Below, in pieces: positions 1-50,590 of a stretch of 50,590 nucleotides of DNA. The position numbers were made by a program, and so were the translations under genes. Under the pieces are notes generated by a model, which saw only the letters and a list, made by a program, of their open reading frames with translations, was not told the origin of the DNA and did no database searches. The stretch spans positions 1 through 50,590 of the forward strand of contig MGKI01000012.1 in NCBI GenBank assembly GCA_001795615.1, written 5' to 3'. Positions within the stretch are counted from its first letter, which is position 1, and every line of letters begins with the position of its first letter. Source of the DNA: Candidatus Yanofskybacteria bacterium RIFCSPLOWO2_01_FULL_42_49. Its GTDB lineage: Bacteria > Patescibacteriota > Minisyncoccia > 2-02-FULL-40-12 > GWA2-44-9.

Positions 1-471
1 TATTTCATTTCTCTCACTTTTTGAAAGATGTGAGAATTTTTTTTAATTTTTTCATTTCTAAATTCTACAAGTGATCGGATTCAAATGCGAATTTAGGTTT
101 TGCCCAACTCCTTTACTGTGAGGTTCACATGGCGAAGGCAGATCTAAAGCAGGTGGCGTAACCGATGAGTCGGTGGCGCCACTCCTGTTTCGTCAGAGGA
201 GGGTACAGTCCTGTATCCTCCAGAGGCCCGCCTTTGCGAGCTGAAGCCCGCTTCGGCGAGGCAAAAGCCCGCGCATCGTTAAGCGCAGGGCTTACTGGCG
301 ACCACCGCCGCGGGATAAACGAAAACTCCCGCGGTTCCAACCAACCTGTACATGCGCTGAAAAAGAAAGGAGTAGCAAGGGCTTGAAAAATGAAGCGGAG
401 GAACTCCGCTAACACAAATTCCCCAGTTTTTGCTAGTTTTGTCTGATACAAAACTAGCATCTCTTTCCGCG

Positions 472-610
472 ACCCCGCACTTAACAAGGATAAGTTTTGC
501 AGCCGCAAAGAAGTAAAACTTTGAAGTTAGTTCGCAACTCATATTGCGAGATGACTTCTTGGTTGTCCTTCAAAACGACTGCTTTGCAAATTCTTGTTAA
601 GTGACGGGGT
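472..610. repeat. Hairpin element with ~17-bp terminal inverted repeats (ACCCCG(T)CACTTAACAAG)
   Basis: accccgcacttaacaag (472-488) is the reverse complement, with one indel, of cttgttaagtgacggggt (593-610); further imperfect internal complementarity. Confidence 0.6.
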
Positions 611-622
611 TGCAGGAAGGGA

Positions 623-651
623 TTGACAAATTATAGGCGTAAGCGTATAAT
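623..651 (+). promoter_or_regulatory. Consensus-like sigma70 promoter
   Basis: TTGACA (623-628), 17-bp spacer, TATAAT (646-651). Confidence 0.8.
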
Positions 652-657
652 ACAATT

Positions 658-1407
658 CTTAAGTACCTTTTAATCAGTTCGGGCTCTTCACCCTCACACT
701 TAGTTAGCGATTGCCTAACGGCATCGCAGATATTCGCTAACTAAGTGTGAGGGCAAGACGGGCTCGAAATAAGCCAACTAATGCGTGGTATCTAGGCATT
801 CAAGTAAGATATTTACGGCCGTAAAGATAGTAGGAATTTCTCTCTCATTCTAGAAATAGTAGAAATGTCCGTTAAGCGTTGTTGGTTTATTTCGGGCCCC
901 CACCTCAAGTTATTATGAGGGGTCCAAAAAGATGGTTGGAGTCGTGGCAGTTAATACGGCGGGGTTTGGGTGTCGGAACTACTTATAAAACCCCCGCCTG
1001 TTTTTTGCGACTCCAGCCAAAAAGAAGGTCACGCCAGCCACAATTAGAAGGTGGTCAATAGGTCCGGAGGTCCGACGCGCGGAGTGCGTGTTGGGGCGAT
1101 CTCATTAAAACTGGGGACCGAATGGCGTGACCGACATATGGCCGAAACCGCGCGAGACGAAGGGAAACCCCTGGAACCTAAAAATTCCAGATCGTCTGGC
1201 GGTTTCGGCAACGAAATGACTGTGGCGTAGATCCGCCGCCGGCGAGCCGGGGCCCTGTGCTAAAGCATGGGGTGGAGAAGGGGTGAAAGAGACCCGAGAA
1301 TCTGTGCCACAGTCCTCTCACTCGCTCTATGCGAGATGAGTCCGTCGGCATTGGTAACCCGACGGGGAGACAAACTACCAGCTCAGCGCAACCCGCTGGG
1401 CTTTTTT
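658..1407 (+). ncRNA. Large structured non-coding RNA, class not recognised
   Basis: Starts just downstream of a consensus promoter and ends at a GC hairpin plus T-run (1381-1407). Helices: 691-710/734-753 (20 bp perfect), 760-778/881-899 (19 bp, 2 wobbles), 934-944/1008-1018, 1027-1036/1123-1132, 1141-1151/1199-1209 (11 bp perfect), 1218-1226/1306-1314. No credible long ORF. Confidence 0.75.
1381..1407 (+). terminator. Intrinsic terminator of the large RNA
   Basis: gctcagcgcaacccgctgggc followed by tttttt. Confidence 0.8.
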
Positions 1408-1478
1408 GTTTTTGCCGTAGTCGTGTGTTCGCTCAAAGCCACCCCCATTTTAATCACGGATTCCTCACAGAACGCTAG

Positions 1479-1689
1479 CAACACCTACCGCAATTTTAAT
1501 CACGGTTCCTCGCCTTCAAAAACTTACTCAAGATAGAGTAGGTTTTATTATCTAAAATCACAGGTGACCCTCTCTTGCCTCCTCACTATCGTTCGGCGTT
1601 CGACCTATGATTTTAGATAAAACCTGCTCCACTCTCATAAGTTTTCTCGGCTCGTCAAGTGATAAAATTGCGGCAGGTATTGCTCGCTT
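1479..1689. repeat. Repeat family A, copy 1 (palindromic MITE-like element)
   Basis: About 210 bp closely matching 6982-7191; TIR ..cgcaattttaatcac / gtgataaaattgcg..; inner arms ttttattatctaaaatcacaggt / acctatgattttagataaaa. Confidence 0.85.
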
Positions 1690-1741
1690 TCGAATAACTT
1701 AAGAGAGACGATCTCCTTGGTGTCTGACAGAGTTTTATCAA

Positions 1742-1923
1742 ACCAATAATAAGTGAGGTCTTGTGTCATCCGAGACAATTGAGACCCCGAGGGAGCCGGA
1801 TGATATAATATCTGGCCGATAGGCCAATCATCCGGCGACCGGAGGGGCGAATTTAGCTGAGGTAGGATAACTCTAGGATGAGTTATCCTACCGGAAGCGT
1901 GTCGAGGATGATACAAGGCCGAG
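1742..1923 (+). repeat. Repeat family B, copy 1 (multi-hairpin palindromic element)
   Basis: Closely matches the reverse complement of 26161-26362; TIR gaggtcttgtgtcatc / gatgatacaaggccgag with internal hairpins gccggatgat..atcatccggc and ggtaggataactc..gagttatcctacc. Confidence 0.85.
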
Positions 1924-1985
1924 CATTAGAGGCGTATCTGAAAAGAATCGCCTTGAAGCGAGGGTTAATATAGTAGAGACCAAAA

Positions 1986-3812
1986 CTAAGGAGTGATTTT
2001 CCAAACAAATATAGAATTGCCGATGACAGCTATGGGTTTATGGGCGTCGAGCCAGGCGTAACTGGTTTCTGGTTTTTCCCGCGAACCCATGAAAAATGAA
2101 GCTGATACGGCGATGTAGCCGCCGTTGGGGTTTTTTGCCAAGAAGTCGCGAGCGTCCTTATATGTTCCTGCATTTATCCAAACGAGTTTCTCTTTTAAAT
2201 AATAACCTTGATCAGCCCAGCCGAAGTAATCAAAATGAATTTTATCTACATTTCCGCCAGCTGGCGGATTCTTAACCCACATCGCGAGCCGTTTTAAATC
2301 CTGCCCCCAATCCAAATTAGAGTCGACGACATATTGATGTCCGCCCGACGGTCCGCCGGCGAGTTGGTTGAAGTAGGTCAGATAATAGGGATACACTCGG
2401 ATGTTTTCTACGATATACCAACCCAACAAAGCAAAAATTAAAATCGTCCCGATTTTAATTTTTGCTTTGTAATCTCTAATCTCTACAGAGATTCCCGGCT
2501 TCGCACGGGAACCTTTTCCGAGCAATCTCGAATCTCTAATAATCTTTGAAAGTTGCCCCGCTAACATTATAAATACAAATCCATATGTCGGGAGCAAATG
2601 TCTCACCCCGATATTAAGATTGGCTCTTATGCTCAGATACCAATATATTGCTATCCATAATAACATCGAAAACTCAACAAAGTAAGTTTTTACCCACTCT
2701 TTAATTTTTAGAAATTTAAAATTAGAAATTAGAAATTGCGTTTTGGTTGTTAAATATACGAATACAATTATCGTTAACAACCAAAACGCGAGGGGTTCTT
2801 TAATCGCGTACACAACCGGGAAATAATTTTTCCAGGCATAATTCCTCACCTCACCGAGAAAGAAAGTAGTGTTGCCGCCGATGGCTCTCTGGTTAACCAT
2901 AAGAAGTCCGGTGGCATAGTAAGCGAGCGGTCTTATCACCGGTTTATCCGACGCCCAAATGACAGGATCAGCGATAAGGCGATTGCCGTATGACCCTAAA
3001 TTATATGCGCTGTCTGATTTCTGTTTTGCCAGCGGATAATTCATGGTATGGAGAGCGTAAACCGGCCAGACAACCAGAATAATTCCCATAGCCATTAGTA
3101 CAAGGGAGCGGACAAACAAAACCGCGGACGACTTGAAAGAAAAAGAATTAGCAAAGAGCCAAGCAATAACCATCAAAATAAACAGAGGTGCAAGCAATAC
3201 TACGGAAAATTTGGTCAATTGAGCAATTCCAAAAGCAATCGCTGCGAGCCAAAATGTTTTTCGGGATGGCTTTTGTAAATATTTGATAAAAAAGTAGGTG
3301 CCAAGAAGTACCCCGAATAATGCCGGCATATCGGTGGTGACAAACCTTGAATGGGCCAGTACCGTAGGCGAGAACGAGAAAAGAATGGTTGCGATAAGAG
3401 CCGCGGCTTTTCCATATCTTTCATTCGCAAATCTGTAAATCAACACAGCCGATAAAACAAAAAACAGGAGCATTGCTGATTTAGCCGTTCGAGCAAGTAG
3501 GTCAACATTATTTGAGGGATTGTAAATAAGCGTTCGTCCGAAATTCCACTGGCCATTAATATCGCTAAGCCAGTATTGGGTAGAAAAAGCCGATTGATTG
3601 ACTGGTAGTAATGATAGAACCAATCCTGCAAGATCTTTGGCCAAAGGCGGATGTTCGGGATTTAACCGATAGTCGCCTTTGGTGATATATGAATATCCGG
3701 CTCCGACATGTGGGATTTCATCTACAATAAAAGAATCATCCCACAGGCTGGTGATCGACAAAGCCAACGCCACCAAAACGACAAGCACGGCGATGTTAGA
3801 TATCTTTGCCAT
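1986..3812 (-). CDS. Multi-TM glycosyltransferase, PMT/ArnT (GT39)-like
   Basis: 608 aa; N-terminal DE/NPEHPPLAK motif after the first TM and multiple TM segments. Confidence 0.7.
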   Translation of the reverse strand: MAKISNIAVLVVLVALALSITSLWDDSFIVDEIPHVGAGYSYITKGDYRLNPEHPPLAKDLAGLVLSLLPVNQSAFSTQYWLSDINGQWNFGRTLIYNPSNNVDLLARTAKSAMLLFFVLSAVLIYRFANERYGKAAALIATILFSFSPTVLAHSRFVTTDMPALFGVLLGTYFFIKYLQKPSRKTFWLAAIAFGIAQLTKFSVVLLAPLFILMVIAWLFANSFSFKSSAVLFVRSLVLMAMGIILVVWPVYALHTMNYPLAKQKSDSAYNLGSYGNRLIADPVIWASDKPVIRPLAYYATGLLMVNQRAIGGNTTFFLGEVRNYAWKNYFPVVYAIKEPLAFWLLTIIVFVYLTTKTQFLISNFKFLKIKEWVKTYFVEFSMLLWIAIYWYLSIRANLNIGVRHLLPTYGFVFIMLAGQLSKIIRDSRLLGKGSRAKPGISVEIRDYKAKIKIGTILIFALLGWYIVENIRVYPYYLTYFNQLAGGPSGGHQYVVDSNLDWGQDLKRLAMWVKNPPAGGNVDKIHFDYFGWADQGYYLKEKLVWINAGTYKDARDFLAKNPNGGYIAVSASFFMGSREKPETSYAWLDAHKPIAVIGNSIFVWKITP

Positions 3813-3814
3813 GA

Positions 3815-4921
3815 CTAAAAAACTTCAAGTAATGCTATTGATACCATAAGCGCAATTAACGCCAAGAACGGTCCGGCATTAAGTCCCATCCAGTGTTTGT
3901 GCTGGTGAGGATAAACCCCCACACTCATACTATGAGTGTGGGGGTAAACCAAATGCTCCCATTTATTTAGTTTCTCCATTACCCACCAGAGGCCTTTAGC
4001 CGATAATAATATTATCGGCGGCAATATTACGCTAAGGCCAAGAACTCCTGCTTGCGCAGATGGGTCTGCTGGTAACAGCACTGGTACAAGCATTACAAAC
4101 AGCCACGAGAAAACAACCGTATGGGCGACGGAAAAATGGCCGTGTTTTCTCTTTAACCAGTGGATGATTTCCTTGATGAAACCTATCGCGAAAAATATGC
4201 TTATCGGCCAGGAAACAAGATTAGAACCGCTAGGCTCTATAAACACGATCTTATCTATCAGCCATCCCAAGTTTCTGTACAATTGCGTGAACGGTTCAGC
4301 GCTTGAGAAAACGGAATTATCCGCGGACAAAATAAAACCGGGATTTTGCCAGACATAAAAACCCACAGGCAGAACGACTGCCATAGCCGTAAGGACCAGC
4401 AACGAAAAACCGCCCAAAATTTGTCCCTTGGTCTCGCTATATTTAGATAAAGAAAAATCTTTTTTGATGTAATCCCAATAGTTCAAAAATAGGAGCAATA
4501 CTGCTAGCGGCGCGACAAGAAAACTCTTGCCGGCGTACAACCCTGCTCCGCCAAACAAACCGGCCATAAAAAAATCAAAAACATGGCCGTATTTTAGCCC
4601 GTGCCATATGAAGTAAAAAGCATATATCAGAGCGAAAGAAGCGAGGGTCTCTTTGGCGCCGGATTTAGACATAAAAATATGCCACGAAGATACGGCAAGC
4701 AGAAAAGAAGATATCATTGCTAAATTCTCGTCAAATAATTCCTTGACCAAAAAATAAAGGCCAATGACGGACAATATTCCCGCTGAAACGGAAAGTATGA
4801 TGGAAGCTTTTTGTTCAAGCGGTAAACCCGGGCCCCAATTTAAGCCGTACAATCTTACAAAAACGGCGACAGCCGTTATCAGCGCCAGGATCCAATAATT
4901 GTTTTTTCCCGATGTGGCCAT
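3815..4921 (-). CDS. Multi-TM membrane protein, glycosyltransferase-like
   Basis: 368 aa polytopic protein directly upstream of the GT39-like gene. Confidence 0.6.
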   Translation of the reverse strand: MATSGKNNYWILALITAVAVFVRLYGLNWGPGLPLEQKASIILSVSAGILSVIGLYFLVKELFDENLAMISSFLLAVSSWHIFMSKSGAKETLASFALIYAFYFIWHGLKYGHVFDFFMAGLFGGAGLYAGKSFLVAPLAVLLLFLNYWDYIKKDFSLSKYSETKGQILGGFSLLVLTAMAVVLPVGFYVWQNPGFILSADNSVFSSAEPFTQLYRNLGWLIDKIVFIEPSGSNLVSWPISIFFAIGFIKEIIHWLKRKHGHFSVAHTVVFSWLFVMLVPVLLPADPSAQAGVLGLSVILPPIILLSAKGLWWVMEKLNKWEHLVYPHTHSMSVGVYPHQHKHWMGLNAGPFLALIALMVSIALLEVF

Positions 4922-4999
4922 TTAAACTATTCTAACAGAAATTAATATTTTGCTTGTCCACACCGGCTATTTACATTAGTTTCGTAATTTTTTATATTT

Positions 5000-6652
5000 G
5001 TGTCGATGGTAGAGAAATTAACTCAAATTCAACAGGAACAAGTTGGGACTCCCGAAAAAAGCGCGGAGGAGTTGTGTTTGGAAACTCTTAAATTAAAACG
5101 AGATCTTTTATCATCTCATTATGCGTTAAATTCTTTGAGGAGAGCGCTAGACAAGCGTGTGAAACAAATGACAGACGAGGAATTTAAAAGCGATCTGGAA
5201 GTTTCTAACTACAAAAAAGTGGCTGATGAATACAACAGGAGAAGAAGGATTTTTCTGGAATCTTTTGACAGCTTATCCGAAGCCGACAGAGAAAAAATAA
5301 CCGAACTGACCAGCTTAACTAAAATTGAGATTGAGTTATCGTCTAGGAAATCTGCGGTTGTTGAGCCAGAAGTTAAACCAGAAAAAGAAATCTCTGAACA
5401 GCAAGTTGTTGAAAAACCGGAAAGAGAAATTACTCTTGAAGAAGCCGAAAGGATGTTGAAATATTCTAAAGACACTGGCAGGGTTCTAGAGCTTGCTTAT
5501 TGGGAGTCAAAAAGGGCTGAACTTTTAGAACGCCAAGATGCAGAAGCAAATCCAGACAGGACTGCGCCAAAAGGATTTACGCAGAGAGTTAGGGATTCTT
5601 ATGATAGCAGGATGTCTCCGTTAGGACTAAGGAAAGAAGCGATGGAGGCGTTGTCATCTGATCAGCCGGAGACGGGAGATGTCTCCCTGGAAACCAAGGA
5701 CTCGCGGCAATGGACCGTCAAGGGCTGGCTTGCCGAAAGAGGCAAAGGTATTTTAAGCGCTGGAATTTGGGAAGTTCGCCAGGCATGGCGGTTCCAAAAA
5801 GGCACCAAGCTTGCCGCTGATGATCTGGAAGCATTATCAGCCGGAATAAATATTGAGAACGCCGACGAAGCTCAAGAAAAAGCCAACGAGATTTTAAGGA
5901 TAATGAGGGAAAACAATATTACCACCGTAACGGCTCCGGAATTTGTCGGCATTGCCAAGAATGTTACTTATGAAAAGGCGGCCGAAAACAATGACAGGAT
6001 AGAGTACATTATTAAAAACGCTATTGATACCTTTAAGGAGAGAGTGGCTAAATATCGCGGGCAAGCCACGGCTGAAACCGTTTTGACGCCAGAAAATATT
6101 AAAGAAGTGGAAAATGACTTAAGGATGCAGTTAAATAAGTTCAGAGACGGAGCGACCATGGAAGATGTCAAGAACTTTGCCAAAGTAATGCGCGATAACA
6201 TGGATAAGCGCTGGTGGCTAAGGTATGTTTACGCTCCGCTTGAAGCTTCTTTGCTTGGCTATTTGGGATATACATATCTGCCTTGGTCCAGATGGTTTGG
6301 CGGCGGTGATTTAGTTCCCGGCGGAGAAGATATCGCCTTATCGCCTGAAGAAACCGGGCAGAGATACATGGATCACAATATGTGGGAAGAATCGAGAGAA
6401 CACCTTAAGGAAATAGGAGTTGAAAATCCAACCAATGAAGACATTCAGGCGGTGGATAGCGCCGCTGCTCAGGAAAATAATATTCATGTTGTAAATCCCG
6501 ACACAAATCAAACTTTGTGGCCGGAGACAGCAGGAGGTCAGACCAAAGATATAAGTATGGTGAAGGGGCTTATTAAATGGGGGGCGGCGCACAAAGCAGC
6601 GCTTGCGATAAAGGCCGCAAGACTGGGAGTTAAAGTCGCGACTGGATTTTAA
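5000..6652 (+). CDS. Hypothetical protein, charged/coiled-coil rich
   Basis: 550-aa ORF, GTG start. Confidence 0.65.
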   Translation: MSMVEKLTQIQQEQVGTPEKSAEELCLETLKLKRDLLSSHYALNSLRRALDKRVKQMTDEEFKSDLEVSNYKKVADEYNRRRRIFLESFDSLSEADREKITELTSLTKIEIELSSRKSAVVEPEVKPEKEISEQQVVEKPEREITLEEAERMLKYSKDTGRVLELAYWESKRAELLERQDAEANPDRTAPKGFTQRVRDSYDSRMSPLGLRKEAMEALSSDQPETGDVSLETKDSRQWTVKGWLAERGKGILSAGIWEVRQAWRFQKGTKLAADDLEALSAGINIENADEAQEKANEILRIMRENNITTVTAPEFVGIAKNVTYEKAAENNDRIEYIIKNAIDTFKERVAKYRGQATAETVLTPENIKEVENDLRMQLNKFRDGATMEDVKNFAKVMRDNMDKRWWLRYVYAPLEASLLGYLGYTYLPWSRWFGGGDLVPGGEDIALSPEETGQRYMDHNMWEESREHLKEIGVENPTNEDIQAVDSAAAQENNIHVVNPDTNQTLWPETAGGQTKDISMVKGLIKWGAAHKAALAIKAARLGVKVATGF

Positions 6653-6675
6653 CCGATAACTGAATTTAAAACTTT

Positions 6676-6975
6676 ATGGACGAATTAAACCAAGGACAAC
6701 AACAAGTTGCTGATAGAATCGGAGAACTACTTGCTGAATCACCGCTTGATGAAGATATCAAGCAAGTTTTATTGGACGGAATAGAACGGCTTCCGGAGCA
6801 CTTGTTATTTAAGTTACTGGATGTTTTGGAAAACGAAAGAGAACAGCTTGAAGCGGTTGCTTTTGAAGTACAGTTATTTTTGAAAGAACAAAAAAACAAC
6901 TGGGAAAAAACAGCTCAGGATCAGCAAAAAGCGGCAGATACGATAATTGATGCTTGGGTTGAGAAATTGAAATAG
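6676..6975 (+). CDS. Hypothetical small acidic protein
   Basis: 99-aa ORF closely following the 550-aa ORF. Confidence 0.6.
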   Translation: MDELNQGQQQVADRIGELLAESPLDEDIKQVLLDGIERLPEHLLFKLLDVLENEREQLEAVAFEVQLFLKEQKNNWEKTAQDQQKAADTIIDAWVEKLK

Positions 6976-6981
6976 TGCTTA

Positions 6982-7191
6982 CAACACCTGTCGCAATTTT
7001 AATCACGGTTCCTCGCCTTCAAAAACTTACTCAAGATAGGGCCGGTTTTATAATCTAAAATCACAGGTAACCCTCACTTGCCTCCTCGTTTCACTCGGCG
7101 TTCGACCTATGATTTTAGATAAAACCTGTTCCACTTTCATAAGTTTTCTCGGCTCGTCAAGTGATAAAATTGCGACAGGTATTGCTCGCTT
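6982..7191. repeat. Repeat family A, copy 2
   Basis: Direct-orientation match to 1479-1689; TIR acctgtcgcaattttaatcac / gtgataaaattgcgacaggt. Confidence 0.85.
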
Positions 7192-7290
7192 GGGCGGTAT
7201 AAAAATATAAAATAAGGAGCTAGGGTGAGATGCTTATATCGGCTTAAAGGGCCGTTTTTGTGCCTATTTTATAGTGAGCTTGTCGAACTA

Positions 7291-7320
7291 TTGACAAACA
7301 TATGCCAGATATGATATAAT
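7291..7320 (+). promoter_or_regulatory. Consensus-like promoter for the lipoprotein cassette
   Basis: TTGACA (7291-7296), 18-bp spacer, TATAAT (7315-7320). Confidence 0.75.
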
Positions 7321-7388
7321 TAAAGTATACAGTTGAGGACAGATCTTTTCTTACTCCGGTAGCCAATCCGGAGTGTCAGGAGGAAGCA

Positions 7389-7889
7389 ATGAGAAACGTA
7401 TTCTTCGCCGTCGTCACCGTCGTCGCTCTCGCTCTCGGGTTTCTCGGAATCGCCGGGTGCGAGCTGTTCGGCAATCGTGCCAGCACCACGCCGGCATCGG
7501 TGGTCAGCGATGTTTCGTATGGTGTCGCATCTCCGGCGCGTACGGAGCTATGCGTCGACAACGGTGCCACGATGCGGAATTGGATCTTCTCCGATCGATG
7601 GATGAAGAACCAGTTGACGCACGACACCTACACGGTTGACGACGGTCGGACCTACAATGCGTTCCGGATCCTCACCGACGACTCGACCCTTCCGCCACAT
7701 CATGTGCGATTCCGGAAGGTGGTCGTGAACGTCGGCGACGGGCCGACGCTCGAAGGCCACTCCTACTTGAGGACACTCATCAATGGTAATCCCGCGACCA
7801 TTTTGAGAGAGATTCTTGTGGTGGAGTTCAACGGCCGACTCGAGCGTCAGCGCCGGCCCCTGCCGCCCTGCGGAACACCACGCAGCTAG
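7389..7889 (+). CDS. Putative lipoprotein in a GC-rich foreign-looking cassette
   Basis: aggagg RBS just upstream; N-terminus MRNVFFAVVTVVALALGFLGIAGCELF has a signal peptide and lipobox-like LGIAGC; promoter upstream, strong terminator downstream. Confidence 0.65.
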   Translation: MRNVFFAVVTVVALALGFLGIAGCELFGNRASTTPASVVSDVSYGVASPARTELCVDNGATMRNWIFSDRWMKNQLTHDTYTVDDGRTYNAFRILTDDSTLPPHHVRFRKVVVNVGDGPTLEGHSYLRTLINGNPATILREILVVEFNGRLERQRRPLPPCGTPRS

Positions 7890-7967
7890 CGCCCGCCACC
7901 GTCACGGCAAGTCCGGACGGCCTGCGCGCGCGACAGAGTTCCCCAGGAGTGGGCGATGCCCCACTCC

Positions 7968-8034
7968 GAGAACCGCCCCGAGGGACGGAGAACCAGACAT
8001 CTTGGTTCCCGTCTTCTCGGAGGCGGTTTTTTAA
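7968..8034 (+). terminator. Large intrinsic terminator of the cassette
   Basis: gagaaccgccccgagggacggagaacca..tggttcccgtcttctcggaggcggtttttt. Confidence 0.8.
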
Positions 8035-8064
8035 TTTGCTCTCTTCTTTTTACTGATCTTTCTT

Positions 8065-8106
8065 AAACCGCCATATAACTAGCAATTGCTAGTTATATGG
8101 CGGTTT
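8065..8106. repeat. Perfect 42-bp spacerless palindrome
   Basis: aaaccgccatataactagcaa|ttgctagttatatggcggttt; 21-bp perfect arms. Confidence 0.85.
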
Positions 8107-8191
8107 TGATGTTTTGGTGTGTTTAGTGTTTTATGTTTGGTAAATGGGATTTGTTGATTAAAAATATTTGTTTTAGTGGTATAATTAACCT

Positions 8192-8629
8192 ATGCCAGAA
8201 TCAGGTGTTACCATTGAACAAGAAATAGCCCAACTTGAACAACAGATTGCCGAGAAAAGGCTCCGCCAGCTGGCGGATTTGGGCGTCCCACTGCCGGAAT
8301 TGCCTTCCGTTGAGACGCAGGAACCATCAACCGAAAAAGAGGCCCTTCACAAAATTATCGGCGAAAAGATTCAACAGCAAGCACCCCAATATCAGCCTGC
8401 GCCAGTCAAACCGCAACAGGACGACAGCGCTTTAAGCTATGTTTTGCCGGAGTTGAAAGATAAAGTTCAGGAACTCGTTAACTTGGTTTTTAACAAAAGT
8501 TTAGAGGACGGTATAAAAGAAGTGGCTAAGACCAATAATGCCGCGCTGATTGATGCGTTCCATGATGTCTTGGTGGATGAATTATATAATGTTTTGGTGG
8601 AAAGGAAAAAGCTAGAAAAATTAACCTAA
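8192..8629 (+). CDS. Hypothetical protein
   Basis: 145-aa ORF upstream of the VirD4-like gene; contains the TCCGCCAGCTGGCGGA palindrome at 8262-8277. Confidence 0.6.
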   Translation: MPESGVTIEQEIAQLEQQIAEKRLRQLADLGVPLPELPSVETQEPSTEKEALHKIIGEKIQQQAPQYQPAPVKPQQDDSALSYVLPELKDKVQELVNLVFNKSLEDGIKEVAKTNNAALIDAFHDVLVDELYNVLVERKKLEKLT

Positions 8630-8775
8630 TTGTTCTAATTATTCTAATTGACCTAAACAAATCCCAATAATCTAATGACTAATGCCTAAAATTTTATTTC
8701 GTCATTTGGAAATTAGACATTGGGTATTATTTAGAATGATTAGGTTAATTAGAAATTAGAATAATTTTATTCACC

Positions 8776-11151
8776 TTGTCTCTATTTCTCATAATAATCT
8801 ACCTCATCGTCATCGCCATTATCTTCATTGCCGCTTTAGTTTTGCTTGGTTCGTTCAGAACCAAAGGCAGTATTGCGCGAGCGCTTAACATGTCGCTTTT
8901 TTCGATTACTCTTCCGCGCGATATCTCGACAAGTTCGGGGCAAGGACAGCAGAGAACGGAGAAAGAGCTGATTTCCATAATGGAACAGCTTTACTCGTCT
9001 TTTTCCAACATTCACTCAAGGGGCTGGAATAAATTTTTATACGGCGAACCGTATATTGTCCTTGAAATGGCCGTTCACCATGTAGGCGAAGAAATATTTT
9101 TCTACATGGCGGTTCCCAGAACCTATGAGCAGATTTTTGAAAAACAGGTCCACGGTTTTTTCCCGACGGCTGAAGTTGAGAGAGTTAAAGATTATAATAT
9201 TTTCAATCCCAACGGTTATTCTTTTGGTGCCTATGTGAGATTATCCTCAAACTCCATTCTGCCTTTTAAAACATATCAAAATTTACAGGCGGACCCCTTA
9301 AGTGAGATAGCGACCTCTCTTTCAAAACTTGAAAAAGAAGGCGAAGGGGCGGCGATTCAGATATTGATGCGGCCGTCTCACAGAAACGAAGCCCGCTCTC
9401 TGGCTCAAAAAGTAGCAAAAGAAATGCAGTCAGGCCACAAGTTTTCAACGGCGCTATCAAGGGCCAAGCATAAGCCCAAAAAACTAGCGCCCGACAAGCA
9501 GCAGCCGGAGCCGTCCCGAGTAGTAACGCCGTTTGAAGAAGAAATCATCAAAGGCATTCAGTCCAAGGCGACAAAACCGGTCTTTGACACGAATATAAGG
9601 ATGGTTGTTTCCGCGGACAACGAAATGAGGGCGCAGCAAATTCTAAATGACATGGAGGGCGCTTTAGTTCAGTTTACCGCCAACGAAATGAACAGCTTAA
9701 AAGTGGCGAAAGTTTCTTCGGGCGCTTTGTCTAAATTATTGTTTAATTTTTCTTTCAGGTTGTTTGATAACTCTTATGCAACCCCGTTATCGTCCGAAGA
9801 AATAACCAGTTTGTACCATTTCCCGCTGGCCTCAACTCTGGCGCCGAGGGTTAAATTTTTAAGGTCAAAAAGCTCTGAGCCGCCGGTTAACTTGCCTCAG
9901 GAGGGGATAATTCTGGGCAAGAATATGTTTCGTGGGGTAACAAGCGTGGTGAAGATGTCCAAAAACGACAGAAGGAGACATTTTTATACTCTAGGCCAAA
10001 CCGGTACCGGTAAATCAACTCTGATGGAAAACATGATCGGTCAAGATATCGTGAACGGAGACGGCGTCGCATTTATAGATCCCCATGGTACGGCGATAGA
10101 GAAAATTCTCGGCACGATACCTTCGGAAAGAATGGATGATGTCCTAGTGTTTGATCCGGCGGATACGGGCCGGCCTATCGGTATCAATATGCTGGAGTAT
10201 GACATTCGATATCCTGAACAGAAAACATTCATCGTTAATGAACTTTTAAGCATATTCCAAAAACTGTTTCTCGCTGAGACGATGGGGCCGATGTTTGACC
10301 AGTATTTCAGGAATGCCGTACTGCTTTTGCTGGACGATTCTCAACACGAGAAACCAACCCTGGTAAATATCCCGAGGGTGCTTACGGATGAGGCCTACAG
10401 GAGGGATAAATTATCCCGAGAGACGAATCCTATCGTAAAGAATTTCTGGGAATTTGAAGCGGAAAAAGCCGGCGGCGAAGCGGCTTTGGCCAACATGGCT
10501 CCGTACATAACATCAAAAATTAACGGTTTCATTGCCAACGAATATTTACGGCCGATCCTTTCACAGCAAGACAGCGCGTTTAATTTTCGGGAAGTCATAG
10601 ATCAAAAGAAAATACTCCTAGTTAATTTATCAAAAGGCAGAATAGGCGACATCAATGCCAATTTACTGGGCATGTTCATAGTCGGCAAACTTCTGATTGC
10701 CGCTTTATCGCGGGTAGATGTGCCTGAAGACCAAAGGAACGATTTTTATCTGTACATTGATGAGTTTCAGAATTTTACCACCGACAGTATCGCGACTATT
10801 CTCGCCGAAGCCAGGAAGTATCGCCTTAACCTTACGATTGCCAATCAGTTCATCAAGCAGCTGGTCGACAAGATTAGGGATGCTGTTTTCGGCAATGTGG
10901 GTTCAATGGCCGTGTTCAGGGTTGGCGCAGACGATGCCGAGTTTTTAAAAAATCAATTTGATCCGGTGTTCACCCCACAGGACCTTTTGAACATTGATAA
11001 TTTCAATTGTTATGTTAAATTGCTTATTAACAACCAGACCGTAAGGCCGTTTAATATTAAAATAAATCCGCCCCAAGAATCGAACCCGGAACTTGCGCAA
11101 AAAATTAAAGAATTATCGCGAATGAAATACGGAAAAGCAGCACGCGAATAG
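8776..11151 (+). CDS. VirD4/TraG-like conjugative-type DNA transfer ATPase
   Basis: 791 aa, TTG start; N-terminal TM; Walker A GQTGTGKST and motif FIDPHG; DEFQNF Walker-B-like motif. Confidence 0.8.
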   Translation: MSLFLIIIYLIVIAIIFIAALVLLGSFRTKGSIARALNMSLFSITLPRDISTSSGQGQQRTEKELISIMEQLYSSFSNIHSRGWNKFLYGEPYIVLEMAVHHVGEEIFFYMAVPRTYEQIFEKQVHGFFPTAEVERVKDYNIFNPNGYSFGAYVRLSSNSILPFKTYQNLQADPLSEIATSLSKLEKEGEGAAIQILMRPSHRNEARSLAQKVAKEMQSGHKFSTALSRAKHKPKKLAPDKQQPEPSRVVTPFEEEIIKGIQSKATKPVFDTNIRMVVSADNEMRAQQILNDMEGALVQFTANEMNSLKVAKVSSGALSKLLFNFSFRLFDNSYATPLSSEEITSLYHFPLASTLAPRVKFLRSKSSEPPVNLPQEGIILGKNMFRGVTSVVKMSKNDRRRHFYTLGQTGTGKSTLMENMIGQDIVNGDGVAFIDPHGTAIEKILGTIPSERMDDVLVFDPADTGRPIGINMLEYDIRYPEQKTFIVNELLSIFQKLFLAETMGPMFDQYFRNAVLLLLDDSQHEKPTLVNIPRVLTDEAYRRDKLSRETNPIVKNFWEFEAEKAGGEAALANMAPYITSKINGFIANEYLRPILSQQDSAFNFREVIDQKKILLVNLSKGRIGDINANLLGMFIVGKLLIAALSRVDVPEDQRNDFYLYIDEFQNFTTDSIATILAEARKYRLNLTIANQFIKQLVDKIRDAVFGNVGSMAVFRVGADDAEFLKNQFDPVFTPQDLLNIDNFNCYVKLLINNQTVRPFNIKINPPQESNPELAQKIKELSRMKYGKAARE

Positions 11152-11262
11152 CGCGCTACAAATGCGTCCACACGAATATATTTGTATGAAGCCGTTCGTA
11201 GTCGGCGATTTGTAGAACTATTTGTAGCATTTGTACGTCATTCGTAGATTTGTGTTATGTTA
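11144..11262 (+). repeat. Repeat family D, copy 1
   Basis: gcgaatagcgcgctacaaatgcg..attcgtagatttgtgttatgtta shared with 11968-12046; the 3' part is shared with 13210-13290. Confidence 0.75.
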
Positions 11263-11961
11263 TTCACCAGAAAGGATTTCTATTTTTCCATAACTACCGG
11301 TCTTATCACCGGTATTATCGCTTGGCGGATTTTAAATTTTTTGGGGTTGGCGAAAATCGGTATTTGGGGCCGGTCAATTGAGAATTGCCGGATTCTCCAG
11401 ACCATTGATTGTCAGCCGATTTATTCGATTTATTTTTCATCTGACTGGCTTATTTTGCTCGTTCCTGTTTTATGGATTCTCGGCGTTAATCTCGGATACT
11501 TTCTCGGCCGTTGGTTTGCTTTCTTTAATCAATTCGGCAAATTTGCGGCTGTCGGGTTTACTAACGCGGCAGTTTATTTCGGAATTCTAAATTTCTTGAT
11601 TTCTTGGTCCGGCTTCAACAAAGGTCTGTGGTATTCTGTATTTGTGGCCGTAGCTTTTGTCATTGCCACATCTATTAGTTATTTTTGGAATAAATTCTGG
11701 GTATTTTCTTCCGTGAGGCCGGGCTTTACTGATGGCCAGCCTGATAATCAAATCAGCGGAGGAGAGTTTGGCAAATTTTTAACCGTGTCTGCAGTTGCCG
11801 GTTTGGTTAATGTAGGTACCGCATCTTCGGTGGTCAATCTCATGAATCCCGTACTTGGATTGACGCTTGATCAGTGGGCTAATGTTGGCGGAGTCGCCGG
11901 TTCGGCGGTAGCTCTTGTGTTTAGTTTTATAGGGTTTAAATTGGCAGTATTTAAGAAGTAG
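11257..11961 (+). CDS. GtrA family membrane protein
   Basis: 234 aa; FGKFAAVGFTNAAVYFGILNFL..FVIATSISYFWNKFWVF is GtrA-like. Confidence 0.75.
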   Translation: MLFTRKDFYFSITTGLITGIIAWRILNFLGLAKIGIWGRSIENCRILQTIDCQPIYSIYFSSDWLILLVPVLWILGVNLGYFLGRWFAFFNQFGKFAAVGFTNAAVYFGILNFLISWSGFNKGLWYSVFVAVAFVIATSISYFWNKFWVFSSVRPGFTDGQPDNQISGGEFGKFLTVSAVAGLVNVGTASSVVNLMNPVLGLTLDQWANVGGVAGSAVALVFSFIGFKLAVFKK

Positions 11962-11967
11962 CAACTA

Positions 11968-12046
11968 GCGAATAGCGCGCTACAAATGCGCACACACGAA
12001 TAAATTTGTAGCATTCGTAAGTTATTCGTAGATTTGTGTTATGTTA
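11968..12046 (+). repeat. Repeat family D, copy 2
   Basis: Match to 11144-11262, ending over the dnaX start codon. Confidence 0.75.
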
Positions 12047-13207
12047 TATCGTAAATATCGTCCGCAAAATTTTTCCGAAATAGTCGGACAGGAACATGTG
12101 GTTAAAACTCTCCAGGGAGCATTAGAAAGTGGCCGAGTGGGCCATGCTTATTTATTTACCGGCTCTCGAGGTACAGGAAAAACATCGTTGGCAAGAATTT
12201 TTGCTAAGGCATTAAATTGCGCCGATTTTTCCAAAATGAGAGAATCGAATTTTGCTGAAAAATCGAGCGTCCGCCGAAGCCTTGGCGAAGGCGGATTACC
12301 TGAGCCATGCAATCAGTGTGATAGCTGTCTTGCCGCTAGCCAGGGCAATTTGCTTGACTTGATAGAAATAGATGCGGCATCCAACAGAGGAATTGATGAA
12401 ATCAGAAATCTCAAAGATTCGGCTCTTGTTGCCGCTCCCAGCGGTGGGTTTAAGGTTTTCATAATTGACGAAGTCCACATGCTGACGAAAGACGCTTTTA
12501 ATGCTCTTCTTAAAATTCTTGAAGAGCCGCCGTCGCATGTCGTCTTTATTCTTGCCACAACGGAACCGCATAAAATTTTGCCCACGGTTCTTTCGCGGGT
12601 TCAAAGATTTGATTTCAAACGGCTGAATCAGGGACAAATTTCCGGAAAACTTGGGATGATGGCCCGCAAAGAAGGGATTAAAATAAATGAGGAAGCGTTA
12701 AAGACAATAGCAATGTCGGCAGACGGAGCTTTGAGGGATGCGGAAGTTGCTCTTTCTAAAATTCAGGCCTGCCTACCGGTAGGCGAGGCGTCTACAGACT
12801 CGACCAAAGCAATTTCTGTAGATGAAGTGAACGAAATGTTGGGGCTGGTTTCCTACAGATATTATCCTGAATTTGTGAGTTGCCTTCTTGGCAACGACAA
12901 AACCGGTGCGCTTGATCTTATTCAGAAGATTTATTTATCGGGAGCGGATTTGGAAAATTTCACCGGCCATCTTGTGGAATATATGAGAAAAATTTTAATG
13001 GCCAAAATAAATCCAGTCGTTCTTGCCTCAATCAGCGGCATAAACGACGAAGAAACAAAAAGCATCTTGGCGTTAGGCCAGAATACAGATGGCCAGAAAT
13101 TGATAAGAATAATAGTAAGCTTCTCCAACGCCAGAAACGAGATAAAACATTCTCCGGTACCGCAATTGCCATTAGAGTTGGCAGTTATAGAATTATGTGG
13201 AACATAA
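12041..13207 (+). CDS. dnaX: DNA polymerase III subunit gamma/tau
   Basis: MLYRKYRPQNFSEIVGQEHVVKTL..GSRGTGKTSLARIFAKALNC..CNQCDSC..IIDEVHMLTKDAFNALLKILEEPP. Confidence 0.95.
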   Translation: MLYRKYRPQNFSEIVGQEHVVKTLQGALESGRVGHAYLFTGSRGTGKTSLARIFAKALNCADFSKMRESNFAEKSSVRRSLGEGGLPEPCNQCDSCLAASQGNLLDLIEIDAASNRGIDEIRNLKDSALVAAPSGGFKVFIIDEVHMLTKDAFNALLKILEEPPSHVVFILATTEPHKILPTVLSRVQRFDFKRLNQGQISGKLGMMARKEGIKINEEALKTIAMSADGALRDAEVALSKIQACLPVGEASTDSTKAISVDEVNEMLGLVSYRYYPEFVSCLLGNDKTGALDLIQKIYLSGADLENFTGHLVEYMRKILMAKINPVVLASISGINDEETKSILALGQNTDGQKLIRIIVSFSNARNEIKHSPVPQLPLELAVIELCGT

Positions 13208-13209
13208 TA

Positions 13210-13290
13210 TAACACTAATTTACAAATTTACACGAATGCCACAAATAGTTATTCGTGGTATTCGCATGTCATTCGTAGATTTGTGTTACA
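13210..13290 (+). repeat. Repeat family D, copy 3 (diverged)
   Basis: taacactaatttacaaatttacacgaat..gtcattcgtagatttgtgttaca; the 3' half matches copies 1 and 2. Confidence 0.6.
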
Positions 13291-13293
13291 TCC

Positions 13294-14463
13294 GTGAGGA
13301 ATATTATTTTACTCGGACTCACCTCTCTTCTTGCTGATTTTTCAAGCGAAATGGTCGTGCCTATTTTGCCGTTCTTTATCCAAGCGGTCGGCGGCGGAGG
13401 AATTGCCATTGGCTTGATTTTTGGCGTTGGCGATGCCGTAGCGGCTTTGCTTAAAGTGTTTTCCGGATATTGGGCCGACAGGACAAGAAAATACAAACTT
13501 TTTGTTTTTGGAGGATATTTATTTTCCGCGGCTGCGAAGTTTCTTTACCCTTTTGCCAACAGCTGGAGCCAAGTTTCCGCAATCAGGCCGATAGAAAGAA
13601 TGGGCAAGGGATTCAGAGATGCTCCGCGCGATGCGATTGTATCGGAATCTGTACCCCATGAGCGAAGGGGCTGGGGTTTTGGCGTTCAGAGAGCGATGGA
13701 CAGCGTTGGCGCGTTGGCGGGCTCGGTATTTGTTTTTGTGCTTTTTCTTTACCTAGATTTTCCTTTTCAGAAGATATTTTTTGTTTCCGCTCTGGTTGCT
13801 TTGTTGGCTGTAATTCCGATATTTTTTGTGAAAGTGCCGGCAGAATTGCGGCTGAACCATCGCAAAAAAGTATCGTTTGAAAAACTCTCATCCGAAGCCA
13901 AACGGTTTATTATGATTGCCACCCTGTTCGCTTTTTCTAATTTTAGCGTCGCATTTTTTGTTCTGAAAGCGCAGTTATCTTTTACCGATTTAAGTCAGCG
14001 CCAAGCGCTTGCCATAGCTCTTGTGGTTTATATTATTTTCAATATTTTTGATGCTGGTTTTTCAAGGCCAGCTGGAGCGCTTTCGGATCGAGTTGGCAGG
14101 AAGAAAATCATATTCACCAGCTACCTTATCTTCAGCGCCGTTTCTTTGGGATTCTTAGTTTTGTCTCTGAATTCACCGGCGTTGCCCGTCAGTTTCATAA
14201 TTCTCGCCGGTTTGTTTGCCATGTACGGGTTATTCAAAGCATTTGTCGATGCTTCCCAGAGGGCATTTATTTCCGATCTGTCAGAAGTTGAAATTCGAGG
14301 CACGGCTCTCGGCACTTTTGAAACATTCACCGGCCTGGCTGCTATTCCGGCGGGTTTAATCGCCGGAGCTTTGTGGAATGTAAATCCTGTTTATACTTTT
14401 ACCTATGGTTTGGGTCTTTCTTTGATAGCCGCGATAGTTCTCCTGGTCGCCACTAGTAAATAA
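13294..14463 (+). CDS. MFS transporter
   Basis: 389 aa, GTG start, multiple TM segments; GYWADRTRKYK and GALSDRVGRKKI loops. Confidence 0.85.
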   Translation: MRNIILLGLTSLLADFSSEMVVPILPFFIQAVGGGGIAIGLIFGVGDAVAALLKVFSGYWADRTRKYKLFVFGGYLFSAAAKFLYPFANSWSQVSAIRPIERMGKGFRDAPRDAIVSESVPHERRGWGFGVQRAMDSVGALAGSVFVFVLFLYLDFPFQKIFFVSALVALLAVIPIFFVKVPAELRLNHRKKVSFEKLSSEAKRFIMIATLFAFSNFSVAFFVLKAQLSFTDLSQRQALAIALVVYIIFNIFDAGFSRPAGALSDRVGRKKIIFTSYLIFSAVSLGFLVLSLNSPALPVSFIILAGLFAMYGLFKAFVDASQRAFISDLSEVEIRGTALGTFETFTGLAAIPAGLIAGALWNVNPVYTFTYGLGLSLIAAIVLLVATSK

Positions 14464-14599
14464 ATGTGTAGTAACCCCGCCACCAAACTTTTCCGCTGAC
14501 CGCCATTCAAAAAAGGGGCGGGTTTGGTGCGGGGTTAAGTATTTGTTGCTACTCGCTTCGCTTGCAGACAAATACTTAAAAACCGACACAAGGTCGGTG

Positions 14600-15082
14600 T
14601 TAGTTTCTCCAAGCGGGGACTCTGTTTTCAGGATTGATAAATAAGTGGATCCACATGGAAGCATAAGCTCTGGTACACACTTCCCGGGTTTCCAGAAGTG
14701 CATTTAAACACGCTTCTTCTTCGCTGACTGCACAACCGTCTTCAGGGCAGGGGTTGCCTTTTGCTGCGCAGGTTTCAGTCAGGGCTTTTTCAAATCTGGC
14801 GCAGACATCAAGATAAATTTCCCTCTTTTCCGATAAAAGCAGACTAGCCAGGTCCAACTTTGATAAATTGCCTTCCCAGGCAAAGTCCATCAACTTTCCC
14901 GGCGTTCCGACAAGTTTATCAAAATAGTTTTTTGCCACTGCGTCGTGCAGAAAAGGCCGTTCTACATTATCTGGTTCCAGTATTGTCCGTGTTTCCAGGT
15001 TAAACTCATATTTCAGACACCCGTCTTTTTCGCTTTCAGGGCGGACTGATCCGTTATTGTCCATGAAGCAGAAGAGCGTCAT
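14600..15082 (-). CDS. Hypothetical protein, cysteine-containing
   Basis: 160-aa ORF with several Cys residues (TCAAKGNPCPEDGCAVSEEEACLN). Confidence 0.45.
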   Translation of the reverse strand: MTLFCFMDNNGSVRPESEKDGCLKYEFNLETRTILEPDNVERPFLHDAVAKNYFDKLVGTPGKLMDFAWEGNLSKLDLASLLLSEKREIYLDVCARFEKALTETCAAKGNPCPEDGCAVSEEEACLNALLETREVCTRAYASMWIHLFINPENRVPAWRN

Positions 15083-15197
15083 GGCTGTGCCTCATTAAAA
15101 TCAATGTTCTGATGTAATAATAACATAGTGAGCAGGAAAAAAAAGATTGGAATTTCTTAGTTTTTAGTGTAAAATAGTATAATATTTAACTAATATT

Positions 15198-15268
15198 GCC
15201 GGGTGGTGTAATTGGTAACACGTCTGCCTTTGGAGCAGAAGACTTCAGGTTCGATCCCTGACCCGGCA
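15198..15268 (+). tRNA. tRNA-Gln (anticodon TTG)
   Basis: Acceptor gccgggt/acccggc, anticodon loop ctttgga, T arm with ggttcgatccc; discriminator a, no encoded CCA. Confidence 0.9.
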
Positions 15269-15392
15269 GCAGTCCTGTGATAGGTTCTTGCGACCACGAC
15301 GGATCGCGCCGTCATGTGATACTTTTTCTACCAAGGCACTGTGTCTGTCCGTAGCTTTAGTGAAGGAGAATACTGGTAGAATAAAAATAGAA

Positions 15393-15947
15393 ATGAACAA
15401 CCACGAAAACAACTTAATCAGAGATTTGATGCTTGTTGTGTTTAGTATTTTTATAGCGATTATTCTTGCCAAGACTGGAGTTCTTCAAGGATTAATCACA
15501 TCAACTCAGGAGATGAGATTTATCGGCAGTTTTGTGGCTGGAATATTTTTCACTTCTGTTTTTACTACTGCGCCGGCAATAATAGCTTTAGGTGAAATTG
15601 CGCATGCTAATTCCGTGATCTCAACGGCTCTTCTGGGGAGCATGGGCGCATTGGCGGGGGATTTGGTTATTTATAAGTTTGTAAGGGATAGGCTGTCTGA
15701 ACACCTAATGGAGTTGGTTAAACACCGAGGCGGGGGAAAGAGGATTAAAATGTTATTCAAACTGAAATACTTCAGGTGGCTGACTTTTCTTATCGGCGGT
15801 TTCATTATTGCCTCTCCCTTGCCGGACGAGTTAGGAGTCAGCCTTTTGGGTTTTTCAAAGATGAGAATTCGGTTTTTTGTCGCTCTCTCCCTGGTATTTA
15901 ATTTCATCGGTATTCTTTTAATCGGTATAGTCGCCAAGGCTTTATGA
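15393..15947 (+). CDS. Small polytopic membrane protein
   Basis: Likely start MNNHENNLIRD within the 219-aa ORF; stop overlaps the next start (atga). Confidence 0.65.
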   Translation: MNNHENNLIRDLMLVVFSIFIAIILAKTGVLQGLITSTQEMRFIGSFVAGIFFTSVFTTAPAIIALGEIAHANSVISTALLGSMGALAGDLVIYKFVRDRLSEHLMELVKHRGGGKRIKMLFKLKYFRWLTFLIGGFIIASPLPDELGVSLLGFSKMRIRFFVALSLVFNFIGILLIGIVAKAL

Positions 15948-18577
15948 CCAACCTTGAACTCATGAATAAAACACAAGACCAACTTTTCTGGTCGTTACCG
16001 GTTCAAAAGGTTATTGAAATACTGGATACTGATGTTCGAAGCGGCCTTTTAGAAAGCGAGGTAACGAGAAGAATAAAAATCTTCGGTCCCAACGTGATTG
16101 AAAAGCCTCGGCGAGCTCCCGGACTTTTTATTTTATTAAACCAATTCAAAAGCCCGCTGATTTTGATTCTGTTGTTCGCCGGCGTTGTTACTTTGTTTAT
16201 TGCCCATTACCGCGACGCGCTATTTATTTTTGCGGCAGTAATCGCGAATACTGCGTTGGGCTTTTATCAGGAATATAAGGCCGAGAAGGCTTTAGCGGAA
16301 CTTAAAACATACCTTAAACAGAGAGCAAGAGTTATCCGCGATGGCATAGAGCGTGAAATAGACGCCGCGGAACTGGTGCCGGGTGACATTGTTCACCTTG
16401 CTCAGGGAGACCGTATTCCTGCTGATGGACGGCTCATTTTTGTTAACGACTTGCAGGCTGACGAGGCGATTCTAACGGGAGAATCTCTGCCGGTATCAAA
16501 ATCAGTTGATCCGGTGAGCGCAGAAGCAACCATCGGTGACCAGTATTCCATAGTTTTTGCCGGGACACTCGTAACTCAAGGCATGGGTACTGCCGTGATC
16601 TGTCGCACTGATTTTTCGACAGAGCTGGGGAAAATTGCAACACTAGTGGCGGAATCACAGAGGGAAGAAACTCCGCTACAAAATGCAATCAAACGTTTTA
16701 GTGTAAAAGCAGGGATAGTTTTAAGCGTCTTTACTCTCATTATTTTTGGTATAGGCATTGCTTTGGGTTACTCGCGCGTGGACATGTTTCTGACATCCAT
16801 AGCGATTGCTGTTTCGGCGGTTCCGGAAGGCTTGCCCGTAGCCATGACGGTTATATTGGCGATAGGAGTTCAGCGCATGGCGCGGCGCAAGGGCGTTATC
16901 AGAAAGTTGATTGCAGCGGAGACACTAGGGGATACCAGCGTAATTATCATTGATAAAACAGGAACACTAACAATGGCAAAAATGGAATTAAGCAAGGTTC
17001 TCCCGGCTGTTGATGGAGGAGAAAATAAACTCTTGGAGCTGGCTATTATTAACACCAACACCTTTATAGAGAATCCCGACGACTCGCCATCGGAATGGCG
17101 AATTAGCGGAAGGGTACTGGAGTCGGCGCTGGTGAAAGAGGTTGCTCTTCGGGGTGTTCTTGTTGATGCTGTAAAAAAGAAAACTTTAGTTTTAAGTTCG
17201 TTGCCATTTAATGCCGCTAATAAATTTTCTGCCTCGCTAATACATGATGGGGAGAAACATTTACTCGTCTTTTTCGGCGCGCCGGATATTTTTATCAACC
17301 GTTCAACATTAAACGATACGGAGCGGGACGCCGCCTTAAAAGAAATCGGTTCTCTTGCTGAATCCGGGGAACTTGTAGTTGGGGTGGCGACAAAAGAAGT
17401 TGAAAAAAAAGAAGATTTTATTTTTTCGAAGGACTTAAAATTAACGGGCCTTCTGTTTCAAGGGCTAATTACTCTACGGGATCCGATAAGGCCGAATGTT
17501 AAGGAGGCAGTCCGTAAGGTGCAAGAATCCGGCATAAGAGTAATAGTCATGACCGGTGATCATCGTGGTACCGCTGAAGCTGTAGCCAGAGAGGTGGGTC
17601 TGTACATTGAGAAGAAAGGAACTCTTGACTCCTCGGAGCTTAAATTGCTATCCGATGAAGATCTCAAAAAACGCCTGCCATTTCTACGGGTTATTTCTCG
17701 CGTATCCCCGACTGATAAAATGAGGATCGTAAAAGTGTTTCAAGAAACAGGAGAGGTCGTAGCCATGACCGGAGACGGCGTGAATGACGCGCCCAGCATT
17801 AAACAAGCGGATATCGGAGTTGCTATGGGTTCAGGAACAGAGGTGGCGCGTGATGTTGCGGACTTGGTATTGCTGGACGATAATTTTGAAACCATTGCTG
17901 CCGCCGTGGAAGAAGGCCGTCAGATTATGCACAATATCCGCAAAGTTCTGGTGTATCTCCTTTCTGACACAGCCGATGAACTTTTCTTAATCGGCGGAGC
18001 TCTTTTAACCGGTTTAGCGCTTCCTTTGAATGCGCTTCAAATTCTTTGGGTTAATTTTTTTTCAGATAGTTTTCCGGCGGTCGCATTCGCTTTTGAAAAA
18101 AATATTGACGGTTTAACTTACCGGCCCCAAAGCACAAAAGCCGGTCTTTTTGATCCCGTGATGAAATTTTTAATTTTATTCATCGGTCTTTCCACGAGTG
18201 CGTTTTTGTTCGTACTGTATTGGTTACTACTGCGAGTCGGGTTTCCGGAAGACCTTGTGAGAACATTTATTTTCGCCAGTTTCGGAAGTTATACTTTATT
18301 TTTGGCATTTTCTCTTAGAAGTTTAGAAAAAAATATCTTCAAATACTCTGTTTTTTCAAATCGTTATCTGGTTGCCGGTGTCGGTATTGGATTGGTTCTT
18401 ATGGCCATGGCTATCTATATTCCGTTTTTTCAATCTTTACTTAAAACCGTGTCGTTGCCTTTCTACTGGCTTTTAGGAGTTGCGCTGATTGCTCTAATTA
18501 ATATTCTGGCGGTTGAATTTGGAAAATGGATTTTCCGTCGTAAAAGATCCATGGGTTCCTTGAAAAAAAATAATTAA
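15944..18577 (+). CDS. Cation-transporting P-type ATPase (P2-like)
   Basis: 877 aa; DKTGTLT phosphorylation motif, ILTGES, MTGDGVNDAPSIKQADIGVAMG. Confidence 0.92.
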   Translation: MTNLELMNKTQDQLFWSLPVQKVIEILDTDVRSGLLESEVTRRIKIFGPNVIEKPRRAPGLFILLNQFKSPLILILLFAGVVTLFIAHYRDALFIFAAVIANTALGFYQEYKAEKALAELKTYLKQRARVIRDGIEREIDAAELVPGDIVHLAQGDRIPADGRLIFVNDLQADEAILTGESLPVSKSVDPVSAEATIGDQYSIVFAGTLVTQGMGTAVICRTDFSTELGKIATLVAESQREETPLQNAIKRFSVKAGIVLSVFTLIIFGIGIALGYSRVDMFLTSIAIAVSAVPEGLPVAMTVILAIGVQRMARRKGVIRKLIAAETLGDTSVIIIDKTGTLTMAKMELSKVLPAVDGGENKLLELAIINTNTFIENPDDSPSEWRISGRVLESALVKEVALRGVLVDAVKKKTLVLSSLPFNAANKFSASLIHDGEKHLLVFFGAPDIFINRSTLNDTERDAALKEIGSLAESGELVVGVATKEVEKKEDFIFSKDLKLTGLLFQGLITLRDPIRPNVKEAVRKVQESGIRVIVMTGDHRGTAEAVAREVGLYIEKKGTLDSSELKLLSDEDLKKRLPFLRVISRVSPTDKMRIVKVFQETGEVVAMTGDGVNDAPSIKQADIGVAMGSGTEVARDVADLVLLDDNFETIAAAVEEGRQIMHNIRKVLVYLLSDTADELFLIGGALLTGLALPLNALQILWVNFFSDSFPAVAFAFEKNIDGLTYRPQSTKAGLFDPVMKFLILFIGLSTSAFLFVLYWLLLRVGFPEDLVRTFIFASFGSYTLFLAFSLRSLEKNIFKYSVFSNRYLVAGVGIGLVLMAMAIYIPFFQSLLKTVSLPFYWLLGVALIALINILAVEFGKWIFRRKRSMGSLKKNN

Positions 18578-18594
18578 AATCCTAGAATTATGGA

Positions 18595-19317
18595 ATGAGA
18601 CTTAAGACCCTAAGGCGCGATAAATTGTTTGTTGTTTTGAGGAATCTTATCGTTGCTGAAGCGCTGGTTTATCTGGCTTTTTTGGGTCTGGCTTTATCTG
18701 CCGATTGGGGTGAAATGTACGAAGGTTCTGTTTTAGCAAATTACTTGCGGTTTGAAGTTATCGAGTTCTCGTTCTTGGGATTAGTTCAGTTGGGATTGAT
18801 TATTCTGGTTTTTGTCAGGTCGCTAAATGAGGAAAACGACATCGATGAAATAATAAAATCCGAAGAACACGAAAAACTGGAATTTAAAACGTCCTTCCGC
18901 TGGGATGCTAATCGCAATCAAATTAATAAGGAGCTTGAAAAAGCAGTTATGAAAACGGTAGCTGCTTTTTTAAATTCTAACGGCGGCCGCCTTTTGATAG
19001 GGGTCAGCGACAAAGGCGTGCCGGTCGGACTGGATAATGACTTTGCCTCTTTGGTTAAAAAAGATGCAGACGGGTTTGAAAATCATTTTAACAATATTTT
19101 TAACACAATGATCGGGCCCGGATTAAGGCGCTTTGTAAAACTTGAATTTGGCAATATCTCCGACAAAACGGTTTGTTTAGTTGATATTGAGCCGAGTCAC
19201 AAGCCGGTATATTTGAAAACAGGGGAAAGCGAGGACTTCTATATTCGCACGGGCAATGTTACTACTCCGCTTAAAATGAGCGAAGCGGCCACATACATAT
19301 CCTCTTGGCGAAGATAA
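18595..19317 (+). CDS. Membrane-anchored AlbA_2/Schlafen-type ATP-binding domain protein
   Basis: 240 aa; two N-terminal TM segments, then ESEEHEKLEFKTSF-like..NSNGGRLLIGVSDKGVPVGL. Confidence 0.75.
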   Translation: MRLKTLRRDKLFVVLRNLIVAEALVYLAFLGLALSADWGEMYEGSVLANYLRFEVIEFSFLGLVQLGLIILVFVRSLNEENDIDEIIKSEEHEKLEFKTSFRWDANRNQINKELEKAVMKTVAAFLNSNGGRLLIGVSDKGVPVGLDNDFASLVKKDADGFENHFNNIFNTMIGPGLRRFVKLEFGNISDKTVCLVDIEPSHKPVYLKTGESEDFYIRTGNVTTPLKMSEAATYISSWRR

Positions 19318-19338
19318 AAACGGGCATGCGCCCGTTTT
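19318..19338 (+). terminator. Intrinsic terminator
   Basis: aaacgggcatgcgcccgtttt. Confidence 0.65.
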
Positions 19339-19345
19339 GGTTTAC

Positions 19346-19627
19346 TTAATAGATAAGTTTATGACCGGAATATGTGCCTTCCGTGGTGACGGAATTGCCT
19401 CCGAATGTAACATACTCTGAAGCGTAGACCGTTCCTTCAACTCTGGCGCGACCGGTTACACGGACGAAATCTTCAAGAATCGCTTTTCCGGATACTTTAG
19501 CTTTAGGAGCTATATGAACCGTTGGGGCGACCTGGGCGGTTTCCGCGACCAGTCCTCCGCCGTTGGGATGGCGGTAGAATTTTACCCCATCGACCATCAT
19601 TACCACATCTCGGTGCTTATCTTTCAT
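19346..19627 (-). CDS. Small repeat protein, left-handed beta-helix/hexapeptide-like
   Basis: 93 aa; AQVAPTVHIAPKAKVSGKAILEDFVRVTGRARVEGTVYASEYVTFGG. Confidence 0.55.
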   Translation of the reverse strand: MKDKHRDVVMMVDGVKFYRHPNGGGLVAETAQVAPTVHIAPKAKVSGKAILEDFVRVTGRARVEGTVYASEYVTFGGNSVTTEGTYSGHKLIY

Positions 19628-21540
19628 TACTGGCCTCCTTTTTTGTTTGTTTTTAAGCGACTGGCGACGATTTCAGCTAGGTCTAGGATAGCGACGCTCT
19701 GATTACCGCTGCGCACAGCCGCGTCCCCGAGCATTATCGGGCAATACGGGCAGGCAACTGCAATAGTGCCGGCTCCGGTTTCTTCTGCTTCTTTAAACCT
19801 TATTTGATTGATTCGATCTTTGCCCTTTTCATCGTTTCCGTCATCGGCTATAAACAGCTGGGCGCCCCCTGCTCCGCAACAGAATGTGTTGCTTCCGCAA
19901 TGGGTCATCTCTTTTACCTCGTACCCGCAATTCCGAAGGATTTGCCTCGGTTCCGAAACAACTCCTCGATCTCGAGCAAGATAACAGGGGTCGTGGTATG
20001 TGAGGGTTCCGGAGTATTCCGGGCTCAAGGCCAGTTTGGCAGTCAGTTTATTTATTAGCTGGGAGTGGTGAAGCATGGTGATGTTCAGGTCGCTGTAATC
20101 TTTTATCTGGCGGTAGTCTTTGTCCAGCATCGTTGTACAGTGGGGACAGCATGAAACTATTTTTTTAACCCCTTTGCCTTTGAATGTTTCGGTCAGTTGT
20201 TCAGATAATGTTAAGAACAGGGCTTCATTGCCGGCTCGTCTTGCCGGTTCTCCGCAGCAGATCTCATTTTCCAAAACACCCCAGGAAACACCGGCCTCAT
20301 TAAGTATGTCTTTCATCGCTACGGCAACCTTTTGGCCATGTGGGTCATAGCCATTGCCGCAACCAAGCCAGAATAACCACTCTTGGTTTCCGTCGAAAAT
20401 CGGGAAATTTTCTTTCTGGACGAACTTCCTTCTCGTCTCCTGCGAAATGCCCCATGGGTTATGTGGAGCTTTTTCCATGGTTGTAAAAAGTTTGACCACC
20501 TTGTCGTTATTGATTCTGCCCTCGCTTACCAACCCTCGGCGAAGGTCAAGGATTTTACGGCCCACATGCTCGATACCGACAGGACACTCATGCGTGCAAG
20601 CACCGCAAGTGGTGCATTGGAACAGATTCTTTTCATCTATCCACGCTTTGCCGGCGCTTACTTCCTCTGTCGTACCGGCGATGATCTTACCCCCCGACAA
20701 GAGTCCATGTTGCATATCAAGGATTATAAACTTAGGATCAAGCGTCTGACCGGATGCTTGAGCCGGGCACACATCGGTACAACGGCCGCATTCTACGCAG
20801 CCGTTTACTTGAAGTATGTCTAGCCAAGGAAGCTGTTTAAATTCCACAAGACCTAAGTCGTCGTTCTCAATATCAAGAGGGCGCATGGTGCTTGGCAATT
20901 CCGGCTTGAGGAATATTGCTATCGGTGCGAGCAGTAAATGCAGATGTTTTGAATTAGGCACAATTACCAGCAAAGCCAGTAATGAAAAAGTATGAGCCCA
21001 CCAATTCAATGCCCAGATAAGATCTCTGTTTTCCAGCCCCCACCAGTCAAGAAGATAAGTCAGCATGAGTATGGAAATAAAGAAAGCTACTAATCCGGAT
21101 GTAAGCGACAGTTTCCCCAGCGCTTTGGGACGGATGATAAATCTTCTGTATGAAAGATAAGCCATTCCGACTAGGACCAGAAACGACCAGACAGCAACAA
21201 ATGCCCCGTACCAGCCATCTATTTCAAAACCGGTGGTTTGAAATCCGGTAAAACCAATAGCCATATGGTTAAAGGTGGCGAATGAAAAAGCGACAAAACC
21301 CCACATCACTAAAGCGTGCATCAGTCCAACCAACGGCCTTCCTTTAATTACCTTGGTCTGGCACAGTATCTCAAGAAAAAACCTTCCGAATCTTAGTCTG
21401 AGATTTCCTAGATCCAGTTGGTTTTTATCGAATTTTTCAATATGCAACCTAGCCAATATTCTACCCGTGAAATAGACAAGAGCCGAAACAAACAAAAGTA
21501 TTAAGACAACCTGTCCCGGCAAGCCGCTGATGATCCCCAT
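19627..21540 (-). CDS. Membrane Fe-S oxidoreductase, HdrD/GlpC-like (TM domain + 4Fe-4S + CCG domains)
   Basis: 637 aa; His-containing TM region, CVECGRCTDVCPA and CTTCGACTHECPVG ferredoxin motifs, two cysteine-rich CCG-type domains (CCGEPARRAG.., CCPHC, CCGAGG, CPYC). Confidence 0.85.
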   Translation of the reverse strand: MGIISGLPGQVVLILLFVSALVYFTGRILARLHIEKFDKNQLDLGNLRLRFGRFFLEILCQTKVIKGRPLVGLMHALVMWGFVAFSFATFNHMAIGFTGFQTTGFEIDGWYGAFVAVWSFLVLVGMAYLSYRRFIIRPKALGKLSLTSGLVAFFISILMLTYLLDWWGLENRDLIWALNWWAHTFSLLALLVIVPNSKHLHLLLAPIAIFLKPELPSTMRPLDIENDDLGLVEFKQLPWLDILQVNGCVECGRCTDVCPAQASGQTLDPKFIILDMQHGLLSGGKIIAGTTEEVSAGKAWIDEKNLFQCTTCGACTHECPVGIEHVGRKILDLRRGLVSEGRINNDKVVKLFTTMEKAPHNPWGISQETRRKFVQKENFPIFDGNQEWLFWLGCGNGYDPHGQKVAVAMKDILNEAGVSWGVLENEICCGEPARRAGNEALFLTLSEQLTETFKGKGVKKIVSCCPHCTTMLDKDYRQIKDYSDLNITMLHHSQLINKLTAKLALSPEYSGTLTYHDPCYLARDRGVVSEPRQILRNCGYEVKEMTHCGSNTFCCGAGGAQLFIADDGNDEKGKDRINQIRFKEAEETGAGTIAVACPYCPIMLGDAAVRSGNQSVAILDLAEIVASRLKTNKKGGQ

Positions 21541-21601
21541 ATTCCGTTCTCAAAGAACATAACTGTCCCACAGATACGATAATTTTTAGATTTTGTCCAG
21601 T

Positions 21602-22465
21602 CTATTTTGCCACTATTATCATGGCTTTTCTTTTGGGAGGCAACGGCAAATCATCGCCGGTTGCGTAGTCGTGTATGGCGTTAAAGAGTGTCTGTTCCGG
21701 ATAGCGATACTGTTTTCCGAGCCGGGTGCCCGGGTCATTGGTGATAAATTCTTTTGAATCGGGGTCATAGCCGATTATTACCAGCATGTGGCGCAAAGGA
21801 CCGGGCTGGGTATAGTAAGGATTGTGGAGCTCTTGTCCGTTCATAGGAGTAATAACCAGACTTCCGTTATGAAGTTCGTTTTTAATATCTTCAACGGAAA
21901 AGTCATAACGAAGTTCTATTTTTTGGTATTTGTAATAGTCTTTAAATATTCTATCAACCGTATCTCGAGCGGAAGTATCCAAAAACACTCCGTAATTTGA
22001 AAATTCGTAATCGGAAATTGCCAATATTTCCTGCCTGGCTTTTTCGGGTGTGATATTTGTGCCTCGGATCCACGACATGGCCATAAGGGCCGAAGCTTCC
22101 TCACAGCCGTTGCTTAATTTAGGATTGCTCCATTCGCTGAAAGGCGCTTGGGGAGTAAATGGTACATCGAATAATATCTGGTTCGGGCTTGGTGTTCTGC
22201 TTGGAGTTGGTATTACCGAAGGTCCTGCTTGCCCGCCAGAGCCCTGCGACGGCTGGGAGCTTGTCGATGTAGTAGGCCTGGGCGTAGAGGTGGGTCTGGG
22301 TGTCGCGTTGGGGTCTGACTCGAAACCCGGCAACGAACTGGTGCGGGTGAAGGGAGTACTCATTGACCGTAAAGCAATGAATGAAATAAAAATACCGGCC
22401 CCCAGAGCCGTTGTTAATAAAATAAGATATAGCGGTATCTTCCTCATGGTTTTGTCTCTAAACAT
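21602..22465 (-). CDS. Secreted C39-like papain-fold peptidase
   Basis: Signal-anchor N-terminus, PT-rich linker, DVPFTPQAPFSEWSNPKLSNGCEEASALMAM..HMLVIIGYD..NDPG. Confidence 0.8.
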   Translation of the reverse strand: MFRDKTMRKIPLYLILLTTALGAGIFISFIALRSMSTPFTRTSSLPGFESDPNATPRPTSTPRPTTSTSSQPSQGSGGQAGPSVIPTPSRTPSPNQILFDVPFTPQAPFSEWSNPKLSNGCEEASALMAMSWIRGTNITPEKARQEILAISDYEFSNYGVFLDTSARDTVDRIFKDYYKYQKIELRYDFSVEDIKNELHNGSLVITPMNGQELHNPYYTQPGPLRHMLVIIGYDPDSKEFITNDPGTRLGKQYRYPEQTLFNAIHDYATGDDLPLPPKRKAMIIVAK

Positions 22466-22546
22466 ATCATAAAATCAGTCATTTTGAAACAAGGTGCACC
22501 TTGGGTATTGTCGCTTTTTAAGAATAAGTTGGTATAATTAAGTGTA

Positions 22547-24070
22547 ATGAGTTTATTCAACAAGGGAGCCAAATACAAAATCCTTTTTGTCGCATCGGAG
22601 GCGGCGCCTTTTGTTAAAGTTGGGGGCTTGGGTGAGGTTATGTATTCTCTTCCCAAAGCGATGCGCGAACTTGGTTATGATGCGAGAGTTATGATACCCA
22701 AATACGCCACAATGGATATTGATAAATTTCCTGTTCATTTGGAATATCACGGACTTGCGTTGGAAAAGGAAAATAACGACCCAAACGGCCTGCTTGTTTC
22801 AAATGTTTTAAAACATGAAAGTGAAGAAGACGGGACGGTTACATATTTCCTTGAGAATATGGAGTATTACGAAAAGAGGGCCAACGTCTATGGCTATGGA
22901 GACGATACCACTAGATGGGTCTTGCTTTCTCGGGGGGTTTTGGAATTTATAAAGGTCTCCGACTGGAGGCCGGATATTATTGTTGCCGCCGACTGGCAAA
23001 CCGGTTTCATCCCGAACCTAATGCATACGGAATACAAAGATGACCCCGTTATTTCTAAAATTACCGATGTGTTTTCAATACACAACCTGAAATATCAAGG
23101 CACTTTTGACCCTGCTTTAGTGTCAGAAATGGATCTTGATGCCGGTCAAAGTCCGGTTCCGGAATTTTTTGATCCCCGGATGAAATATATGAACGGTATG
23201 CGCAGGGGAATTAAATACGCCGATGCCATAATTACCGTTTCGCCAACTTATGCCAAAGAAATTATGACAGAAGAGTTCGGCGAAAAACTGGATAAATTAT
23301 TGAATGAACGCAAGGAATGTCTTTTTGGTATCTTAAACGGCATAGACACGGAGTCGTTTAATCCGGAAACAGATGAAACGCTGACCGCAAATTATTCGCC
23401 AAAATTGTTGGAAAAACGTTCTGAAAATAAAATTGCCATTCAAAAACAATTCAGCTTGCCGGTTGATAAAGATAAATTTGTTGTCGGAATGGTAACCAGA
23501 ATAACCGGCCAAAAGGGATTCGATCTTTTGGAGGATGGGCTGGATTCATTGATGGATAATCTTGATTTTCAGTTTATTCTTGTCGGTGAAGGAGAGTCAA
23601 AATATCGAAAAGTTATAGACGACCTCAAAATTAAATATCCTGATAGAATTGGGACCCACTTTACTTTTGACTCTGTTCTCCCGAGATTAATATTCGGCGG
23701 AGCTGATGCGGTTTTAATACCGTCTAAATATGAACCGTCCGGTCTTGTTCAACTGGAAGCTATGAGATATGGCTGTATTCCGATAGTCAGAAAAGTAGGA
23801 GGACTAGCCGACTCTGTTGATGATTTTGACCCGAAGAATAACAAGGGAACAGGGTTTGTTTTTGAAAAATATGATGCCATGGCGTTTATAATAACTTTTG
23901 TCAGATCTTTTGAGATATTCAAACAGAAAAAAGAGTGGGAAAGACTGGTTAAGAGAGCGATGGCCAAGGATTTTTCTTGGCAAAAATCCGCCAAGGAATA
24001 CATCAAAATATTTAAATTAGCAGTCCAACTACACAAAGGAGACAAAACAAAGTTTTATAACAGACCGTAA
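22547..24070 (+). CDS. glgA: Glycogen/starch synthase (GT5)
   Basis: 507 aa; KILFVASEAAPFVKVGGLGEVMYSLPKAM..; C-terminal PSKYEPSGLVQLEAMRYG. Confidence 0.88.
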   Translation: MSLFNKGAKYKILFVASEAAPFVKVGGLGEVMYSLPKAMRELGYDARVMIPKYATMDIDKFPVHLEYHGLALEKENNDPNGLLVSNVLKHESEEDGTVTYFLENMEYYEKRANVYGYGDDTTRWVLLSRGVLEFIKVSDWRPDIIVAADWQTGFIPNLMHTEYKDDPVISKITDVFSIHNLKYQGTFDPALVSEMDLDAGQSPVPEFFDPRMKYMNGMRRGIKYADAIITVSPTYAKEIMTEEFGEKLDKLLNERKECLFGILNGIDTESFNPETDETLTANYSPKLLEKRSENKIAIQKQFSLPVDKDKFVVGMVTRITGQKGFDLLEDGLDSLMDNLDFQFILVGEGESKYRKVIDDLKIKYPDRIGTHFTFDSVLPRLIFGGADAVLIPSKYEPSGLVQLEAMRYGCIPIVRKVGGLADSVDDFDPKNNKGTGFVFEKYDAMAFIITFVRSFEIFKQKKEWERLVKRAMAKDFSWQKSAKEYIKIFKLAVQLHKGDKTKFYNRP

Positions 24071-24123
24071 GCTGCTCAAAAATAAAAGACCGCGATCAGC
24101 GGTCTCTGCGTTACTGTTAAGGA

Positions 24124-25254
24124 TTATTGTATTGCAAGCATTCTTTCAATGGGGATTTTGGCCCTTTCGGCCAACTCTGGATCAACGGTTATTTCATGTT
24201 TCATGTCCCGCAAGGATTCATATAGATTGCGAAGCGTGTTTTGTTCCATAAAAGCGCATCTTGCCTCCGGATTTGCCGGAATGAATTCTTTATCCGGAGC
24301 AGCTTTTTGCATTGGGTAAATGTTGGTAACGGTAGTTGCTACGATTATCTTCTTGGCCGGAGTTTTCTTTACAAACTCCAGCATTCCCCAAGTTGAGCGA
24401 AGCTGCATCATTTCTTCGGACACAAGACCTTGGTCCAACAGCATCGAACACTTGGACACACAGCCGCACTCCGGGTGAGCGGTAACCGCCGCATCGGGGT
24501 GAAGCGCCATTCGCCTCATTACATGGTGGGCGGTTATTTTCTCGTGGACATGGCACGCGCCCATCATCAGCCAAAGGTTATCGGTTGATCGGCCCATTTT
24601 CTTGAGCACGGTCATTGCGAAGTATCCGAGAAACACATCCGGTAAGAAAAGAAGGGGGCTATCGGGATGTCGTTCGGCCATATATTGGATGACCTTAGCG
24701 GCGTTAGTCGAGGCGCAACAGATGTCAGTTTCAGCTTTTACGTCCAGATAAGTATTAACATAACTTATCACTTTTCCTTTGGGGTGTTCGTGTTTCCAAG
24801 CGAGGATTTTATTTACATCCGCATGGGCGGCAAGAGAGCAAAGAGCTTTCCGGCTTGGCGTCAGAATAATTTGGTCGGGCTGTTTCATAACGGCCAACAT
24901 TTCAGGCATAAAAAGCACCGCTGCTTCTACTATGACCTTTTTCTTGGAGTCCCTGCCTATTTTGGCAAGGTGAATAGAGTCGCCGATGAAATCTGCTTCA
25001 TCCTGAACATCAGGGGGCTCATAGTTATGAGCCAGAACAAGAGCGCCTATTTCTTTCTTGCGGCTTCTTATCCCGCTCTTTAGAAATTTCCTTTCTTCTT
25101 CGGGAATATTTTTAGGGTCAGCTTCCGGCGGAATGGGCGGCACTTCAATAGGCGGCCCGAGGTCAACCTCGGGTATCATCTCAATGGCTTCGCTTGCGCG
25201 AAGGATATCTCCGGGCAGTACCAGTTTGTTCATCTGAACTTCTTTGCCCTCCAT
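24124..25254 (-). CDS. nadA: Quinolinate synthase
   Basis: 376 aa; ALVLAHNYEPPDVQDEADFIGDSIHLA, AHPEC, CYS-containing NadA-type motifs. Confidence 0.88.
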   Translation of the reverse strand: MEGKEVQMNKLVLPGDILRASEAIEMIPEVDLGPPIEVPPIPPEADPKNIPEEERKFLKSGIRSRKKEIGALVLAHNYEPPDVQDEADFIGDSIHLAKIGRDSKKKVIVEAAVLFMPEMLAVMKQPDQIILTPSRKALCSLAAHADVNKILAWKHEHPKGKVISYVNTYLDVKAETDICCASTNAAKVIQYMAERHPDSPLLFLPDVFLGYFAMTVLKKMGRSTDNLWLMMGACHVHEKITAHHVMRRMALHPDAAVTAHPECGCVSKCSMLLDQGLVSEEMMQLRSTWGMLEFVKKTPAKKIIVATTVTNIYPMQKAAPDKEFIPANPEARCAFMEQNTLRNLYESLRDMKHEITVDPELAERAKIPIERMLAIQ

Positions 25255-25311
25255 GGCTTTAAACGAAGAAGGGTTGTTAGAGTACTGTATATATCATATA
25301 CTGACAATTGC

Positions 25312-26157
25312 ATGGATAGTCAAGAATTAAAAATTAGTTTTTTCTGTAGAAAGAATAATAAAGTTGCTTTGGCTTGGGCAGATAAGATTAAGAAGTATGT
25401 AAACAAAAAGCATATCCGGGCTTCTTTTGTTGATAAAAATCCCGAGGTTCTGATTGTTTTAGGCGGTGACGGCACCATTATTGAAGCAACGAGAAAATTT
25501 CACCATAAATCTAATCCGTTAATATTGGGCTTGAATTTGGGCAATGTCGGCTTTCTTGCCTCGGTACGAAGTCCGAAAGATTTTCTGAGCAGTATCGATA
25601 AATTTTTAAGCGGTAAGTTTTCCGTATCGGAAAGAACGATAGTAAGTGCTGAGATTTTTAGAAAAGGCCAAAAAGTGTTTGGCACGGAAGTTGTAAATGA
25701 GGTCGTTGTTCAAAGTATTCTCGGCATGGTTGATCTTGAAGTTTTAGTCGGCGGCAACAGTATCAGAAATATCAGAGGAAGCGGTGTTCTGGTGGCGACG
25801 GCCACCGGTTCAACTGCATATAATCTGTCTGCCCACGGACCGTTAGTGATGCCCAACATCAAGTGTCTCGTCATTACCGAAATAATGGATCACAATGTAC
25901 CCACTCCAAGTATTGTCGTTAAATATAATGAGCAAGTAGTCGTTAAAGTCAGCGGTTTCAGGCAAAAGGGAGTTCTGTCAATTTCTAAAAATAAGAAAAA
26001 AGCCGATGTAGTGCTAATAGCCGACGGCGCCAAAGTTTTTCCGCTCGAAAGGGGAGATATGATTGAAATTAAAAGCTTGAACCATTTGGTAAAATTCGCG
26101 GAAATTGAGAAAGGCTACTTCTTCAAAAGCCTGAAAGACAAATTCTCCGTCAGGTAG
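25312..26157 (+). CDS. nadK: NAD(+)/NADH kinase
   Basis: 281 aa; VLGGDGTIIEATR, GLNLGNVGFLA, GSGVLVATATGSTAYNLSAHGPLV. Confidence 0.9.
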   Translation: MDSQELKISFFCRKNNKVALAWADKIKKYVNKKHIRASFVDKNPEVLIVLGGDGTIIEATRKFHHKSNPLILGLNLGNVGFLASVRSPKDFLSSIDKFLSGKFSVSERTIVSAEIFRKGQKVFGTEVVNEVVVQSILGMVDLEVLVGGNSIRNIRGSGVLVATATGSTAYNLSAHGPLVMPNIKCLVITEIMDHNVPTPSIVVKYNEQVVVKVSGFRQKGVLSISKNKKKADVVLIADGAKVFPLERGDMIEIKSLNHLVKFAEIEKGYFFKSLKDKFSVR

Positions 26158-26160
26158 TCA

Positions 26161-26362
26161 CTCGGCCTTGTATCATCCTCGACACGCTTCCCTGCCTACC
26201 GGCAGGCAGGAGGTAAGATAACTCATCCTAGAGTTATCTTACCTCAGCTAAATTCGCCCCTCCGGCCGCCGGATGATTGGCCAAAAGGCCAGACATTGTA
26301 TCATCCGGCTCCCTCGGGGTCTCAGTTGTCTCAGATGACACAAGGCCTCGCTTGTTGTTGGC
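26161..26362 (-). repeat. Repeat family B, copy 2
   Basis: Reverse complement matches 1742-1923; carries an extra palindrome at 26191-26210. Confidence 0.85.
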
Positions 26363-26398
26363 CAGAGTCTGAATCAAAAGATTAGAAGGACCAAATAA

Positions 26399-26884
26399 CT
26401 ATTCGCTGCATTCGAGGCGGCAGCTGGGAGGAATATAAGTGGGGGCGAGTTCGCTCTCTTTTTTTTGACCGGGTAGGATAATATCAAAGGTTTTTTTAAT
26501 CAGCGACTCAAATATACTCGGTTCATTTTTTACCACTGAAGCGCCGAGAACCTCCACTTGATCTTTACTCTCTTTAAACGCTTCAACGGCCTTTTTAAAC
26601 ACTTCTTTTTCGTTTTCAGGAATATCTTTAGATTTTAAAATGGCATCTGCGGTCGGTTGAGAAAAAAATCTATCCAGCAAGCTATAATTTGAATTTAAAT
26701 TGTCTATAAGTATCTCATTTCCTGATTTTGGAAAAATAAATTCATATGTTTTATCCTTGAAATTACCCAGAACATTACCCATGGCCCCGGCAATACCGGC
26801 CGTACTGAAACTAAAAGGCAGAGAACCGGTAAATCCTCCTAAAATCAACCCGAGTATTATGAATAATCCCAGGATATAAAACAT
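26399..26884 (-). CDS. Hypothetical membrane-anchored protein
   Basis: 161 aa with hydrophobic N-terminus, immediately downstream of the 1418-aa gene on the same strand. Confidence 0.6.
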   Translation of the reverse strand: MFYILGLFIILGLILGGFTGSLPFSFSTAGIAGAMGNVLGNFKDKTYEFIFPKSGNEILIDNLNSNYSLLDRFFSQPTADAILKSKDIPENEKEVFKKAVEAFKESKDQVEVLGASVVKNEPSIFESLIKKTFDIILPGQKKESELAPTYIPPSCRLECSE

Positions 26885-26894
26885 GACATATTTG

Positions 26895-29800
26895 TTATGG
26901 AATTTGTAATCTTATGGGCCGAGGAAGAAGACTGTTTTGTTGAGCGGTATTTCCTTGTCCGGCGTCATGAAGCATATAGCTATAAAAACCAGAAGAAGGC
27001 GCCGGGGACTGGATTCTAGTACCGGCTGGTAAATCATTATCGCTCGGCTGGAGCAAGAAAATATCTGCTTGGTCCATCCTTATTATGGCTCCTCCGTTAT
27101 TATATCCGCCAAGAATATCCCCCTCATCTATTTGATGATTAAAAACAACACACGGCTCTAATTCTGTGTGGCAGCCACCGCTTCCGACTGGCCAATATTG
27201 TACAGTCAAACATGTGTTTTGGTCATCGTCGCATTGAGTTATTGCAGAACCTGGTTGTGGTGCTGGTGTTGGTATTGCTGTCGCCGTGGGCACAGGAGTT
27301 GGGGTTTGTGTTTGTGTGGGCGTAGATGTAGGTGTGGGTGTGGGTGTGAGCGTAGGTGTAGGTGTAAAAGTTGATGTAGGTTGTGGTGAGCTAGATGGAA
27401 CCGTTACCCTAACTCTGGCGAGCTCATCTCTTGAAGGCCAATGAAGCAAAGTGTAGGTATGAGTACCAGAGGGAGGGTCAAAATCAATTTTAGTACCGGC
27501 TGGTAAATCCAGATTAGACTCTGCGATAGTGGCTATTTCAGCCGCGTTTCTTTCTATGGTTGCTCCGTCCGAGGGAGGAGATGTATTCGCGATATTTGTT
27601 GTTGTATAATCAAGAACAATGCCCTTTCTCCCGTCTCCCAAGGGATTGGGGGAATAATATCCACGGATAGTTCCGGACGCGTTAGATGGGTTTGGCGTAG
27701 GTGTAGGCGTAGCAGGTGTAAAAGTCGATGTAGGTTGAGGTTGGGGTGAGCTAGTTGGAGGGCTTCCGGGAAGTGTTATATCAAAGATTGCTTGGCCGCT
27801 CGAAATGCTTATAAAAGATATTTCGACCCCGCTATCACTTATTCTGTCTCCTGGAGACAGGAAAAACTCCGGAGAACTAGGAGCTAAATCCACTAGAGCC
27901 GGAGAAAAACCAAGTTGAGTTAGGTTATTTACTAACAATACGCCGGGAGGAAGACTGGAATCAAAACCTATTGATTCTCTGAACTCAATTAAAAATTCTC
28001 TTGAATTGGCTGAAAACCTTGCACTGTCACCAAACTGGAGGGACCCTAATGTGTATCTCCCGCTTGCTGCAATTTGAGTAGGGGCATTACTCCAGCCCAA
28101 TTTTTCTCTCGCGTGGGCATTAAAATGAACAGCGTTTTGAGGCTGCCCCATGATGTCATAGACATTTCCATATCCTTGGGTGCCACAGGCATCAAATATA
28201 CCTAAGCAGTTAATTGTAGCTTCAGCATGGTATAAACTTAAAACATGGCCAAGTTCATGGGCCAGAAGATAGTCAAACTTTGTCCAAGTAAAAGGATGGG
28301 AGGAATATGAATCTGCATATTGCGCAACATCACCCATCAGCCAGATGAATCCCATAGGCTGACCATTTAAAGTGTCCTTCCCTAAAGTTGCCAATCCACA
28401 TGTAGGACTAGTACCACATATACTGCCTGCAGCTATAAAAGTTATGATATCGTAACCAGAAGTATCTATACCACTCCCACTTCCCTGAAAGAATGTATCG
28501 GGATTTAAAGGGCTCATTTTATTAGCTACAGTAATCGGTATCCATCCCACGACATCTCCGCTGAAAGAGAAGCTATTACCAGAAGCCTCTTTGTAAAAAG
28601 CTAAGGCGGAACCATTAAATGCCATATCTCTGATTTGAGAAGGTGAGAAAGGTCCTGAAGCAGAGTTGTCCATATTTACTAGAACAACTAGCATCTTTTC
28701 ATCTCCCGATGCATTAGCAGAAGTCATTCCGGTTGATTGACCTACCGAGCGCGTAATAAAAGAATTACTTCCTAAAACATAACCATTGATATTTCCGATC
28801 TGCCCGGACACTTGAGGAGCATTGTCTTCTGCAATATACAGATCTAGATTTTGATTTCCGTTTGAAATCTTATGCTCATAGGTGGCCTGTCTACCTGAAA
28901 AATCTTCCGAAATTATTGTTGTTAACCGAGCATTATTTATGGTTGCGGGTCTTTCGGCTAAGTTGGCGGAGTCAGGGGGTAATTTATTTATAGTGCCGCT
29001 GTCTAATAAGTTATCCCACACTAAATCGGGACTGTTTTGAACGGTCAGGGCTTGGTTGATTAAATTACTTCTTGTATTAAGGGCCGAATCTAAATTTGTT
29101 TTTATCTGACTTGCGGCAGGACCACTTGAGTTTTGATAATCATCGGCCAGTCTTTGAATTTCTTGTGTATTTGATGCCAACTGACTATTAATAAATGTTC
29201 TGTTTGGGTTGTTATTTGTTCCTAACCCCGGCAGTGTAAATGTCCCTCCGACAAGATCAGGATTTATGGTGTAAAGGATAATATACGCGGCAAGCAGAAT
29301 GATTGCCCCGGTGATGGCATTAGTTATCCTTCCTCGGGCTTCATTGACCTGTGCCGTATTTCCCGCGGCTGTAAACCACATGAATCCGGCGTAAAAGATC
29401 ATCACGAAAACGACGGTGCCTAAGATATTGAGGGACCAGGTGAATATCAGAGAGACTAACTGACCGAATCCGGGTAGGCCTTCAGTGGGGATTCCCGGGG
29501 CTTTGGGATTATCAAACGGTTGGCCGCCGTCATCGGGTGGCAGATCAACTGGAGACGGAGCGGGACCTGTAAATGCAGTGATCCTTACCCCCGTTCGTCC
29601 CCATGTAACTATCGCGTAGTTGCCGTCGGGACTTACTGCGGCATGAGGGGTAAATGTTTCTTCCGCGGTTAACACCGTAAATTGCTGTCCGTTAATTTCT
29701 CCGACTACTCCTCCGGCCGGTCCCTCCGCGATTATCAGCGACCCAACAACCCAAGCCCTTGTTCCCCAAGAGACCAGGTTGTTGTCTTGGTCGACGGTGA

Positions 29801-31151
29801 TTATCTGACTGTTGGATATTCTTGAAAGGCCGGTAGGAGCGCCTTGTCCGGCTTGAGTTGTTGATCCGCCGGTGAGAGAGCGGGTATAAATATTAAAACT
29901 CCCGTCTTGCCATGCGATTAGCCCTTCGCCCAAAGCAGTCGGATCGTTGCCTCCTCCCGGGCCGAGGACTTCCGTTGAGTTAGTATCGCTTCGCCATAGT
30001 TTTATACCGTAACTTGGACCGCCGTCCCGATAGGCAAGCCACAAGATTCCGTTATAAGACGAGAGGCGAGGAAAAGCTAAAGCATTTGGCCCGAGATTAA
30101 ATGTTTTCTCTAATTTTTGGTCGGAAAGGTCGGGAGCGTAACTGTAAAGACTGACTGTCTGTCCCGGAGATCCCAGTTGTGCCGCTACCCAGAATCTTCC
30201 GTTGTGCCAAGCTACATCAGGAAAAGTTCCCGCTCCCAAGTTTTTGGTATTCTGATTGGTTATTAAAACGGGAGGCGGAGCGGAACCGGTACCCGAAATA
30301 GCCGTCCAGATATTCTGATGTTCTGTTTGTAGTAGAGGCAGGGATTGAGTGCCTCCGGGCCGGGCATATGAGAATATAAATAAGCCGACAACATTAGGGT
30401 CGTTGTAGGACTTGAGGTAGGGTGGAATCTGGATGTCTTTTAAGGTATTCAAATTCGTCCAGGCGCCGTTTCTGTCATAGCCCTGGATGACCAGAAACAT
30501 TTTTTTGTTGCCGATTTTTTGTTTTGAGGAGTTTATCTGGCCGTTTAAGTCGGCAACTATACTAGCGTCGTTTTGTTTAGCGGGATCCACATATGCCTCA
30601 AAGCCGATAATGTCCAAGTTGTTTGCCTGGTAACTCGCGCCGCTTTGTATCTGCTGGGGAGTATAATTGATGGCTATTCGTTTTTTGGAAAGACCGGCTT
30701 GAGAAACTAGCCTCTCGAAATTGCTTATATAATTTTCAGTTTCTATTTTGCTCCAGTTAGGCTCGTCAGCCAAGTAAATGAATTCTATATTCTGCCAATA
30801 GGATTTTGTCAGTTCAATGCTTTGTTTCCAATCATTTGGATTCTTGGCGACATGGTAAACGATTTTGTGTCCTAAGGTGATTGTTTCGTCAAAGGCGCTA
30901 TTTAAATTTTGTATGTCTTGTTGTGAAACATTAGGCGGCCGTATCCAGCTTTCTTCAAGTATTATCTGGGTATTGGTATAATCCTTTATCTCGTTTTTGA
31001 AATCTCCGTATTGCGAGTCGACATAATAATAACCGAAAAGAAGCGGGTGATCGGGAGCGGGTAGAGAGCTTTGGGCTGTTATGCTAAAAAAATATAAAAA
31101 ACCGACACTTGCCCCAAAAGTCAGGATTGTCAGATAAGTTTTTCTACACAT
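26895..31151 (-). CDS. Giant secreted/membrane protein with zinc-metalloprotease motif and TrbC/VirB2-like TM pair
   Basis: 1418 aa; signal peptide; glycosidase-like N-terminal region; two-TM module FTWSLNILGTVVFVMIFYAGFMWFTAAGNTAQVNEARGRITNAITGAIILLAAYIILYTI; LLAHELGHVLSLYH motif; PTPTPT linkers. Confidence 0.75.
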   Translation of the reverse strand: MCRKTYLTILTFGASVGFLYFFSITAQSSLPAPDHPLLFGYYYVDSQYGDFKNEIKDYTNTQIILEESWIRPPNVSQQDIQNLNSAFDETITLGHKIVYHVAKNPNDWKQSIELTKSYWQNIEFIYLADEPNWSKIETENYISNFERLVSQAGLSKKRIAINYTPQQIQSGASYQANNLDIIGFEAYVDPAKQNDASIVADLNGQINSSKQKIGNKKMFLVIQGYDRNGAWTNLNTLKDIQIPPYLKSYNDPNVVGLFIFSYARPGGTQSLPLLQTEHQNIWTAISGTGSAPPPVLITNQNTKNLGAGTFPDVAWHNGRFWVAAQLGSPGQTVSLYSYAPDLSDQKLEKTFNLGPNALAFPRLSSYNGILWLAYRDGGPSYGIKLWRSDTNSTEVLGPGGGNDPTALGEGLIAWQDGSFNIYTRSLTGGSTTQAGQGAPTGLSRISNSQIITVDQDNNLVSWGTRAWVVGSLIIAEGPAGGVVGEINGQQFTVLTAEETFTPHAAVSPDGNYAIVTWGRTGVRITAFTGPAPSPVDLPPDDGGQPFDNPKAPGIPTEGLPGFGQLVSLIFTWSLNILGTVVFVMIFYAGFMWFTAAGNTAQVNEARGRITNAITGAIILLAAYIILYTINPDLVGGTFTLPGLGTNNNPNRTFINSQLASNTQEIQRLADDYQNSSGPAASQIKTNLDSALNTRSNLINQALTVQNSPDLVWDNLLDSGTINKLPPDSANLAERPATINNARLTTIISEDFSGRQATYEHKISNGNQNLDLYIAEDNAPQVSGQIGNINGYVLGSNSFITRSVGQSTGMTSANASGDEKMLVVLVNMDNSASGPFSPSQIRDMAFNGSALAFYKEASGNSFSFSGDVVGWIPITVANKMSPLNPDTFFQGSGSGIDTSGYDIITFIAAGSICGTSPTCGLATLGKDTLNGQPMGFIWLMGDVAQYADSYSSHPFTWTKFDYLLAHELGHVLSLYHAEATINCLGIFDACGTQGYGNVYDIMGQPQNAVHFNAHAREKLGWSNAPTQIAASGRYTLGSLQFGDSARFSANSREFLIEFRESIGFDSSLPPGVLLVNNLTQLGFSPALVDLAPSSPEFFLSPGDRISDSGVEISFISISSGQAIFDITLPGSPPTSSPQPQPTSTFTPATPTPTPNPSNASGTIRGYYSPNPLGDGRKGIVLDYTTTNIANTSPPSDGATIERNAAEIATIAESNLDLPAGTKIDFDPPSGTHTYTLLHWPSRDELARVRVTVPSSSPQPTSTFTPTPTLTPTPTPTSTPTQTQTPTPVPTATAIPTPAPQPGSAITQCDDDQNTCLTVQYWPVGSGGCHTELEPCVVFNHQIDEGDILGGYNNGGAIIRMDQADIFLLQPSDNDLPAGTRIQSPAPSSGFYSYMLHDAGQGNTAQQNSLLPRPIRLQIP
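29218..29447 (-). repeat. 230-bp identical direct repeat, copy 1 (within 1418-aa gene)
   Basis: By eye identical to 31176-31405. Confidence 0.9.
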
Positions 31152-31153
31152 TA

Positions 31154-33295
31154 TTATGGCTGAGTTTGTTGAGTAGTTCCTAACCCCGGCAGTGTAAATG
31201 TCCCTCCGACAAGATCAGGATTTATGGTGTAAAGGATAATATACGCGGCAAGCAGAATGATTGCCCCGGTGATGGCATTAGTTATCCTTCCTCGGGCTTC
31301 ATTGACCTGTGCCGTATTTCCCGCGGCTGTAAACCACATGAATCCGGCGTAAAAGATCATCACGAAAACGACGGTGCCTAAGATATTGAGGGACCAGGTG
31401 AATATTGCGGCAATTAGCTGGCCGAAACCCAATAGGCCTTCAGTGGGGATTCCCGGCTGAGAGGGCTGATCAAAAGGAGTTCCTCCCGTCCGTACTGTTA
31501 AATTTTGGGGGCTTTCTGTTGATCCTTGAGATCCCGACATTAAAATTTTATAAATACCCCCCGCAAGATCAGGAACTTCAAATGAAGCAATTGTTGCTCC
31601 CATGTTTATAGCCGTCGCAACAGAATAGAATCTTCCATCTGATGAATTTTCTAAACGCACGGAGTCAACTAAATTTGTACCAAAAATTTCTACGGTCTGA
31701 CCGACTACGGCGGTTTGAGGGCTGATGCCGGTTATTGTCGGCGGTCCAGTTGGAGTAGGCACTGGCGCTGGAGGCGGGGGAGGCTGGGGTGGTACAGGCG
31801 GTGGTTGGTCCGAGCATAGTACCGGAGAGGGCAACGATCCGCCGCCGTTTCGAGGATAAAGATAGGCGACTTCGACTACCCCGGTATTTTTGTAAGGCCA
31901 GTCGGCTACATTAAAATCAGGCCTGATATTTGCGGTATTAGCGCAATCCTGATGGGCAACATCAATTGCGAAAACTTCGTAATTCGCCATGCTTCCGGTT
32001 TGAGGCGCGTTGCCCGATCCGTAATAGTAGGATATTCCTTCTTTCCACGGATCGTTTAAGTTGGCCCGCTTGCCCTCAAAAGCCCATCTTGTTCCTCCGG
32101 TTCCTGCCCTTAAACGCCTTACTACTTCGTCTAAATATCTAAAATCATCACAGGAACTTTCAAGCCAGTCCGGATGGTCATAAGCAACGCTATCAACGGT
32201 AGCAGACATATCGGGAACGGTTGAAGCAGCCGGAGCGGGATTAATACAATTTCCACCGCCTGAAGGCGGAGGCGGACTTGAAGGCGGCTGTCCTCCGCCT
32301 CCTCCCCAAGTAACATTTTGTAACGCTTGAGAAAATTGATTAACAAACCCCATCTCATTTGACATAAAATTGGATTGAATTGAAGTTCCATCAAGTCCAA
32401 AACTAGCGTTAGAATGGAAAAGCCATACGGCAATGCCGACCCTTTTTGCGTTTACTACGCCATCAATTAAATCGCTAGTAGTGTAGTTCGAAATGGAATC
32501 GGTGTGATAGGGTTCTCCGATATAAGTAGGTTTGTTTGAAATAACAGATGACGATAAATTTGTATTAAGTTCTTGGCCTCCGGCGAAATGTACATTAACC
32601 AGGTTCATCCCAAAATAATCAGCGTTGCTTATTGCGGTTGGGCCACTGGGGTCACCACTTGAGACAGATAGAATTCTGCCAGACGGAAGTCCGCTTTTTA
32701 TATTGCCGATATCTGCGTTAGATAAATCAATTGCGGGATGGTCGTATTCATTCTGTATGTCATAAAAAACATTCGTTTTACTGTTCAACGCATTCATCAC
32801 TGAAATCATCCCTCTTTTAAATTCGGGTACACACATTACCTCATTTCCAGCCGATGCAGTACAGCCAGCTCCGGCAACCGTCTCTCTTGCAAAAGTAATG
32901 TCAACGATCATACCAAGACTGTTTGCCGTATTAACAATGGAAATTAATTGGTTAAGCCTGGTTTGATCAATGCTCCCGTCCGGATTCATTACTGTATTGG
33001 AGGAGGGAGTGTATCTTTGAGAACAATTGGGGCAGTAATCCCAGAGATTTGGAAAAATTCTAATGCCGTCAAACCCTTTTGATTTAAGCCAATTTAAGTC
33101 AGCAGAGGGGTTAGAAGCATCCAGACCGTCCCAATATCCGCTTAATACTAAAAATTTTGGTTGGCCGTTAAGCGTAAAACGATTGCCGGATATGCCCAAA
33201 GTAACGGCTGATGCTGAATCTATTAAAAAGAGGAAAAATAAAACTCCCGGAATAAAATAAGTAAAAAATTTGAGACTCCTTTTTGAGTTTTGCAT
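31154..33295 (-). CDS. Large secreted protein with GH5-like N-terminal domain, IPT/TIG-like domain and TrbC/VirB2-like TM pair
   Basis: 713 aa; signal peptide; RFTLNGQPKFLVLSGYWDGL..LKSKGFDGIRIFPNLW..FYDIQNEYDHP; PPTITGISPQTAVVGQTVEIFGTNL. Confidence 0.75.
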   Translation of the reverse strand: MQNSKRSLKFFTYFIPGVLFFLFLIDSASAVTLGISGNRFTLNGQPKFLVLSGYWDGLDASNPSADLNWLKSKGFDGIRIFPNLWDYCPNCSQRYTPSSNTVMNPDGSIDQTRLNQLISIVNTANSLGMIVDITFARETVAGAGCTASAGNEVMCVPEFKRGMISVMNALNSKTNVFYDIQNEYDHPAIDLSNADIGNIKSGLPSGRILSVSSGDPSGPTAISNADYFGMNLVNVHFAGGQELNTNLSSSVISNKPTYIGEPYHTDSISNYTTSDLIDGVVNAKRVGIAVWLFHSNASFGLDGTSIQSNFMSNEMGFVNQFSQALQNVTWGGGGGQPPSSPPPPSGGGNCINPAPAASTVPDMSATVDSVAYDHPDWLESSCDDFRYLDEVVRRLRAGTGGTRWAFEGKRANLNDPWKEGISYYYGSGNAPQTGSMANYEVFAIDVAHQDCANTANIRPDFNVADWPYKNTGVVEVAYLYPRNGGGSLPSPVLCSDQPPPVPPQPPPPPAPVPTPTGPPTITGISPQTAVVGQTVEIFGTNLVDSVRLENSSDGRFYSVATAINMGATIASFEVPDLAGGIYKILMSGSQGSTESPQNLTVRTGGTPFDQPSQPGIPTEGLLGFGQLIAAIFTWSLNILGTVVFVMIFYAGFMWFTAAGNTAQVNEARGRITNAITGAIILLAAYIILYTINPDLVGGTFTLPGLGTTQQTQP
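31176..31405 (-). repeat. 230-bp identical direct repeat, copy 2 (within 713-aa gene)
   Basis: By eye identical to 29218-29447. Confidence 0.9.
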
Positions 33296-33392
33296 TAACC
33301 TCAGTATATCTTAGTTAATAGCTTTAGTCATGATATAATATCAACATAGGCGAGTATCAAGCTATCAAGCATAGTATTAAGTATTAGGTATT

Positions 33393-34727
33393 ATGTTGCG
33401 CAGTTCAAAATTCATCATTATTTTTGTGGCGGTTATAGGCACTTCTTTTTGTTTTACCCGATTCGTTAGCGCAGATGTACAGGATGAGATAGCCGACAGG
33501 CAAAGGCAGATAGAAGAACTGCAAAGACAGATAGAAGAGTACCAGAACCAGGCGGATAAAGTCAGAGGCCAGTCCAGAACGTTGGAAAACGAAATAGGGC
33601 AGTTAAACGCAAAGATTAACCAGATAACCCTTGAAATCCGCGGACTTGAACTTTCTGTAGGCAAAACAAAGCTAGAAATAGGAGAGACGGAGAAACAAAT
33701 AGACGAGTCGGAAAAAGCGTTGAAAAGGCACAAAAACGCTCTGGCTCAATATCTCAAAATCGCTTATCAGAACGACCAGATTACACTGACTGAAATTTTA
33801 TTTAACAATGAAAATTTGTCGGATTTTTTTAACTATCTTAATGACTTAGAAAATACCCAGGATAATCTCAAGGTTACCATCCAAAACATAAAACAGCTGA
33901 AAGTTGATCTGGAGGATCGCCAAGTCTCGCTGGAGGGAAAAAAGACCGATCTGGAACATCTAATCGGAATCCAGGCAGTTCAAAAAAAGAGCCTAGACAT
34001 TAATAAAAAAGAAAAAGACACGATACTGAAAGAAACAAAGGGACAAGAGTCAAAGTTTCAGGAACTGATAAAAAAATCCCAGAAAGATATAGAAAAAATT
34101 AGAGAACAGCTGACATTTCTTAAACAGCACGGAATTACCGCCGAAGACGCGGTAAGGTATGCCCAGCTTGCCGCCATAAGAGCCGGTATCAGGTCCGCTT
34201 TTCTTCTGGCCATCCTTGAAATAGAATCCCGTCTCGGACAGAATGTCGGTACTGGCAACTGGAAGGATGACATGTACGAATGCTACATTCGTTTGGGGAC
34301 TAAATATTATCCGAACCGTAAGGCATATTATTTACAGCGGGCAGAAACGGAGAAAAACGCTTTTTTTGCGATTATAGGAAAACTGGGCTTTAACCCCGAT
34401 TCAGTTAAAGTCTCTCGCGAACCGAATTACGGTTGTGGCGGAGCAATGGGTCCAGCCCAATTCATACCGTCAACCTGGCTGTCTTATGAGGAAGAGGTCG
34501 CGCGATTAACCGGCCACAATCCTCCAAATCCATGGAGCATTGAGGATGCATTTATGGCCTCAGCAATTAAATTAGCCAAGGGTGGAGCTGACAAAAAAAC
34601 AAGAACAGCTGAAAGCGGCGCGGCTCGGGCGTATATCGGAGGCAGTACGAAATGTTCATCAAGCATCTGTAATTATTATTCAAGCACGGTGTTAAGAAAG
34701 GCAGATGAGATAGAGAGAAACTTATAA
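33393..34727 (+). CDS. PcsB-like coiled-coil protein with lytic transglycosylase domain
   Basis: 444 aa; signal peptide, long coiled coil, then LLAILEIESRLGQNVGTG..GCGGAMGPAQFIPSTW. Confidence 0.8.
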   Translation: MLRSSKFIIIFVAVIGTSFCFTRFVSADVQDEIADRQRQIEELQRQIEEYQNQADKVRGQSRTLENEIGQLNAKINQITLEIRGLELSVGKTKLEIGETEKQIDESEKALKRHKNALAQYLKIAYQNDQITLTEILFNNENLSDFFNYLNDLENTQDNLKVTIQNIKQLKVDLEDRQVSLEGKKTDLEHLIGIQAVQKKSLDINKKEKDTILKETKGQESKFQELIKKSQKDIEKIREQLTFLKQHGITAEDAVRYAQLAAIRAGIRSAFLLAILEIESRLGQNVGTGNWKDDMYECYIRLGTKYYPNRKAYYLQRAETEKNAFFAIIGKLGFNPDSVKVSREPNYGCGGAMGPAQFIPSTWLSYEEEVARLTGHNPPNPWSIEDAFMASAIKLAKGGADKKTRTAESGAARAYIGGSTKCSSSICNYYSSTVLRKADEIERNL

Positions 34728-34908
34728 CTAAAACAATCCCTAATCTCTAAACCCTAGTCTCTAAACAATACAATATCAAAATTCAAAAATTTTAAACTGT
34801 CCCGACTACAGTCGGGACATGCCCAAAGGGCTGTTTGAGATTTAATATTTTGGATTTATTTAGAGATTAGAAATTAGACATTAGACATTTTTATGTTAAT
34901 TTACTCTT

Positions 34909-36336
34909 ATGTTCTTTAATAAGTCGAGGTACTTAAAAATGATCATGAAAAAACCGCCGGGTATTTTTGTTCTTTCTTTATTATTTATTCTTGCGGCTCC
35001 GTTGTTTATTTTTAATGATAAAAACTATACACAAATGATCGAAGCGGCTTTGTCCAACCCCATTGAGATTGCAAGCAACTCCGCCGGCGACATATATTTG
35101 CCAGCCCCTAATATTCTAGACAGACTTGCTGAAAAAGACGACGAACTAACTATGGTGCCTGTTTCGATCGGGCCGCGGGAGATAATTTATTATGAAAACA
35201 GGTACACCATTCTCTCGTATAAAACTCAAGCGGAATGCAATAAAAGAAAAGGTTTGTGGGATGAAAAACATGGCGTATGCAAAGCAGTTAGTCGGAAGCG
35301 TTCGACTGATAAAGAAAAAACTATTGGCTTAAAGCTTCTGAATATAGAAACCGGGGAAGTAGAGGTTGTTGCCGTTAAAACTAAAATTAACATCAACGGG
35401 GTAAGTATTGTTGCGCCTGACGGTTATCAGATAGAAATAGTCGAACGGCCGAATGGCATAAGGTGGAACTACTGGAACACTCTTTATCGCGTAATTTCAC
35501 CGGCAAATATTGTTGTCATAAAAAACAACTATCCAAGAGAGACCACTGAAACTGTTTCACAAACAGTTAAGGGCAAGGTAGTCAACAGAAGCAAGAAAGT
35601 CGTCAGAGGATTTCTGTATGTTCCCCATTCGGAATTTTTTGAACAGGAAGAAAATAGGAGCATTCTAGTCAAAGCAGGTGCAGATTATCTTAAAAGTACG
35701 GTCGCCCAAGCATTTAATACTCTCCGAGAAAGGGGAGTTAAATCAAGAGCATTTCCGGAAAAGTTAGTAGCGGATGTTGAGGCGCTATCGCCAAGATTTT
35801 TTGAACGGCTTCCGCTTCTTGAACAGGGTGACTTTACGGAATTTCAACTTGATCCCCAGAAAACAGCAGAACGAGTATTGATAATTCTCGGGGCTAATAA
35901 AGAAAATGCCTGGAGGCATACTTGTAACCGTTCCGACGCCTGCGGCTGGGTGCAATTTACGCCCCGGACATATTCGAATATGAGAAAATTCTATCCGGCT
36001 GCCAAGGTTGAAAAAGATTTTAAAACAGGCGCTGGCGATCATACTAATTCAATAATGTCTGCGATCTTACTGCATGATAATAATCTAGCTCCTCTTGTTA
36101 AGAAATTCGGCGATAAAATTCTAAACGACTCTGACCTTGAGAAGTATCTGGCGGCGTCTTATAACGGCGCTCCGAGGTGGGTAAGCAATTCATTGAACGC
36201 CACTATCTCAAAAGCGTTTGCCGGTTGGGTTACCGCTCTCTCTCCGACTCGAAAGGACTCAAGAGGCGGATTGAGAAAAGAAACTAGGGATTTTATGACT
36301 AAGCTGGATTACTTGATTGAGAAGGATCTCCCCTAG
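34909..36336 (+). CDS. Secreted protein with putative lytic transglycosylase-like domain
   Basis: 475 aa; N-terminal TM; SDACGWVQFTPRTYSNMRKFYP..AASYNGAPRWV. Confidence 0.6.
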   Translation: MFFNKSRYLKMIMKKPPGIFVLSLLFILAAPLFIFNDKNYTQMIEAALSNPIEIASNSAGDIYLPAPNILDRLAEKDDELTMVPVSIGPREIIYYENRYTILSYKTQAECNKRKGLWDEKHGVCKAVSRKRSTDKEKTIGLKLLNIETGEVEVVAVKTKININGVSIVAPDGYQIEIVERPNGIRWNYWNTLYRVISPANIVVIKNNYPRETTETVSQTVKGKVVNRSKKVVRGFLYVPHSEFFEQEENRSILVKAGADYLKSTVAQAFNTLRERGVKSRAFPEKLVADVEALSPRFFERLPLLEQGDFTEFQLDPQKTAERVLIILGANKENAWRHTCNRSDACGWVQFTPRTYSNMRKFYPAAKVEKDFKTGAGDHTNSIMSAILLHDNNLAPLVKKFGDKILNDSDLEKYLAASYNGAPRWVSNSLNATISKAFAGWVTALSPTRKDSRGGLRKETRDFMTKLDYLIEKDLP

Positions 36337-36398
36337 GTCAAATCCCCTTGAAAAGCTGGGATTTTTGTTTTGGACAAAACTTGCTATAATACAGCGTT

Positions 36399-37652
36399 AT
36401 GAAAAGTCAAGAAAGAAAAATGGTCTATGTGGCGATGTCAGGAGGTGTGGACTCGTCGGTTGCCGCCGCTTTGTTAAAGAAACAAGGTTATGATGTAACT
36501 GGTGTTTTTATGAAACCGTGGCAACCCGAAATATCGAAATATCGAAATATCGAAATATCGAGCGGTTGCCTCTGGCAAAAAGATAGGGAGGATGCGATGA
36601 GGGTAGCAACAAAACTCGGTATTCCTTTACTTACTTGGGATTTTTCTAAGGAGTATAAGAGGGAAGTGGCTGATTATATGATTCGAGAATATCGAGCGGG
36701 AAGAACGCCTAATCCAGATGTAATGTGCAATAAACACATTAAGTTTGGGCTATTTTTGGAGAAGGCGTTAAAAGAAGGGGCAGATTATATTGCGACGGGA
36801 CACTATGTCCGCTTGATGCGGAAAACTCTAAATTCTACAGAGATTCCCGGGCTAAAGCGCCGTGAACCTTATCTGAGCAAACTCGAAACTCTAAACAAAC
36901 TCAAAACTAAAAATTCTAAAAAAACTGAAAATTTAAACATTGAAAATTCATTGAAAATTGCCAAGGATAAAAATAAGGATCAATCCTACTTTCTCTGGAC
37001 ATTGACGCAGAAACAGTTAAAATACTGCCTATTTCCCATCGGGGATTATATAAAGCCGGAGGTTAGGAGAATGGCCAAAAAATTTGGTCTGCCGACGGCT
37101 GACAAAAAAGACAGTCAAGGCGTGTGCTTTGTCGGACCTTTGGACATAAAGGTGTTTCTCAAGAGTTACATTAAACCAAAGACGGGGGATATTATTTTAG
37201 GGGATAATACCCGTTCGACTCGCTTTGCTCGCTCAGGACGTGTTATCGGACAACACGACGGCGTGTTCTATTATACCCTTGGCCAAAGACATGGTTTGGA
37301 TATAAAAAATGGCAGAGGTCCTCATTTTATAATAAAAAAAGATATTAAAAAAAACATTCTCTTCGTCGGTTCAAAAGAAGACCTCTTTTCTCAAAAAATG
37401 AAATTAACAAGCATAAACTGGATAAATCGGCCAAGCCAACCTGTGGATAATCGACTTCGCAAGTCGATTATCCACAGGGGTGGGGGATTGGAAGTGGATG
37501 TGAGGGTGCGTTACAGGGCGCCGTTGGTCAAAGCAATTATACATAATAATGGGGAAGTCGTGTTTAAGAAACCTGAAATTGCCATAACTCCGGGACAATC
37601 GGCTGTGTTTTATAAACACGATGAACTTATTGGCGGCGGGATTATTAAATGA
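36399..37652 (+). CDS. mnmA: tRNA-specific 2-thiouridylase
   Basis: 417 aa; VAMSGGVDSSVAAALLKKQGYDVTGVFMK, TPNPDVMCNKHIKFG, DYIATGHYVR, DKKDSQGVCFVG, YTLGQRHGL. Confidence 0.93.
   Translation: MKSQERKMVYVAMSGGVDSSVAAALLKKQGYDVTGVFMKPWQPEISKYRNIEISSGCLWQKDREDAMRVATKLGIPLLTWDFSKEYKREVADYMIREYRAGRTPNPDVMCNKHIKFGLFLEKALKEGADYIATGHYVRLMRKTLNSTEIPGLKRREPYLSKLETLNKLKTKNSKKTENLNIENSLKIAKDKNKDQSYFLWTLTQKQLKYCLFPIGDYIKPEVRRMAKKFGLPTADKKDSQGVCFVGPLDIKVFLKSYIKPKTGDIILGDNTRSTRFARSGRVIGQHDGVFYYTLGQRHGLDIKNGRGPHFIIKKDIKKNILFVGSKEDLFSQKMKLTSINWINRPSQPVDNRLRKSIIHRGGGLEVDVRVRYRAPLVKAIIHNNGEVVFKKPEIAITPGQSAVFYKHDELIGGGIIK
36527..36561 (+). repeat. (CGAAATAT)4 tandem octanucleotide repeat inside mnmA
   Basis: cgaaatat x4 (36527-36558) plus a partial unit cga. 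Confidence 0.95.
37440..37478. repeat. 39-bp palindrome inside mnmA, 18-bp perfect arms
   Basis: cctgtggataatcgactt-cgc-aagtcgattatccacagg; includes inverted DnaA-box-like tgtggataa / ttatccaca. Confidence 0.9.
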
Positions 37653-37697
37653 TATCATTCCCTTCAAAGGCGGACGTACAAAATTTGTAATTTATAA

Positions 37698-38219
37698 ATG
37701 AAACAGAAACAAGAAAAAATTCCTAATGCACTTACTTCAAAAGAAAATCTTGGCTCCCCTCATTTGGTAAAAAATTTTAAAGAAAGAACGGGTGGGCGGG
37801 ATGTCTTAGACATGGAGGGCAAAGAGTTTTTTGACGAGCTGGTGGGAGATATCGAGGATCTTAAAATGACGGATGATTTTTTACAGGTCCTACTTCTTAA
37901 AAGATTCGTAACTCTTCATGAGCCAGTATCTTCAGCACGAGAAAAAATAAACGAAAGAATAAAAGATCTTGAAGACACTCTTGAAGCATTGCGGGGCAGA
38001 TTTGCAAGGAATCCCAAAATAAAACACGATGAGATTGACGATGAGTTTGAACGACTTTCGATTGAAGAAAAAGATAATATTGAAGAAGAATTAGAACGCT
38101 TAGGGGTAACCTACAAAGTTTTGGGTCATTTTTTAAGAGCTGGCATTTTTACTGAGTCTGATACGCTAATGAGGGCCAAAGAAGCTGTTTATAATCAGAT
38201 AAAAAAGTTCACCCCGTGA
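37698..38219 (+). CDS. Hypothetical protein
   Basis: 173-aa ORF, charged. Confidence 0.6.
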   Translation: MKQKQEKIPNALTSKENLGSPHLVKNFKERTGGRDVLDMEGKEFFDELVGDIEDLKMTDDFLQVLLLKRFVTLHEPVSSAREKINERIKDLEDTLEALRGRFARNPKIKHDEIDDEFERLSIEEKDNIEEELERLGVTYKVLGHFLRAGIFTESDTLMRAKEAVYNQIKKFTP

Positions 38220-39774
38220 GAATCTTGAGCAAACTGTTTCCTGTCATCTCTTCTGGTTTTGGTATGTCCATCAATTCCAGTACGGTCGGCGCCACATCGC
38301 TCAATATGCCGTTTACCTGAGACCAGATTTTTTCCACTTCTTCTATTTTGCGTTCCTTTTGAAACCGCTTTCCGACCAGATAAAAAGGTACGGGACTTTC
38401 TTCGTGCTTTGTTTTTTGTTCCCCAGAAGATTCATATACCATGGATTCTGCATTTCCGTGGTCAGCGGTAACTATCATAATTCCGTCTTTGGCAAGAACT
38501 GCATCGGTAACTCTTTTTAGCGCCACATCCACCGTTTCTATGCCTCTTATGGTCGCTTCCAGGTTTCCGGTGTGAGGAATAACATCTGAATTAGCAAAGT
38601 TTATTATGTAAAAATCATATTGATCTTGTTTTACATATTCTTCCACTTTCTCGGCAATATCGTTGGCTCTCATCTCCGGATTTGTAATATGATCCTTCAA
38701 CGACTCTATGAAAATATCCGTTTCTCCGGAATAAGGCGCATTGTTCAAACAATTAAAAAAGTATGTAGTATGGGCGTATTTTTCCGATTCGGCGATATGC
38801 AGTTGCGTTTTTCCGTTTTGGCTCAAAACTTCCGCCAGGCCGTTTTTTATCTCAGGCAAAGAGAAAGAAACATTAAGCCTAGGATCTTCCAGATATTGAG
38901 TCATGGCGACGACAAAAAGATTCTTATGCTTTTCTGTCGGAAAAATTTGGAAGTCTTGCTCTATAAAACTTTTGGTAATTTGGCGCATCGAATCCTCTCT
39001 AAAGTTAAAAAACACCAAAGCGTCATCGTCTTTTATAAAGCCCCGATCATCAACTATTAGCGGAGGCAACTTGGGATCGGTATATCCCATGGTGTAAAGC
39101 ATCTCTATTTTTTGTAAGATATCATCGGTTATTTCTCCAGCTCCACGAGCTAAAAGTCCGTAAGCTGTTTTTGTGTTATCCCAATTTTTACCTCTATCCA
39201 TCGCGTAATCCCGGCCGATAACAGTTGCGATAACGCCGGTTCCAGTTTTGGCGATATGTTCCTGTAGTTTTTTAATTAAGAGCGGCGCTTCTTTAAGCCC
39301 CGAGTCTTTGCCATCGGTAAAAAGATGAATCTTTAAGTTGCCGATGTTGTTTTTTGCCGCGAGATCTATTAACGCAAAGAGGTGGCTCATGTGAGCATGC
39401 ACCGAACCTGAAGTAAGAAGTCCGGCGAGGTGAAGCGTAGAGTTGTTAGTTCTAACATGATTAACGGCCTTGAGCAGAACTTCATTGTCAAAAAAACTAC
39501 TGTCGCCTATGGCTTTATTTATACGGCTTAAATATTGGGAAATAGTTCTGCCGGCGCCCATAGTCAAATGGCCAACTTCGCTATTGCCGGCTTCGCCCCA
39601 AGTCATTCCCACTGCTTTTCCAGAGGCCTGTAAAAGCAGTGATGGGTAATTACGCTGAACAAAATTAACGAACGGGGTGTGCGCGTATAAAATAGCGTTG
39701 CCGAATGTTTGCGATGAATATCCCCAGCCGTCTAAAATTGCAAGAATAATGGGTTGCATAAAAGTGTTGCACAA
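38209..39774 (-). CDS. gpmI: 2,3-bisphosphoglycerate-independent phosphoglycerate mutase
   Basis: 521 aa; LAILDGWGYS, GNSEVGHLTMGAGR, TADHGNAESM. Confidence 0.92.
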   Translation of the reverse strand: MCNTFMQPIILAILDGWGYSSQTFGNAILYAHTPFVNFVQRNYPSLLLQASGKAVGMTWGEAGNSEVGHLTMGAGRTISQYLSRINKAIGDSSFFDNEVLLKAVNHVRTNNSTLHLAGLLTSGSVHAHMSHLFALIDLAAKNNIGNLKIHLFTDGKDSGLKEAPLLIKKLQEHIAKTGTGVIATVIGRDYAMDRGKNWDNTKTAYGLLARGAGEITDDILQKIEMLYTMGYTDPKLPPLIVDDRGFIKDDDALVFFNFREDSMRQITKSFIEQDFQIFPTEKHKNLFVVAMTQYLEDPRLNVSFSLPEIKNGLAEVLSQNGKTQLHIAESEKYAHTTYFFNCLNNAPYSGETDIFIESLKDHITNPEMRANDIAEKVEEYVKQDQYDFYIINFANSDVIPHTGNLEATIRGIETVDVALKRVTDAVLAKDGIMIVTADHGNAESMVYESSGEQKTKHEESPVPFYLVGKRFQKERKIEEVEKIWSQVNGILSDVAPTVLELMDIPKPEEMTGNSLLKILTG

Positions 39775-39886
39775 AACTCGCAGATTTGATACAATTATCC
39801 CATAGTTAATACAAATAACGCAAATTATTAATAGTTAGTTCGAAAAACTAAGTTTTACGAACAAATGTTAGTAAATTATAAACAAC

Positions 39887-41419
39887 ATGTTTTCACAACT
39901 AAGTCCGCTTGTAGCGGCGGTTTCGGCTTTACTCCCGGGGATAATCATCGGTTATCTAGTTCGGCAGCTACTCTCAAGTAAACGGATAAGCTCGGCGGAA
40001 TCAAAAGCCGAAGCGATACTAAGCGACTCTAAATCAAAATCTCAAGACATACTTCTTGAAGCAAAGAATAAGGCTTTGGCTATTCTTGAGGATGCCAAGA
40101 AAGAAGAAAAAGAAAGAAATTCGCAGCTTTCAAGAATAGAGAATATCTTAACTAAAAAAGAGAACGAACTTGAACTAAAGGCCAAGGAGCTTGGCGCAGA
40201 AAAAGAAACGCTTAAATCCAAAATAGCTGAATTCGGCACGCTTAAAATAGAATTAGAGCAGACCAGAGTCAAACAACTTGCCGAGTTAGAAAGAATCTCC
40301 GGGTTAGACAGGAACCAGGCAAAAGACGAAATGTTGGCCAAGGTAGAAGAAGAATATAAAGACGATTTATACAAGCAGCTGAAACGGTTGGAGCAAGATA
40401 ACAGAGAAGAGTTGGATAAAAAGGCACGGGAGATATTAACAACTTCAATACAAAGATATGCCGCCTCTCATATAGCGGATGTTACGACAACAGTCGTCAG
40501 TTTGCCGTCAGATGAGGTTAAAGGAAAAATCATCGGAAAAGAGGGAAGAAACATCAAAACAATAGAACGACTGACAGGCGTGGACATTATCATCGACGAT
40601 ACTCCGGAAGCGCTTGTTGTGTCAGGATACGATCCCGTTCGCAGGCAAGTCGCAAAACTAGCTATTGATAAGCTTATAGCTGACGGAAGAATTCATCCTG
40701 CCAAGATAGAAGAAATGGTAGAAAAAGCCAAAGGCGAAATAAACGAGAAAATAAAAGAGGCCGGAGAGGCGGCGTTATTTGAAACCGGAGTCGGACCGAT
40801 GGACCCTAAACTTACTTACCTTCTGGGCCGTCTGGCTTTCAGGACAAGCTTCGGCCAGAATGTTTTGCTTCACTCCATAGAAATGACCCATATTGCGGGC
40901 ATGCTTGCCGCTGAGCTTGGATTGGATGTTCCTGTCGCGAAAAAAGCCGCATTGTTCCACGATATAGGAAAAGCGGTTGACCACGAGGTCCAGGGTACTC
41001 ATGTAGAAATAGGCAGGAAAATTCTCCAAAAATTCGGAATGGATACGAGGGTCATACAAGGGATGGAAGCTCACCACGAGGAATATCCATATGTAACTCT
41101 TGAATCAAGGATAGTTCAATCGGCGGATGCCATTTCCGGCGCAAGGCCGGGGGCAAGACGGGATACGGTTGAAATATACTTAAAACGGTTGGAAGACCTT
41201 GAAAGAATCTCCAATTCATTTGACGGAGTGGAAAAATCCTATGCTATCCAAGCGGGCCGTGAATTGAGGATATTCGTTACACCGACTAAAATTGACGACC
41301 TAAGCGCTCTCAAAATGGCAAAAGATATTGCCAAAAAAATAGAGGAGGAAATGAAGTATCCGGGAGAAATCAAAGTCAATGTCATCCGCGAGACGAGGGC
41401 GATAGAATACGCCAGGTAG
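39887..41419 (+). CDS. rny: Ribonuclease Y
   Basis: 510 aa; N-terminal TM + coiled coil, KH domain GKIIGKEGRNIKTIERLTGVDIIIDDTPEA, HD domain ALFHDIGKAVDHE. Confidence 0.95.
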   Translation: MFSQLSPLVAAVSALLPGIIIGYLVRQLLSSKRISSAESKAEAILSDSKSKSQDILLEAKNKALAILEDAKKEEKERNSQLSRIENILTKKENELELKAKELGAEKETLKSKIAEFGTLKIELEQTRVKQLAELERISGLDRNQAKDEMLAKVEEEYKDDLYKQLKRLEQDNREELDKKAREILTTSIQRYAASHIADVTTTVVSLPSDEVKGKIIGKEGRNIKTIERLTGVDIIIDDTPEALVVSGYDPVRRQVAKLAIDKLIADGRIHPAKIEEMVEKAKGEINEKIKEAGEAALFETGVGPMDPKLTYLLGRLAFRTSFGQNVLLHSIEMTHIAGMLAAELGLDVPVAKKAALFHDIGKAVDHEVQGTHVEIGRKILQKFGMDTRVIQGMEAHHEEYPYVTLESRIVQSADAISGARPGARRDTVEIYLKRLEDLERISNSFDGVEKSYAIQAGRELRIFVTPTKIDDLSALKMAKDIAKKIEEEMKYPGEIKVNVIRETRAIEYAR

Positions 41420-41522
41420 TAGATTTTCCAGCTGCGACTTAGTCGCGTATTAAAAAACTGGAAAATTCACTACCTGGTATGCTCGATAGCTTGCCATTAT
41501 CTTTCTAACTCAAAAGATAAAA

Positions 41523-41554
41523 AGCCCCGCGTGGTTGCGGGGCTGTTTTTCAGC
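41523..41554 (+). terminator. Intrinsic terminator
   Basis: agccccgcgtggttgcggggctgttttt. Confidence 0.75.
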
Positions 41555-41559
41555 GGACA

Positions 41560-42153
41560 TTAGGATAGGCCACCTTTTTCTCCTACTTTATTATTCCTAA
41601 GCTCATAATCAGTTACAATCCTAATATAATCACGATAGACCAGAGGAAGCGTGAATTTCAGCATTTTGTGTTCTTTAAAAAATTGGTTATAGGAATAAAT
41701 CTGTCTTTCATTTGCACCAATCATGGTTTGTTTGCTTGTTAACTCTGCACCAATAATATCTACTTCCCAATGTTTTTGCATCTGTTTTCTTACCGGTACT
41801 TGCTTGGAGGATAAGATTAGGTGTCCAAATTCGTGTCCAAGTATGCCCGCCAAATCTTTAGTTGAGAATTCATCAATTATTCTTTGGCTTATGATTATCA
41901 AAGAGGCGTTAGAATCTGCCCAAGCGTTATAACATTGCCCTCCCTTGATTAAAAAAACCGGCTCTGCAATATTTTTCGGCTTGGTGGTAAAAAGAAGGAT
42001 CGCCTGTTTTATTTTCTGGACTTGTGGTCCTGTCGGTTTTCGCTCTCTGCTGTAAGTACAAGAAAATAAAATATTAGAAACTTGAAAAGAAAAAAACAGA
42101 TATGCTAAACCAAGAAGATACAAAAAACGAACCCTATGTTTAAAAAGAGCCAT
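41560..42153 (-). CDS. M48-like zinc metallopeptidase
   Basis: 197 aa; GILGHEFGHLILSS (HExxH) after a TM segment. Confidence 0.65.
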   Translation of the reverse strand: MALFKHRVRFLYLLGLAYLFFSFQVSNILFSCTYSRERKPTGPQVQKIKQAILLFTTKPKNIAEPVFLIKGGQCYNAWADSNASLIIISQRIIDEFSTKDLAGILGHEFGHLILSSKQVPVRKQMQKHWEVDIIGAELTSKQTMIGANERQIYSYNQFFKEHKMLKFTLPLVYRDYIRIVTDYELRNNKVGEKGGLS

Positions 42154-42700
42154 ACCTCACCGCGTGCTGAAGAATTTGCTCATGATACCGCTCTATTATG
42201 AGTAAAAAATCAAGATATCTATGGAGTTCTGCTTCCCTAAACTCCTAACTGACTTCGGTTTCATGTCATTTTGAATTCGCAACATCAGCTATTTCTTAAC
42301 AAAAACGCAGAGGAGGGTTATTAATCAATAAACGCTTGTTAAGTGACAGAACCACATCCCGCCTATCAATGAAAAGACCCTGTTGATAGGCAGGGCTTGC
42401 AATTTCCGCATAAAACCTAGATAATTGAACAAGTGATTAAAAATCCCACTTTGGGTCGATTGGGGTTAAATTAAGAATGTTATAAAAATAACTATAACAC
42501 AGCTGGCTTGACCGAATTCCAGGCAAAAGGCGGATCGGAGTTCGTTAGAGGTGCTTTAGCCCGCTAAACTCTGTAGGATGTTGCGAGCCATAGTGAACTA
42601 TGGTGAGCAATAACCAGAGCCTTTTAACAAAGAAGTCGGTCAAGAGCGTACTGCCATAAGTCGCCATAGGCGACGGGCAGAGCGATCAGCAAGTTTATAA

Positions 42701-42982
42701 ATGAACGCAATAAAAAAAGGCCAATTAGGCCAAATGTTAGGTGAAAAAATGGGTGTTACCAAAAAGCAAGGTGTAGAATGGGTAGATGCTTTTGTAGAAA
42801 TAGTAACTAACACCTTAAGAAAAGGAGACAAAGTAAATATCACTGGTTTTGGTATTTTCAAGGTTTCCGACAGGAAAGCCCGAGAAGGAAGAAATCCGAG
42901 AACCGGAGAAACTATCCACATCGCGGCTTCAAAGAAACCGAGATTTACTGCCGGTAAACTACTCAAAGAAGCGATTAAATAA
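42701..42982 (+). CDS. hup: HU family DNA-binding protein
   Basis: 93 aa; GDKVNITGFGIFKVSDRKAREGRNPRTGETIHIAASKKPRFTAGK. Confidence 0.95.
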   Translation: MNAIKKGQLGQMLGEKMGVTKKQGVEWVDAFVEIVTNTLRKGDKVNITGFGIFKVSDRKAREGRNPRTGETIHIAASKKPRFTAGKLLKEAIK

Positions 42983-43023
42983 ACTAGCTATTAGTTGCTA
43001 GCGACTAGTCGTTAGTTTATTTA

Positions 43024-43055
43024 AACCCCGCCTGCAAATGGCGGGGTTTGGTTTT
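43024..43055. terminator. Intrinsic terminator after hup
   Basis: aaccccgcctgcaaatggcggggtttggttttt. Confidence 0.75.
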
Positions 43056-43058
43056 TAA

Positions 43059-44099
43059 CTACACTCCCAGATAATGCCGAAGTTCATCTTTTTGCTCCAT
43101 TATCGTTGCGTATCCGATATTTTGAAGCTCTTTCATCTGGTCCGGGGTAAAGTTGTGGAGTTGAATATGCGGCGTTATCTTCATCAGCTCAGGACTTAAC
43201 CGGACATAGTAAATTTCCGGAAGACGGGGATTGCTTCTTCGCTCCAATTCATAATATTCTATTTTCTTATGCGTACAGCGATCACGCATGATGTCAAAGG
43301 AACGGCTAAGGTCAGATATCCATTCTTTTGGCGCTGTTCCCGACTGCAGCGGCGGCCAATAATCAAAACGAATAAGCTTCTTGTATTGTTTCATCTGGCG
43401 GATAGGGAAATCGGTCCAGACTTCGCCGTCAACGGTATCGATGCCGTCAATTTTAATGAATGGAAATTTTCCGGGAAGACGAGAAGACGCAAGCAGAATG
43501 TTTATCCAGCGTTCCGTGTGCCTTGGATTTTCGGGATCGTTGTTTAAGGGATCATGATTATAAAAGATTACCTCGCCTGGTTTGCTTACATCGGTAACGA
43601 TAACCCCAAGGCGAATTTTAGAATTAAATATAGCCTTAAAATCCAGCCCGTCGTCCTTGTCGTTAAGAAGGTCTCTCAACGGACCAGGAGACAGATGTGA
43701 TTCACTGTGTACCAACTCATTGCCGACGATAGCATCAGCGGCAAAAAGAGTAGCTAATCCACTAAGTCCCAGTAATGTCTTTTTGCCTTTTGATAATTTG
43801 TGGTCAAACAGGATTAAAAGTCCTAAACCAACGGTGGTAACTCCAAGAGCAGCAAGCTTTATCTTTAACCCTCTCTTGTAACTGAAGATCCGATCCGGGG
43901 ATAAATTTCCTATTACTTTTACGGCTTTATCCGGTGAACTGATAACCGCAGAAGCCGCCATGGCGCCAGCGGAACTGGCGATTATTTCATCGGGCTCCGG
44001 CAGGCCAAGGTCATACCACGCTCTCGCTGACCCGCTAAGCAAAGCTAAGCGAACAACTCCTCCCGGCCAATTCATAACCAGGTCGTATTTTTCGCTCAC
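43059..44099 (-). CDS. Patatin-like phospholipase family protein
   Basis: 346 aa; GGVVRLALLSGSARAWYDLGLPEPDEIIASSAGAMAASAV resembles patatin GXSXG region (here SSAGA), later DGEV. Confidence 0.55.
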   Translation of the reverse strand: MSEKYDLVMNWPGGVVRLALLSGSARAWYDLGLPEPDEIIASSAGAMAASAVISSPDKAVKVIGNLSPDRIFSYKRGLKIKLAALGVTTVGLGLLILFDHKLSKGKKTLLGLSGLATLFAADAIVGNELVHSESHLSPGPLRDLLNDKDDGLDFKAIFNSKIRLGVIVTDVSKPGEVIFYNHDPLNNDPENPRHTERWINILLASSRLPGKFPFIKIDGIDTVDGEVWTDFPIRQMKQYKKLIRFDYWPPLQSGTAPKEWISDLSRSFDIMRDRCTHKKIEYYELERRSNPRLPEIYYVRLSPELMKITPHIQLHNFTPDQMKELQNIGYATIMEQKDELRHYLGV

Positions 44100-44166
44100 A
44101 ACAACCTCTTGTTAATGAACTGATTTTATAAAACAATGATGTTTCTTTATAAAATAAAAGTCAAGA

Positions 44167-44200
44167 TAAAAAGCCGAGGTTAAACCGGCTTTTTGTTTTA
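44167..44200. terminator. Bidirectional-type terminator hairpin
   Basis: aaaagccgaggttaaaccggctttttgtttt. Confidence 0.6.
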
Positions 44201-44209
44201 TTTATTTAC

Positions 44210-45112
44210 TCATGGCTGTTTAATGGAATCAATAAATATCTGGATATCTTCAAAAGAAAGAGCGGTGGAAAGAATCGAATCTGATTCAGTCATCATTCCT
44301 GCAACTTCGCCTTTATTATTCAACAAAGGACCGCCGGAAAATCCGTGTCTGGCCGGCTTTAGGAGCCTGAATTTTTTTTGAATTCCAAGCGACTTAAAAG
44401 ATTCGACAAAAGTAATGGCATTTTCAACTACAGATCGTATCGGATCGGACATGACACTTTTCTCATCACCGTCCGGTAAATAATAAGAACCCTGCACGGA
44501 GGAAAAACCGCTTGAGTATGTCACCTCTCCCACCCGAGCTCCGGTTGCGAGACTTAGTCCCAGTACCGGAATTTTTTCGGCGGATCTAAAAGCAATAATA
44601 TCCAGATATTCTCCAAGAGGACTCATGGCAACAGGCTCAATCGGAAACTCTAAACGACCGGTTGAAGTTTCCACTATTACTACAAATTTCTGTTCGTAAT
44701 CCGAGGCATAAATTATTCCGTTTTGGTCAATTTCAATTATTGCTCCGCAATGGCTTCGCAAATTCATTGCCGTATCGACCAAGAGATGCCTCGCGCTTAT
44801 GATATAACCGGATTCTTTTTCAATAAAACCGGAACCCTGTGTCTTTGTTTTTGCACAGGGAGAATTCATAAAAAGAACGGCTTGCGGGTTTTCCAAATTT
44901 GATTCCTCTGTTTTGTTTAAAATATGATTTGAAAATCTGGCCTCAATAATAAATGTGTTTTTCTGGGCCTCAAAAACCTTTTTTGGAAGTTTGTGCTCAG
45001 AGAGCATAATCTCGCCTTGCGGATAAACGGTATCGAACTGCTGTCCGAAAGACTCCTCGACGTTAACAAGACTCATGGCTGCGACCACGAGTAATTGCAG
45101 GACCAGCCTCAC
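44210..45112 (-). CDS. Trypsin-like serine protease (S1 family fold)
   Basis: 300 aa; signal peptide; GSGFIEKESGYIISARHLL and HGFSGGPLLNNKGEVAGM. Confidence 0.75.
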   Translation of the reverse strand: MRLVLQLLVVAAMSLVNVEESFGQQFDTVYPQGEIMLSEHKLPKKVFEAQKNTFIIEARFSNHILNKTEESNLENPQAVLFMNSPCAKTKTQGSGFIEKESGYIISARHLLVDTAMNLRSHCGAIIEIDQNGIIYASDYEQKFVVIVETSTGRLEFPIEPVAMSPLGEYLDIIAFRSAEKIPVLGLSLATGARVGEVTYSSGFSSVQGSYYLPDGDEKSVMSDPIRSVVENAITFVESFKSLGIQKKFRLLKPARHGFSGGPLLNNKGEVAGMMTESDSILSTALSFEDIQIFIDSIKQP

Positions 45113-45260
45113 ATTACCTCCTTATTGACAAAGGGCTAGGATTTATGTTTTATTATACTCTTCAATTATTCAAATAGCAAGAAAAGGGGAACCGTCGGAC
45201 ATTCGACTTTTTAATTATTTTGTGTTTAAGTCAAAACATATTCTTTGAAAATCAGGCCAA

Positions 45261-46562
45261 ATGCCAGCAGAAAAAATCAAAGCCGACCTGGTAATAATCG
45301 GCGCGGGCATCGCCGGACTGTCGCTTGCTTTCAGAGCGTGGCAACAAGGGTTAAGGGCGGTGACTTTCGATGACGGCAGAAACGGAGCGACTAACTCGGC
45401 GACGGGCATGATAGCCCCAAGGTTAGACTATATGCTTAAAGACATTGAACTTGTGGGCGAGTCCGACAGACAGTGCCGACAGTTTAAAAATATTTTCACG
45501 GATTTAATAACTCCCACCAAATTTCTTATCCCTTTGGGACCAAATCTAAGATACGGCTCCGGCCCGTTTAAATATTTGCTGGAAACATACGATCGGATAA
45601 CCCCAAACAGAAGAATTTATGTCCCTCCTTGTTCGTATTTGTCGGCTGCAGACTTGGAAAGAGAAGAGCCAAATATCAGAAAGGCTCATTTTGACGGAGC
45701 ATTTTGCTTGTGGGAACTTACGACGGATCCTAAAAAATTACTGGCACAGTTGGACCGATTTAACAGAATATTTGATCCTCATTACAGAAGAATCCGGATA
45801 GACAAGCGGGGGTTGGAATTTAAAACGGAAGGTTCGGAAATTACTGAAATCAAAGCAATAAGCCTGGATAATAACCCAACGACTGTTAGCGGTAAAAACA
45901 AAGGACTGATAGTAATAAATGCTTCCGGTCCGTGGATATCAGAAACAGCCGCCCTGTTCGGAAGCAGATTAAACATAGAGTTGCGGCTTGGCATTCAAAT
46001 ATCCGTATCCGGCCGTCCATTCAAGTCAGGAATCATCTTGCTTGAAAAAAATAATGTCTTCTTCTGTCTGCCAAAAAACGAATATACGCAGTTTGGACCT
46101 ACCAATACATTATTTACCGGCCATCCCGACGATGTCTTTGCTGCCAGAGACGGTTTGGCTGAACTGAAAAACAGTTTCAGAAATTTTCTTGATTCTGGCA
46201 TCCAGGCGGGGGAGTGTCGGTTTCTAAAAGCCGGACTGCGCGTAAGGCCTAATTTTGGAGATACTAACCGGCCGATAATCTGGTCGCACAAATCTGACGG
46301 TCTAGATAATTTTTATACGCTTTTTCCGGGTAAAATGTCACTGGGTCTGCTGGCCGCCGATGAGATGCTCGGCGTGATCTCAAGAGATGGCTGGCATAAG
46401 TTTCAAAACCAAAGTTCCCAGTCGAAATATTCGCTTGACGGTAATAAAGAGTCTCGAAATAAACTTTTTTTGAAGAAAGAGAATTTGCGATCTTTGGCAA
46501 AAGTCGGCTTATCTGTTATTTCACAAACATTTTCACAAACAAAAGCAAAGAAAACCCCCTGA
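45261..46562 (+). CDS. FAD-dependent oxidoreductase (DAO family)
   Basis: 433 aa; ADLVIIGAGIAGLSLAFRAWQQG dinucleotide-binding motif; ..GLIVINASGPW. Confidence 0.8.
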   Translation: MPAEKIKADLVIIGAGIAGLSLAFRAWQQGLRAVTFDDGRNGATNSATGMIAPRLDYMLKDIELVGESDRQCRQFKNIFTDLITPTKFLIPLGPNLRYGSGPFKYLLETYDRITPNRRIYVPPCSYLSAADLEREEPNIRKAHFDGAFCLWELTTDPKKLLAQLDRFNRIFDPHYRRIRIDKRGLEFKTEGSEITEIKAISLDNNPTTVSGKNKGLIVINASGPWISETAALFGSRLNIELRLGIQISVSGRPFKSGIILLEKNNVFFCLPKNEYTQFGPTNTLFTGHPDDVFAARDGLAELKNSFRNFLDSGIQAGECRFLKAGLRVRPNFGDTNRPIIWSHKSDGLDNFYTLFPGKMSLGLLAADEMLGVISRDGWHKFQNQSSQSKYSLDGNKESRNKLFLKKENLRSLAKVGLSVISQTFSQTKAKKTP

Positions 46563-46576
46563 TCCAGGGGGTTATT
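46552..46576 (+). terminator. Intrinsic terminator
   Basis: aaccccctgatccagggggttattt. Confidence 0.6.
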
Positions 46577-47423
46577 TAGCGGATTTTATTACCGTTGCGA
46601 TATCTTCAGACGAAATTATGAAAGAAAACAAAGTGTCTCTTTCAATCATAAGCCCGATTACTTGACCGGCATAGTTGAATACTGGGCCTCCAGAAAATCC
46701 GGGCTGTGTCGGGCCGGCCAGACGATAGAGTTTCTTTACACCAGCCGAAGCTACGATTTTATTCTGAAGAAAAGCGAGAATAACATGCTCTGAAGTAAAT
46801 TTAATTTCATCAGAGATAAATGAAACCCCTTCTCCATCTGCTCTGTGTTAGTGAGTGTTTTGGCTCGTAAAACCGCTTACATAAACCTTATCGCCTGACC
46901 TTACTTTGTTTGACAGCCCAAGACTTTTAACAGGGAGGTTTTTGGTGGGTTTAAACAGCATGACATCAAGGTAGGTGTCCAACGGACCCATTGCTACAAC
47001 AGTAAGGGGATATTCTTTTCGTTCAGTCGCCGTATCTAATACTGCAAAAAACCGATAATCATAACCTACGCCTCGGGGAATACCGTTTTTATCCAGAGAA
47101 AACGGCTCGCCAAACCTTCCGGCTAATTCCATTACTGTTTCAACAAGAAGATGTCTGGCACTTACGACATAATTAGAATCTTTTTCAACAAAACCGGATG
47201 CTTGAACGATTATGGGTGGGGCATCGGGCTGATTTTTTTGAAAAAATTCGCCCCTGATTTTTATAATATTTTGCTGAGATAAGTAGACGGCGGAAGAAAG
47301 CGGTCTCTCCGCAATCGCCGTAAGTCCGTTGGGGTAAATCGTTTCGAACTGTTGTCCAAAAACTGAATCGGTGAAAACAAGCAACATACCAAGAACTAAT
47401 ATGGGAATCGGCGCTGGTTTCAT
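46572..47423 (-). pseudogene. Trypsin-like serine protease paralogue interrupted by an in-frame TAA
   Basis: 191-aa ORF ends ..VSGFTSQNTH*; the same frame continues HRADGEGVSFISDEIKFTSEHVILAFLQNKIVASAGVKKLYRLAGPTQPGFSGGPVFNYAGQVIGLMIERDT.., matching the C-terminal half of the 300-aa paralogue. Confidence 0.7.
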
Positions 47424-47518
47424 TTTATGTTTCCAAGGAACGAATAACTTAAACTAAGGATATTCTTTACGCATTTAATTACAATAGGCCAGAGTGGATT
47501 CTGGAAAAGTTATATAAA

Positions 47519-49153
47519 TTATGTATTATAATATGATAAGAACAAATAATTGCGGGTATAGTACAGTGGTAGTACGACTCCCTTCCAAGGAGTAGACACG
47601 AGTTCGAATCTCGTTACCCGCTCCAGTATGAAACGTTCGGGAAATTGACCGACCTGATTGTGGGCGACGCCAAGCGTCGCCCATTGATTCGGTGAGGTAA
47701 TCTCTGAATCGCTCGGCCCGATGAATCGGGCCTCGCGGTTGGCCAAGATGAGGTTCGACCCAAAGATTCCTTTGGCGATAACCTTTTTATCAAAAAGGTT
47801 ATCGCCTCTTGCGATTTTATCTACATTTAGAGCCTCATTTATCCATTTTCTCATCGGTTCTACCCAAGAGAATTGCTTTTGTTCAAGGGTGAGTATTTTT
47901 TCTTCTATGGTCTTTTTTTCTGACATTAGTTTGGCCTTCTTTTCAAGGTAGGATTCTCTATCAACATCCTGGTCTAAATAACTATCCAAGAGTCTTTGGA
48001 GCTTGGCCTTGATATCGGATATTTGATCTTTGGATTCTTGAACAAAAGCCAATGACGAGCTTTTGGTGTCCTGTTCTTCCGAACTAATCTTGTTTAATAA
48101 ATAATCAGCCCATTCTTTTTTCAAAGAAAATTTTTGAAGGAGATTTGATATTTGTCTATCCAAAACCTCTTGTCTTACATTGGGTTCATTGCACTTTATT
48201 GTCTTTGATTTTTTGGAGCAGTGATAATATGTGTAGTAATGGATATTTCCATTCTTTTGTTTCTTTATCTTGTATTCTCCGGTTATCATCATCCCGCAAT
48301 TACAAAACAATAATCCGCAATATGGTTGGGGGTTATTTCCATTTACATCTTTGTCTTTTTTCTGCGGCCTTCCTCTGCTATGCAATATTTCTCTCACTCT
48401 ATCAAAAATTTTCTTTGAGATTATGGGCCGATGTTTTCCCTCGTAAATTTCTCCGGCATATTTAAAGTGTCCGTAATAAAAAGGATTTGAGAGGATAAAT
48501 GAGGCCTTTGATATGTGGATTCTCTTTCCGGTTTTGGAGATTATGCCGTGATCTTGGAGATAGTTGGATATATCTTCTAATCTGGAATTTCCTTGAGCAT
48601 AAATATCAAATATTTCTTTAACTATTTTGCCTTTCTTTTTATCAACGATTATTGTTTTATTTCTTGAGTCGTTTATATATCCAAGAGGAGTACGTGAGGG
48701 ATATTCTCCCCTTCTTACTTTTTGTCTTAATCCTCGCTTGGTATTTTCGGAAAGAGAATCCACATAATATTTAGATTGGCCAAAAGCAATATTCAGCATG
48801 AACTTGCCTTGAGGTGTGGATTCAAACCAGAATTGCGGAAATTTAAGGGCAAGTATTTTGTTACAATCTAAAAAATATATTATTTTACCGCCATCTATGG
48901 AATTACGAGCCAACCTGTCGGGATGCCAAGCGATAATTCCGTTGGCTTCGCCATTTTCTATTCTATCGAGCATGGAATTAAAAAGTGGTCTTCCTGGAAT
49001 CTTTGCCGATTGCTTTTCAATAAGAACATCGACGATTTCGAGATTTTCTCGCTTGGCAAATTCCCGCAATTCTGTAATTTGAGCTTCGATAGATAGAACT
49101 TGCTTGTCTTCGACGTCTGTTGATTTTCTGGCATAGAGAAAATATTTGTTCAT
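47519..49153 (-). CDS. Large serine recombinase
   Basis: 544 aa; YARKSTDVEDKQVLSIEAQ, GIIAWHPDRLARN, recombinase domain, zinc ribbon-like CxC..C, coiled coil; C-terminus runs antisense through tRNA-Gly. Confidence 0.92.
   Translation of the reverse strand: MNKYFLYARKSTDVEDKQVLSIEAQITELREFAKRENLEIVDVLIEKQSAKIPGRPLFNSMLDRIENGEANGIIAWHPDRLARNSIDGGKIIYFLDCNKILALKFPQFWFESTPQGKFMLNIAFGQSKYYVDSLSENTKRGLRQKVRRGEYPSRTPLGYINDSRNKTIIVDKKKGKIVKEIFDIYAQGNSRLEDISNYLQDHGIISKTGKRIHISKASFILSNPFYYGHFKYAGEIYEGKHRPIISKKIFDRVREILHSRGRPQKKDKDVNGNNPQPYCGLLFCNCGMMITGEYKIKKQKNGNIHYYTYYHCSKKSKTIKCNEPNVRQEVLDRQISNLLQKFSLKKEWADYLLNKISSEEQDTKSSSLAFVQESKDQISDIKAKLQRLLDSYLDQDVDRESYLEKKAKLMSEKKTIEEKILTLEQKQFSWVEPMRKWINEALNVDKIARGDNLFDKKVIAKGIFGSNLILANREARFIGPSDSEITSPNQWATLGVAHNQVGQFPERFILERVTRFELVSTPWKGVVLPLYYTRNYLFLSYYNT
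47552..47625 (+). tRNA. tRNA-Gly (anticodon TCC), CCA encoded
   Basis: Acceptor gcgggta/tacccgc, anticodon stem-loop actcc-cttccaa-ggagt, T arm gttcgaatc, 3' tCCA. Confidence 0.92.
47621..47758 (+). repeat. 138-bp inverted repeat, left arm, starting at the tRNA-Gly 3' end
   Basis: Reverse complement of 49469-49606 with about 3 mismatches by eye. Confidence 0.92.
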
Positions 49154-49186
49154 AGTGATTAATTATATCAAAATAACTTTTTGCAA

Positions 49187-49229
49187 CACACCAAAAAGCT
49201 CTGGCAGAAAGCCAAAGCTTTTTGGTGTG
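49187..49229 (-). terminator. Terminator-like hairpin
   Basis: cacaccaaaaagct..agctttttggtgtg inverted arms. Confidence 0.5.
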
Positions 49230-49305
49230 GACCCGGCGGGACTTGCACCCGCTTATCCGAGTGGTAACAACGGAATGTTACTATATACGTCACGGGCCCG
49301 GATCC
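49228..49305 (-). tRNA. tRNA-like element with non-canonical D/anticodon region
   Basis: Minus strand: acceptor GGATCCG/CGGGTCC, discriminator A, T arm GCGGG-TGCAAGT-CCCGC; anticodon-like stem GTAAC/GTTAC with 8-nt loop; no convincing D arm. Confidence 0.4.
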
Positions 49306-49468
49306 ACGGGAGTAATTTTAGTATAGAAAAAGCCCTCTTTCAAGGGCCATTTCTATACCACTCGGGTTTGTCCGTGATGCTACGCAACATACCGTTGTTA
49401 TTAACAGTATAGCATGGCCGATATCCACATGTCAAATTTTCTAAAAATCTCTAAAATCGCAAGAGATT

Positions 49469-49606
49469 TCGAACCTCATCTTGGCCAACTGCGAGGCACG
49501 ATTCATCGAGCCGAGCGATTCAGAGATTACCTCACCGAATCAATGGGCGACGCTTGGCGTCGCCCACAATCAGGTCGGTCAATTTCCCGAACGTTTCATA
49601 CTGGAG
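49469..49606 (-). repeat. 138-bp inverted repeat, right arm
   Basis: Reverse complement of 47621-47758. Confidence 0.92.
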
Positions 49607-49824
49607 GGATTATACGAACAGATTAGAACTCATTTTATCAAAAATCTCTGACCAAAGGAAGCCGCCTTTTTTATACTCGCTTGGGCGGCTCTCATTTCAG
49701 ATTTCGCTTTTTGGATTTGTGTATCAGATTTGGTAAAATAATAATAAAGTTTGAGAGGATTTTTTCGTGGACGGCAAATGGACTTTAGAACCAAAAACAA
49801 GTAAAACTAAGAAAAATATAAGGG

Positions 49825-50590
49825 TTATTTTAATTGTTCTATATCCTTATCCAAATATTTCCCTGCCTTATCCAGAGTATCTCCAATATGTTTACTCATA
49901 ACTTTAACCTCGAGCTCCTTTTCATCTGGTGAAATATCACTTTTTACCATGCCGGCCATTCTGTCTACATCTTTTTTAACTAGGTCAAAAGCATTTTTCA
50001 GGTCTCGGCTAATAATTATTGACTCTCTCTGCGATCTGGCTAAACGCAACAATGTTTTTCTATAAAACCAGCCGGTCGCTAAAACACCACCCACCGTTAA
50101 AACGATAAGCAATCCCGATAAGGTAATATCTAAACCGAAGAGTGAAATCACGGCCTTTTCCACATAGCTGACTTTTATCGGACTCGTCGGCAAACTCAAT
50201 GCACCCCTTGAATCCTTGGCCTTTACGGTCACGAAATAATCACCTCGGCGTAATTCTCTGTCGAAACGAAATTCCCACTCTCCGCTTTTATTTGTCTCGA
50301 CGTCATTTTGTAATACTAAAAATTTATCCTTATCTTCAATGCTTACGACAACGTTGGCATCAGCAATTACGGTGCCCTTAATAATTAATCGGTCATCGGT
50401 GCCGATTATAATTTTTTTGGTAATTGAGGTAATTTCCGGCATATCAAGCGGTAAAATTTCCACTTTAGCACGCGATTCAATACTATTGCCGGCCTTATCT
50501 GAAGCGACAACGCGAATCATGTATGTACCCGGGGAGTGCGGCTTGAGCACGTACTCCGAAGCAGTAGCACCTTCTTGTATAATCGGCTCT
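49825..50590 (-). CDS. Ig-like-domain surface/membrane protein, 5' end outside the window
   Basis: ORF 49825-50550 with no obvious natural start; Ig-like repeats then TM and coiled tail; frame likely continues past the window edge. Confidence 0.6.
   Translation of the reverse strand, partial: EPIIQEGATASEYVLKPHSPGTYMIRVVASDKAGNSIESRAKVEILPLDMPEITSITKKIIIGTDDRLIIKGTVIADANVVVSIEDKDKFLVLQNDVETNKSGEWEFRFDRELRRGDYFVTVKAKDSRGALSLPTSPIKVSYVEKAVISLFGLDITLSGLLIVLTVGGVLATGWFYRKTLLRLARSQRESIIISRDLKNAFDLVKKDVDRMAGMVKSDISPDEKELEVKVMSKHIGDTLDKAGKYLDKDIEQLK

Follow-up and report, generated by a model that had tools for sequence, protein, structure and literature searches.

The window analysed here is a stretch of 50,590 nt that constitutes the whole of contig C12 in the 807-kb, 14-contig genome of Candidatus Yanofskybacteria bacterium RIFCSPLOWO2_01_FULL_42_49. 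It carries a tRNA-Gly gene, a large serine recombinase (LSR) gene on the opposite strand, a leader upstream of the latter and, cut by the contig end, part of a further gene (Table 1). By its domain set the recombinase is a member of the large serine recombinases, with Pfam matches above the cut-offs to Resolvase (PF00239, 7e-22), Recombinase (PF07508, 5e-15) and Zn_ribbon_recom (PF13408, 7e-7). The A118 integrase was among the solved structures nearest to it, and its closest relatives are mostly from Patescibacteria. A scan of IMG/VR returned no relatives, while plasmid and phage collections contained only distant integrases, 23–29% identical. When the element region was searched against Rfam, the tRNA alone scored above threshold. 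Elsewhere in the window, on the minus strand, 44210–45112 and 46580–47423 are tandem paralogous genes that share a 74% identical stretch and look trypsin-like by eye, the second apparently interrupted by a stop near 46848.

A repeat search confirmed the two inverted arms that a sequence-only reading of the window had pointed out. They are 138 nt long, 98% complementary with a few base differences, and spaced 1710 nt apart, and a search of the whole genome with one arm finds the other at 1e-63, a match far beyond chance. The tRNA position given by ARAGORN likewise bears out the claim that the left arm begins 5 nt inside the 3′ end of the tRNA-Gly (C72, T73, C74, C75, A76; C74-C75-A76 are 47623–47625). 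The arms had also been said to bracket the recombinase, which is true of the right arm only: the recombinase frame, running from 49153 to 47519, crosses the left arm, and the final 33 codons before its stop are antisense tRNA-Gly plus flank (RVTRFELVSTPWKGVVLPLYYTRNYLFLSYYNT). Pairing resumes beyond the arms for a further 26 nt (47806–47831 with 49440–49465), past a 47-nt segment that has no counterpart in the right arm; inspection by eye shows the same gap in other relatives, among them L015 and L034.

Table 1. Features of the element in the window (positions of the whole stretch; strand relative to the sequence as presented).
Feature	Position	Strand	Basis
LSR, integrated form	47519–49153	−	Pfam domains, reading frame
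tRNA-Gly(TCC), target gene	47552–47625	+	ARAGORN; Rfam RF00005, 74.8 bits
attL core CTC (tRNA positions 72–74), crossover within it	47621–47623	+	common to attL, attP and probable attR
tRNA-side Y arm (half-site of attL), doubling as coding sequence for the recombinase C-terminal region	47621–47758	−	repeat, frame and site comparison
47 nt with two short palindromes, at gene 3′ end, missing from right arm	47759–47805	−	sequence comparison
Recombinase leader	49154–49439	−	promoter by eye, RNA fold, comparison with L032
Y arm of internal attP, inverted copy of 47621–47758	49469–49606	+	repeat and site comparison
F half-site of internal attP	49607–49664 (about)	+	profile matches; second identical copy
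Cargo gene cut by contig end: C-terminal part of Ig-like (Big_13) protein, probable membrane segment	49825–50590	−	

Comparison with relatives showed that the arms, here called Y, each form the recombinase-side half of an attachment site, the two sites being inverted relative to each other. The junction at the tRNA reads tRNA-core-Y and is an attL, whereas the junction upstream of the LSR reads F-core-Y and is an intact attP. F borders the right arm on its outer side, belongs to the same element, and has a consensus of about AAAATAgGTTCGAGC..GTCGTA.A....CAC, found in elements with sequence outside the upstream arm. The core CTC recurs at the internal attP (49604–49606) and at a second F of the window genome, which lies beside pyrH on contig C8 (G000:C8:530–590; 61/61 identical). 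To judge from its sequence, this second F is probably the attR (F-core-chromosome) of the window element. The cargo arc would then presumably be divided between C12 and C8, continuing to C8:1–529, such that attL and the probable attR lie on separate contigs whose join is not proved by synteny with G002. The element is larger than the cassette first noticed: next to it comes a cargo arc with an F copy at each end, the two in inverted orientation. G002, the one same-genus genome holding pyrH, was also considered as an empty site and set aside, its tRNA-Gly being in the other orientation to pyrH and accompanied by its own Y and F remnants. Further, F resembles the tRNA T-arm, with a GTTC motif 4 bp closer to the core in the tRNA than in F; this likeness may be due in part to coding, and the conservation of F may also reflect DNA binding.

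For element L132, at a tRNA-Arg, the two flanks were joined and then searched in relatives. They proved to be contiguous in G238, where the tRNA-Arg reads ...GGGCGCAC/AAAAAAATCGAGG (the slash marks the junction), while the occupied genome G062 reads ...GCGCAC/CAGAATC and ...TTCGCAC/AAATATAAAATCGAGG. In this one case the junctions are thus borne out by a relative's empty site, with a shared core of about 3–4 nt. The empty tRNA-Arg of G238 encodes no CCA, which is supplied by the element. The empty site predicted for the window genome (...CCCGCTC/TAAACA) likewise lacks CCA, as does the probable attR (...CCCTC/TAAACA), and C75-A76 of the tRNA-Gly probably derive from the element. Integration of attP into attB at a very short core, yielding attL and attR, is the pattern of a large serine recombinase, and the presence of both ends, a relative's empty site and cargo marks a discrete integrative mobile element.

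A scan of GTDB genomes yielded 61 loci related to the LSR, mainly in many lineages of Patescibacteria. More than 20 relatives have an inverted arm upstream of the LSR gene, often 100% identical over 94–150 nt. The arms start 3–8 nt inside the tRNA 3′ end, exactly 101 nt separate LSR residue 476 from the tRNA in about half of the relatives, and the targeted tRNAs belong to 15 isotypes. With a sequence-only model of F, run over 40 genomes, F was found in outward-pointing pairs 1.5–15 kb apart or at contig ends. Thirteen complete elements in 9 other genomes (L125–L127, L129–L134, L136, L138, L140 and L142) read tRNA - Y - LSR - Y - core - F - cargo - F - core - chromosome, and in most of them the arms approach 100% identity; the Y arms of L138 are too diverged for scoring, and in L034 the Y arms have diverged (74%) and the F arms have not. 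The same structure occurs at locus L152 of a closed one-contig genome of 785,860 bp. Several contigs begin in F, and do so at roughly the k-mer length of their assembly (k141 for L013 and L021; SPAdes for L026), which fits F being present twice. Among 145 genomes sampled from the whole phylum, 24 gave a match to F alone (E <= 1e-4, strict filters), probably a lower bound for elements with this type of F. All of this evidence comes from assembled genomes, where anatomy, target, one empty site, tail conservation and fixed orientation can be read directly. The open-licence literature searched held no description of such elements, or of such recombinases with a tRNA or attP, and the family is apparently undescribed.

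The cargo differs from element to element and includes Type I restriction-modification (L133), a C5 methylase with Z1 and Vsr (L130), an MvaI/BcnI endonuclease with LexA and a methylase (L141), an IrrE-like protease with a helix-turn-helix protein (L126), HydF with a radical-SAM HydG-like protein of hydrogenase maturation (L132), an ArsP permease with an ArsR-like regulator (L134), an ABC transporter (L140) and YcaO (L135). In the window, the truncated cargo gene encodes the end of an Ig-like surface protein. Cargo units without an LSR are L135, L137, L139, L141 and a second unit in L131. Among these, L137 and L139 are F-cargo-F units of 3.6 and 14.8 kb next to tRNA-Arg and tRNA-Pro, respectively, and may be mobilised in trans or decayed. 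Older Y-like sequence beyond attR in L134 (the same element as L015) suggests repeated landing at one tRNA.

Cumulatively, these findings make it probable that the repeats belong, as Y halves, to the two inverted attachment sites in an LSR-driven composite integrative element. From the assembled sequences we infer the circle, its excision, inversion and the function of the tail. The excised element would be a circle in which two identical, oppositely oriented attP sites (F-core-Y) split a recombinase arc from a cargo arc. The LSR would join one attP to the tRNA 3′ end at positions 72–74, creating attL (tRNA-core-Y), with the second attP staying inside and attR (F-core-chromosome) left at the far end of the cargo. 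Such an arrangement would make sense of an otherwise puzzling repeat by placing it in an element family that is widespread.

The LSR gene contains attP within its 3′ coding end, so integration alters the protein. Read through Y and core into F, the LSR frame encodes a conserved tail in 19 of 21 elements, with a stop after 12–15 codons; the exceptions are L022, in which F is cut by the contig end, and L055. The native tail of the window element is GLYEQIRTHFIKNL plus stop (plus strand, 49607–49651), and other F-encoded tails are SLYNEIRTFFEKNY and RLFDEIRTFFERN, each followed by a stop. Pairwise codon differences in F are synonymous in 30% of cases in the LSR frame vs. 21% and 9% in the other frames, the invariant Arg of the tail is written CGA or AGA, and attR copies code the same tail in 10 of the 11 tested. 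The tail of the integrated LSR is antisense tRNA, typically ..GFEP.. or ..GIEP.., and annotators should read C-termini such as 'GFEPV' in these recombinases as antisense tRNA, not as family sequence. Before integration, then, the LSR would end in the conserved F-encoded tail and afterwards in an arbitrary antisense-tRNA one, and we infer that, with the element in place, the exchanged tail lowers or alters the activity of the LSR. The inverted second attP would let the LSR arc turn and restore the native tail, which is the role we propose for the duplicated site.

The sequence-only reading had proposed a candidate self-inverting cassette, in which recombination between the arms by the LSR would turn the LSR gene over repeatedly. 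The repeats are indeed real, equal and opposed, they carry inverted recombination sites that flank the segment (F-core-Y and tRNA-core-Y), and inversion is geometrically possible and would bring back the conserved tail; moreover, the arms are near identical in many diverged elements. Free flipping is not supported by the relatives. Of the 58 with sequence at the LSR 3′ end, 57 have that end facing a tRNA gene (55 counted automatically, with L037 and L041 added separately), vs. about half predicted for a freely flipping cassette, and the exception, L072, is a fragment of 32 residues. These relatives do not show both orientations, no resolved relative has the LSR 3′ end joined in frame to F, and at the upstream arm most contig breaks occur on the side towards F. 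L128 resembled a flipped element and was rejected, since its recombinase belongs to a different subfamily and is not in frame with F. The sole hint of both junctions is L047, in which tRNA-Phe is joined to the 5′ side of the gene and 22 nt of the same tRNA lie at its 3′ side; this case is ambiguous, and the assembly may mislead. We consider a cassette of this kind unlikely.

Within the composite integrative element, the single orientation itself calls for a cause. Two equivalent attP sites predict both LSR orientations upon integration and essentially one is found, a bias that could stem from asymmetry of the sites, from selection or from a self-terminating ratchet. In the ratchet, which we regard as rather doubtful, the LSR with its native tail would go on recombining, its reactions including inversion of the LSR arc between attL and the internal attP. 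It would stop when the 3′ end of its gene comes to lie against the tRNA and the antisense tail silences the enzyme. If true, this would explain how a single orientation arises from two equal attP sites, why both sites stay the same and why selection acts at the protein level on the coding end overlapping attP. As standard serine integrases are limited to attP × attB, inversion by attL × attP is not expected without a cofactor.

The other explanations fare worse. A plain insertion sequence that ends at the arms, the recombinase being its serine transposase and the arms its 138-bp terminal inverted repeats, would account for one gene between two long inverted repeats; it is very improbable, as the conserved F continues outside the right arm in relatives and a second F lies beyond the cargo region, and for L132 it is refuted by an empty site in which the tRNA is joined to sequence beyond the second F. 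The alternative first offered to the cassette, two opposed remnants of independent nested integrations, draws on accretion that does occur (the older Y-like sequence in L134, and the second cargo unit of L131 with its Y remnants), but we reject it as barely credible given that more than 20 independent elements have the same arm pair, gap and outer F, most of them at nearly 100% identity. Least probable of all is an assembly artefact (a false palindrome), for although contigs often break at inverted repeats of about the k-mer length, and those of many relatives do stop at this point, the structure recurs in many independent assemblies and in the closed one-contig genome, and the arms differ by a few bases.

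Parts of the composite integrative element are familiar from other systems. The FLP/FRT inverted repeats of the yeast 2-micron circle, with their recombinase sites, split a small circle into two arcs; the predicted circle of the window element would share this anatomy, but it differs in recombinase class, in chromosomal integration and in giving no evidence of copy-number amplification. Bacterial and archaeal tRNA-associated integrative elements, including those of the SSV type, also target the tRNA 3′ end, using tyrosine recombinases and longer direct att repeats, and SSV-type viruses alter their integrase gene on integration. The window element, in contrast, uses a serine recombinase and a core of about 3 bp; its attP is present twice in inverted orientation, and its cargo occupies an arc of its own. 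Phage large serine integrases of the A118/LI type share the Resolvase, Recombinase and zinc-ribbon domains and the attP × attB reaction that yields attL and attR at a short core, whereas use of the tRNA 3′ ends of many isotypes, an inverted duplicate attP and an attP in the coding end of the recombinase set the window element apart. The zinc ribbon of serine integrases is shifted by 5 bp between attB and attP (PMC3783163), and the 4-bp displacement of GTTC between tRNA and F resembles that shift, a parallel that is only suggestive. In the integration-dependent immunity of mycobacteriophage BPs and its relatives, attP lies within a gene and integration changes the C-terminus of the protein (PMC4557955). 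The gene reported for BPs is the repressor, whereas in the window element attP sits in the recombinase gene, whose product gains an antisense-tRNA tail. An attP in the recombinase's own end with an integration-dependent tail would make a simple, testable switch. Through these elements very small, presumably host-dependent Patescibacteria can acquire restriction-modification systems, transporters and genes for hydrogenase maturation next to tRNA genes. Genome engineering, too, might find a use for a recombinase family whose targets are the 3′ ends of tRNAs from at least 15 isotypes.

The LSR leader has a sigma70-like promoter, recognised by eye (−35 TTGACA, 49435–49430; −10 TATACT, 49411–49406), and its RNA is strongly folded (z = −8.2), with a hairpin immediately ahead of the start codon. 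The leader of L032 is 77% identical to it. Both contain a tRNA-like acceptor and T-arm (window, about 49228–49311, minus strand; L032, 2402–2474); the 'tRNA-Ala' that ARAGORN calls in L032 is this segment of the recombinase leader and not a target tRNA, and the program calls none in the window leader. A pseudoknot-like pairing, in which a loop strand of 7–20 nt pairs just 3′ of a first stem of 6–15 bp, is common to LSR leaders of differing sequence (the window, L012, L014, L016, L017, L019, L021–L024, L027, L034, L039, L040, L044, L048–L050, L064 and L069). It exceeded all 30 dinucleotide shuffles in 22 of 34 leaders, in a few of them by a narrow margin, and in the window itself was reached by 3 of 30 shuffles. 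The pairing had no match in Rfam, and the leader is, on these predicted folds, a candidate new regulatory RNA of the recombinase.

A second recombinase subfamily (L128, and L005–L007 in the window genome) has its own arms and another conserved leader; in G079 its member L128, with no recognisable tRNA, adjoins an F pair of the first kind. L049 (Gottesmanbacteria) and L058 (a Woesearchaeota MAG) share the same F-core-Y context at the same locus position, and one of the two bins is probably contaminated. Finally, a family element (L028) lies at the end of a 252-kb contig in a 2.2-Mb MAG labelled Deltaproteobacteria, reflecting either transfer outside Patescibacteria or a mixed bin.

Follow-up and report, generated by a model that had tools for sequence, protein, structure and literature searches.

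We hypothesize that a class of small mobile elements carries a spare end for its own integrase gene: upstream of a large serine recombinase (LSR) that targets tRNA genes lies a second, intact and inverted attachment site (herein referred to as attP2), integration would disarm the integrase by replacing its C-terminal tail, and attP2 would hold that tail in reserve. We regard this statement, taken as a whole, as about evenly balanced between right and wrong. The anatomy of the elements, the crossover point, the dual attP, its conservation and the existence of both orientations of the recombinase segment are direct observations. These elements form a widespread class in Patescibacteria (2.6–7.6 kb, median 3.7 kb across the 27 elements with an attR) that would be able to enter nearly any tRNA gene through a simple address rule, consisting of the T-loop and tRNA bases 73-72.

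The recombinase locus and its inverted repeat

The window analyzed here is the whole of contig C12 (MGKI01000012.1, 50,590 nt), from a source genome (G000) of 14 contigs and 807 kb. It contains an inverted repeat that pairs 47621-47758 with 49469-49606 (138 nt, 98% complementary, spacing 1710 nt), a match that BLAST stretches to 163 nt (E = 1e-63) and that lies far beyond chance. The minus-strand gene associated with the left arm carries the Pfam domains Resolvase (7e-22), Recombinase (5e-15) and Zn_ribbon_recom (7e-7), all three above the curated cut-offs and in the order expected of an LSR, with an N-terminal resolvase domain followed by the recombinase and zinc-ribbon domains. The features of the locus, as assigned by sequence comparison, are as follows:

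47519..49153, minus strand: LSR gene, 544 aa (Pfam domains)
47519..47620, minus strand: substitute recombinase tail, read antisense from tRNA-Gly and the sequence that flanks it 5′ (by comparison with the native tail)
47552..47625, plus strand: tRNA-Gly(TCC), integration target and host half of attL (ARAGORN; Rfam tRNA, 74.8 bits)
47621..47622: attL crossover dinucleotide, tRNA bases 72-73, AG on the gene strand (arm identity ends here)
47623..47758, minus strand: left arm, the element half of attP1 in attL, encoding the recombinase C-terminal linker
47759..47802, minus strand: hairpin-containing stretch of the gene, about 44 nt long, that is absent from the upstream copy family-wide (boundaries approximate)
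49469..49606, plus strand: right arm, the inverted recombinase 3′ region and arm half of attP2, with the end TGG-AG
49605..49606: intact attP2 crossover dinucleotide AG (the window is locus L076 in the dinucleotide comparison)
49607..49651, plus strand: native recombinase tail GLYEQIRTHFIKNL* (translation; family motif)
49625..49629, plus strand: AGAAC motif, 18 nt off the dinucleotide (counterpart: tRNA T-loop CGAAC, 47602-47606, minus strand, 14 nt off)
49604..49664, plus strand: stretch identical to the attR of the same element on contig C8 (590-530; 61/61 nt)
49665..50590: start of the cargo, up to the contig end (the other end of the element is probably C8:1-589)

The first-pass annotation had described the right arm as open on the plus strand and the recombinase gene as running antisense through tRNA-Gly at its end, and both descriptions hold: the translation of 49469-49651 is exactly as given there, with the frame through the right arm running to SNLILANCEARFIEPSDSEITSPNQWATLGVAHNQVGQFPERFILEGLYEQIRTHFIKNL, and the gene at 47519-49153 (minus strand) ends ...FPERFILERVTRFELVSTPWKGVVLPLYYTRNYLFLSYYNT. 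The right arm that it placed at 49469-49670 is real, although the relevant unit is 49469-49664, because the arm stops at the AG of 49605-49606 and 49604-49664 equals G000:C8:590-530 over 61 nt.

The window also contains a second, unrelated inverted repeat (1743-1923 / 26161-26361; 150 nt at 91% plus 31 nt at 100%), with its copies 24 kb apart. A tRNA-like sequence that ends in CCA and is followed by a terminator-like hairpin is found at 49223-49307 (minus strand), in the interval that separates attP2 from the start of the recombinase gene, and a partly complementary stretch lies directly upstream of it (about 49355-49415). ARAGORN missed the copy in the window; its counterpart in locus L035 (2402-2474) is called as tRNA-Ala(tgc).

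Origin of the two recombinase endings

It had also been claimed that the recombinase has two alternative endings that inversion would exchange. The right arm does hold the other ending and an inversion would swap the two, but the present tail was made by integration. The DNA of the native tail is present again in the same genome, where C8:530-590 matches 49664-49604 (61/61) starting at the crossover, and this second copy adjoins chromosomal sequence beside pyrH, as an attR would. We read the junction at 47621-47622 as attL and C8:588-589 as attR, and the right arm together with the native tail as a second, intact, inverted attP. Since the native tail is found both at the C8 attR and at the attR of 27 other elements, the tail now on the gene in the window came from tRNA integration; the LSR unit is integrated in tRNA-Gly(TCC), with an antisense tRNA-Gly tail having replaced the native one at integration. 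Inversion as the maker of the current tail was dropped once the attR turned up on C8.

At the C8 crossover the host sequence reads CTAAAC, not CCA, and the CCA now encoded in the tRNA-Gly gene of the window probably derives from the element. The attR host side likewise lacks TGG in the elements looked at (L136-L138, L147 and L148), which suggests that the tRNA gene gains an encoded CCA upon integration. The neighbourhoods of pyrH and tRNA-Gly are not syntenic in two same-genus genomes, leaving no empty-site comparison there, and no Rfam family accounts for the arms or for the sequence outside attP.

Distribution across Patescibacteria

A scan of genome contigs combined with searches of relatives yielded 142 distinct loci with related recombinases, and in 114 of the 142 the LSR gene ends antisense in a tRNA gene (18 amino-acid types, 39 anticodons). 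Inverted arms are found in 91 of 129 main-clade loci and, among main-clade loci whose 3′ end is uncut and whose upstream sequence extends for 300 nt or more, in 67 of 78; the 13 distant relatives lie mostly in tRNAs too, without arms. The tree separates 13 sequences (armless among the testable ones) from 116 others, 85 of which have arms, and armless members remain within the 116-sequence group as some losses or missed cases. As a sister LSR clade ends in tRNAs without attP2, the spare end is not indispensable. A scan of viral contigs with the recombinase returned zero relatives, and a search of the literature found no description of these elements.

The source genome itself has three further complete elements with attP2 and attR (L161 on C9, L162 on C5 and L165 on C1), as well as element remnants beside tRNA-Leu on C4 and C3 (L163, L164). 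One element of the family carries a CBASS-like defence set (L136, cargo at 2998-6771: a CBASS-like oligonucleotide cyclase, a one-TM effector and a type II DNA methyltransferase), and at L147 two group I introns (8251-8466 and 8959-9199) occur with a tRNA cluster that adjoins the integrated element. Family recombinases are also present on records labelled Woesearchaeota (L061) and Deltaproteobacteria (L031); zero branch length separates L061 from L052 (Gottesmanbacteria), making misbinning of L061 likely.

The assemblies are mostly metagenome bins whose contigs often break inside the arms, with overlaps that resemble k-mer lengths, as might be seen if assemblers had duplicated or misjoined the arms. 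Such an artefact is scarcely credible, given that it is contradicted by arms differing by a few bases, by the fixed 44-nt gap between the two copies and by the recurrence of the arrangement in dozens of independent genomes, including the single-contig G270.

Two near-identical attP regions and a conserved native tail

Across the 27 elements for which an attR was found, the outer sequence of attP2 matches the attR over 39-354 nt (median 99%), so that attP1 and attP2 were near-identical and inverted before integration. We infer a pre-integration form in which two inverted attP regions divide a recombinase arc from a cargo arc. Locus L259 has a 484-bp inverted pair (99% identical) in which the LSR C-terminus continues into the native tail, and L139 resembles it, with both attP intact and the native tail on the LSR; the recombinase genes of both loci are decayed and their contig ends are without overlap. 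Remnants that lack a recombinase (L141, 8759-10889; L260, 7823-9502) contain two inverted tails or back-to-back attP, and look as if the recombinase arc went via the inverted arms.

Arm identity has a median of 99% within an element compared with 83% to the nearest relative, indicating that the arms exchange sequence. In many loci, including the window (47759-47802 vs 49455-49469), the same 44-46 nt are missing from the upstream copy immediately inward of the arm, and this common gap implies that attP2 is an inherited copy with a homogenised outer part, not a fresh duplicate; a copy made anew at each integration was dropped on this ground. An old inherited copy would also be expected if the right arm were a remnant under no selection, left by an earlier duplication or by another element that has decayed. 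We consider a relic very improbable, as the arm is present across a clade of 116 LSRs, the arms are 99% identical while relatives differ and the dinucleotide is always matched to the current tRNA, a concerted identity that contradicts neutral decay.

Past the upstream arm, the reading frame continues in most loci to a short conserved end (e.g., ELYNSARTFFERN or SLYNEIRTFFEKNY) with the motif R-T-x-F, which is nearly invariant family-wide (R, T and F are invariant in an 18-sequence alignment). Among 36 distinct native tails (10 codons), pN/pS is 0.54 in the true frame versus 0.78 and 0.94 in the other frames, a pattern that we interpret with moderate confidence as selection on the protein and hence as use of the native tail as protein. 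This constraint is relevant to the idea that attP2 is an operator, bound by the LSR to regulate its own transcription, and that arm identity is maintained by gene conversion only. Across the family, attP2 does for the most part precede the LSR start by 1-340 nt, a promoter-like place; however, the distances reach 1855 nt, and a binding site would need neither a 60-150 nt arm at 99% nor a tail under coding constraint, so that we consider an operator role quite unlikely.

The attachment-site rule

In the loci that can be aligned at TGG, a subset selected by the presence of TGG, the attP2 dinucleotide following TGG equals tRNA bases 73-72 in 42 of 42 cases; shuffling gave a mean of 17.6 matches, with 0 of 10,000 shuffles reaching 42, and the base after the dinucleotide matches between attP2 and the tRNA in only 20 of 42. 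The central dinucleotide is thus common to attP and attB, as is characteristic of LSRs. In 39 of the 40 tRNAs in which the antisense T-loop sequence CGAAC was found, its distance to the dinucleotide is 14 nt, and in 33 attP2 sites a like motif is 18 or 19 nt away from the dinucleotide, placing the motif 4-5 nt farther out in attP than in attB for the one half-site examined. Indeed, the recognition motif of serine integrases is shifted 5 bp outward in attP relative to attB (PMC3783163). On a tree of the same 40 rows, 22 changes of amino-acid type are required versus 10 changes of dinucleotide, and the geometry from T-loop to base 73, being constant in tRNAs, explains how close relatives use different tRNAs.

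Orientation of the recombinase segment

Integrated copies occur with the tRNA at the 3′ end of the gene (state A) or on its 5′ side, adjoining the upstream arm (state B). State A is found in 114 loci and state B in 4 (L173, tRNA-Gly; L027, a tRNA array; L050, tRNA-Phe; L090/L212, tRNA-Tyr), where both counts are of loci, some of them related; at L071 and L035 the tRNA is also on the 5′ side, not joined to the arm. All state B contigs end at or before the LSR 3′ end, save for a short run of L050 into tRNA-Phe. At one end of L050, tRNA-Phe is joined to the upstream arm, and at the other contig end the gene 3′ end leads through an arm and on to 20 nt of this tRNA-Phe (108 nt repeated), in a genome with only one tRNA-Phe match of that quality. 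Unless chimeric reads are responsible, both orientations would be present in the L050 sample. Contig ends inside arms were set aside as evidence of inversion, because they are accounted for by repeats that exceed k in length; L050 is the exception.

Searches of 238 + 380 genomes with tail profiles found no intact LSR with its native tail beside a tRNA, and every full arm-plus-tail match in those genomes has a short frame (<200 aa). The earlier suggestion of orientation-dependent recombinase forms therefore survives in part: both orientations exist in nature (114 vs 4 loci, with both junctions at L050), and it is this existence that the loci document rather than an inversion switch as such, no intact recombinase restored by inversion having been found beside a tRNA. 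Orientation could alternatively be fixed by the attP chosen at integration, with no later inversion and with attP2 as a second usable site. Such a choice is compatible with the occurrence of both orientations and with the same dinucleotide and flanks at both sites; it is nonetheless unlikely, since equal sites predict approximately equal orientations, a ratio of 114 to 4 would need selection or a context effect, and the L050 assembly has both junctions.

Proposed mechanism

From these observations we infer a circle, the disarming of its integrase and re-arming by inversion. Before integration the element would be a small circle in which attP1 overlaps the integrase 3′ end and attP2 lies upstream of the gene, and the LSR would join one attP to a tRNA 3′ end via the dinucleotide at bases 73-72 and the constant T-loop motif. 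Use of attP1 would send the native tail to attR and fuse the gene to antisense tRNA sequence, whereas use of attP2, or a later inversion of the recombinase segment through the arms, would keep or regain the native tail. Identical arms make the DNA adjoining the tRNA the same for either attP, and the bias toward state A would stem from the fate of the recombinase. The likeliest and simplest reason for that bias would be that the integrase is put out of action by the tail swap in combination with head-on transcription towards the tRNA, while copies with an intact integrase would excise or rearrange DNA and then be lost.

A different role for the inverted attP pair would be in replicating the circle or setting its copy number, on the pattern of FRT in the 2-micron plasmid, the tail swap being a side effect. 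The near-identical inverted sites do split a recombinase arc from a cargo arc, and one of them overlaps the recombinase 3′ end; however, no gene for replication stood out among the small cargos listed (the family-library search covered L136) and the near-total tail-swapped state of integrated copies would be left unexplained. LSRs are, moreover, reported not to recombine attP with attP (PMC3783163), which counts against a copy-number role, in our view an improbable one, and from which inversion in the spare-end reading would probably need homologous recombination. In that reading attP2 would be a built-in spare end, and homologous recombination between the arms would restore the enzyme. The most complete form of the hypothesis is a self-disarming, re-armable integrase that is switched off by an antisense-tRNA C-terminus, switched on by inversion through the homogenised attP2 and directed by an address of T-loop plus 2 bp; we put it forward tentatively, as a possibility that we lean somewhat against. 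One enzyme design reading such an address would permit retargeting within a dinucleotide class without change to the enzyme.

Comparison with known systems

The recombinase resembles the serine integrases of LI/A118, phiC31 and Bxb1 in its Resolvase, Recombinase and zinc-ribbon domains, in the dinucleotide shared by attP and attB and in the outward position of the attP motif. It differs from them in that it targets the invariant 3′ portion of many kinds of tRNA gene, attP overlaps the integrase 3′ end and a second, inverted attP flanks the gene. Multi-targeting LSRs are said to be single enzyme families with many genomic targets, whereas the targets here have a common RNA-gene geometry, from the T-loop to base 73.

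The recombinase gene of the yeast 2-micron plasmid is flanked by inverted copies of the FRT target, and inversion during replication allows amplification. This plasmid (FLP/FRT) is similar in placing a recombinase gene between inverted target-site copies and differs in having a tyrosine recombinase, a nuclear plasmid and symmetrical sites that recombine mutually. In the immunity systems of BPs-type phages, integration changes the 3′ end of the repressor gene and there is no inverted second attP. The likeness lies in an attP within a gene whose 3′ end is altered, which is the integrase gene here and the repressor gene there. One account of integration-dependent immunity in mycobacteriophages (BPs and relatives) describes the attP as lying within a gene (PMC4557955).

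The nearest parallel in working is with the suicidal tyrosine integrases of archaea (SSV1, pTN3, pT26-2), in which the att site is inside the integrase gene, a tRNA is the target and the gene is damaged (PMC8371274); here too the att site lies within the integrase gene and integration alters it. The present gene is a serine recombinase rather than a tyrosine recombinase (Phage_integr_3), so it is not a member of that group; moreover, it occurs in Patescibacteria, only its C-terminal tail is replaced and a spare end is carried. Suicidal integrases have been reviewed as exclusive to archaea, with rescue by related elements discussed and with the survival of elements that disable their own integrase regarded as a puzzle (PMC8371274). 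The elements described here would be their counterpart among bacteria, with a serine recombinase and a built-in spare end for its gene, which makes this puzzle of survival testable.
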